Assembly: GCA_944391725.1 (NCBI GenBank)
Contig: CALXUQ010000013.1
Coordinates: 1-38,979 of the forward strand
Length of the DNA stretch: 38,979 bases
DNA from: an uncultured Alphaproteobacteria bacterium
GTDB lineage: Bacteria > Pseudomonadota > Alphaproteobacteria > RF32 > CAG-239
Direction: 5' to 3'
A program made the translations under genes and the position numbers. Below, one piece after another: positions 1 through 38,979 of this stretch; position 1 is the first letter of the stretch; every line of letters starts with the position of its first letter. The notes under the pieces were generated by a model, which was given only the letters and a program-made list of their open reading frames with translations, was not told the origin of the DNA and ran no database searches.

Positions 1-2
1 GT

Positions 3-1070
3 TCGCCCCATATTCACATTTTGGGAGCCGGAGTTGCCGGCTTGGCATCGGCTTATTCTGCTCAAAAATATTTTCCGCGCTCCAAGGTTAGTGTCTATGA
101 GGTGGCCGCAGTTGCCGGAGGTCGTTGCCGATCATTTTTTTGTGAGAAATTGGGAGTTGAGGTTGATAACGCTACCCATGTCATATTGGGCGCCAATCGT
201 AGGATTAGAAAATTCTGGACAGTCGAGGAATTTATTAATAAGCCGAGCTTTTATAATGTTAAAACCGGTGAAATTGACCACAATAGCTTAAGGCACTTGG
301 AGCACTTGCTGGTTTCAGTGTATAATACCAAAGGAGCAGATGTTCCACTCTCTTCTTTGCTCAAATTAGGCCAAGAGCTGTTCCCGTTTTTGCCTCCGCA
401 ACTAAAAATATGCTATTCTCGCCAGAATTTGAACCGAATGCTGATTGAACCTCTGCTCAATTCGTTGCAAGGGGTAGAGCTAAACTATGGGTATAGACTG
501 TTAGAAGTCAAAACAAGAGAGAATAAAATCTGCCGATTATGTTTTAATAGAGGCAGTGTGGAAGTAGCACCCCGCGATATTGTAATTTCGGCGCTGGATG
601 CCAAGAATTTTGGGCGTATTTTCGGCGGTGCGGAGTTTGATTATCGGCGGATTATTAATATTTACTACCGCACCAGCCAAAAGCTGAACTTGCCCGGTGG
701 CGCGGATATGTTAGGAGTTGAGGGCGGATTATCTCATTGGTTGTTTGCTTTGCCGGGGTTGTTGGCAGTAACTATCAGCAATGCCAAAGATATCAAACTT
801 TCCAGAGAGGAACTTGCCCGAACCGTATGGCAAGAGGTGAGTAAGATAAGAGGGGTAAGCGGAGCCTTTTTGCCCCCTTGGGAAGTTTTGGATTATCCGC
901 GCGCTACCATAGCCCAAGATAAGGCTAATAACCAAAAGCGCCCGCACACGGCACAAGGCGCTTTTGACAATTTGTATTTGGCCGGAGATTGGACCATGCA
1001 AAACTGGCCTTGTAGTTTGGAAGCCGCTTTTTGCTCCGGTTTAAGAGCGGTTAAGACCGCCCTAAAGTAA
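3..1070 (+). CDS. HpnE-like FAD-dependent desaturase/oxidoreductase (5' partial)
   Basis: The reading frame is open back to the first bases of the window, so the true start lies upstream; about 355 codons are visible. A dinucleotide-binding motif (LGAGVAGLASA) near the visible N-terminus, followed by an E of a VYE motif and GGRCRS, marks an FAD amine-oxidase/phytoene-desaturase fold. The C-terminal LYLAGDW plus a PCSLEAAFCSG stretch is the FAD-closing motif of this superfamily. The DNATHVILGA segment resembles squalene-associated desaturase HpnE, which acts in hopanoid precursor synthesis. The middle looks shorter than in typical HpnE (about 420 residues), so another carotenoid- or squalene-type oxidoreductase is possible. 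Its stop overlaps the end of the convergent elbB by 9 bases. The fold is secure; the HpnE assignment is moderate. Confidence 0.65.
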   Translation, partial: SPHIHILGAGVAGLASAYSAQKYFPRSKVSVYEVAAVAGGRCRSFFCEKLGVEVDNATHVILGANRRIRKFWTVEEFINKPSFYNVKTGEIDHNSLRHLEHLLVSVYNTKGADVPLSSLLKLGQELFPFLPPQLKICYSRQNLNRMLIEPLLNSLQGVELNYGYRLLEVKTRENKICRLCFNRGSVEVAPRDIVISALDAKNFGRIFGGAEFDYRRIINIYYRTSQKLNLPGGADMLGVEGGLSHWLFALPGLLAVTISNAKDIKLSREELARTVWQEVSKIRGVSGAFLPPWEVLDYPRATIAQDKANNQKRPHTAQGAFDNLYLAGDWTMQNWPCSLEAAFCSGLRAVKTALK

Positions 1071-1733
1071 ATCAATCATTGCATGGACCAAATTTTGTGT
1101 TCCGGCCGCCACTTCTTTGATAGATTTTGCGAGCATATAGCAAGGAGTGGTTACGACGCGGTTTTCTTCATCAATACAAACTTCGGTTGTGTTGCAGATT
1201 TGGTGATGAGCTCCCATTTTTTCAATTCCGGCCGCTACCCCTTGGTCTTTACCGATAGTAACGCTTACACCTTTGGGCCCGAGCACCCTTGCAATGATGG
1301 TTGGCGCAATGCACATTGCGCCAATCACAATCCCTTGTTTGTAGCTTTCTTCAACCGCGCGGCGGACTTCGTCGTTAACCTCGCAGTCGGGACCTTTTTC
1401 TGCGGCATTGCAAAGGTTCATGGCCGCACCCATTCCGCCCGGAAAGATGATACCGTCAAAATCCTGAGCCCGAAATTCGCGCAAATCGGCAATATCACCA
1501 CGGGCAATTCGTGCCGATTCGGATAACACGTTGCGGTTGTCATCATCACCTAAAAGTGCAACTGCTTGTCCGGAAAAATGGTCAATTGTTTTGGCTTGCG
1601 GAATGTTTGGCGCAAAGCACTTATATTCTACTCCGGCCAAATCTAGAGCTAGTAGAGTGGTCACTGCTTCATGAATTTCTGCACCATCGTATACTCCACA
1701 TCCGGAAAGCACAACTGCAAATTGTATTGACAT
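1062..1733 (-). CDS. elbB: ElbB-type glyoxalase, DJ-1/PfpI superfamily
   Basis: The 223-residue product starts with FAVVLSGCGVYDGAEIHE, the characteristic N-terminus of ElbB (isoprenoid biosynthesis protein with amidotransferase-like domain). The class I glutamine amidotransferase-like fold carries the nucleophile-elbow motif GAMCIAP with Cys141, and FPGGMGAAMNLC precedes it. Family members show weak glyoxalase activity and have been linked to isoprenoid synthesis in E. coli; the physiological role is unsettled. A good AAGGAG ribosome site lies upstream of the ATG. The gene ends inside the tail of the convergent FAD enzyme (9-base overlap). Length is normal for the family. Confidence 0.9.
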   Translation of the reverse strand: MSIQFAVVLSGCGVYDGAEIHEAVTTLLALDLAGVEYKCFAPNIPQAKTIDHFSGQAVALLGDDDNRNVLSESARIARGDIADLREFRAQDFDGIIFPGGMGAAMNLCNAAEKGPDCEVNDEVRRAVEESYKQGIVIGAMCIAPTIIARVLGPKGVSVTIGKDQGVAAGIEKMGAHHQICNTTEVCIDEENRVVTTPCYMLAKSIKEVAAGTQNLVHAMIDLL

Positions 1734-1850
1734 AGCAAATTTTCTCCTTATTATGAAAAATAATGTTTACAATACCAAATAAACTTCCTACATTGAGCTA
1801 AGTAATATATAACCTGATTTATTTTATAAGACAACAAATAGGAACTATTT

Positions 1851-3122
1851 ATGCATTCTGAAATCACGGTACTACCAAACGGGTTGCGCGTCATTAGTTC
1901 AGAGCGTCCGGAACTCGAAACTGTCTCTGTCGGTGTCTGGGTCAAGACTGGAGCTGCTTGCGAAACCAAAGCATTGAGCGGTATCTCGCATTTTTTGGAA
2001 CATATGGTTTTCAAGGGCACGCAAACACGTAGTTTGGAAGATATTTCCGACCAAATCGAAAACGCCGGCGGCCAGATAAATGCCTATACCGCCCGCGAGT
2101 TTACGGCTTTTTATGCTCGTATGCTAAAAGACGATGCCGAATTGGCCCTAGATGTCATTTCCGATATGTTGTTACACCCTTCATTTCCGCAAGCCGAGCT
2201 GGATAAAGAGCGCGATGTGGTTATCCAAGAGATAAAGCAAGGCATAGATGCCTCCGATGAGGTTGTTTTTGACTATATGCAGGAACAAGCTTTCCCCAAG
2301 CAAGGATTGGGGAGCAATATCTTGGGACCTGAGGAGAATATTCGCCGCTTCAGCCGCGAAGATTTGTATGGGTATTTAGAAAGCCACTATGCCGCCGAAA
2401 ATATGGTAGTTTGCGCCGTTGGTAACATTCGCCACGAGCAGTTGGTACAATATGCCAAAGCGCGTTTTTCCGAACTCCGCCCCAAAGTATCTTTTGCTAC
2501 CACTAAACAGCGCTATGTCGGTGGTTGGAAAGCTGAAAAAAGAGACATTGAACAAGCTCATATTGCCGTTGGTTTTGAATCATTTCCATATTACAACAAT
2601 AAGTACTTTGCCGCCATGCTGATGTCCAATGTCTTAGGCGGCGGCACATCTTCGCGTTTGTTTAGAGAGATAAGAGATAAGCGCGGCTTGGTCTATTCGG
2701 TTTATAGCTTTGCCAATTCGCATACCGGTACGGGGTTGCTGGGTATATATGCCGGCACTTCCGCGAACGAAATTCCGGTGTTAATGCCGGTGCTTTGTGA
2801 TGAGATAAAACGAATTTGTAATGAGAAGGTCACCGCTCAAGAGTTGCAAAGAGCCCAAGTCCAGATGAAATCTGCTATTTTGATGGGGATGGAGAGCTCT
2901 TCTTCGGTCAGCGAGGTTTTAGCCCGTCAACATTTGATTTATAATCGAATTATTCCGACCCAAGAAATGATTGAGCAAATTGAGAATGTGAGTGCGGAAG
3001 ACATCTTGCAAACTGCACAACATATATTTGGTTCGCGTCCGAGTTATGCTCTGGTCGGTGCCTTTGATGAATATATGAGCTATGAGGAATTAGCCAACCG
3101 CTTGCAGGTGAACAATGCTTAA
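1851..3122 (+). CDS. M16 family zinc peptidase (processing-peptidase-like)
   Basis: The 423-residue protein carries the inverted zinc motif HxxEH (H47, E50, H51 in HFLEHMVFKGT) and a third ligand candidate E127, 75 residues after H51, as in catalytically active M16B peptidases. The C-terminal half has the usual non-catalytic M16 domain with GGGTSSRLFREIRDKRGL. Relatives include the mitochondrial processing peptidase beta subunit and bacterial PqqL/YmxG-like proteins; the substrate here cannot be deduced. The stop overlaps the start of ispH by 8 bases, so the two are very likely co-transcribed and translationally coupled. It sits divergent from elbB. Confidence 0.92.
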   Translation: MHSEITVLPNGLRVISSERPELETVSVGVWVKTGAACETKALSGISHFLEHMVFKGTQTRSLEDISDQIENAGGQINAYTAREFTAFYARMLKDDAELALDVISDMLLHPSFPQAELDKERDVVIQEIKQGIDASDEVVFDYMQEQAFPKQGLGSNILGPEENIRRFSREDLYGYLESHYAAENMVVCAVGNIRHEQLVQYAKARFSELRPKVSFATTKQRYVGGWKAEKRDIEQAHIAVGFESFPYYNNKYFAAMLMSNVLGGGTSSRLFREIRDKRGLVYSVYSFANSHTGTGLLGIYAGTSANEIPVLMPVLCDEIKRICNEKVTAQELQRAQVQMKSAILMGMESSSSVSEVLARQHLIYNRIIPTQEMIEQIENVSAEDILQTAQHIFGSRPSYALVGAFDEYMSYEELANRLQVNNA

Positions 3123-4038
3123 GGTTTCTTTGGCCTCACCGCGGGGCTTTTGCTCAGGGGTCAGACGTGCGGTCGGTATGGTTGAAACTTGCCTAAAAGA
3201 CTATGGCGCCCCGATATATGTACTCCATGAGATTGTTCACAATCGCCATGTGGTTGCAGATTTAGAAACAAAAGGCGTGGTTTTTGTAGAGAATCTTGAA
3301 GATGCAGATATTGCCCGCCCGCTGATTTTTTCGGCTCACGGTGTGTCCGAAGCGGTGGTCCAAAAGGCGCAATCTATGGGCTTTAAGACCTTAATTGATG
3401 CCACTTGCCCCTTGGTTGAAAAAGTTCATCGTCAAATCCGTAAATATGCACAAGAAAAGCTAAATATTGTGGTTATCGGTAAGGCCGAACACCCCGAGAT
3501 TATCGGTACTGTCGGCCAAATTCCCGACTATAAACAAGTTAGGGTGATTAAAAAGATAGAAGATATTGCAAGTTTGCCCTTTGATAAAAATGACCCGATT
3601 GGCTTTGTCACCCAAACCACATTGTCGGTGTCAGATACCAAAGAGCTTATCGGCGAGTTGCAAAAGGAGTATCCCCAATTTTCCTCGCTCAAAAAAGATG
3701 ATATCTGCTATGCCACCACCAACCGCCAGGCCGCGGTTAGGGCTTTGGCTCAAGAATGCCGCATGGTAGTGATTTTGGGCTCCAAAAATTCTTCCAACTC
3801 CAAGCAATTACAAACTGTTGCTCTTGAAAGCGGCGCCAAACAAGCCTTTTTGATTGATGATAAAAGCGAGTTCCCTTGGGAAAGTCTGCAATCCGAAGAT
3901 AGTTTGGGCATTAGTGCCGGAGCCTCTGCGCCGGAATATCTGGTGCAAGATTTGTTAGCCGAACTCAAAAAACATTATGAGAATATTAAAGTTCGTGATA
4001 TAATAATAGCCAAAGAGAACGTTACATTCAAAAAATAG
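3115..4038 (+). CDS. ispH: 4-hydroxy-3-methylbut-2-enyl diphosphate reductase
   Basis: IspH/LytB catalyses the last step of the MEP pathway, reducing HMBPP to IPP and DMAPP with a [4Fe-4S] cluster. The three cluster cysteines are all present: C13 (in PRGFCSGV), C98 (in DATCPLV) and C198 (in DICYATTNRQ). Substrate-binding histidines H38 (LHEIVHN), H42 and H75 (SAHGVS) and the T-Q-T segment GFVTQTTLS are also intact. At 307 residues it is of normal length. Its start lies inside the end of the M16 peptidase gene, indicating coupled translation. Placement upstream of rnhA matches alphaproteobacterial gene order, except for the unusual gene in between. Confidence 0.97.
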   Translation: MLKVSLASPRGFCSGVRRAVGMVETCLKDYGAPIYVLHEIVHNRHVVADLETKGVVFVENLEDADIARPLIFSAHGVSEAVVQKAQSMGFKTLIDATCPLVEKVHRQIRKYAQEKLNIVVIGKAEHPEIIGTVGQIPDYKQVRVIKKIEDIASLPFDKNDPIGFVTQTTLSVSDTKELIGELQKEYPQFSSLKKDDICYATTNRQAAVRALAQECRMVVILGSKNSSNSKQLQTVALESGAKQAFLIDDKSEFPWESLQSEDSLGISAGASAPEYLVQDLLAELKKHYENIKVRDIIIAKENVTFKK

Positions 4039-4050
4039 CGGGGAGGGAAT

Positions 4051-5115
4051 ATGTCACGCGCGGAAGATATTTTTCAAAAGCTGATATATTTTGGTGAAGA
4101 CGCGATAGATGAATTTATCTTAACATCGCAAACCGAAGAGCTTTTCTTAGATTTCAAACAAGCCGTTTCCTCGGGCAAAAATTTTACCTCTCTTCACCGC
4201 GATGACCGCAAAAATCTGGCCAAAGCCATTTCCGGTTTCGGCAATTCCGAAGGTGGTGTCATTGTCTGGGGAGTGGAGTGCTCGCGTGATGTTGAGATTG
4301 GCGATGTCGCCAAAGCCAAGGTTAAGGTTAAAAATGTACACCGCTTTTTAAGTTGGCTCGAAAACGCCATTTCCGGCTGTACCATTCCCAGTCACAACAA
4401 AGTCCGCAACCATATTGTGAGTTGTGATGAAAACGGTGACGGCTTTGTGGCAACGTATATTCCCAAATGCGAGATTGCTCCGCTGATGACCACGGTCGGT
4501 AGTACCATCTATATTCGCTCGGGCTCCAACAATGTTCCGGCACCATATTCGGTCATTGCCGGAATGTTCGGACGCCGTCCCCAACCCAATGTGGAGTTAG
4601 ATTTCGGTAACAAGAGTTTGGAGTTGCTCGAAAATGTCGATGAGGATATGCTCTACCCGCATAGTATCGACAACCCGCCCGAGAAATATATCAAGATTAG
4701 TTTTTCGCTCAATTGTTGCAATAATAGCAATGTCATTGCCCGTGAGCTTTATTTGTCCTGCACGGTCGGATCCACCGGAAGCGAATATAACAAGATACGT
4801 TTTTTGAATTATAACCAAATGGATTCAATCCCCGGCATTGACGGCCAGCTCAATTTGATAACCAGACCGGAGTTGCGCTTGCCGCCGCGCGGAGTGATAA
4901 AGTTCACCACCGTTAACATCATTTTATCGCCCTATGCGGAAGAAGACTTGATGTTAGACGGCGTCGCCGGAGCCGATGGCACGGCCCCCAAAGAATTTCG
5001 ACTTCATGTCCCCAAAAACAAACTGCGTTCCTTTGTGGCCAAGGTCATGAGAGAAGAAGATGACGACAACCTATTGCTGCAAGAATTTTTGAGCGAATTT
5101 CTGCAAAAGGAGTAA
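4051..5115 (+). CDS. AlbA_2 (Schlafen-type) domain protein, unknown function
   Basis: Residues about 25-165 match the AlbA_2/Schlafen-like domain pattern: an acidic-rich strand ending in LDFK (E29, E30, D34, K36), then the [19 protein letters not shown] segment, the usual 'A-F-x-N-t-x-GG' signature. AlbA_2 proteins are variously annotated as ATP-binding regulators or nucleases and occur in stress and defence contexts. The C-terminal part (about 170-354) is not recognised; it ends in an acidic tail. It starts 12 bases after ispH with a GGGAGGG ribosome site and stops 2 bases before rnhA, so it looks like a full member of the ispH-rnhA operon. In many alphaproteobacteria thrB occupies this slot. 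Domain call fairly sure, function unknown. Confidence 0.75.
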
Positions 5116-5117
5116 TT

Positions 5118-5564
5118 ATGCCGGTTTTAGAAATATACACTGACGGCGCCTGTTCGGGCAATCCCGGAGCCGGAGGTTGGGGAGCAATTTTGCGCTATGG
5201 CAAGGTTGAAAAAGAACTCAGCGGAGCCGAGCAAGAAACCACCAACAACCGCATGGAACTCACCGCCGTTATCGAGTCGCTCAAGGCCCTTCACCGCGAT
5301 TGTGAGATAGTCATACATACCGACAGCCGCTATGTTATGGACGGCGTCACCAACTGGATGCCCAATTGGAAAAAGAACAATTGGCGCACCAGCAATAAAA
5401 AATCGGCGGTTAAGAATGTTGATTTGTGGCAGGAATTAGATATGTTGCTCACTAAACATCAGGTTCGCTGGATTTGGGTCAAAGGTCATAACGGTCACCC
5501 CGAAAACGAGCGGGTAGACAAGCTTGCGCGCGATGCCATCAAGAGCCTGAAAACGGCAGAATAG
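5118..5564 (+). CDS. rnhA: Ribonuclease HI
   Basis: The 148-residue product is a full-length RNase HI that cleaves the RNA strand of RNA-DNA hybrids. All catalytic residues are present: D9 (in [11 protein letters not shown]), E47 (NNRMEL), D69 (HTDSRYV) and D134 (ERVDKLA), with the flexible-loop H124 ([10 protein letters not shown]). The basic handle region [13 protein letters not shown] is present as in E. coli. The ATG follows the previous stop by two bases with AAGGAG ahead of it, so translation is probably coupled to the AlbA_2 gene. Confidence 0.97.
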
Positions 5565-5630
5565 CTGATTAATCACCTAAAATCAAATATCTAAACCCGA
5601 TATTGTAACAAAAAGTTCATATTGCTCCAC

Positions 5631-5659
5631 TTGACTAAATCGACACAATGTGGTATTGT
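5631..5659 (+). promoter_or_regulatory. sigma70-like promoter upstream of orphan gene at 5699
   Basis: TTGACT (5631-5636) and TATTGT (5654-5659) are separated by exactly 17 bases, a good match to a sigma70/RpoD promoter, and lie just upstream of the ribosome site for the gene at 5699. This suggests the orphan gene is transcribed separately from rnhA. Confidence 0.6.
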
Positions 5660-5698
5660 TTGTCTAGTTTTTCAATAAACCAATAAGGAAGAGTGGAG

Positions 5699-6103
5699 AT
5701 GAACAAATTAACCCACCAAAATATTTCCGGTGCCATAATTTTTTTGGAAGAACACTGCCAAGGAGATTATTGCATCAGCCAAAACCGCATTATCTACAAT
5801 CACAACCTCCGTATCCCTGATATTGACGGCATTGCCAATGTAAACTTAAGTGTAGTTGACGTCAAAGGAATAGTGATGGTCAGCGCCAAAGACAAACTCA
5901 AATTTGAGTATCTGCCCACAGCTGAAGGCTACTATGGCCTAAGTCCGGAAAACTTGAGTTTTGAAAAAGGCACCAAAGTCAGCCGCAAACAGCTTGAAGC
6001 CAAAGGTTTCTCCAAAAAATTCTGCCACGAATTAAGCCGTCGGCAGTTTTTAAGTTTTTGGAACCAACTACCGTCACGCTTTGGCAAAATGTTTAGTCTT
6101 TAG
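5699..6103 (+). CDS. Hypothetical protein, 134 aa
   Basis: I do not recognise this protein. It is soluble-looking, with no signal peptide or membrane segment, slightly basic, and ends in an aromatic/basic stretch (RRQFLSFWNQLPSRFGKMF). A GTG at 5693 is in frame, but TAAGGAAG lies at the correct distance only for the ATG at 5699, so that start is preferred. It has its own TTGACT-17-TATTGT promoter. Its last 11 bases overlap the 3' end of the convergent DsbD-family gene. Coding status is supported by the promoter, the ribosome site and a continuous frame. Confidence 0.7.
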   Translation: MNKLTHQNISGAIIFLEEHCQGDYCISQNRIIYNHNLRIPDIDGIANVNLSVVDVKGIVMVSAKDKLKFEYLPTAEGYYGLSPENLSFEKGTKVSRKQLEAKGFSKKFCHELSRRQFLSFWNQLPSRFGKMFSL

Positions 6104-8861
6104 ACTGACTGTTAGGTGATTTTTCCCTAAAGCGCACATCGCGGACCAGACTGGCAAAATCGCTTTCGTTTAAGATTTCCGGTAGCACCATTCCGTTTGG
6201 AAATTTGGGACTGTATAGGATATAAAACGGCAAGCCTTTGCGCCCATATTTCTCCATAAATTTGAGTGTTTCTGGGTCATAGTCTGTCCAGTCTGTTCTA
6301 AGGATAACCAGTCGACCATCATCAACCATATTGCGAGTTTTGTAGTTGTTGAGTGTCACAAAATCATTAAACTTGCAAGTCAAGCACCAGTCCGCCCCCA
6401 CTGCAATCAGCACCGCTTTGTTGTCTTTGAGGTATTGGCGAATTTCCGTTTGCTTTTCCGCAGTAATCGGTAGGTTTTGATGATTATTTTGCGGCAAGAG
6501 TTTGTGAGCCGATACATCATAAAACCCCACACCAACCAGCATCAAGCTTAAAAGCAGCGCCCCATATTGGAAAAATTTGGCCACTTGCCGACGCATTTCG
6601 AGGGGTTCGCTACGCTTGTCAATTTCCTCGGCAACCGCTTTGTACAAACCCCATAACACGGCAAACAACATTAGATATAGCCCAACTCGCAGCACGGTCG
6701 ATAGAGCGGTTTGTGCCGCCAAAATCGAAAGTAGCCAAATCAGTGTTATCAAAAGCATGATAAACATTAAGGCATTAAGTGCCTGCAACCATTTTCCGGG
6801 GTGTGGAATTAGCTGGGCATATTGGGGTTTTATAACTAGGCAGATATAGGGCAAGGATAACCCCAATCCGACTGCGGTCATGATGATGACAATATCGCTA
6901 TATGAATCCGCCAGCGCAAAGCCGATTGCCGTTCCGAGATAAGGTGCACTGCACGGTGTGGAAAGTAAAACAAGCAGCAAGCCGGTCAAAAAATTGAGTA
7001 AATCTTCGCTTTGGTTAGGCGAGCGCAAGAGTCTGTCGGCCCATTGCGGAGTGCCGAGATTGATTATGCCGGCAATTTGGAGCATAAAAACAATCAAGAC
7101 AAAAGACATGATGAGCAAGAAGGACGTGCTCTGAAACTGCATTCCCCAGCCCAGCGCATAGCCAAGTGATTTTAGCAAAATTAGCAAGCCGATAAGGATA
7201 AGAAACGCCGTCACCAAGCCTAAGCAGGTAAACAAGAACCCGCGCCGCACTTTAGCCGCGTTGCTGCCGCCAAATTTGGTAATGGCCAAGATTTTTAGTG
7301 CCAACACCGGAAACACGCAAGGCATGAAGTTGAGGATAAACCCGCCCAAAACCGCCAGTGCCAATAACCCCAGACTAAGCTCTGGTCTGTCTGTATCAAA
7401 GAAAGAGGCCTGTTGCGGCTTGATGTTGGTTCGAATAGTATTGATGTCATCAAGCTTGGCCGAAACTTCAAAATTTTTTCCGACCAGATTAATCGTTGCA
7501 TCTTGCGGAGTGAGCATCACCTCAATCTCATCATCATTCACACTGATTAGAGGAGGGTTAAACAAGATATCATCATCACTATTGATAAAAAATTCAAATT
7601 TTTCGGCAGATTTTTGGGCCTCAAAACTAATTTTAAGCACTTGTCCGTTTTTCGGTGCCTCATAGACGGCAGCTTTACGGAGGGCAAGTTTTTTGCTTTC
7701 TTTTTTAGGCAAGAGGTTAAAGTTTTGTTCCACATAGTTATACATGGTCGAGAGCTCAGCTTCCCCATTTGGCAAGGTCAACTGCGGCACCACGGTTTCG
7801 TCATGGCAGTTATGTTTGAGGTCGCAAAGCGTGAGTTTCACTGTCGCCGAGAGGTTGAGCGGTTGGTTTTTATCTTGAGTCACGAGCTCTACCGGCACCA
7901 AGAATATGCCGGCATATCCGGCCAAATTTTCCCCACTTTCGGGAATGTAGAAATGAAGCGGCATAGGGCGAAAGATAGTTGCTTTCTGCAAGTTTTTAGA
8001 CTGGCTGAAATCAATCTCAAAACTCTTGGCTCCCCGGTCCGGAATAATAAACCCCGCCTTCGGATATAATGCCACTGCGGCTTTGATGGATGGTTTGTCA
8101 CCGATAGCGGTTTGCGCGCTGACGATACGGGACTGAATTTTTCCGTTCTCAACCCATTTCCCCACACCTTCACGTCCGCTGAAAGGGTCATCATATATGC
8201 TGTTATAAAAAGGAATTTTCCGGATATCGAGCTTACCGAGTTGGCTTTGCAGTTCCTCAAATTTGAGTTGCGCGGCAGACTTAGTCTTGGCATATTCTAT
8301 CGATGCCTTGATAGACTTAAAGTTTTTCTTATCCGAAGCATAAGGGATGACTTTTTTGGGGTCATAAATCACTACCACTTCATTATCCGATTCGATATAA
8401 GGCTCGTTATAAGGCTCCAACTCTTTTACATCCACAATCAGCGGCGGGTCTTCGGGGATAAGCGCTTGAGCTTTAAGCTTTTTGATTAAATCGCGAATTC
8501 CCCGATAATTTTTAATCACAAAGCGCATATATTCTTCTTGGTCATATAGTTCTTGAGGAGAAAGCCTAGGCAAGAGTTTATGAATTTCTTCTTTGAGGTC
8601 GCCGTCAATGGCATCACCGGGAAAAGTTTGGTCAATGTGCCGATAAAGCTTAAATAGTCTTATCCAATATTCTTCCAACCCCGAAGAAGTGTGCGATAGC
8701 GGATCATCGCTGGGTCTAAGCGGTGTCACCTCCAAATCATCGGTGCCCAAACGTTCCAATAACGAAGGCTGAGCCTGAGGTTGAGCTGTAGTTTCTTCTG
8801 CACGCACCGCCAACGGGAGGAGTAAAAATACCAACCAAAGTATAAATAAATTTTTCCGCAT
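6093..8861 (-). CDS. DsbD-family thiol:disulfide interchange protein
   Basis: A 922-residue inner-membrane protein-disulfide reductase that would carry electrons from cytoplasmic thioredoxin to the periplasm. It begins with a signal peptide (MRKNLFILWLVFLLLP..., cleavage near AVRA). A long periplasmic region of about 470 residues contains a DsbC/DsbD-N-like part. The multi-pass DsbD domain follows (about 495-770) with both membrane cysteine motifs, NFMPCVFPVL and STPCSAPYLG. The C-terminal thioredoxin domain has CxxC at 826-829 (WCLTCK). It is longer than E. coli DsbD (about 565) because of the extended N-terminal region, whose first ~200 residues I cannot assign. Adjacency to yqgE is typical of alphaproteobacteria. 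The ribosome site is weak. Confidence 0.9.
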   Translation of the reverse strand: MRKNLFILWLVFLLLPLAVRAEETTAQPQAQPSLLERLGTDDLEVTPLRPSDDPLSHTSSGLEEYWIRLFKLYRHIDQTFPGDAIDGDLKEEIHKLLPRLSPQELYDQEEYMRFVIKNYRGIRDLIKKLKAQALIPEDPPLIVDVKELEPYNEPYIESDNEVVVIYDPKKVIPYASDKKNFKSIKASIEYAKTKSAAQLKFEELQSQLGKLDIRKIPFYNSIYDDPFSGREGVGKWVENGKIQSRIVSAQTAIGDKPSIKAAVALYPKAGFIIPDRGAKSFEIDFSQSKNLQKATIFRPMPLHFYIPESGENLAGYAGIFLVPVELVTQDKNQPLNLSATVKLTLCDLKHNCHDETVVPQLTLPNGEAELSTMYNYVEQNFNLLPKKESKKLALRKAAVYEAPKNGQVLKISFEAQKSAEKFEFFINSDDDILFNPPLISVNDDEIEVMLTPQDATINLVGKNFEVSAKLDDINTIRTNIKPQQASFFDTDRPELSLGLLALAVLGGFILNFMPCVFPVLALKILAITKFGGSNAAKVRRGFLFTCLGLVTAFLILIGLLILLKSLGYALGWGMQFQSTSFLLIMSFVLIVFMLQIAGIINLGTPQWADRLLRSPNQSEDLLNFLTGLLLVLLSTPCSAPYLGTAIGFALADSYSDIVIIMTAVGLGLSLPYICLVIKPQYAQLIPHPGKWLQALNALMFIMLLITLIWLLSILAAQTALSTVLRVGLYLMLFAVLWGLYKAVAEEIDKRSEPLEMRRQVAKFFQYGALLLSLMLVGVGFYDVSAHKLLPQNNHQNLPITAEKQTEIRQYLKDNKAVLIAVGADWCLTCKFNDFVTLNNYKTRNMVDDGRLVILRTDWTDYDPETLKFMEKYGRKGLPFYILYSPKFPNGMVLPEILNESDFASLVRDVRFREKSPNSQSKD

Positions 8862-8956
8862 CTGTTTTAATTTCTTTTCAAATAACTATTTTAAAGCTAT
8901 AATAAACTATGTAATATAATAAGTAATCTGTAAACAAAGAATTTTGAGTTAAGAAG

Positions 8957-9523
8957 ATGAAAGATAATGCCGCCTATTTAACCGGCAAATGTTTGGTTGC
9001 CATGCCCAACATGAAAGATGAACGCTTTGAAAATTCGCTCATTTTCATCTGTTCGCATACTGAAAACGGCGCCATGGGCTTTGTGGTCAACAAACTCATG
9101 CCCGAATTTTCTTTTGCCGATTTAGCGAGCCAACTCCCGATTAAGACCGTCCGCCCGATAGAAAATATCGAGTTGCATTTGGGTGGCCCGATGGAAAAAG
9201 TCCGCGGCTTTGTGCTCCATTCCACAGATTATGTTAAAGATGATACCGTAGTGATTAATGATAATATCGCCATTTCGTCATCATTAGATGTGATTACCGA
9301 TATTGCCTTTGGCATGGGCCCCAAAGAAAATCTGATTGCGCTTGGCTATGCGAGCTGGGCGCCCAACCAACTGGAACAAGAGATAATCAACAATACCTGG
9401 CTGGTGGTCAACCCCACGCCGGAATTGGTCTTTCGCACCAAAGATGAAGAAAAATGGCAAAAAGCTATAGATTCGCTGGGTTTTGATGTCAGCAATCTCT
9501 CCCAGACCATGGGCCGTGCCTAA
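8957..9523 (+). CDS. YqgE/AlgH family protein (UPF0301)
   Basis: The 188-residue protein has the family hallmarks: an N-terminal LTGKCLVAMPNMKDERFENS, then GAMGFVVNK, LGGPMEKVRGFVLHS and a Trp-rich C-terminal half (GYASWAPNQLEQEI, NTWLVV). The family is widespread in proteobacteria; AlgH was named as a regulator of alginate genes in Pseudomonas, but the biochemical role is not known. It is transcribed divergently from the DsbD-family gene. Its final 35 bases are overlapped by the opposite-strand gene ending at 9489. Confidence 0.93.
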   Translation: MKDNAAYLTGKCLVAMPNMKDERFENSLIFICSHTENGAMGFVVNKLMPEFSFADLASQLPIKTVRPIENIELHLGGPMEKVRGFVLHSTDYVKDDTVVINDNIAISSSLDVITDIAFGMGPKENLIALGYASWAPNQLEQEIINNTWLVVNPTPELVFRTKDEEKWQKAIDSLGFDVSNLSQTMGRA

Positions 9524-10523
9524 TGGGTGCTGGTGCGGTGATAGTTTGGCGTGAGCTCATTTTTTCTTGAGCATCTTGATAAATGTGAGCTTCCGGCACA
9601 ATCAGTTTGACGGAGTTGCTGCCGTCAATTTTTTTGCCCTCAAATTCAAAACTCATAAATTCTTTGATGATATTGGTGTACAGTTTGTTGCTTGGAGCCG
9701 TGCCCTGATGGCTTTCGGCAAAATGGTTAACCTGCTGACAAAAATCTTCGTTTGGGGCGGTGTAGGCTTGGTTGCGCGGATTGTTGAGCCACATTTTGGT
9801 TGAAACCTCAATTAGCTTTTGCGGATTGTGCAGAATTTTTTTGGTCTGAGGTAAGGTAAGCATTTTTTTGAAAGCGGCAAATTCTAAAAAAAAAACGCTG
9901 TCTTTTCCGGTTTGGTTATATTGCTCCACTGCATATAAAAATTCGGTTGTTGTTGCACTAATTTCATCGGCATAGCGGAGCGTAGCAAATTGTTGTGCCG
10001 AAAGCGGAGCTTTGGTGATATCGCTCGTGAGTTTTTGTAAGGCTAGATTATTTTGCAAATGCTTGAGCTCATGGAGCATGGAGAGCACTGGATTACGACT
10101 GCAAAGCTTGGAAAATTCCTGAAAATATGTTCCGATTTTTTGTAGTAGCTTTTGTTTTTGTTTGGGCTCGGTTACTTGATTGGTATAATCAAGAGCCGAT
10201 TTGTCAATAGCAAGTGCAAAGCCGTTGATGCGTATTTCAGGAATCCCTCCTTCCCGAAAAGATCCCAAAACTTTAGGAATACTGCAAAGCTTTCCGCAAA
10301 TATCGGTTAGGGTAGGTTGTTTGTTCGCATCAAGTTTCACAATATAGAGCTGGGGAATGTAAGATATTTTAAGATTATTATCTTTGATGCTCTCGGGGAT
10401 AAGGCTGTCCGGACACATCACGTTTTCGGGCGCTACCAGCAAATCAACATTTTTCGGCAATATGAAATTATGAATGCCGGTACCGGTTTCGAGGTCATTT
10501 TTATATTTGCGATTGGGGTTCAT
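9489..10523 (-). CDS. Hypothetical protein with HExxH zincin motif
   Basis: I do not recognise the family. The ATG at 10523 is chosen over the one at 10550 because CGGAGAG precedes it at proper distance; this gives 344 residues. MLHELKHLQN places H151, E152 and H155 in an HExxH arrangement typical of zinc metallopeptidases. About 30 residues later YADEISATTTEF offers E187 as a gluzincin-like third ligand. The rest is soluble and lysine/glutamine rich with no signal peptide, so it would act in the cytoplasm or be exported by a non-Sec route. The 3' end runs 35 bases into the convergent yqgE, encoding a Pro/Arg-rich tail that could be dispensable. The metallopeptidase role is inferred from the motif alone. 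Confidence 0.6.
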   Translation of the reverse strand: MNPNRKYKNDLETGTGIHNFILPKNVDLLVAPENVMCPDSLIPESIKDNNLKISYIPQLYIVKLDANKQPTLTDICGKLCSIPKVLGSFREGGIPEIRINGFALAIDKSALDYTNQVTEPKQKQKLLQKIGTYFQEFSKLCSRNPVLSMLHELKHLQNNLALQKLTSDITKAPLSAQQFATLRYADEISATTTEFLYAVEQYNQTGKDSVFFLEFAAFKKMLTLPQTKKILHNPQKLIEVSTKMWLNNPRNQAYTAPNEDFCQQVNHFAESHQGTAPSNKLYTNIIKEFMSFEFEGKKIDGSNSVKLIVPEAHIYQDAQEKMSSRQTITAPAPIRHGPWSGRDC

Positions 10524-10592
10524 TAGCCAACTCTCCGTTTCTGCAAGCATTATAGCAGAAATTTACCGAGAAATAAACCAAAATTTCAGAGC

Positions 10593-11606
10593 TTAACCGC
10601 CCATCTCCATCAGACGTTTAATCCGAGTTCTAATCGGTGGGTGCGTAGCGAGCATACTTTGAAAAGCAACTTTGGGCTCGCGTGGGTCGGCAATACAAGC
10701 GGTCGACATAGTCTTTTTGCCGTCCAAAATTTCTACCCGTGCATCGGAAGAAATTTTTTTGAGAGCCGAGGCCAAAGCACGTGGGTTGCGGGTGATGAGT
10801 GCGCCGGTTGCATCGGCGGCATATTCGCGTGCACGAGAAATAGCCATCTGGATAATCGGTGCGACAAAGAAGTTAAATACGATAAGAGCTAACATAACTG
10901 CCAAGAGCAAAATTTTTATTTTGCCGCTGTCTTTGTTGTTTGAAATAGGGTATCTCAAACTTCTGCCAATCATCTCCGCCAAAAAGGCAAATACGCTGAG
11001 CCCGGTAATAATCATCATGTTGAGCCGAATATCACGATTACCGATATGCGCCATCTCATGAGCAATCACACCCTCAAGCTCCAGCGGTTCCAGTTTGTTG
11101 ATAATGCCGGTGGTTAGAGCAATTGAGGCGTGCTTAGGGTCGCGTCCGGTGGCAAATGCATTAAGCGATTCATCATCAACAATATAGATTTTGGGCATGG
11201 GCAAACCGGCGGCTATCGCCACATTTTCCACCAAACGGTAGACTTGCGGATTTTCTTGTTTTTGAAGCGGCAAAGCCCGAGCAAAACTCAGCATCATCGT
11301 ATCCCCGCAAAAATACGAAATCAGCATCCAGATAATAGCAACCCCAAAAACAAATGGCAGATAAGACGAAATAAAGAACCATCCGGCCAACCAGTAAACA
11401 TTACCGGTGGTAATGGTAATGTTATGACTGAGCAAAAACTCTTGGTGCGGAGCTACAAATTGCGCCGCAAAGCGCAAATCCCCCATGGCATAAAAGGCCA
11501 GTACGGTCGCTAAAATTGTCAGAATGCTGAGCGCAGTCGGAAACAATAGCAACAATAACCAAGTTTTGCGATTGTTGGCAGCAATATGGTCATAAATGGT
11601 CTTCAT
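10593..11606 (-). CDS. htpX: HtpX-like M48 membrane zinc metalloprotease
   Basis: The 337-residue inner-membrane protease has two N-terminal membrane spans (about 17-41 and 72-97), the M48 active site HEMAH (H183, E184, H187) and a downstream zinc ligand E261 in SRAREYAADATGA. Two more hydrophobic segments lie at about 195-212 and 231-250. HtpX takes part in membrane-protein quality control. It follows lemA by 12 bases. The lemA-htpX pairing is common, and this copy has an N-terminal extension compared with the roughly 290-residue E. coli HtpX, as seen in LemA-associated members. Confidence 0.93.
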   Translation of the reverse strand: MKTIYDHIAANNRKTWLLLLLFPTALSILTILATVLAFYAMGDLRFAAQFVAPHQEFLLSHNITITTGNVYWLAGWFFISSYLPFVFGVAIIWMLISYFCGDTMMLSFARALPLQKQENPQVYRLVENVAIAAGLPMPKIYIVDDESLNAFATGRDPKHASIALTTGIINKLEPLELEGVIAHEMAHIGNRDIRLNMMIITGLSVFAFLAEMIGRSLRYPISNNKDSGKIKILLLAVMLALIVFNFFVAPIIQMAISRAREYAADATGALITRNPRALASALKKISSDARVEILDGKKTMSTACIADPREPKVAFQSMLATHPPIRTRIKRLMEMGG

Positions 11607-11618
11607 AGCGCACTTTCA

Positions 11619-12179
11619 CTAGAAAGAAATTTGCGGCGGAGTTTGAGCAGCGGCTTTTTCGGTTTCACTCAGTTCAAAGAACTTCTCGTGCTGGAAATTA
11701 AAGATTTTGGCAATAATATTTCCGGGAAAAGTTTCAATTTTGGTGTTAAGAGCCAAGACGGTAGTGTTGTAAAAACGACGAGCGGCCTGGATTTTGTTTT
11801 CGGTATCGGCTAACTCTTGTTGGAGAGATAAAAAGTTTTGGTTAGCTTGCAATTGCGGATAATTTTCACCCAAAGCAAAAATACTTTTAAGCGTCTCGCT
11901 CAAAGCGTTTTCGGCCTGAGTTTTATCTTCGCCCAAACCTTGAGTGTTCATGGCCGCCGAGCGTGCCGCAACCACGCGTTCAAAAGTTTCTTTTTCGTGT
12001 TTGGCATAACCTTTGACGGTTTCGACCAAATTAGGGATAAGGTCATAGCGGCGTTTGAGTTGAGTATCAATATCGCTGGCACCTTCGCGCACTCTTTGGC
12101 GAGCCACCACCAGATTGTTATACATCAAAATAATCGACACAATCACCAGTGCCAGTACAATATAGATAGTTTGCATCAT
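11619..12179 (-). CDS. lemA: LemA family protein
   Basis: The 186-residue protein starts with a single N-terminal membrane segment (IYIVLALVIVSIILMYNN) followed by the LemA signature: NLVVARQRVREGASDIDTQL, RYDLIPNLVETVKGYA and a heptad-rich helical body. The ATG at 12179 is preferred to the in-frame TTG at 12182 because AAGGAG lies seven bases upstream of it. LemA proteins are envelope helical-bundle proteins of unclear role, often encoded with HtpX-type proteases, as here. The two genes form a short operon. Confidence 0.93.
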   Translation of the reverse strand: MMQTIYIVLALVIVSIILMYNNLVVARQRVREGASDIDTQLKRRYDLIPNLVETVKGYAKHEKETFERVVAARSAAMNTQGLGEDKTQAENALSETLKSIFALGENYPQLQANQNFLSLQQELADTENKIQAARRFYNTTVLALNTKIETFPGNIIAKIFNFQHEKFFELSETEKAAAQTPPQISF

Positions 12180-12346
12180 CAAAAATCTCCTTATAAAAAT
12201 ATACTTTCAGTCTAAATATAAAAGTTTAACTTTTTATGAAAATATCAACGCTTATTTGCAGATACCCATTAATAGGATGAAGAATTTAGTTGGCTAAAAG
12301 CTATGTGTATACGTCAATTGATTAGGAAAGGCGGCACCCAAAATCA

Positions 12347-12380
12347 AAACCCGAAAATCGGTGTACCGACTTTCGGGTTT
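12347..12380 (-). terminator. Terminator downstream of eno
   Basis: An 11-12 bp hairpin with one mismatch: AACCCGAAA at 12348-12356 pairs with TTTCGGGTT at 12371-12379, with an inner ATCGG/CCGA part and a TGTA loop. On the minus strand it is followed by TGATTTT. It lies about 25 bases past the eno stop, between eno and lemA. Confidence 0.65.
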
Positions 12381-12406
12381 CAAATTTAATCAGCTATAAT
12401 GAAAAA

Positions 12407-13693
<1,287 letters not shown>

Positions 13694-13840
13694 CTATTTT
13701 AAATATAAAAAAGTACTGGGTATAACTTCTTTCATTTTTATTGTTATGTCAAGCAAAGAATCCGTTTTTAGGGGTTTACAAATACAAAAAATGGGTTTAT
13801 CAAAAAAACAAAACAAATTATCATTATAAATTAAATTGTT

Positions 13841-14230
13841 ATGAGAAGAGTAATCATTTTGTGTATGGCATTGTTAGGCTGGGGTTCGGTCGCTTTAGGT
13901 TGCGTCGGTGCAATCCCCGCTCATGCGGAAACTTTGGTTGCTTATGCTCCTTTGTTAGCGATTCCGCAGTTAGTAACCTTTTATGGCCGATGGGGAAAAG
14001 ATAAGAAAAAACTATCGGCTTTAGTGAGGTTGGCTTTGGTCGGATTGTATGTCGGCGGTGTTTTACTGTGTTTGCTCCCCTTTAGTGTTTGGAGCGATAG
14101 CGAAACTCTGTGGGCCAAAACATTGCTGTTGTGTAGTGTGGGCTGGGCTGCCGTTTGGCTGTTTATAGCGTTGATAAACCGCAGCGTTCGCCTGCTGGTT
14201 GATTGTTTGGACGAGCTGTTTGCGAGTTAG
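13841..14230 (+). CDS. Hypothetical small inner-membrane protein, 129 aa
   Basis: I do not recognise this protein. It is very hydrophobic, with four likely membrane segments at about 3-27, 30-48, 60-82 and 93-115, and a basic stretch RWGKDKKK between the second and third, which would lie in the cytoplasm by the positive-inside rule. An AHAE motif near residue 29 could be read as a signal-peptidase site, so the first segment may be cleaved. It is followed by a clear hairpin terminator and stands alone on its strand. Ribosome site is weak. Moderate confidence that it is expressed. Confidence 0.65.
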   Translation: MRRVIILCMALLGWGSVALGCVGAIPAHAETLVAYAPLLAIPQLVTFYGRWGKDKKKLSALVRLALVGLYVGGVLLCLLPFSVWSDSETLWAKTLLLCSVGWAAVWLFIALINRSVRLLVDCLDELFAS

Positions 14231-14245
14231 GCCCAAATTTGTCAT

Positions 14246-14270
14246 AATGCCGGAATTGTTCCGGCATTTA
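14246..14270 (+). terminator. Hairpin terminator after small membrane protein
   Basis: ATGCCGGAA (14247-14255) pairs perfectly with TTCCGGCAT (14259-14267) around a three-base loop, followed by a T-rich stretch (TTAACATTTT). It lies 16 bases past the stop of the membrane-protein gene. Confidence 0.75.
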
Positions 14271-14287
14271 ACATTTTAAAATTCTGC

Positions 14288-14315
14288 TTGTAAGTTTGGA
14301 ATCAATTGTTAAAAT
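14288..14315 (+). promoter_or_regulatory. Putative promoter for the dCMP deaminase gene
   Basis: TTGTAA (14288-14293) and TAAAAT (14310-14315) are spaced by 16 bases, placing a start of transcription near 14322, shortly before the GAGGAG ribosome site of the gene at 14341. Confidence 0.45.
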
Positions 14316-14340
14316 ACACCATATTCAGAGGAGAGGACAA

Positions 14341-14811
14341 ATGTTTTCAGACAAATGGCATTATCGTTTTATGGAAGTTGCTAAATTGGTTCGCAGTTGG
14401 TCCAAAGACCCCTCAACCAAGGTTGGTGCGGTTGTGGTTGGCCCCGATAGAGAGATTCGCTCCACCGGATACAACGGTTTGGTCAGAGGAGTTGACGATG
14501 ACAACCCTGAAAGACTGGAACGCCCGACCAAATATGACTTTTTTGAACACGCCGAGCGCAATGCCATTTATAATGCTTGCTTGATTGGAGCCTCGTTAAA
14601 AGGCTGTGTGATATATGTCACGGCGATTCCTTGTCCCGATTGTGCCAGAGCCATTATCCAGTCCGGCATTAAGATGGTCATCACCTACAGCCCCGAAGAA
14701 TCTCCTTGCTCCAAGGTCGGCACTTGGGATGATAAAATTCGCTATAGCAAACAAATGTTTGCCGAAGCCGGTGTAGAATATCGCGAACTCCCTTTAAATC
14801 CCGAAAACTAG
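14341..14811 (+). CDS. Deoxycytidylate (dCMP) deaminase family protein
   Basis: The 156-residue product is a zinc-dependent cytidine/deoxycytidylate deaminase that would make dUMP from dCMP for thymidylate synthesis. Zinc and catalytic residues are H70 and E72 (EHAERNAIYNA) and C98/C101 (PCPDCARAII). The substrate loop SKDPSTKVGAVVV and TGYNG match the dCMP deaminase/ComE branch. An upstream in-frame ATG at 14296 exists, but GAGGAG immediately precedes the ATG at 14341 and family alignment starts there. The gene stands alone with its own putative promoter. Confidence 0.88.
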   Translation: MFSDKWHYRFMEVAKLVRSWSKDPSTKVGAVVVGPDREIRSTGYNGLVRGVDDDNPERLERPTKYDFFEHAERNAIYNACLIGASLKGCVIYVTAIPCPDCARAIIQSGIKMVITYSPEESPCSKVGTWDDKIRYSKQMFAEAGVEYRELPLNPEN

Positions 14812-14836
14812 CAATATATAAACGATTGAGCTTGTA

Positions 14837-14862
14837 GCACTGCGGATTAAGTTCTGCAGTGC
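14837..14862. promoter_or_regulatory. Inverted repeat upstream of orphan response regulator
   Basis: GCACTGC (14837-14843) and GCAGTGC (14856-14862) form a perfect 7-bp inverted repeat with a 12-base spacer, about 45 bases before the regulator start and just ahead of a TATGATAAT -10-like region. It could be an operator or a weak terminator for the preceding gene; there is no U tract, which favours an operator. Confidence 0.3.
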
Positions 14863-14907
14863 ATACTATGATAATATCGTAAGAATTGCGGCAATCGGGA
14901 GAATAGA

Positions 14908-15552
14908 ATGAAAGTCCTAATAGCAGACGACCACGCTTTGTTCCGAGATGGGCTGAGCCTTCATCTGGAACAAATTGATCCCCAAGCGGTAATTTTTCAG
15001 GCCGGAAATTTTTCTCAGGCCATGAAGATTATTGACGACGAGAAAAAATTGGACTTAATTATTATAGATTTGGATATGCCTGACATGAATTGGGAGGAGG
15101 CCTTGAGAGAAATCCGCGAAAAAACCGGCGGTGCACGATTAGTAATAATTTCTGCCACCGAAGATTCGCGCAGCATTCGTAAATCCATGGAATACGGCAT
15201 TAGCGGATACATTCCCAAACGCTCCGATACCAAGGTCCTGACCGGCGCTCTGAAATTGATTTTAGACGGCGGCACCTATCTTCCGCCATCTGTTTTAGAT
15301 ACCGGACACGCAAGCAATGCCTACAATCCCAATAAAGCTGGTGGTTTTTATGCCAAGAGCAAAACCTTGACCAACCGCCAGTCTCAAGTATTGGAATTGG
15401 TCGCCCAAGGAATGTCCAATAAGCAAATTGCCTATGAGATAGGAGTGTCGGAAGCCACGGTGAAGTTGCATATCAATGCGCTTTTGCGAGCTGTTGGTGC
15501 CACTAATCGAACTCAGGCAGTGATTACGGCCCAGAAAATGGGGTTGATATAG
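14908..15552 (+). CDS. NarL/FixJ-type response regulator (REC + LuxR HTH)
   Basis: The 214-residue protein has an N-terminal receiver domain with the acidic pocket (D7, D8 in ADDHA) and phospho-acceptor D54 (IIDLDMPD), and a conserved lysine in GYIPKRS. The C-terminal LuxR-type HTH covers about 150-214: LTNRQSQVLELVAQG, MSNKQIAYEIGVSEATVKLH. It would bind DNA as a dimer on phosphorylation. No histidine kinase lies next to it, so it is an orphan regulator. It begins after a GGGAGAA ribosome site, and a perfect inverted repeat upstream may be its operator. Confidence 0.92.
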   Translation: MKVLIADDHALFRDGLSLHLEQIDPQAVIFQAGNFSQAMKIIDDEKKLDLIIIDLDMPDMNWEEALREIREKTGGARLVIISATEDSRSIRKSMEYGISGYIPKRSDTKVLTGALKLILDGGTYLPPSVLDTGHASNAYNPNKAGGFYAKSKTLTNRQSQVLELVAQGMSNKQIAYEIGVSEATVKLHINALLRAVGATNRTQAVITAQKMGLI

Positions 15553-15576
15553 ATACATCAAGAACAGATAGCCAAT

Positions 15577-15607
15577 AAAAGAATCCCAAAAAACGGATTC
15601 TTTTTTT
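15577..15607 (+). terminator. Terminator after LuxR-type regulator
   Basis: AAAAGAATCC (15577-15586) pairs with GGATTCTTTT (15595-15604) across an eight-base loop, followed by further T residues. It separates the regulator from uvrC. Confidence 0.8.
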
Positions 15608-15616
15608 GTGGCCTTG

Positions 15617-15645
15617 TTGACAATTGGAGTAATATTCAGATAATG
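15617..15645 (+). promoter_or_regulatory. Promoter close to uvrC
   Basis: A consensus TTGACA (15617-15622) is followed after 16 bases by GATAAT (15639-15644). Transcription would begin near 15651, immediately before the AAGGAG at 15652-15657, giving uvrC an extremely short leader. Confidence 0.55.
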
Positions 15646-15664
15646 ATAACCAAGGAGACAAAAG

Positions 15665-17470
15665 TTGGGAAATATTGCACAAGGCTTAAGCATCTTAAAA
15701 AAGAACGTCAAGATAGCCAAAGAAAAACCTGGGGTTTACCGGATGATTGGCGCCGATGAAAAAGTTCTGTACGTCGGCAAGGCCAAAAATATTAAAAAGC
15801 GTATTGTGGCATATTCGCACTTGAACAAATTGCCGGTAAGACTGCAACGGATGGTCTCAGAAATCAACCGTATGGAGTTTATTATTGTTGAGAACGAAGC
15901 CAAGGCACTGCTCTTGGAAAATGAGCTCATCAAAAAGCTTGAGCCCAAATATAATATATTGCTTAAAGATGATAAAACTTTTCCGCATCTGATGATAGAT
16001 GTCGGTTCAGATTATCCCTGCTTGCGCAAACACCGAGGCAAAAGAGAAGATAAAAACAAATATTTCGGCCCGTTTGCCAATGTTTTGGCGGTTAACAATG
16101 TGCTGGATATTTTGCAAAAAGCTTTTTTGTTGCGTTCTTGCCGCGATGGAGTTTTTCACAATCGGGAGCGCCCGTGCTTGCTGTATCAAATCAAGCGTTG
16201 CTCGGCTCCTTGTTGTGGCAAGATTTCTAAAGAAGACTATCACAAATTGGTCAGCGAGGCGATAGATTTTTTAGAGGGTCGCAATACCAAAATGCAAGAA
16301 GAACTTTCGCAAAAAATGATGGAGGCGAGCGAAAAACAAGATTATGAAACAGCTTTGGTGCTCCGCGATAGGATTCGCGCTTTGACCAGCGTCCAACAAG
16401 GCAATTTGGTTGAATACGCCAATATCAAATCGCTTGACGTTGTGGCTATCGCCCGCAAGGGAGATTTAATCTGCATTCAGGTATTTTTCATCCGCAACGG
16501 CCAAAACTGCGGCAATGCCCCGTTCTTTCCCAAACAAACGGAAGATGCCGGCGATGTTGAGGTTTTGGAGGCATTTTTGAGTAGTTTTTACAGCACCCAT
16601 ATTCCGCCCAAAGAAATTGCGGTTTCTTTGCCGCTTGAAAATCAGGAATTTTTGGAAGAAGCTCTGGGGGCAAAAATCAAGACCTATGCGCAAGGCAATA
16701 AATCAAAAATTGTAAAAATGGCCGAAGAAAATGCCCTGGCCTCACTGGAGCGCAAGGTGGCACTTGAGGCGTCTATCCAAAAGAACTTGGAAGAAATGCA
16801 AGAGCGGTTCAATCTGTCGCGTGTACCCAAACGCATTGAGGTTTATGATAACTCGCATATCCAAGGCAGCTATGCGGTGGGCGCCATGATTGTGGCCACT
16901 CCCGATGGCTTTGATAAAAAGAATTATCGTACGTTTAATATCAAAAATCCCGATATCACCAACGATGACTTTGCCATGATGAAAGAGGTTTTGACCCGCC
17001 GCTTTGAGAAGATGACCGAGGCCAATCGTCCGGATGTAATTTTGCTCGATGGCGGTTTGGGACAGTTGCACGCCGTGCACGAGTGCCTAAAAGACTATGA
17101 CTTGAGCGGCATCAGCATCATAGCCATTTCCAAAGGTCCGGACCGCAATGCCGGTAAAGAGTTTTACCACCAGTTGGGACGCGAAAGTTTTGAGCTGCCG
17201 TTTCGTTCGCCTTTGGCTTTTTATATGCAAAACATCCGCGATGAGGCACACCGCTTTGCCATTGGCACGCACCGCAAACGCCGTGCTAAATCCATGTATA
17301 AAACAAGGCTTGACGAGATTGAAGGAGTCGGAGCTTCACGCCGCCGCGATTTGTTGAATTATTTTGGCTCCGTTGAAGAAATTTCCCAAGCCGGAATCAA
17401 GGATTTGCAAAAAGTAAGCGGAATCAGCAAAAAAACAGCGGAAAAGATTTATAATTACTTCCATAATTAA
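15665..17470 (+). CDS. uvrC: Excinuclease ABC subunit C
   Basis: Full-length UvrC (601 residues), which makes both incisions flanking a lesion in nucleotide excision repair together with UvrA and UvrB. Domains in order: GIY-YIG nuclease (PGVYRM at 22-27 and YVGKA at 36-40, residues 20-100), a cysteine-rich cluster (RPCLLYQIKRCSAPCCG), the UVR domain that contacts UvrB (EKQDYETALVLRDRI), the RNase H-like C-terminal nuclease (IEVYDNSHIQG, VILLDGGLGQ), and tandem HhH motifs (IEGVGASRRRDLL, VSGISKKTAEKI). A TTG start is chosen: AAGGAG lies seven bases upstream and no better start fits the conserved N-terminus. Confidence 0.97.
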   Translation: MGNIAQGLSILKKNVKIAKEKPGVYRMIGADEKVLYVGKAKNIKKRIVAYSHLNKLPVRLQRMVSEINRMEFIIVENEAKALLLENELIKKLEPKYNILLKDDKTFPHLMIDVGSDYPCLRKHRGKREDKNKYFGPFANVLAVNNVLDILQKAFLLRSCRDGVFHNRERPCLLYQIKRCSAPCCGKISKEDYHKLVSEAIDFLEGRNTKMQEELSQKMMEASEKQDYETALVLRDRIRALTSVQQGNLVEYANIKSLDVVAIARKGDLICIQVFFIRNGQNCGNAPFFPKQTEDAGDVEVLEAFLSSFYSTHIPPKEIAVSLPLENQEFLEEALGAKIKTYAQGNKSKIVKMAEENALASLERKVALEASIQKNLEEMQERFNLSRVPKRIEVYDNSHIQGSYAVGAMIVATPDGFDKKNYRTFNIKNPDITNDDFAMMKEVLTRRFEKMTEANRPDVILLDGGLGQLHAVHECLKDYDLSGISIIAISKGPDRNAGKEFYHQLGRESFELPFRSPLAFYMQNIRDEAHRFAIGTHRKRRAKSMYKTRLDEIEGVGASRRRDLLNYFGSVEEISQAGIKDLQKVSGISKKTAEKIYNYFHN

Positions 17471-17527
17471 AAAAAGTCTTTTAATATAACTTTAACTTTT
17501 TTAAAACAGTTAAAGAGGGTATGTAAA

Positions 17528-18256
17528 GTGTATAATCTGCCAAACTTGCTGACAATCTCGCGTATTGTCGTTATTCCGGTTATTTTCTTAACCATTTATA
17601 TCCATAGTGCCTGGTGGTATCTCATTGGCGGTTCGCTGTTTATTATTGCCGCGATAACCGATTATTTGGACGGCTACTTGGCACGTTCTCGCAATGAACT
17701 TTCCGCTTTCGGGCGTCTGCTTGACCCCATTGCCGATAAGCTCTTGGTGGTTTCCGCCCTGATGATTATTGTCGCCAATGGTCTGGTCGACAGCATTAGT
17801 TACATTCCGGTGGTGGTGATTCTTTGCCGCGAGATTTTGGTTTCCGGCCTGCGCGAATTTTTATCCGAGGTTAGAGTAGGGCTTCCGGTCACTCGCTTAG
17901 CCAAATGGAAAACCGGTTTTCAGATGACCGCTTTGTCGGTTTTGTTGATGGCTCCGGCCAAGTTTTTCAATGTTATTGAAGGTTTCTGGCTCGGCGTTGG
18001 TACCATTTGTCTGTGGGTTGCCGGTGTGCTGACCTTCATTACCGGATATCAGTATTTTGAAAAGTCTTTGGATTATATCAAAAAGCTTGAGCGCGAAAAG
18101 AAACAAGCCGCCAAAGCAAGCGCCAAAACTACGGCTGAAAAAAGTGCTCCCCAATCCGGAACTAAAACAGCCGGCACAAAGCGCAAATCCGTTGCTAAAA
18201 AAACAACCAAAGCTCGCAAAACAGCTCAAAAGACTTCGAGAACTAAAACCAAATAA
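17528..18256 (+). CDS. pgsA: CDP-diacylglycerol-glycerol-3-phosphate 3-phosphatidyltransferase with basic tail
   Basis: Residues 1-183 form a normal PgsA: an integral-membrane enzyme making phosphatidylglycerol phosphate. The CDP-alcohol phosphotransferase motif is complete (D45, D48, G49, R53, G62, D66, D70 in DYLDGYLAR...GRLLDPIAD). The start is GTG at 17528, with GAGGG eight bases before. Residues about 185-242 are an unusual Lys/Ala/Thr-rich tail without hydrophobic residues (for example KRKSVAKKTTKARKTAQK), resembling histone H1 or MgtC-like basic tails. It is encoded in frame without any break, so it is part of the protein. The gene follows uvrC, a frequent proteobacterial arrangement, and ends 14 bases before the response-regulator gene. 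Confidence 0.93.
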   Translation: MYNLPNLLTISRIVVIPVIFLTIYIHSAWWYLIGGSLFIIAAITDYLDGYLARSRNELSAFGRLLDPIADKLLVVSALMIIVANGLVDSISYIPVVVILCREILVSGLREFLSEVRVGLPVTRLAKWKTGFQMTALSVLLMAPAKFFNVIEGFWLGVGTICLWVAGVLTFITGYQYFEKSLDYIKKLEREKKQAAKASAKTTAEKSAPQSGTKTAGTKRKSVAKKTTKARKTAQKTSRTKTK

Positions 18257-18270
18257 GGATTGAAACTCGC

Positions 18271-18960
18271 ATGGAGAACAATTCCGCTCATATTCTGGTT
18301 GTAGATGATGATAACCGCATTCGTTCGCTGTTGCAGCGTTTTTTGCGTGACAATGAGTTTTACGTCAGTGTTGCCAAAGATGCTGCCTCTGCGCGCGAGA
18401 TGTTGAAAGAATATCGGTTTGACCTTTTGATTGTCGACATCATGATGCCCGAAGAAAGCGGATTAGAGTTTTTGCAAACTTTGCGCCAAGAGAGCAATGT
18501 TCCGGTGATTATGCTCACCGCCATGGGCGAAACTGCCGACCGCATCAGCGGGCTTGAATGTGGGGCAGATGACTATTTGCCCAAACCTTTTGAGCCCAAA
18601 GAACTGGTGTTGCGTATTAAGAGCATTTTGCGACGCGCCCCGCAAACCGATAAGGCCGCGGTCGAGAAGTTAAACTTGGGTCTTTGTTGCTATGATATGA
18701 ACAAAAAAGAACTCTTAAGCAAACAGGGAGCCATCATTCATATCACTCCGGTTGAGCAGGCCATGTTAAGTGTCTTGGGGCAAAAGTCGGGACAAATTTT
18801 CAGCCGCGAAAAATTGGCCGAGATTTTGGGAGCCGGACAAAGTCCTCGCTCCATTGATGTGCAGATAACCCGTCTGCGCAAAAAGATAGAAAAAGATTCT
18901 AAAAATCCTCGCTATTTGCAAACCGTGCGGGGTAAAGGTTATATGTTGCTGCCCGAATAG
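18271..18960 (+). CDS. OmpR-family response regulator
   Basis: The 229-residue protein has a receiver domain (acidic D12-D14, phospho-acceptor D56 in LLIVDIMMPE, lysine in YLPKPFEP) and a C-terminal winged-helix DNA-binding domain (about 130-228) ending with SIDVQITRLRKKIEKDSKNPRYLQ and VRGKGYML. It is followed after 25 bases by a cognate EnvZ-like kinase, so the pair form a two-component system. Sequence style is OmpR/PetR-like. Targets cannot be deduced from the window. Confidence 0.95.
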   Translation: MENNSAHILVVDDDNRIRSLLQRFLRDNEFYVSVAKDAASAREMLKEYRFDLLIVDIMMPEESGLEFLQTLRQESNVPVIMLTAMGETADRISGLECGADDYLPKPFEPKELVLRIKSILRRAPQTDKAAVEKLNLGLCCYDMNKKELLSKQGAIIHITPVEQAMLSVLGQKSGQIFSREKLAEILGAGQSPRSIDVQITRLRKKIEKDSKNPRYLQTVRGKGYMLLPE

Positions 18961-18985
18961 GGAAGAAGATTAAGAGAGGTGTAAA

Positions 18986-20344
18986 ATGCACATAAAGTTT
19001 CCCAAAAAAGTTGACAATGCCTTGCGGTATTTGAAATTGAAGTTGTTGCCAAAAACTTTGTTTTTCCGCACCATGCTTTTGATATTCATTCCGCTGATTG
19101 TGGTGCAGGTGGTATCAATTTTTGTGTTCTTTGACAGCAACTGGTGGCGCGTTGGTCGCAACTTGTCCAACAACTTGGTTTCCAATATGGATTTTACCAT
19201 GGAGCTCATTGACCGCCACCCCAAACAGATTGAGGAGATTCGTCAACTTTCGGAGCAAAATTTTGGCTTGAAAGTGGATTATTATAGCAATACCGAAAAA
19301 CAGCAAGAAATCACCAAGGCCACCCGCGGTAATAAGTTGATAACCGGTTTCTTGGAAGACATGCTCAAAGAGCGCTTCCCCGATGCAGTGAGCAGCATTT
19401 ACCTTTCGCAAAAATCCAACGATATGGTAATCATTGTTGACCGCGCGGCCGGCGCCTTCAAATTCACCACTAACGAAAAGAAAATTTTTAGTTCTTCTAT
19501 GTTCTTGTTCATTGGCTGGATGGTTGGCACTTCAATTTTGCTGTTTTTGGTGGCGGTACTGTTTTTGCGCATTCAAGTCCGTTCCATTGCCGAACTGGCC
19601 CAAGTTGCCGAAGACTTTGGTAAGGGTATCGATAACAAAAACTTCAAACCTTATGGTTCGTCAGAAGTCAGAAAAGCCGCCATTGCTTTTATTAAGATGA
19701 AAGAGCGCATTCAACGTCAGATAAGTGAGCGCACTCAGATGTTGGCCGGAGTTTCGCACGATTTGCGTACCCCGCTGACCCGCATGAAATTGCAGGTGGC
19801 TCTGTTACCTGAAGGCGAAGACCGCAAAGATTTTCTCTCTGATATTGATGAGATGGAAAAAATGCTTGATGGCTATTTGTCTTTTGTCAGTGGAGAAGCC
19901 GGAGAGAGGTCTTCCTTTGTTGATATGAATGAGCTGATTTTGAGCATCATCAACAAATTCCGCAACAAAAAGGCCCTGATTAGATATTCTACCAACGACC
20001 AGGTTAGCGCAATTCAGGGACGCGAGCAAGCCTTGAAACGCGCCTTGACCAATGTCATTTCCAATGCTTTCCGTTATGGTAAGACCATTGCGGTTAAGCT
20101 TGAAAGCAACAATAACAAGCTGGAAATTTCTGTTGATGACGATGGACCGGGAATTCCGGCCGATAAACGCGAAGATGTCTTCAAAGCCTTTTATCGGATT
20201 GAAGGCTCACGCAACAAAGAAACCGGCGGCGTCGGCTTGGGCTTGTCCATTGCTAAAGATGTTATTGCCTCTCACGGTGGCAAGATAGAACTCTTGGACA
20301 GCGAACTCGGCGGCTTGAAGGTTTTGATTAGTATTCCGCTCTAA
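18986..20344 (+). CDS. EnvZ-like sensor histidine kinase
   Basis: A 452-residue inner-membrane kinase. Two membrane segments (about 28-50 and 168-194) enclose a periplasmic sensor region of about 115 residues. A HAMP region follows, then the dimerisation/phospho-acceptor motif AGVSHDLRTPLTRMK with H258. The C-terminal ATPase carries an N box (NVISNAFRYG), G1 box (DDDGPGIP), F-like region and G2 box (GVGLGLSIAKDVIASHGG). It would autophosphorylate and pass the phosphate to the regulator encoded just upstream. The downstream acidic-protein gene starts 14 bases after its stop, so it may belong to the same transcript. Confidence 0.95.
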   Translation: MHIKFPKKVDNALRYLKLKLLPKTLFFRTMLLIFIPLIVVQVVSIFVFFDSNWWRVGRNLSNNLVSNMDFTMELIDRHPKQIEEIRQLSEQNFGLKVDYYSNTEKQQEITKATRGNKLITGFLEDMLKERFPDAVSSIYLSQKSNDMVIIVDRAAGAFKFTTNEKKIFSSSMFLFIGWMVGTSILLFLVAVLFLRIQVRSIAELAQVAEDFGKGIDNKNFKPYGSSEVRKAAIAFIKMKERIQRQISERTQMLAGVSHDLRTPLTRMKLQVALLPEGEDRKDFLSDIDEMEKMLDGYLSFVSGEAGERSSFVDMNELILSIINKFRNKKALIRYSTNDQVSAIQGREQALKRALTNVISNAFRYGKTIAVKLESNNNKLEISVDDDGPGIPADKREDVFKAFYRIEGSRNKETGGVGLGLSIAKDVIASHGGKIELLDSELGGLKVLISIPL

Positions 20345-20358
20345 TGATGGGATAACAA

Positions 20359-21636
20359 ATGGTAGATGAGATAGAAAATAAAAACTCAGACAGCGATTTG
20401 GAGGCCGATTTTCCGAGCTTTTTGCGTTCGGATAATCCGGAAAACCAAGAGCACGACATCAATCATTTTTTGGAAGATGATACCTCTGCTGAAAGCCAAG
20501 CCGAGGTTCCCCAAACTTTAAGCAGTTGGAATGATGGTTTTGATGAGGCCGACAAAGCGGATGGCAGTGCAGATTGGGATTTGGACTTAGGCGATATCAA
20601 CGCACCGATAGACAACCTCAATCTGGAAGATAACGCTGATATTAACCAGCCGCTATATGATGAATCTGCCGTCTCAGAGGTTATGGAAAGCACCACGGCT
20701 GAGCCGGTTGCAGATTTGCCGGAAGCAGTTTCTGCTCCTCTTGCCACGGAACAACCAGATACCGACATGCCCGATGATAGCGAAATCGGCGAAGCCGAAA
20801 TCAGTGCCGCCATGGAAGATGAGCAAGTTGTAGAAGATGCCGGCTCTAATTCTGGCATAAATTTTCTTAATGAAGATAAGGACACTTCATCCCCAACCGA
20901 GACTAAAATTCCCAATCCGGAAGATTATATGTCGTTTGATATTCCGCTGGACGAATTGGCGCGTAGTGAAAATGCCGCAACTCCGGCTCAAGAGGAAATT
21001 CCTGAATCGGAATTTATTGCGCAACATGCAAATGTTAATCTTCACGATATGCCCAAAGAAACGTTTGTTGAAGATAGCGACCAGCCTTATGTAGAGGTCT
21101 TGCCCGGCAATCAAAATATGAACCCGGATGAATATATGTCTTATGATTTGCCCGAAAGCGCCTTGGGAGCAACTCAGCCTAAGGCCACTCCGGAAGTTTC
21201 TCAACCAAAATCCCCGACAAATACGCCCGAGAATTCTGCCTCCCAAGCGGAAACATTAACAACGTCTTTGTCAACAAGTAAGGTTGGGCAAGCCGAAAAA
21301 GAAACTTTACAAATGTTCAAATGGTATTCCGGACATATTGATGATAAATATTACCGCTTTTCGGCCGAAGCTCCGTCCGGCGAGTTCAAAGGGACGGCAG
21401 AGCAAAATAGTATTTATGTTGACATTGGCACTTCAGCCTATGGTTGGAATGTTACATTTGACAATGGCATCAGTATGAATTTGGCCGATGTTAAAGAATT
21501 TCAATTAAGAAACGGGCGCCTTCCGTGTGCCGATGGTGTTATCACTTATGGCGCTACCGGCCTCAAATTTAGTCAAGTCGAGCGCATTGTTGTTGGCAGC
21601 ATTCCGGAATATTTTCACTATGGCTATCAGAGCTGA
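20359..21636 (+). CDS. Long acidic protein with conserved C-terminal domain, unknown function
   Basis: I do not recognise this 425-residue protein. Residues 1-305 are low-complexity and strongly acidic (Asp/Glu/Ala/Pro), probably disordered, with no signal peptide. Within them a motif NP(E/D)(D/E)YMS(F/Y)D(I/L)P occurs twice, at 186-196 and 255-265. Residues about 308-425 look like a folded beta-rich domain with many aromatic residues (MFKWYSGHIDDKYYRF, TSAYGWNVTFDNG, PEYFHYGYQ). It is the third gene after the OmpR/EnvZ-type pair, 14 bases from the kinase stop, and ends at a strong terminator. A cytoplasmic partner or output protein of the system is one possibility. Confidence 0.75.
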   Translation: MVDEIENKNSDSDLEADFPSFLRSDNPENQEHDINHFLEDDTSAESQAEVPQTLSSWNDGFDEADKADGSADWDLDLGDINAPIDNLNLEDNADINQPLYDESAVSEVMESTTAEPVADLPEAVSAPLATEQPDTDMPDDSEIGEAEISAAMEDEQVVEDAGSNSGINFLNEDKDTSSPTETKIPNPEDYMSFDIPLDELARSENAATPAQEEIPESEFIAQHANVNLHDMPKETFVEDSDQPYVEVLPGNQNMNPDEYMSYDLPESALGATQPKATPEVSQPKSPTNTPENSASQAETLTTSLSTSKVGQAEKETLQMFKWYSGHIDDKYYRFSAEAPSGEFKGTAEQNSIYVDIGTSAYGWNVTFDNGISMNLADVKEFQLRNGRLPCADGVITYGATGLKFSQVERIVVGSIPEYFHYGYQS

Positions 21637-21682
21637 TACATTTATCATTATCAACTCATATCCCAACGGTTCCAAATACAAC

Positions 21683-21712
21683 AAAACGCCCTCACATCAT
21701 AGGGCGTTTTTT
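21683..21712 (+). terminator. Terminator after the two-component operon
   Basis: AAAACGCCCT (21683-21692) pairs perfectly with AGGGCGTTTT (21701-21710) around an eight-base loop, followed by more T residues. It closes the regulator-kinase-acidic protein unit and, read on the other strand, also lies beyond the end of the convergent lipoprotein gene. Confidence 0.88.
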
Positions 21713-21740
21713 ATGGCATAATCAAATTAAAACCGATAGT

Positions 21741-22874
21741 TTACTTGTTCTCATTAGCCTTTTTGAGTTCTTCGGCCAGCTTATTTCCACTGGTCACGCT
21801 ATATGAAGTCGGCGCAATCTGCATTGGCTGTTCTGGGCGCTGAACCTTTGTTTCATCTATTTGCTTATCTGCATCGGTTACCGGAGCCGTCTCTTGAGTT
21901 TGGCTGGCCGAGCTTTGAGCTGTTTGTTCGGCACTTGGCTGAGGTTCCATCTCGGTCTGGACTTCTGTTTCCGGCAGTGGAGCGGCTGTCTTTTGCGGCG
22001 CTAGTGGAAAGATTTGTACTCCGCTTTGAGTAAAAGCTGCATCATCTTGCGATTCTACATTAGCCGAGATTGGTTGTTGATTTTGTTTCGGGCGAGAATA
22101 TGCCGGAGATTGAGCCGTAGATTTTTGCGGATCTGCCAACACCGGAGATAGTTTTTGCGTATACTTAGGCAAGCGCAACATCATATATCCGGTTCCGCCG
22201 CCATAAGCCGGTCCGGAAACACCTATGGAGTAATATCCACCGATAAACCCGAAATCAAGATCAATATAATCAATTGCCAAGACGGTTTTGATTGTAGAAT
22301 ATCCGATAGTAGTCATTTTACAGCGATAACCGATATCCTCAATCATAATATGGTTAACATTTCTGGCAAAAGAAACGGCCTTAGCCGGAGTGCAGTCCGG
22401 AGATTGACCGTTGTAGGTCACATTATAATTCAGCACCAAGTTAATTTGTTGATTTTTGCTTCCGATAATCACGTCGGTAATATTGACAGAATCAATATAC
22501 ATATGAGCCGGAGTGATTCCGACTTTAAGCGGCATTGTAAGATAATTTTCGGTGCAAGTATGAGCAGCGGCATTAGCCTCACAAATCAGGGCGGTCTGAT
22601 GATTATTATTTTCAAACAAATGCACCAAACTATTGTAGATATACTCGCGCGACATAGAAAGCTTGGCCGGTGCGCATTGACGACTGCGGCACACAACAAT
22701 AGACTTCGGATTCCGCAACGGAGCATTAGTCACATTTTGGGCATCACGTTTAGTCCATTCATTTTCAAAAGCTTCCCCTCTCATCACTTGCTGTAGGGAG
22801 TAAAAACATCCGCACCCTCCAAGCGAGAGCATCAAAGAGGCAATAACAAGCTGTTTACTGGTATTTCTCCACAC
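21741..22874 (-). CDS. Predicted lipoprotein with Pro/Gln/Glu-rich tail
   Basis: A 377-residue exported protein I cannot assign to a family. The N-terminus has a short basic part, a hydrophobic stretch and a lipobox LGGC with the lipidation cysteine at 21, so it should be membrane anchored. Residues about 55-250 look folded, with several cysteines (CRSRQCAPAK, CEANAAAHTC, CTPAKA, YRCKM) that could form periplasmic disulfides, and a Gly/Tyr-rich end (GGYYSIGVSGPAYGGGTGY). Residues about 260-377 are a Gln/Pro/Glu/Thr-rich, probably disordered region. It is a single-gene unit convergent with the acidic-protein operon. Confidence 0.78.
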   Translation of the reverse strand: MWRNTSKQLVIASLMLSLGGCGCFYSLQQVMRGEAFENEWTKRDAQNVTNAPLRNPKSIVVCRSRQCAPAKLSMSREYIYNSLVHLFENNNHQTALICEANAAAHTCTENYLTMPLKVGITPAHMYIDSVNITDVIIGSKNQQINLVLNYNVTYNGQSPDCTPAKAVSFARNVNHIMIEDIGYRCKMTTIGYSTIKTVLAIDYIDLDFGFIGGYYSIGVSGPAYGGGTGYMMLRLPKYTQKLSPVLADPQKSTAQSPAYSRPKQNQQPISANVESQDDAAFTQSGVQIFPLAPQKTAAPLPETEVQTEMEPQPSAEQTAQSSASQTQETAPVTDADKQIDETKVQRPEQPMQIAPTSYSVTSGNKLAEELKKANENK

Positions 22875-22994
22875 TTTACGCGACCTTTTCTGATAAATCC
22901 TGCGCTTATATTAAGACAAAGAATTGCAAACAACAAACAAATTTGTTAGGTTATTAAACACAAATTTCATATTAACCACTCAGAGCAATAAAAA

Positions 22995-23468
22995 TTGAAT
23001 GTATTAGTGACAATATTAGGTCTGATTTTGAGCATAGCACAAGCCGGACAAATAGTTAAAGTTGTCGACGGCGACAGTCTATTTGTCGGAAAGACCGAAA
23101 TCAGGCTTGAGGGGATAGACGCTCCCGAATACCACCAAAACTGCTATAATGCGAAAGGAAAAGCTTATCCATGCGGCAAGCTTGCCTACCAAGCATTGAA
23201 AAAACTGATGTCGGGAAAAAAGGTACGTTGTCGCAAAATTGTAAAGGACAAATATCATCGTGAGGTTTCCGAATGTTGGGCCGGTGACATAAATATCAAT
23301 GAGTGGATGGTCAAAAACGGTTGGGCAGTGGCTTACACGCGCTATACCAAAGCCTATGAGAGCGCAGAGTCTGAGGCCAAGACTCAGCATCGGGGGATCT
23401 GGCAAGGCCGTTTTTTGAAGCCGGAATATTACCGAATTTTGCAAAAAGAAGCCTCAAAACAGCACTAA
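22995..23468 (+). CDS. Secreted SNase-like (thermonuclease) nuclease
   Basis: A 157-residue staphylococcal-nuclease-fold protein with an N-terminal signal peptide (LVTILGLILSIAQA, cleavage before G). The fold signatures are VVDGDSLFV, IRLEGIDAPE (equivalent of the catalytic Arg and Glu region) and DKYHREVSE with the second arginine, then the helix NEWMVKNGWAVAY. Such enzymes cut DNA and RNA with Ca2+ in the periplasm or outside. An in-frame stop at 22989 leaves TTG at 22995 or GTG at 23007 as starts; TTG gives the better signal peptide, but there is no strong ribosome site. Several cysteines may form disulfides. Confidence 0.85.
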   Translation: MNVLVTILGLILSIAQAGQIVKVVDGDSLFVGKTEIRLEGIDAPEYHQNCYNAKGKAYPCGKLAYQALKKLMSGKKVRCRKIVKDKYHREVSECWAGDININEWMVKNGWAVAYTRYTKAYESAESEAKTQHRGIWQGRFLKPEYYRILQKEASKQH

Positions 23469-23492
23469 GTTAAAAAAAAGATTAGATTTCTG

Positions 23493-23520
23493 TTGACAGC
23501 GCCGAAAAGTTCTGTATATT
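23493..23520 (+). promoter_or_regulatory. Promoter of the rplU-rpmA operon
   Basis: A consensus TTGACA (23493-23498) and TATATT (23515-23520) are separated by 16 bases and lie about 40 bases before the rplU start. This is one of the strongest promoter matches in the window, as expected for ribosomal protein genes. Confidence 0.72.
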
Positions 23521-23561
23521 GCAATCAACGTTTTATGTTTAAAATAATAAGGTGAAGAAAA

Positions 23562-23864
23562 ATGTACGCAGTAATTAAAACAGGCGGAAAACAATATAAA
23601 GTCGCATCTGGCGATGTCTTGAAGATTGAAAAGATTGCCGGCGAAGCTGGCCAAGAAGTTGTTTTTAATGAAGTATTGGCTATTGATGAAACCGTTGGAA
23701 CTCCGTTGGTAGCAGGTGCTAGCGTAAAAGCTACTGTTATCAAACAAGCTCGTGATGCAAAAATCATTGTTTTCAAAAAGAAAAGAAGACAAAACTATCG
23801 TCGTAAAAACGGCCACAGACAGAGCATTACTCTGGTCAAGATTACCGAAATTTGTGGCAAATAA
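23562..23864 (+). CDS. rplU: 50S ribosomal protein L21
   Basis: The 100-residue protein begins [18 protein letters not shown], the diagnostic L21 N-terminus, and ends with the basic [13 protein letters not shown] segment and ITLVKITEI motif. L21 binds 23S rRNA in the large subunit. It is followed 22 bases later by rpmA, the universal pairing, and is preceded by a strong promoter. Confidence 0.98.
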
Positions 23865-23886
23865 GTAGTTAAGGGAGAGTATAGAA

Positions 23887-24141
23887 ATGGCACATAAGAA
23901 GTCAGGTGGTAGTTCCAATAACGGACGCGATTCCGAAGGACGCCGTTTAGGTATTAAGAAATTTGGCGGCGAAAGCGTAATTGCCGGAAACATCATCGTT
24001 CGTCAAAGAGGCACCCAATACCATCCGGGCAAAAATGTTGGCATGGGCAAAGACCACACCATTTTTGCTAAAACTGCCGGAAAAGTTGAGTTTGTCAAGA
24101 AAGCTGGCGACAAAACTTTCGTTTCGGTGGTTGCCGAATAA
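23887..24141 (+). CDS. rpmA: 50S ribosomal protein L27
   Basis: The 84-residue protein starts [20 protein letters not shown], the flexible N-terminal extension that reaches the peptidyl-transferase centre, followed by [10 protein letters not shown] and the beta-barrel body with QRGTQYHPG and [10 protein letters not shown]. Unlike Firmicute L27 there is no cleavable N-terminal extension. A hairpin lies just downstream. Confidence 0.98.
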
Positions 24142-24164
24142 GGTATTACCAAGTTTACGGTGGA

Positions 24165-24190
24165 GGGGGTGTGCAAACATCCCCTTTACT
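24165..24190 (+). terminator. Hairpin with GCAA loop after rpmA
   Basis: GGGGGTGT (24165-24172) pairs with ACATCCCC (24177-24184), including one G-U pair, around a GCAA tetraloop of the GNRA type, followed by TTTACTTTT. It would end most rplU-rpmA transcripts before obgE or act as an attenuator that lowers obgE expression relative to the ribosomal genes. Confidence 0.7.
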
Positions 24191-24227
24191 TTTAAGTAAA
24201 ATTGCTTAAATTAGAAATATAATTTAA

Positions 24228-25313
<1,086 letters not shown>

Positions 25314-25337
25314 TATCAGGAAAAAGGAGATATTTTC

Positions 25338-25718
25338 GTGAGTAAAGCAACTGCCAAAAAGAAGGTTTCAGAAGACATCCGGATTGATGAGCAAATTTTG
25401 CATATTGTGATGGATGCTCTTGAAGACAGTAAAGCTGAGGACATTGTTTGTATAGACTTGCAGGGCAAAACCTCTATTGCCAGCTATATGGTAATTGCGA
25501 GCGGTACGTCACAGCGCCACGTTGCCTCCACGGCCGAACGCGTTCAGGAAAGACTAAAAGCCGCCGGTTTTAGCTCCGCCATTGAAGGCGAAGAAAAAGC
25601 CGATTGGGTCTTGATTGATGCCTTTGATGTCATTGTGCATATTTTCCGTCCCGAAGTTCGTGAATTTTACAATCTGGAAAAGATGTGGAGTTCGGTCGCC
25701 GAAATCCGCAAAAAGTAG
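25338..25718 (+). CDS. rsfS: Ribosomal silencing factor RsfS
   Basis: The 126-residue protein matches the RsfS/Iojap family, which binds L14 and blocks subunit joining in stationary phase: an N-terminal helix, then AEDIVCIDLQGKTSIASYMVIASGTSQRHV (core motif D-x-SGTS), EGEEKADWVLIDAFDVIVHIF and the closing FRPEVREFYNLEKMW. It starts with GTG? No: the ATG-equivalent start codon at 25338 is GTG, preceded by AAAGGAG. It lies between obgE and rlmH; proBA and nadD, which often stand between obgE and rsfS in alphaproteobacteria, are absent. Confidence 0.96.
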   Translation: MSKATAKKKVSEDIRIDEQILHIVMDALEDSKAEDIVCIDLQGKTSIASYMVIASGTSQRHVASTAERVQERLKAAGFSSAIEGEEKADWVLIDAFDVIVHIFRPEVREFYNLEKMWSSVAEIRKK

Positions 25719-25730
25719 CTGAGGCAAGCC

Positions 25731-26171
25731 ATGCGCGTTAGTATCATTGCAATTGGCAAATGCAAAAAAAATTCTCCCGAGGCCGCAATAATTGCTGAAT
25801 ATGTCAAACGCTCCGGCTGGAATATCCAGATTAAAGAAATGGATAATGCCACTCAGGAAGCCGAGGCCGATTTTTTGCAAAAGTCCATTCCCCATGGTGG
25901 CAAAGTGGTAGTTTTAGATGAACGAGGCGAAAACTTAAAAAGTTTGGAGCTGGCCGCCAAGGTTGAAAAATGGATGAGTGAAGGCTGTTCGGAAATTTGT
26001 TTTTTGATTGGTGGTGCCGACGGACATTTGCAGTCCACTCGCGATAAAGCCGATTTGTTGCTATCATTTGGCAAACTGACCTTGCCGCATATGTTGATGA
26101 GAGCCGTTTTAAGCGAGCAGATATATCGGATTCAGACCATCATTAATCATCACCCCTATCATCGTGAATAA
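25731..26171 (+). CDS. rlmH: 23S rRNA (pseudouridine1915-N3)-methyltransferase RlmH
   Basis: The 146-residue SPOUT-class enzyme methylates pseudouridine 1915 in helix 69 of 23S rRNA using SAM. Diagnostic parts: VVVLDERGENLKSLELA, the SAM-binding knot FLIGGADGH, SFGKLTLPHMLMRAVLSEQIYR and the C-terminal NHHPYHRE containing the catalytic Tyr/His. It follows rsfS by 12 bases, the usual pairing, and is closed by a hairpin terminator. Confidence 0.97.
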   Translation: MRVSIIAIGKCKKNSPEAAIIAEYVKRSGWNIQIKEMDNATQEAEADFLQKSIPHGGKVVVLDERGENLKSLELAAKVEKWMSEGCSEICFLIGGADGHLQSTRDKADLLLSFGKLTLPHMLMRAVLSEQIYRIQTIINHHPYHRE

Positions 26172-26184
26172 TGATTTGAGGCAT

Positions 26185-26217
26185 AAAAAAACTCCCACAT
26201 AACATGGGAGTCTTTTT
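26185..26217. terminator. Bidirectional terminator between rlmH and M23 peptidase
   Basis: ACTCCCA (26191-26197) pairs with TGGGAGT (26205-26211) across a seven-base loop, flanked by A and T runs on both sides, so it can work for both converging transcripts. Confidence 0.82.
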
Positions 26218-26232
26218 AGTGGTAATGTTTGA

Positions 26233-27690
26233 CTATTTCTTAGCCAATTTTTTGGTTTCCGATTCGGCAAACATCGTGCTGTAAGATTTCTTGAGGTCAG
26301 CCACCATAGTTTTGAACTTTTTAAGGTTCTGTCCGCCCAAATTATTACCGGTTGCGGCTTTAATGGTTAGCGGGTTAACGCGTTTGCCGTTTTTGATAAC
26401 TTCATAGTGGAGATGCGGCCCGGTAGAACGTCCGGTGCTCCCGACATAAGCAATCAGTTGTCCTTGTTTGACACGCACGCCGGGGCGGATTCCCTTAGCA
26501 TAGCCGTTTAAGTGTCCATACGCGGTAGAAAACTCGGAATTATGACGGATTTTGATGTACTTGCCATAACCGCCATTGTACTTGGCCGCCACAATCACAC
26601 CGTCACCGCCAGCATACACGGCCGAACCTTTAGGTGCGGCATAATCAATCCCCCAGTGGATGCGCACATCTTTGTAAATAGGGTGGCGTCTTTTGCCAAA
26701 CGGAGAAGATATGCGGGCTTGTTGATAGGCCATTGGCTTTTTGTGCAAGAATTTCTTCATCGCCTGGCCTTTTTCGTTATAATAATCGACATTGCCGTTT
26801 TTATCTGCAAAACGGTATAGCGAAATTTTTTCGTTACGCAATTTGAGCGCGGCATAGAGAATATTTCCGGTTTTCACGACTTTGCCATTAGGAGCGATTC
26901 GGTTTTCATAAATAATTTCAAACTTATCCCCTTTGCGTAAATCGCGCCGAAAATCGACCGAATAAGAGAAGATTTTGATGAAGTCGGCCACGAGTCGGTG
27001 CGGCACACCGTGTTTGGACATTGAGCCGGAAAGCGAACCGGAAATAATACCGCTGGCACTGTTGATTTCATCAGTCAGCTCATCGCGATGAGTAGTCACG
27101 ACATATTGTTGCTGATCATTTTTGGTCAAGATATGACGGATACCCGAATTAGGTTCAATGAGCATACTTTCGACCGAAATCACGGTTTCGGATTGGACAT
27201 TAATTTTGGTTCTCAACAAAATTTTCTGACCCACTTTCAACAAGGTAGGGTTATACACTTGTTTAACTGTTTGATAGATATCATGAGCTTCTTTGTAGGT
27301 CAGTCCCAAGTCGGTGAACAAGGAAATGAAGGTATCGCCTTTTTTAACGGTAATTTCCTTATCGACCACTTTTTCGGATGAGCCATAATTAACCAGTTCG
27401 AATAAAGATTTAATATTATCTAGCGAATCTTTGATATAGCTTCCGGAATCGTTATCAAGAGTTTCCTCGATTCCGGCTTCGAGTTCGGACATTGGAATTT
27501 GGTCATAAGGATTAACTGAGGCATTAACATTATTATTTCTGGTCAGGGAGAGCATAAAAGCAAAAGTAACGGCGAAAGTATAGACAAGAGGCACGATTTT
27601 ATGCTTATTTTTTAGTTTGAGATTAGCATCAAAATTTTTCGCTAACAACTTCAATACTTTGAAATTAAGTTTTTTTGCTAATAAATTCAT
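26233..27690 (-). CDS. Membrane-anchored LysM / M23 murein endopeptidase
   Basis: A 485-residue envelope protein. A basic cytoplasmic N-terminus precedes one membrane segment (about 32-48), followed by a periplasmic region. A LysM-like peptidoglycan-binding part lies around 110-160 (TVKKGDTFISLFTDLGL ... LKVGQKI). The C-terminal M23 (lysostaphin-type) domain has intact zinc ligands: H345 and D349 in HWGID, and the H426-x-H428 pair in GPHLHYE. It would cut peptide crosslinks in murein for growth or division, or act as an EnvC/NlpD-like activator, but the intact ligands suggest true catalysis. The ribosome site is weak. Confidence 0.92.
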   Translation of the reverse strand: MNLLAKKLNFKVLKLLAKNFDANLKLKNKHKIVPLVYTFAVTFAFMLSLTRNNNVNASVNPYDQIPMSELEAGIEETLDNDSGSYIKDSLDNIKSLFELVNYGSSEKVVDKEITVKKGDTFISLFTDLGLTYKEAHDIYQTVKQVYNPTLLKVGQKILLRTKINVQSETVISVESMLIEPNSGIRHILTKNDQQQYVVTTHRDELTDEINSASGIISGSLSGSMSKHGVPHRLVADFIKIFSYSVDFRRDLRKGDKFEIIYENRIAPNGKVVKTGNILYAALKLRNEKISLYRFADKNGNVDYYNEKGQAMKKFLHKKPMAYQQARISSPFGKRRHPIYKDVRIHWGIDYAAPKGSAVYAGGDGVIVAAKYNGGYGKYIKIRHNSEFSTAYGHLNGYAKGIRPGVRVKQGQLIAYVGSTGRSTGPHLHYEVIKNGKRVNPLTIKAATGNNLGGQNLKKFKTMVADLKKSYSTMFAESETKKLAKK

Positions 27691-27841
27691 TGGGTTAATC
27701 TTTTTTCTGTTAAACCTAAAGTCCGAAATAAATAGTAACTTTCTTTATTATAAAATACAAACAAAAAGAAAATCACAAGTGCATAAAAAGGATAGTATCC
27801 ACATAAGATTAATTTTTTTCTAAGAAAATAAAAAAAAGTTC

Positions 27842-27870
27842 TTGCCAAGAAGAAAATTATTGGTTATAAG
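27842..27870 (+). promoter_or_regulatory. Promoter of tRNA-Asp
   Basis: TTGCCA (27842-27847) and TATAAG (27865-27870) are separated by exactly 17 bases, putting the transcript start near 27877, about 8 bases before the mature tRNA. Confidence 0.7.
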
Positions 27871-27884
27871 GGTACACGTTGAAT

Positions 27885-27961
27885 GGGGGCGTAGTTCAGT
27901 TGGTTAGAATACATGCCTGTCACGCATGGGGTCGCGAGTTCGAGCCTCGTCGCTCCCGCCA
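27885..27961 (+). tRNA. tRNA-Asp (GUC)
   Basis: A 77-nt cloverleaf can be drawn: acceptor stem GGGGGCG/CGCTCCC (one G-U pair), D arm with GTTCAGTTGGTTAGAAT, anticodon stem CATGC/GCATG enclosing CTGTCAC with anticodon GTC, variable loop GGGTC, and T arm GCGAG-TTCGAGC-CTCGT. Discriminator G and CCA are encoded (27958-27961). The anticodon reads Asp codons GAC/GAU. It has its own promoter, and its last 20 bases (27942-27961) are the left end of a 254-bp tandem repeat downstream. Confidence 0.97.
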
Positions 27962-27968
27962 TTAAAAC

Positions 27969-27992
27969 AGCCGGGTTTATCCCGGCTTTTTT
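27969..27992 (+). terminator. Rho-independent terminator of tRNA-Asp
   Basis: GCCGGG (27970-27975) pairs with CCCGGC (27981-27986) around TTTAT and is followed by six T residues; a flanking A-T pair extends the stem. It lies 8 bases beyond the CCA end. Copies recur at about 28223-28246 and 28477-28501. Confidence 0.88.
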
Positions 27993-28045
27993 GTGGCCTG
28001 GACCGACGCGGTCGAAGGAGGGACCCCGGTCGCGAGCAAATGGGT

Positions 28046-28074
28046 AAAAAAACTGACTAGATGTCAGTTTTTTT
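28046..28074 (+). terminator. Second hairpin terminator in repeat unit 1
   Basis: A perfect 12-bp stem, seven A then CTGAC (28046-28057) with GTCAG then seven T (28063-28074), around a TAGAT loop. It has the form of a bidirectional terminator and recurs in unit 2 at 28300-28328. Confidence 0.75.
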
Positions 28075-28084
28075 AGACTTTTGA

Positions 28085-28144
28085 AAAGAACTTGTTAATT
28101 TGCGCGTCCGCGAGAGCGAGACAAGCAAATGTTACAAGTACTTT
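28085..28144 (+). ncRNA. Long GAGA-capped hairpin element, copy 1
   Basis: A 60-base region folds into one long interrupted hairpin: AAAG/CTTT, ACTTGT/ACAAGT, ATTTGC/GCAAAT, then GTC/GAC and CGC/GCG closed by a GAGA (GNRA-type) loop. The regular stacking over some 25 pairs argues for a selected RNA or DNA structure. It recurs unchanged in unit 2 at 28339-28398. Whether it is transcribed is unknown; the preceding terminators make read-through from the tRNA unlikely but not impossible. Confidence 0.5.
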
Positions 28145-28195
28145 GACCGAAGCGCAGTTGTTGAGCGTTTAGGCGCGAAACTTACGGAGCAAGAA

Positions 28196-28449
28196 GAGCC
28201 TCGTCGCTCCCGCCATTAAAACAGCCGGGTTTATCCCGGCTTTTTTGTGGCCTGGACCGACGCGGTCGAAGGAGGGACCCCGGTCGCGAGCAAATGGGTA
28301 AAAAAACTGACTAGATGTCAGTTTTTTTAGACTTTTGAAAAGAACTTGTTAATTTGCGCGTCCGCGAGAGCGAGACAAGCAAATGTTACAAGTACTTTGA
28401 CCGAAGCGCAGTTGTTGAGCGATACCTCGCGAAACCTACGTAGCAAGAA
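28196..28449 (+). repeat. 254-bp tandem repeat, unit 2
   Basis: Same layout as unit 1: 20-nt tRNA-Asp tail copy (28196-28215, not a functional tRNA since the 5' part is absent), terminator, second hairpin, long hairpin (28339-28398) and tail. Differences from unit 1 are confined to one short stretch near the right end: a six-base block (TTTAGG in unit 1, ATACCT in unit 2) and two single changes. Confidence 0.95.
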
Positions 28450-28509
28450 GAGCCTCGTCGCTCCCGCCATTAAAACAGCCGGGTTTATCCCGGCTTTTTT
28501 TGTGGCCTG
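28450..28509 (+). repeat. Partial third repeat unit (tRNA tail + terminator)
   Basis: The first 60 bases of the unit occur a third time: the 20-nt tRNA-Asp tail followed by the GCCGGG/CCCGGC terminator with one additional T, ending at GTGGCCTG, after which the sequence is unique. It therefore bounds the array as the right-hand direct repeat. Confidence 0.93.
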
Positions 28510-28557
28510 TTATAATGTTGTGGCGTAGAATAGTGCAGGATAAATATTGAGATGGAC

Positions 28558-28588
28558 ACAAAAAAAGCAGTCAAAAGACTGCCTTTTA
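28558..28588 (-). terminator. Terminator of the orphan gene at 28596-29048
   Basis: On the minus strand, GGCAGTC pairs with GACTGC around TTTT and is followed by a run of T. It starts within 10 bases of the gene's stop. Confidence 0.8.
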
Positions 28589-28595
28589 AATGCAA

Positions 28596-29048
28596 CTATC
28601 GCGATGCCTGAGGCTTTAGCTTTGCAGACAGATTTTTTGCAACGGGAGTGTCAAAAAAATCGGGCGAAACCTCGTTTATGGTCGGCCAAATATCGCCTTC
28701 TTTGCCTCGATATACGCCCAAGAAAACTTTAGTTTCGCTGTTGAAATTAAAAATTTTCTTGAGGTCGGAATAATATTTTTTGACCACGGGGAAATTTTCT
28801 TTTTTTAGCTCCCAAGAATCCCCTTCCTTCACATCATCAGACTGGTACAACACCAACTTATTGTTAAGAAAATACCCGCGGGGATAATTTTCCAACATGA
28901 AGGATATTTGCTCAGGGTTAAAACCGCAGTTGGTGAGAATTTCGCGGTGTGAAAACGGTTTGCCTTTTTCACCCAAAATCATTCCGACATTGGGTACCAA
29001 GACAAAAGCCCGCCGTTGACTATGATATTCTTCTAAAGCTTGGTTCAT
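28596..29048 (-). CDS. Hypothetical protein, 150 aa
   Basis: I do not recognise this soluble protein of 150 residues. It has no signal peptide or membrane segment. Notable parts are a hydrophobic N-terminal strand (AFVLVPNVGMILGEKG), an aromatic middle (NYPRGYFLNNKLVLYQ) and IWPTINEVSPDFFDTP near the end. An AAGGAA ribosome site lies six bases ahead of the ATG, and a clear terminator follows the stop, so it looks like a real single-gene unit. It sits between the tRNA-Asp repeat array and the Mla operon and may belong to either an accessory insertion or the local core. Confidence 0.7.
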   Translation of the reverse strand: MNQALEEYHSQRRAFVLVPNVGMILGEKGKPFSHREILTNCGFNPEQISFMLENYPRGYFLNNKLVLYQSDDVKEGDSWELKKENFPVVKKYYSDLKKIFNFNSETKVFLGVYRGKEGDIWPTINEVSPDFFDTPVAKNLSAKLKPQASR

Positions 29049-29110
29049 CGTTAGTTCCTTATCATGTAGCTAGATGCTAAGCCTATCAGCAAGCGAGCTT
29101 GATTGCAAGC

Positions 29111-29680
29111 CTAAAAACCTTGGGCAATTTTTTGTGCCAGTTCGGAGAGTAGGCGGCTTTGGGCATTGACCAAATCATCATAGCTGTCACCAAGCGGTGC
29201 ACTCAAAACCACTTTCTCTTGTTTAAGGACACGTCCGGTATAATTTTTAATGGTCCACCAAGCTTCCAAATTTATGCTTTTACCCCAAGTTCCATCAAAT
29301 TTGTTGAGCTCAATCTGCACCAAATAATCAAAATCTTCACGCGCCGAAATACGTGGTTTGACCGAAGCTTTAGGCAGATAATAAGCCAAATCATCGGCCA
29401 CGACGCGTTGTATCATGGTTGATAAAGATTCGCTCCAGCGATTTTGTTCCGAAACATCAAGCTCAATTTGGTTTGCTTTCAGGGTCACGATTTGGGGCTT
29501 ATCGAGATAATCCGCGAGCGCAATTTCCATCACCCCGACATTGCCGCGGATTTTGTTGTTGGAATAGTTATGCAGATTGATAGATTGCAACGAGTAAAAG
29601 CGCGCAGGCTGACTAACTCCGGTAGCCACACAAGCCGAAATCAAAGTTAACAAGCCTAAAACTCCAAATATTTTTTTCAT
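29111..29680 (-). CDS. ABC-type transport auxiliary lipoprotein (PqiC/YmbA-like)
   Basis: The 189-residue lipoprotein has a signal peptide with lipobox ISAC (lipidated C17), followed by the ABC_trans_aux pattern: ARFYSLQS near the N-terminus, GVMEIALADYLDKPQIV, RWSESLSTMIQRVVADDLAYYLP, and a C-terminal helix (RLLSELAQKIAQ). PqiC-type proteins are outer-membrane anchors for MCE-domain lipid bridges. It is the last gene of the Mla-type operon and overlaps the mlaD stop by one base, so translation is coupled. Confidence 0.87.
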   Translation of the reverse strand: MKKIFGVLGLLTLISACVATGVSQPARFYSLQSINLHNYSNNKIRGNVGVMEIALADYLDKPQIVTLKANQIELDVSEQNRWSESLSTMIQRVVADDLAYYLPKASVKPRISAREDFDYLVQIELNKFDGTWGKSINLEAWWTIKNYTGRVLKQEKVVLSAPLGDSYDDLVNAQSRLLSELAQKIAQGF

Positions 29681-30453
29681 TATTCGTCTCTCTTTCCTTT
29701 GAGGAGCGCCTCGGGGTGGCGTTCGATATAATCTGCAAAATTACGCAATGCTTTGGCCGCCTGGCTGACATTGATAGCCGCTTTGTTGAGGTTATCAAGT
29801 GTATCGGCCGCCGCGCCGGAATTGCTGTTCACGGTTTTGCTCATACTCTTAATCATTTTGTGGATTTCGGGCAGTTCTTCGTTTAGTGCGGTAAAGAACT
29901 GATTAAACTTAACCACGGATTCGCGAATAGGCAAATCTTGAATACCCTTGGAGATTTTGCCAAGTGGCGACAAAATGGTTGGGATTTCCAAAACATTTTT
30001 TTGTTTGGGTTCCTCGTGCATAATTGCCGGAGTGTCGGGAAACATTTCCAACTCAATCATCAACTGACCGGTCAAATAGCTCTGAGTGGTTAAGCGTGCC
30101 CGCAATCCTTTGGCAATCAGCGATGACACCAGATTATAATCCATTCCGCCGCTACCGGAATATTTGATATTATCTGTCGAGTTCATCCGTACATATACCG
30201 GAATACTAAAGCTCAAATCTTCGGGGTCGGCCTCAATTTCAATCCGCATCACCTTGCCGATTTGCACTCCCTTAAACACCACCGGAGAACCGACATTCAA
30301 CCCGTTAATGGATTCTTCAAAATACATTACTAACAGTTTTTCGTTTTGGCTCAAAAAATTGTTTTTGATAAAAATGGCAAAGATAATGACCAACACGGCA
30401 ATACCGGTCGACATAAACAGTCCGATTAATTTTTTGTTGGGTTGATTACGCAT
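29680..30453 (-). CDS. mlaD: MCE/MlaD family lipid transport protein
   Basis: The 257-residue protein has one N-terminal membrane anchor (about 9-28) and a single MCE domain (about 38-120: MYFEESINGLNVGSPVVFKGVQIG, typical MCE start) followed by a long helical region. MCE proteins form hexameric rings that carry phospholipids across the periplasm. Its length exceeds E. coli MlaD (183) because of the C-terminal helices, as in PqiB-like or alphaproteobacterial members. It overlaps the ATPase gene upstream by 8 bases and the lipoprotein gene by 1. Confidence 0.93.
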   Translation of the reverse strand: MRNQPNKKLIGLFMSTGIAVLVIIFAIFIKNNFLSQNEKLLVMYFEESINGLNVGSPVVFKGVQIGKVMRIEIEADPEDLSFSIPVYVRMNSTDNIKYSGSGGMDYNLVSSLIAKGLRARLTTQSYLTGQLMIELEMFPDTPAIMHEEPKQKNVLEIPTILSPLGKISKGIQDLPIRESVVKFNQFFTALNEELPEIHKMIKSMSKTVNSNSGAAADTLDNLNKAAINVSQAAKALRNFADYIERHPEALLKGKRDE

Positions 30454-31213
30454 TTTTTATTTTTTCTCCCCGGGTCAAAAAGTTGTACACATCTTGGTTG
30501 GGCGGATTTTTCAAAAGCTCGCGCGGGTTACCTCTGGCGCTGATACTTTTGGTTGCCGTGTCCAAGAAAATAGAGTTGTTGCCAATGGCAAAAATAGAGT
30601 TGAGTTCGTGGGTAACTACCACAATGGTCGTGCCCAAACTTTGGTTAATGTCCAAGATGAGGTCATCAAGCATTTTAGAGCTGATAGGATCAAGTCCGGC
30701 GGAAGGTTCGTCAAAATATACAATCTCGGGGTCAAGCGCTAAAGCCCGTGCCAGTCCGGCACGTTTTTTCATACCGCCGCTGATTTCGGAAGGATAAAAT
30801 TCTTCAAAACCGGTAAGCCCGACCAGTGCGAGCTTAAGCGACACCAATTCGCTAATCATCTTGTCGGAATAGTTGGTATATTGCTTGAGCGGCAGAGCAA
30901 TATTTTCGGCCAAAGTCATGGAACTAAAGAGTGCGCCGCTTTGGTAGAGAATGCCGCATTTTTGCATAATCTGTTGGCGTTTTTGCTCATCTGCCGCCGT
31001 AAAGTTCACCCCGCCGATAACAATTTTGCCGTGAGCTGCCGGCACCAACCCGGTCAGCACACGCAGGAGCGAACTTTTTCCGCCGCCACTGGCCCCCATA
31101 ATGATAAACACATCACCTTTGTTGACTTCAAAACTAACGTTTTTGAGCAACACAAAATCGCCATAAGCAATGGTGAGGTCCGAAACGGCAATTTCGACAG
31201 GAGATTTCATCAT
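30446..31213 (-). CDS. mlaF: Mla-type ABC transporter ATP-binding protein
   Basis: The 255-residue ATPase carries Walker A GASGGGKSS (about 36-44), Q-loop YQSG, the signature ISGGMKKRAGLARAL, in which ISGGM is typical of MlaF, Walker B VYFDEPSAGLDP and the switch histidine in VVTHELNS. It would drive phospholipid transfer through MlaE. It overlaps mlaE by 4 bases (ATGA-type overlap) and mlaD by 8. Confidence 0.95.
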   Translation of the reverse strand: MMKSPVEIAVSDLTIAYGDFVLLKNVSFEVNKGDVFIIMGASGGGKSSLLRVLTGLVPAAHGKIVIGGVNFTAADEQKRQQIMQKCGILYQSGALFSSMTLAENIALPLKQYTNYSDKMISELVSLKLALVGLTGFEEFYPSEISGGMKKRAGLARALALDPEIVYFDEPSAGLDPISSKMLDDLILDINQSLGTTIVVVTHELNSIFAIGNNSIFLDTATKSISARGNPRELLKNPPNQDVYNFLTRGEKIKNA

Positions 31214-32322
31214 ATTCCGAGCACCTCAAAAATAACGGTAATAATACCCGTGACCACAATCATCCAGACAATGGCCGAAACCACGGCTTGGGTAGTGGCA
31301 CGACCGACACTATCGGCATTTCTCCCGCAGTAGATGCCGAAATAGCACCCGCATAAGGAGATAACAATACCAAACACCAAACCATGGAATACCCCGACCA
31401 AGAAGTTGGTCAAATCAAGTGCATTTATGGTGTATTTGTAATATTCGGGCGCGGAGATATCCAGCATCAGGATACCCACGGTTGCGCCGCCGATAATCCC
31501 CATAAAATCGGCCAGAATTACTAAAATCGGGGTAGCGATGGTGAGTGCCATGATGCGTGGTAAAACCAAAAAATCGGTTGTGGGAATCCCCATGGTTTTA
31601 AGCGCATCAATTTCCTCATTGACCTGCATGGTCCCAATGGTTGCGGCATAAGCGGCACCGGTACGACCGGCCATGATAATACCGACCATAATTGCCCCCA
31701 TAATTCGGGTCATGCCGATAGCCACCAGACTGGCCACATAAATTTGTGCTCCGAAAGTCTTGAGCTGAATTGCGCCCACAAAAGCCAAAATCAACCCGAC
31801 CATAAAGCTAACCAAAGATACAATACCGATAGCTTTATACGAGCAGTCTTGGAGAGCGAACAAGAAGTCAACTTGTCGCATTGTGGCCTTAGAACAGATG
31901 AACCGCCCCCAAGATTTGAGACATTGTCCGATAAAACTAAGACCTTTTTTAGAGCTTTGGAAAATATCATAGCCAAATCCGCCGAGCGATTCGAGCCACG
32001 GCAGTTTAGGGCTGGAGGGCAGGGAGGGTTTGCGATCCACCGCCAAGGCCAGATTAATAAGCCGTTCCAAGTTTTTAGGAACATCAATAAGTTTGAGCTG
32101 TTTTTTTTGTGATTTTGATAGCGCGGTTAGACGGTAAAGCACCACCACTAAAGAGGAATCCCATTGCTTTAGTTCAGAGGCATTGACCTGAATGTTTTGA
32201 ATATTTTTTTGTTGCGCGGTCATCAGCAGAGTTGAGAGCGCCGCCTCATCATCAAACTTGAGATAATCTCCGTTTAGCTCCAGCTCAAGAGTCTGATTAT
32301 GTTGTGCAAAATTCAGCTTCAT
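31210..32322 (-). CDS. mlaE: MlaE permease with N-terminal STAS-like domain
   Basis: The ATG at 32322 is preferred over the more distant in-frame start at 32385, because AGGA precedes it and the STAS-like fold begins there; this gives 370 residues. Residues 1-95 look like an MlaB/STAS domain (LELELNGDYLKFDDEAAL, VVVLYRLTAL, LKLIDVPKNLERLI). The remaining part is a MlaE permease with five or six membrane spans and the motif IMAGRTGAAYAATIGTM and EEIDALKTMGIPTTDFLVLPR. So the roles of E. coli MlaB and MlaE are joined in one chain. First gene of the operon mlaE-mlaF-mlaD-lipoprotein. Confidence 0.92.
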   Translation of the reverse strand: MKLNFAQHNQTLELELNGDYLKFDDEAALSTLLMTAQQKNIQNIQVNASELKQWDSSLVVVLYRLTALSKSQKKQLKLIDVPKNLERLINLALAVDRKPSLPSSPKLPWLESLGGFGYDIFQSSKKGLSFIGQCLKSWGRFICSKATMRQVDFLFALQDCSYKAIGIVSLVSFMVGLILAFVGAIQLKTFGAQIYVASLVAIGMTRIMGAIMVGIIMAGRTGAAYAATIGTMQVNEEIDALKTMGIPTTDFLVLPRIMALTIATPILVILADFMGIIGGATVGILMLDISAPEYYKYTINALDLTNFLVGVFHGLVFGIVISLCGCYFGIYCGRNADSVGRATTQAVVSAIVWMIVVTGIITVIFEVLGI

Positions 32323-32453
32323 ACATAGGGTTCCTAAAATCAACTTGTATATTAAGGTATTATCATAAATCAAATTGTCAAGCATCAGCAGAATAAACTT
32401 TCGATGACTGAATAATTTGGTCAGTAATTTTTGATTTTTTTTGTAAATAAGCT

Positions 32454-32482
32454 TTGCTTAAGGGCTGATTTTGTGCTATGCT
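32454..32482 (+). promoter_or_regulatory. Promoter of the ABC exporter pair
   Basis: TTGCTT (32454-32459) and TATGCT (32477-32482) are separated by exactly 17 bases and lie about 30 bases before the ATG of the first exporter gene. The GCGGAG ribosome site follows. Confidence 0.55.
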
Positions 32483-32512
32483 CTGACAAAATTTTCTTGA
32501 TGCGGAGCCCTC

Positions 32513-34279
32513 ATGACTAATAACTTAACTCCTTTCCCCTCTAAAGCCCTTCCTTATGCTTGGATATATATCAAGAACTTTCGCTGGCAGACAGGTGTTG
32601 CTTTTGTGCTGGTATTGCTAACCGCCCTGCTTAGCAATTTATGTGATTGGTTTTTTGCCGAAATTATCTCCAGTGCTCGCCACCTCAATACCCAAGCAGG
32701 CTTTACTCAAGGTGCCAAATATATTACATATTTGTTTGTTTGCGGTGGTGTAAGTGTGTTGATTATGTATTTTAGCAATATCTATGGCACCAAAAAATTA
32801 TATACCCCCATGTACAACAAAATCATTGCCGATGGCTACGATTATCTGCTTGGACATTCTTATGGCTATGTTATCAATACGCAAACCGGCAGTTTTTTGC
32901 AACACATACAGCAACTGACGCGGATTCGTTTTCTGCTGAAATGTGCCATAAGCGATATCTGGCGTCCGGTGGCAGAAATTGTGATTAAGACTATTATTTT
33001 ATTGTGGATTCACCCGCTTTTAGGTGGGGGATTTTTCCTATGCACGCTTTTGGTGCTGTTGCCAAGTTCCGCCTTTGATAAAGAAATCAAACGCAAATCC
33101 AAATTGGCCGCTGCGGCCGGTGCTTTGGTCAATGGCTGGATAACCGATATTTTGAGTAACTTGAGCTTAGTGCGGTTGTTTGACCGCTTGGGCTTTGAGC
33201 AAAATCGCCTCCGCCCGATTCTGGGACAAGAATATCTCACTCGTTGCCTTAGCACCAAGGCTTGGTTTAACCAGCATTTATTAATCGGTTTGACCATTAC
33301 TTTTATGTCATTTGCGCTTTTGGTTCTAACGGTTTGGCTCTGGAGTGAAAACAAGCTTAACCTAACCGAAATGATATTTGTGCTCACCTCAGTTGTCAGC
33401 GGTCTCACTTGGATGGGAGATTTGCATATATATTTGCAAGATATTCAGGCCGGCCTTACCGAAGTTGAAAAAATGCTTGAGCCTTTTGCCCGACCGTGGG
33501 ATATTACCGATGGCAAAAATGCCAAAAAGCTCAAAGTTACTTCCGGCTCAATCGAGTTTAGAAATGTTGACTTTGCATATAACAAGAATAAAGCCGTGTT
33601 TAGCGGACTCAATCTCAAAATCGCCCCCGGAGAAAAGGTTGGTTTGGTCGGTCAAACCGGCAGCGGCAAAAGCACTTTAATGAACTTGCTGCTCCGCGCT
33701 TATGATGTTAATGGCGGGGAAATTTTGATAGATGGGCAAAATATTAAAAACGTCTCCCAAGAGAGTTTGCATCAAAGCATTGGGGTTATACCGCAAGATA
33801 CATCTTTGTTCCATCGTACCATTGCCGAAAATATTGCCTATGGTAAACCAAATGGCAAACTCAAAGATATTATTAGCGCTGCTAAAGATGCCTGTGCTGA
33901 TGATTTTATTTGCGAAAAGGCCGAAGGCTATCAGGCTCGTGTCGGCGATAAAGGGGTAAAACTTTCCGGTGGTGAGCGCCAAAGAGTGGCGATTGCCAGA
34001 GCAATTTTGAAAAACGCCCCGATTCTGATTTTAGATGAAGCGACTTCCTCGTTAGATAGCGAAACCGAAGCAAAAATCCAACAGGGTATCAACCAAATTA
34101 TCCAAAACAAGACTGTAATTGCGGTGGCGCACCGCTTGTCTACCCTAAAAGCCATGGATAGAATTGTGGTTTTAGATAAGGGCAAAATTATTGAGGAAGG
34201 CACGCCCGATTCGCTGATTAAAAAAGGCGGTAAATATGCAAAACTCTGGAAACTTCAACAAACCGGAGGGGAGAAATAA
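32513..34279 (+). CDS. ABC exporter half-transporter (type IV), first of a pair
   Basis: A 588-residue half-transporter: an N-terminal six-helix membrane domain (about 20-310) and a C-terminal nucleotide-binding domain (about 340-588). Walker A GQTGSGKST, Q-loop PQD, signature LSGGERQRVA, Walker B ILILDEATSSLD (with catalytic E) and H-loop VAHRLS are all canonical. Exporters of this class move lipids, peptides or drugs outward; the substrate is not deducible. The next gene, one base after the stop, is a paralogue, so the two probably form a heterodimer. Confidence 0.93.
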   Translation: MTNNLTPFPSKALPYAWIYIKNFRWQTGVAFVLVLLTALLSNLCDWFFAEIISSARHLNTQAGFTQGAKYITYLFVCGGVSVLIMYFSNIYGTKKLYTPMYNKIIADGYDYLLGHSYGYVINTQTGSFLQHIQQLTRIRFLLKCAISDIWRPVAEIVIKTIILLWIHPLLGGGFFLCTLLVLLPSSAFDKEIKRKSKLAAAAGALVNGWITDILSNLSLVRLFDRLGFEQNRLRPILGQEYLTRCLSTKAWFNQHLLIGLTITFMSFALLVLTVWLWSENKLNLTEMIFVLTSVVSGLTWMGDLHIYLQDIQAGLTEVEKMLEPFARPWDITDGKNAKKLKVTSGSIEFRNVDFAYNKNKAVFSGLNLKIAPGEKVGLVGQTGSGKSTLMNLLLRAYDVNGGEILIDGQNIKNVSQESLHQSIGVIPQDTSLFHRTIAENIAYGKPNGKLKDIISAAKDACADDFICEKAEGYQARVGDKGVKLSGGERQRVAIARAILKNAPILILDEATSSLDSETEAKIQQGINQIIQNKTVIAVAHRLSTLKAMDRIVVLDKGKIIEEGTPDSLIKKGGKYAKLWKLQQTGGEK

Positions 34280-34280
34280 G

Positions 34281-36062
34281 ATGAAAGTCAAAAAAGTAGA
34301 ACAGGCCTTATCCCGTTTGCAAGATTTTCCGCGCAATCCTTATGTCTTTATCTGGTATATTACCAAAGGTTTTCGCCGGTTGTATATTGTTGAGGTTTTG
34401 CTGTCTTTTCTGTTGAGCTATTCCAAAATCATTGTTCAGGTGATTTTTGCGGCCATGGTTGCTTGGTTTGGCAGTATCACTCCCGAGAGTTTTTCCTGGA
34501 CAACTGCCGGTTGGTATCTGGGTGGAATTTTGCTCACTTTCATGACCACGCACATTACGCGTTATTACCGTGAAATCACCGTCAAGAACAAAATCCGCGC
34601 TCGCATGACCCGCCGTATGAAAGAGTCTGCCCTGAGCTATTTGTCCGGACATTCGGCCGCTTACTTGGCTGAGCAAAAAGCTGGTCAGTTGGCTGCCAAA
34701 GTTGCCTCGGGAGCTTCTCAACTAAATAATTTTTCCCATTATATTTCGCGCATGACCAGCAATACCTGGATACTGCTGATAAGTTTTTATTATATCGGTC
34801 GGGCCAACTTGTGGTTTTTGCCTTTGGTGGTGTTGACCGGTTGTCTTAGCGCCTATTTGTCTTTTCGGACCGGTAAGGCAGTTCTTGACGCCGAAAAGGC
34901 GGTTATCGATGCCAAAACCGGAGTGGAAGGCGAACTTGCCGATGGTTTGTCAAATGTCTTGCTGGTCAAAATGTTTGGACAGTCCGGTGCCGAAAAGCAA
35001 AAAATCCGCCACGGATTAAACAAACTGTATGACGCCAATGTTAACTCCGCTTATGTGCGCATGAACCGTTTAAGTTGGCAAAGAGTAATTATGCTGGCCT
35101 TCCGCATCGGCGGGGCTTTCTTGGCCTTGTGGTTGTGGCAGGCAGGACGCATTGATATGGAAGCCTTTGTCTTGACTATGATGTTGCTAGAGAGCACCTT
35201 GGCTTGCTTCCAACGCTTTCTGGATGATTTAATCGGCTTGCAACGCGTGACCGGCGGCTTGAGTTCAAGTCTAGAACCTTTGGCGGTTCCGCATGGTATT
35301 GTTGATGCCAAAGCTGCCAAAACTCTCAAAGTTAAGCAAGGTGCAATCGAGTTTAGAAATATTGAGTTTGGCTATAGTGAGCGCAAAAAGCTGTTTGCAG
35401 ATTTTTCTTTGAGTATTAAAGCTGGAGAAAAGGTTGGCTTGGTCGGTCAAACCGGCAGTGGCAAAACCAGCCTGATAAATCTTTTGCTGCGCTCTTATGA
35501 GGTTTCCGGTGGCGAGATTTTGATAGATGGTCAAAATATTAAAAATGTTACTCAGTCGAGCCTGCATCAAAACATTGGTATCATACCGCAAGAAAATACT
35601 TTGTTCCACCGAACCATTCGCCAAAACATCGCTTATGGTAACCCCAAAGCTACTAATAAAGCAATTTATGCGGCCGCTAAAGATGCTTGCGCCGATGGTT
35701 TTATTGAAAACTTACCTTGTGGCTATGATAGCATGGTCGGGGAGAAGGGAATTAAACTCTCCGGTGGTGAGCGCCAACGAGTGGCAATTGCAAGGGCAAT
35801 TTTGAAAGATGCTCCGATTCTGATTTTAGATGAAGCAACCTCTGCCTTAGATAATGAGGTGGAAGCTGAAGTTTCGCAAGGTATTAATAATTTGATACAA
35901 GGCAAGACCGTGATTGCGGTAGCACACCGCTTGTCAACCTTAAAGGCTATGGATAGAATTGTGGTGCTGGATAGGGGCAAAATTATCGAGGAAGGCACGC
36001 CCGATTCGTTGATTAAGAAAGGCGGCAAATATGCCAAACTCTGGAAACTCCAAACCTCATAA
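34281..36062 (+). CDS. ABC exporter half-transporter (type IV), second of a pair
   Basis: A 593-residue half-transporter; the ATG at 34281 is selected because GGAGGGGAG precedes it, though the frame is open to 34236 within the upstream gene. Membrane domain about 25-315, nucleotide-binding domain 345-593 with Walker A GQTGSGKTS, signature LSGGERQRVA, Walker B ILILDEATSALD and H-loop VAHRLS. The ATPase part is nearly identical to that of the preceding gene, whereas the membrane parts have diverged strongly. Both ATP sites look catalytically competent, unlike many heterodimeric exporters with one degenerate site. Confidence 0.93.
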   Translation: MKVKKVEQALSRLQDFPRNPYVFIWYITKGFRRLYIVEVLLSFLLSYSKIIVQVIFAAMVAWFGSITPESFSWTTAGWYLGGILLTFMTTHITRYYREITVKNKIRARMTRRMKESALSYLSGHSAAYLAEQKAGQLAAKVASGASQLNNFSHYISRMTSNTWILLISFYYIGRANLWFLPLVVLTGCLSAYLSFRTGKAVLDAEKAVIDAKTGVEGELADGLSNVLLVKMFGQSGAEKQKIRHGLNKLYDANVNSAYVRMNRLSWQRVIMLAFRIGGAFLALWLWQAGRIDMEAFVLTMMLLESTLACFQRFLDDLIGLQRVTGGLSSSLEPLAVPHGIVDAKAAKTLKVKQGAIEFRNIEFGYSERKKLFADFSLSIKAGEKVGLVGQTGSGKTSLINLLLRSYEVSGGEILIDGQNIKNVTQSSLHQNIGIIPQENTLFHRTIRQNIAYGNPKATNKAIYAAAKDACADGFIENLPCGYDSMVGEKGIKLSGGERQRVAIARAILKDAPILILDEATSALDNEVEAEVSQGINNLIQGKTVIAVAHRLSTLKAMDRIVVLDRGKIIEEGTPDSLIKKGGKYAKLWKLQTS

Positions 36063-36125
36063 GCCTTGACTGTTGCTAAGGCCGTGATAAGATAATAAAA
36101 GAATAAAATCAAAAAAGAGGTGCCC

Positions 36126-36515
36126 ATGCCAAAGTTTAGCACTCAGTTTGCCATTATTGAGCATATTAAAAATTTCATCAAAAAAAGCGGTCGTCCCTGG
36201 CGCAAACGCGACGATGGTAATGATATCAGCGTTGGTATTGCCAAACGGATTCAGAAAAAAAATTATGAGCGGAGCCTAAAAGGCTTAGACAATACGACCT
36301 ATCCGCCATATTTGCGCATTGCCGAGCAACTTCAAGTTAACAACGAGCAGATATTTTGCGCCGCAGTTTTTCAGCTCACCGAAACGGCGCGTAACATGAA
36401 ACGCTATCGGATACATATTATCCACATTTTGAGCGAGGCGAGAAAAAATGCCGATTTGAACGCAGCCCAGCTCAAAGCCTTGGATAATGCCTTAAAAGAA
36501 CTGTCAGAAGTATAG
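36126..36515 (+). CDS. Small basic protein, possible degenerate XRE-type HTH
   Basis: A 129-residue protein starting at ATG 36126 (AAGAGG lies just before; a GTG at 36120 is in frame but too close to it). Residues about 32-75 (VGIAKRIQKKNYERSLKGLDN then YLRIAEQLQVNNEQIF) recall the end of a lambda-repressor-like HTH, where a 'xLxxIAxxLxV' helix pair is usual, but the first helices do not match well. The C-terminal half is helical and basic. It follows the exporter pair by about 60 bases with a possible TTGACT -35 at 36066, and ends at a strong terminator. A local regulator is possible, not shown. Confidence 0.65.
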   Translation: MPKFSTQFAIIEHIKNFIKKSGRPWRKRDDGNDISVGIAKRIQKKNYERSLKGLDNTTYPPYLRIAEQLQVNNEQIFCAAVFQLTETARNMKRYRIHIIHILSEARKNADLNAAQLKALDNALKELSEV

Positions 36516-36527
36516 GCTAGGAACATA

Positions 36528-36565
36528 AAAAAAACTCCCGATATTGTATCGGGAGTTTTGTTTTG
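36528..36565. terminator. Bidirectional terminator
   Basis: ACTCCCGATA (36534-36543) pairs perfectly with TATCGGGAGT (36547-36556) around TTG, flanked by A residues on the left and T residues on the right, so it serves both the gene ending at 36515 and the converging ppiC-type gene. Confidence 0.9.
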
Positions 36566-36574
36566 CAAAGTAGC

Positions 36575-37399
36575 TTATTTCTGGTTAGTTTTGGTTTCCT
36601 TACCATCATAGCTGTATTTCACAATTTTAGCCTTGGAGTTAATCTCCTTAAAGATATCATTAGCGGCCTCACGAGAGAGCTGCATTTTGATTTGCGGTTC
36701 AACAGTTTTTAAATCAGCCGGTTTGGTCATACGAGAGTCTTCGACCAAAATCACATGATATCCAAACTTGGTTTTAACCGGAGCCTTAGAATATTGTCCT
36801 TTTTTCATGGCAAAAGCTGCCTTAGAAAATTCGGGCACCATCACATCTTTGGTAAAGTAACCAAGATCACTAGCTTTGTCGAGTGAATATTCCTTAGCCA
36901 ACTCATCAAACTTTTCACCTTTTTTGAGCTTGGCAATTACTTCGTTAGCTGTTTTTTCATCACTAACCAAAATATGTTTAGCTTTCACTTCCTTTTCGGG
37001 TTTGAACTGCTCTTTATATTCATTATACACTTCTTTAATTTTGGCTTGGGTGATTTTCTTGTCCACTTGTTGTTCAAGATAAATCTTGCTGGCCAATTCT
37101 TCTTTGAGCACTTTGAGTTGCTTTTTATATTCGGGCGAATTTTCCACACCGGATTTTTCAGCGGCCTGATAAAGCATCACTCCGTTGATATACACATCAA
37201 GCACTTTGTCGTAAAATTCCTCAAAAGACAATTGTTTTTGCGCCGCCGGGTTCATTTCATAGGCATCTTTAATAGCGCTGACCATCACTTTCTGACCATT
37301 AACCTCAGCCGCCACGCCGTTTTTACCGGCAGCTGAAGCATTAAGCGGGTTCAACATCAAGATAGAGAAAACCGCGAGCATGGCATATTTTTTCTGCAT
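36575..37399 (-). CDS. Secreted parvulin-type peptidyl-prolyl isomerase
   Basis: A 274-residue periplasmic folding factor. The ATG at 37399 is preferred: GGAGGAG lies nine bases ahead and a clean signal peptide follows (MLAVFSILMLNPLNASA, cleavage before AGKNG). The rotamase (PpiC) domain covers roughly 130-225: VKAKHILVSDEKTANEV, FDELAKEYSLD, DLGYFTKDVMVPEF, and FGYHVILVED. The N-terminal helical part resembles the SurA/PrsA chaperone domain. Divergent placement next to secA is typical of alphaproteobacteria and fits a role in folding exported proteins. Confidence 0.93.
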   Translation of the reverse strand: MQKKYAMLAVFSILMLNPLNASAAGKNGVAAEVNGQKVMVSAIKDAYEMNPAAQKQLSFEEFYDKVLDVYINGVMLYQAAEKSGVENSPEYKKQLKVLKEELASKIYLEQQVDKKITQAKIKEVYNEYKEQFKPEKEVKAKHILVSDEKTANEVIAKLKKGEKFDELAKEYSLDKASDLGYFTKDVMVPEFSKAAFAMKKGQYSKAPVKTKFGYHVILVEDSRMTKPADLKTVEPQIKMQLSREAANDIFKEINSKAKIVKYSYDGKETKTNQK

Positions 37400-37504
37400 G
37401 TTTTTACACTCCTCCAAAATAACAACACTAGGTCAAATATAATACAAGCCCACCTAAATCCAAGTCTTTTTTTTGCACGTGGTTTATAACTTTTGAAAGA
37501 TAAG

Positions 37505-37533
37505 TTGACTTTAAGAAGATTAAACACTATTTG
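37505..37533 (+). promoter_or_regulatory. Putative promoter of secA
   Basis: TTGACT (37505-37510) is followed after 17 bases by TATTTG (37528-37533), about 40 bases before the secA start. The -10 is only a fair match. Confidence 0.4.
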
Positions 37534-37573
37534 TAAACTAAATATGTAATTAAAATAGTAGGTAAGGAAAATA

Positions 37574-38979
37574 ATGTTAGGTAGTATTGCACGTAAGGTA
37601 TTTGGCAGCGCCAACGACCGTTTTATTAAGAAACAATATAAGATAGTCCAAAAAATCAATTCCTATGAACCCGAAATCCAAAAATTAAGCGATGAAGAAC
37701 TCCGCAACAAAACTCAGGAGTTCAAACAGCGCATCAAAAACGGCGAAACCTTAGACGAACTTCTGCCCGAAGCCTTTGCGGTGGTGAGAGAAGCCGCCAA
37801 AAGAACCTTAGGTCAGCGCCATTATGACGTGCAGCTAATTGGCGGTATTGTGCTCCATAAAGGTATGATTGCCGAGATGAAAACCGGTGAAGGTAAAACT
37901 TTGGTAGCCACTTTGGCGGCATATTTGAATGCGCTGGAAGGCAAAGGTGTGCACATTGTTACCGTCAACGACTACCTGGCCAAACGCGATGCCGAGTGGA
38001 TGGGACAAGTTTATCGCTTTTTGGGGCTGACGGTCGATTACATCATTCATGAAAAAGACGATGACCAACGCCGCGCCGCCTATAACAGCGATATTATTTA
38101 TGCTACCAACAATGAGCTTGGATTTGACTACCTGCGCGATAATATGAAGTTTAATATGGCGGAGCTGGTCCAGCGCCCGTTTAATTATGCCATCGTCGAT
38201 GAAGTCGATTCTATTTTGATTGATGAGGCAAGAACCCCGTTGATTATTTCCGGCGCCGCCGAGGATAGTTCGGAAAAATATATTTTGGTCAATCGGATTA
38301 TTCCGCAGTTGGTCGAAACCGATTATGAAAAAGATGAAAAAGCCAAGACCGTGGTCTTGACCGAAGCCGGACAAGAGCACGTAGAACAGCTCTTAAAAGA
38401 AGTCGGGCTGATAAAAGAAGGCGGACTGTATGATATTGGCAATGTGGCGTTGGTCCACCATGTCAATCAGGCCCTAAGAGCCCACAAAATGCACATTCGC
38501 GATGTCGATTACATTGTCAAAAACGGCAAAGTTGTGATTATTGATGAGTTCACCGGCCGTATGATGGAAGGTCGCCGCTATTCCGATGGTTTGCACCAAG
38601 CCATTGAAGCCAAAGAAGGTGTGCCGATTCAGTCCGAAAACCAAACTTTAGCCTCAATTACCTTCCAGAACTATTTCAGACTTTATCCCAAATTAGCCGG
38701 TATGACCGGTACGGCCATGACCGAAGAGGCCGAATTTGCGGATATTTACAATTTGACTTGCGTTGAGATACCGACCAACCGTCCGGTTGCCCGTGTTGAC
38801 CACCATGACGAAATTTATCGTACCGCCAAAGAAAAATATAATGCCATTATTGATACCATTATCGACTGTCACAAACGCGGACAGCCGGTTTTGGTTGGCA
38901 CAACCTCAATTGAGAAATCTGAACTGGTGGCCGATATGTTGCGTGGCAAGGCTAATATCAAGTTTGAGGGCTTAAATGC
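37574..38979 (+). CDS. secA: Preprotein translocase ATPase SecA (3' partial)
   Basis: The first 468 codons are present and the frame is open to the window edge. AAGGAAA precedes the ATG by three bases. SecA powers export of proteins through SecYEG. Seen here: the N-terminal helix, Walker A as [15 protein letters not shown] (about 99-113), [32 protein letters not shown] (Walker B, nucleotide-binding domain 1), the preprotein cross-linking domain, then [12 protein letters not shown] and [10 protein letters not shown] starting nucleotide-binding domain 2. The window ends at the conserved LNA of LNAKxHExE. No frameshift is visible. Confidence 0.97.

Follow-up and report, generated by a model that had tools for sequence, protein, structure and literature searches.

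Probable RtT-type units capped with the host tRNA tail, in tandem behind tRNA-Asp and at other tRNA genes of a gut alphaproteobacterium

The window analysed here is the whole stretch of 38,979 nucleotides from contig CALXUQ010000013.1 of an uncultured alphaproteobacterium (GCA_944391725.1), a 1.57-Mb metagenome-assembled genome (MAG) of 78 contigs whose relatives named below are likewise gut Alphaproteobacteria MAGs. It contains a tRNA-Asp(gtc) gene, found by both ARAGORN and Rfam (RF00005), whose 20-nt tail GAGCCTCGTCGCTCCCGCCA occurs three times, each time followed by the same terminator (Table 1). Tandem Repeats Finder (TRF) reports a single array (27942–28509; period 254, 2.2 copies, 97% matches, score 1078), so that program and sequence agree with the initial annotation of three tail and terminator copies at an exact 254-bp spacing. 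Unit 2 shares 97% identity with unit 1, and the third copy ends after its terminator, at 28509. Directly 3' of the terminator lies an imperfect reverse complement of the tail, hereafter the anti-tail.

Table 1 Coordinates of the array behind tRNA-Asp (window positions) and sites of a further repeat family.
Feature	Position	Strand	Evidence
tRNA-Asp(gtc), CCA encoded	27885..27961	+	ARAGORN; Rfam RF00005, 63.3 bits
Tail copy 1, the final 20 nt of tRNA-Asp itself, T-loop to CCA	27942..27961	+	sequence; TRF
Unit 1, 254 bp: terminator, anti-tail, class I structured body, tail copy 2	27962..28215	+	TRF; fold z -4.98
Unit 1 intrinsic terminator-like hairpin: A-run / GCCGGG..CCCGGC / T-run	27963..27993	+	sequence; fold
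Unit 1 anti-tail, predicted P1 5' strand; imperfect reverse complement of tRNA-Asp tail	27994..28008	+	fold; own tail is top match among the genome's tRNA tails
Inner terminator-like hairpin P3	28045..28074	+	two-sided pair changes across genera (helix 4)
Unit 1 class I core, helices P4 and P5	28079..28200	+	covariance model R2, 91 bits; sequence itself in model
Tail copy 2, P1 3' strand of unit 1	28196..28215	+	sequence; TRF
Unit 2, 254 bp, tail copy 3 at its end	28216..28469	+	TRF; 97% identity to unit 1
Unit 2 class I core	28333..28454	+	covariance model R2, 82 bits
Tail copy 3	28450..28469	+	sequence; TRF
Truncated unit 3: terminator and first bases of anti-tail	28470..28509	+	TRF; sequence
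Repeat family CGGCAGGTGCG..GCAGGCAGCGCCTGAGGCATCAGTTAGTTGCTT, among its sites	G000:C14:23769-24003, C46:8228-8321, C6:45502-45586, C24:25247-25321		

From one CCA to the next tail copy, a unit consists of a terminator hairpin, the anti-tail, a structured body and the tail copy. The window unit has a predicted fold of -97.9 kcal/mol (z -5.0 against shuffles) in which the anti-tail forms a helix with the tail copy. A homologue in a different genus (G102) gives a clean multi-branched fold (z -7.2) with the same closure. Over ten units of the type found in the window (class I), one of them at a tRNA-Pro, 70.6% of cells are paired compared to 37–40% in slid controls, a share that is somewhat flattered by a reference structure taken from one member; the two-sided changes seen in 32 pairs, mostly of the inner helices, are unaffected by this choice. 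Since the tails are nearly constant in this set, the closing helix was tested by comparing own with swapped pairings, and own anti-tail:tail pairing was better (p 0.0008; 24 units at different tRNAs), the match of anti-tail to own tail being clear in some units and generic in others. In a second type of unit (class II, see below), a T-stem-like strand pairs with the tail copy (p < 5e-5). The predicted class I fold, closed by anti-tail:tail pairing, has covariation support. Class I cores lie in sense orientation at Asp, Gly(ccc) and Arg(tct), and inverted relative to the tRNA at Thr(cgt), Lys(ctt), Gly(gcc), Leu(taa) and, weakly, His (L071, L072, L073, L092, L099). Anti-tail and tail could serve as inverted repeats. 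Inspection by eye revealed no clear terminal inverted repeats in the units.

To examine the whole genome, each tRNA's own tail was sought downstream of it, with the tails of all other tRNAs as the control. The own tail was top-ranked with a score of at least 9 for 13 of the 38 tRNAs, nearly all copies lay 170–280 nt downstream, and own-tail copies were far commoner than those of other tRNAs at the same places. One of these matches, Leu(tag) with a score of 9, sits in apparent coding sequence and is probably due to chance, while Trp and Gly(gcc) fall just under the threshold, yet have units. Covariance models placed class I cores near Asp (two), Gly(ccc), Gly(gcc), Leu(taa), Lys(ctt), Thr(cgt) and Arg(tct), and weakly His; class II near Ser(tga), Arg(ccg), Trp, Val(tac), Met, Leu(cag) and Leu(gag), and weakly Pro(cgg). 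A third class of unit occurs at Gln(ctg) and Ser(gct). Counting all three classes, roughly half of this genome's tRNA genes have or once had units, and not every one of these has a recognisable tail copy.

The arrangement extends to relatives. The six genomes of the genus that are well assembled, this one among them, all repeat the tRNA-Asp tail downstream, and the tail recurs at a spacing of 180–320 bp in at least 23 genomes from at least nine genera of the family; where the downstream sequence was read, the bodies vary by genus on a common plan. An element limited to the tRNA-Asp locus is ruled out by this recurrence at other tRNAs and in relatives. The initial annotation had held that a segment existing only here, with equal copy number in all relatives, would speak against mobility, and had proposed a search for further copies; units are found at other tRNAs and in relatives, they vary among those relatives, and intact empty sites exist. 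Bodies grouped by genome rather than by tRNA to a weak degree (identity 0.835 versus 0.827), and this comparison was not used as evidence. Beyond the downstream units, we observed a class I core directly upstream of tRNA-Met (L079:1320-1440; G000:C21), and the further repeat family listed in Table 1 occurs near some tRNAs as well as elsewhere in the genome.

The class II units allowed the relation to a known RNA to be examined. The class II core TGAGCGCCNGTGCAACTCAAGC was found in 36 of the 153 genomes of the order, in seven genera, and in none with a reversed-pattern control. Taking one locus per genome (n = 30), a tRNA lay directly upstream in 26 and the motif GAGTA could be located in 25 of these loci, 147–165 nt past the CCA. 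The unit ended in GAGTA-NN-[16-nt tail of the upstream tRNA] in 24 of these 25, comprising 10 kinds of tRNA, where a match was defined as at least 12 of the last 16 nt of the host tRNA; the host tail was matched at 16/16 in 16 loci, and swapped tails reached 12 in 11 of 520 comparisons. Two class II units with a Ser(cga) tail (L277 and L279) stand without an upstream tRNA behind similar sequence ending in CTACACCGCCA, which is perhaps the edge of a larger element between tRNA and unit.

RtT RNAs are mostly known from gammaproteobacterial tRNA operons, and we know of no explanation for their origin. The E. coli rttR unit behind tyrV has the geometry of class II and ends in GAGTA-AT-CCTTCCCCCACCACCA, its four tail copies being spaced by 178 bp; proK of E. 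coli K-12 has an own-tail unit in which the terminator is repeated with the tail, as in the window, and units with their own tails also follow Klebsiella tRNA-Pro and Providencia tRNA-Lys. The Rfam RtT model (RF00391; gathering score 45 bits) scored 97–138 bits on the full-length enterobacterial units examined (E. coli controls 134–138) and had no match in the window or in the class II loci up to an E value of 5. Conversely, a covariance model built from alphaproteobacterial class II units only (R1) matched, among the loci searched, all RtT copies of E. coli (tyrV/tyrT, proK) and Klebsiella (tRNA-Tyr, tRNA-Pro), with E values of 1e-7 to 3e-3. It had no other match in 74 kb, and the Providencia copy was missed. 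Because R1 finds the E. coli and Klebsiella copies, we regard class II as a homologue of RtT. No R1 match was obtained in class I, no RtT match with the class I model R2, and no family in an Rfam search of the window unit; since neither Rfam RtT nor R1 finds class I, the window's units are by analogy RtT-like in plan and placement only. The initial annotation had stated that no named class has this build. The RtT RNA (RF00391) does have it, and one class here is RtT-homologous.

Several observations concern RtT itself. The E. coli K-12 proK unit (NC_000913.3:3708616-3708692; L293) is without ncRNA annotation in its RefSeq record, yet is matched by R1, and in another E. coli strain the proK locus reaches 100 bits with the Rfam RtT model. 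RtT matches are present in 4692 of 5426 E. coli genomes, at 1 to 10 places per genome. Published work describes RtT as an RNA that tyrT and other tRNA operons release and that affects the stringent response (PMC4986893; PMC2965389), and rtT has been likened to attenuators associated with BIMEs (PMC2965389).

Comparison of relatives reveals how tRNA ends differ in their units. At tRNA-Pro(cgg), G000 is empty, with accgcacggcgg directly after the tail; in G004 the junction has a class I unit of 264 bp whose tail copy is perfect; and G002 has a class II unit there, followed by accgcgcggcgg (loci added for the tRNA-Pro and tRNA-Trp comparison were annotated with ARAGORN before use). The junction, CCA|accgc, is the same in all three. 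tRNA-Trp is empty in G004 and occupied in G000, where the old terminator has been displaced to the 3' side of the tail copy, and at Ser(tga) in G004 and Arg(ccg) in G002 a new unit lies between the tRNA and an older unit. Gains and losses of units therefore fall right at the 3'-terminal CCA of the tRNA. These cases support insertion at the CCA; deletion between tail repeats can account for an empty site taken singly, but it does not account for unrelated units sharing a junction.

The units carry no gene, and a dedicated recombinase for them was not found in this genome. The check for a tyrosine recombinase elsewhere in the genome, proposed with the initial annotation, yielded two enzymes only, one XerC-like and one XerD-like, which rules out a resident integrase. 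A single Y1 transposase was detected, with 122.9 bits against IS200 (cut-off 55) and 29 against RAYT (cut-off 80); this sole Y1 enzyme being an IS200, a RAYT was ruled out. No reverse transcriptase was detected in this genome and three relatives. Annotated phages gave no match to class I; plasmid matches to the class I query were short, and the listed ones all fell at its tRNA end; plasmids gave no match to class II, and neither class pattern was matched in IMG/VR. On these searches an origin from plasmids or phages was rejected. Two GenBank records labelled 'Bacteriophage sp.' (L286, MT837473.1; L287, MT836861.1) resemble bacterial chromosome contigs with tRNA and have class II-type units behind tRNA-Met and tRNA-Gln. 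In relative G004, a tyrosine-integrase element is present at tRNA-Leu(taa) (L226:3681-8186; G004:C11), encoding a 399-aa tyrosine integrase and a 753-aa protein that by eye is primase/helicase-like. Its att runs from the anticodon region to the CCA, much longer than the tail of the units, and the element lies between the tRNA and an RtT-like mini-array, beside the array and not inside it.

Taken as a whole, the array is probably two and a fraction RtT-type units behind tRNA-Asp, belonging to a kind of tail-capped structured unit that is gained and lost at tRNA ends. Each unit begins directly after a CCA with its own terminator, followed by an anti-tail, a non-coding structured body and, at its end, the host tail in copy, with the anti-tail expected to pair with the tail copy and close the fold. 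The RtT case suggests, by analogy, that transcription of the tRNA passes the terminator and that the units are then probably set free as small RNAs; a strong terminator ahead of a unit may silence it. Copy number would change by recombination between the repeated tail and terminator blocks; an RNA cassette amplified through tRNA-tail recombination had already been offered as one option in the initial annotation, and it fits the tandem copy number at tRNA-Asp. The tail of a new host, on the reading we favour, would be acquired by an insertion that duplicates or copies the target tail. The window's class I has its plan, its sites and its swapping in common with the RtT-homologous class.

An assembly artefact or a chance repeat could be suspected in a fragmented MAG in which several tRNA-proximal contig ends fall on such units, as would be expected if repeats interrupt assembly. 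An artefact is an unlikely source of the array because independently assembled genomes of many species share the layout, as do finished E. coli genomes, and chance is ruled out by the swapped-tail controls; as an account of the units' existence, this explanation is refuted and hardly credible, while the exact number of units at tRNA-Asp in this MAG is not certain. It is also unlikely that there is no mobility at all, the units being old parts of tRNA transcription units that expand and contract through their repeats while gene conversion homogenises the bodies and leaves the tails. The near identity of tandem copies, the 1–10 copies of RtT per E. coli genome, the co-variation of tail and T-stem with the host tRNA, and an equal likeness of bodies between different tRNAs of one lineage and the same tRNA across lineages are all consistent with that account; precise empty sites and unrelated classes, each with its own terminator, at one junction in close relatives are not, nor is an Asp-type class I body at tRNA-Pro in G004 (a unit included in the model).

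Two further explanations accept mobility and differ in the enzyme. We regard it as rather unlikely that the units are miniature integrative elements, for which an integrase supplied in trans by a phage, a satellite or Xer would recombine the tail of an excised circle with the tRNA tail and so build tandem accretions. Tail duplication, precise empty sites, accretion on the tRNA-proximal side and the tyrosine-integrase element of G004 are what such elements would predict, but the recombinases of this genome are only XerC/XerD-like, the att site of the real element is much longer, and conservative att by att recombination would not, on a move from one tRNA to another, yield one body behind 10 kinds of tRNA with the 16-nt tail of each host. 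This last point bears on the mobility model of the initial annotation, of which one part holds and the other does not: the tail repeat marks where small non-autonomous units have come and gone at the 3' ends of tRNAs, whereas a classical att site of a tyrosine recombinase fits poorly because one body behind 10 tRNA kinds carries each tRNA's own tail. Insertion by a Cas1-type integrase or a transposase, with the tail copy as a target-site duplication, is likewise rather unlikely in its own right and is at the same time a possible enzymology for the insertion that we favour. It would account for tail copies that match the host tRNA and not the donor, for new units placed beside the tRNA, and for a usual copy of 16 nt, close to the casposon median of 15 nt, some casposons lying at tRNA 3' ends (PMC4046053); it is at odds with the lack of clear terminal inverted repeats, and simple duplication does not explain why the T-stem copy and the anti-tail match the host too.

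Comparison with known systems places the units nearest to RtT (rttR, RF00391; tyrT-tyrV, proK), which likewise stands behind tRNAs as tandem or single units, each ending in the host's tail, with a closing helix of anti-tail and tail and, at proK, a terminator repeated with the tail. The differences are that the class I of the window is undetected by RtT models, and that this single genome has units of no fewer than two main classes on roughly half of its tRNAs. The classes replace one another at identical junctions, and some bodies of class I are inverted. With ICEs/IMEs, P4-like elements and tycheposons the units share a direct repeat at the tRNA 3' end, precise empty sites and tandem accretion, and they differ in being ~250 bp long, without genes or a dedicated integrase, with a shorter repeat and with one body behind many tRNAs; among the hallmarks of integrative elements we thus found the tRNA 3'-end repeat and the empty site (Pro(cgg), Trp), and no cognate integrase. 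In CRISPR arrays the newest insert adjoins the leader. Casposons share insertion at the tRNA 3' end and a target duplication of similar length (PMC4046053) and are, by analogy, the best mechanistic parallel for the host-derived tail copy, while the units differ from both casposons and CRISPR in being tiny, structured and without clear terminal inverted repeats. REP/BIME sequences mobilised by RAYTs are similarly short, palindromic, non-coding repeats near terminators; the units are instead tail-capped and tRNA-bound, and the Y1 transposase of this genome lies below the RAYT cut-off.

What lies behind tRNA-Asp is a known kind of thing, RtT-type tRNA-tail units, whose form, spread and diversity as seen here were not found described in the searchable open literature. 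Tentatively, RtT might be the best-known member of an unrecognised and widespread class of miniature elements that move among tRNA genes and gain the host's tail, often with T-stem and anti-tail, through a target-copying insertion undescribed for bacteria. In a gut alphaproteobacterium, RtT-homologous and RtT-like units stand behind roughly half of the tRNA genes, as a rule with the host's tail, and are gained or lost right where the tRNA ends. This recasts RtT from a local curiosity to a widespread tail-matched element, and two questions become testable: by what route a unit obtains a new host's tail, and what effect tail:anti-tail pairing has on tRNA processing or on any RNA that the tRNA transcript releases.
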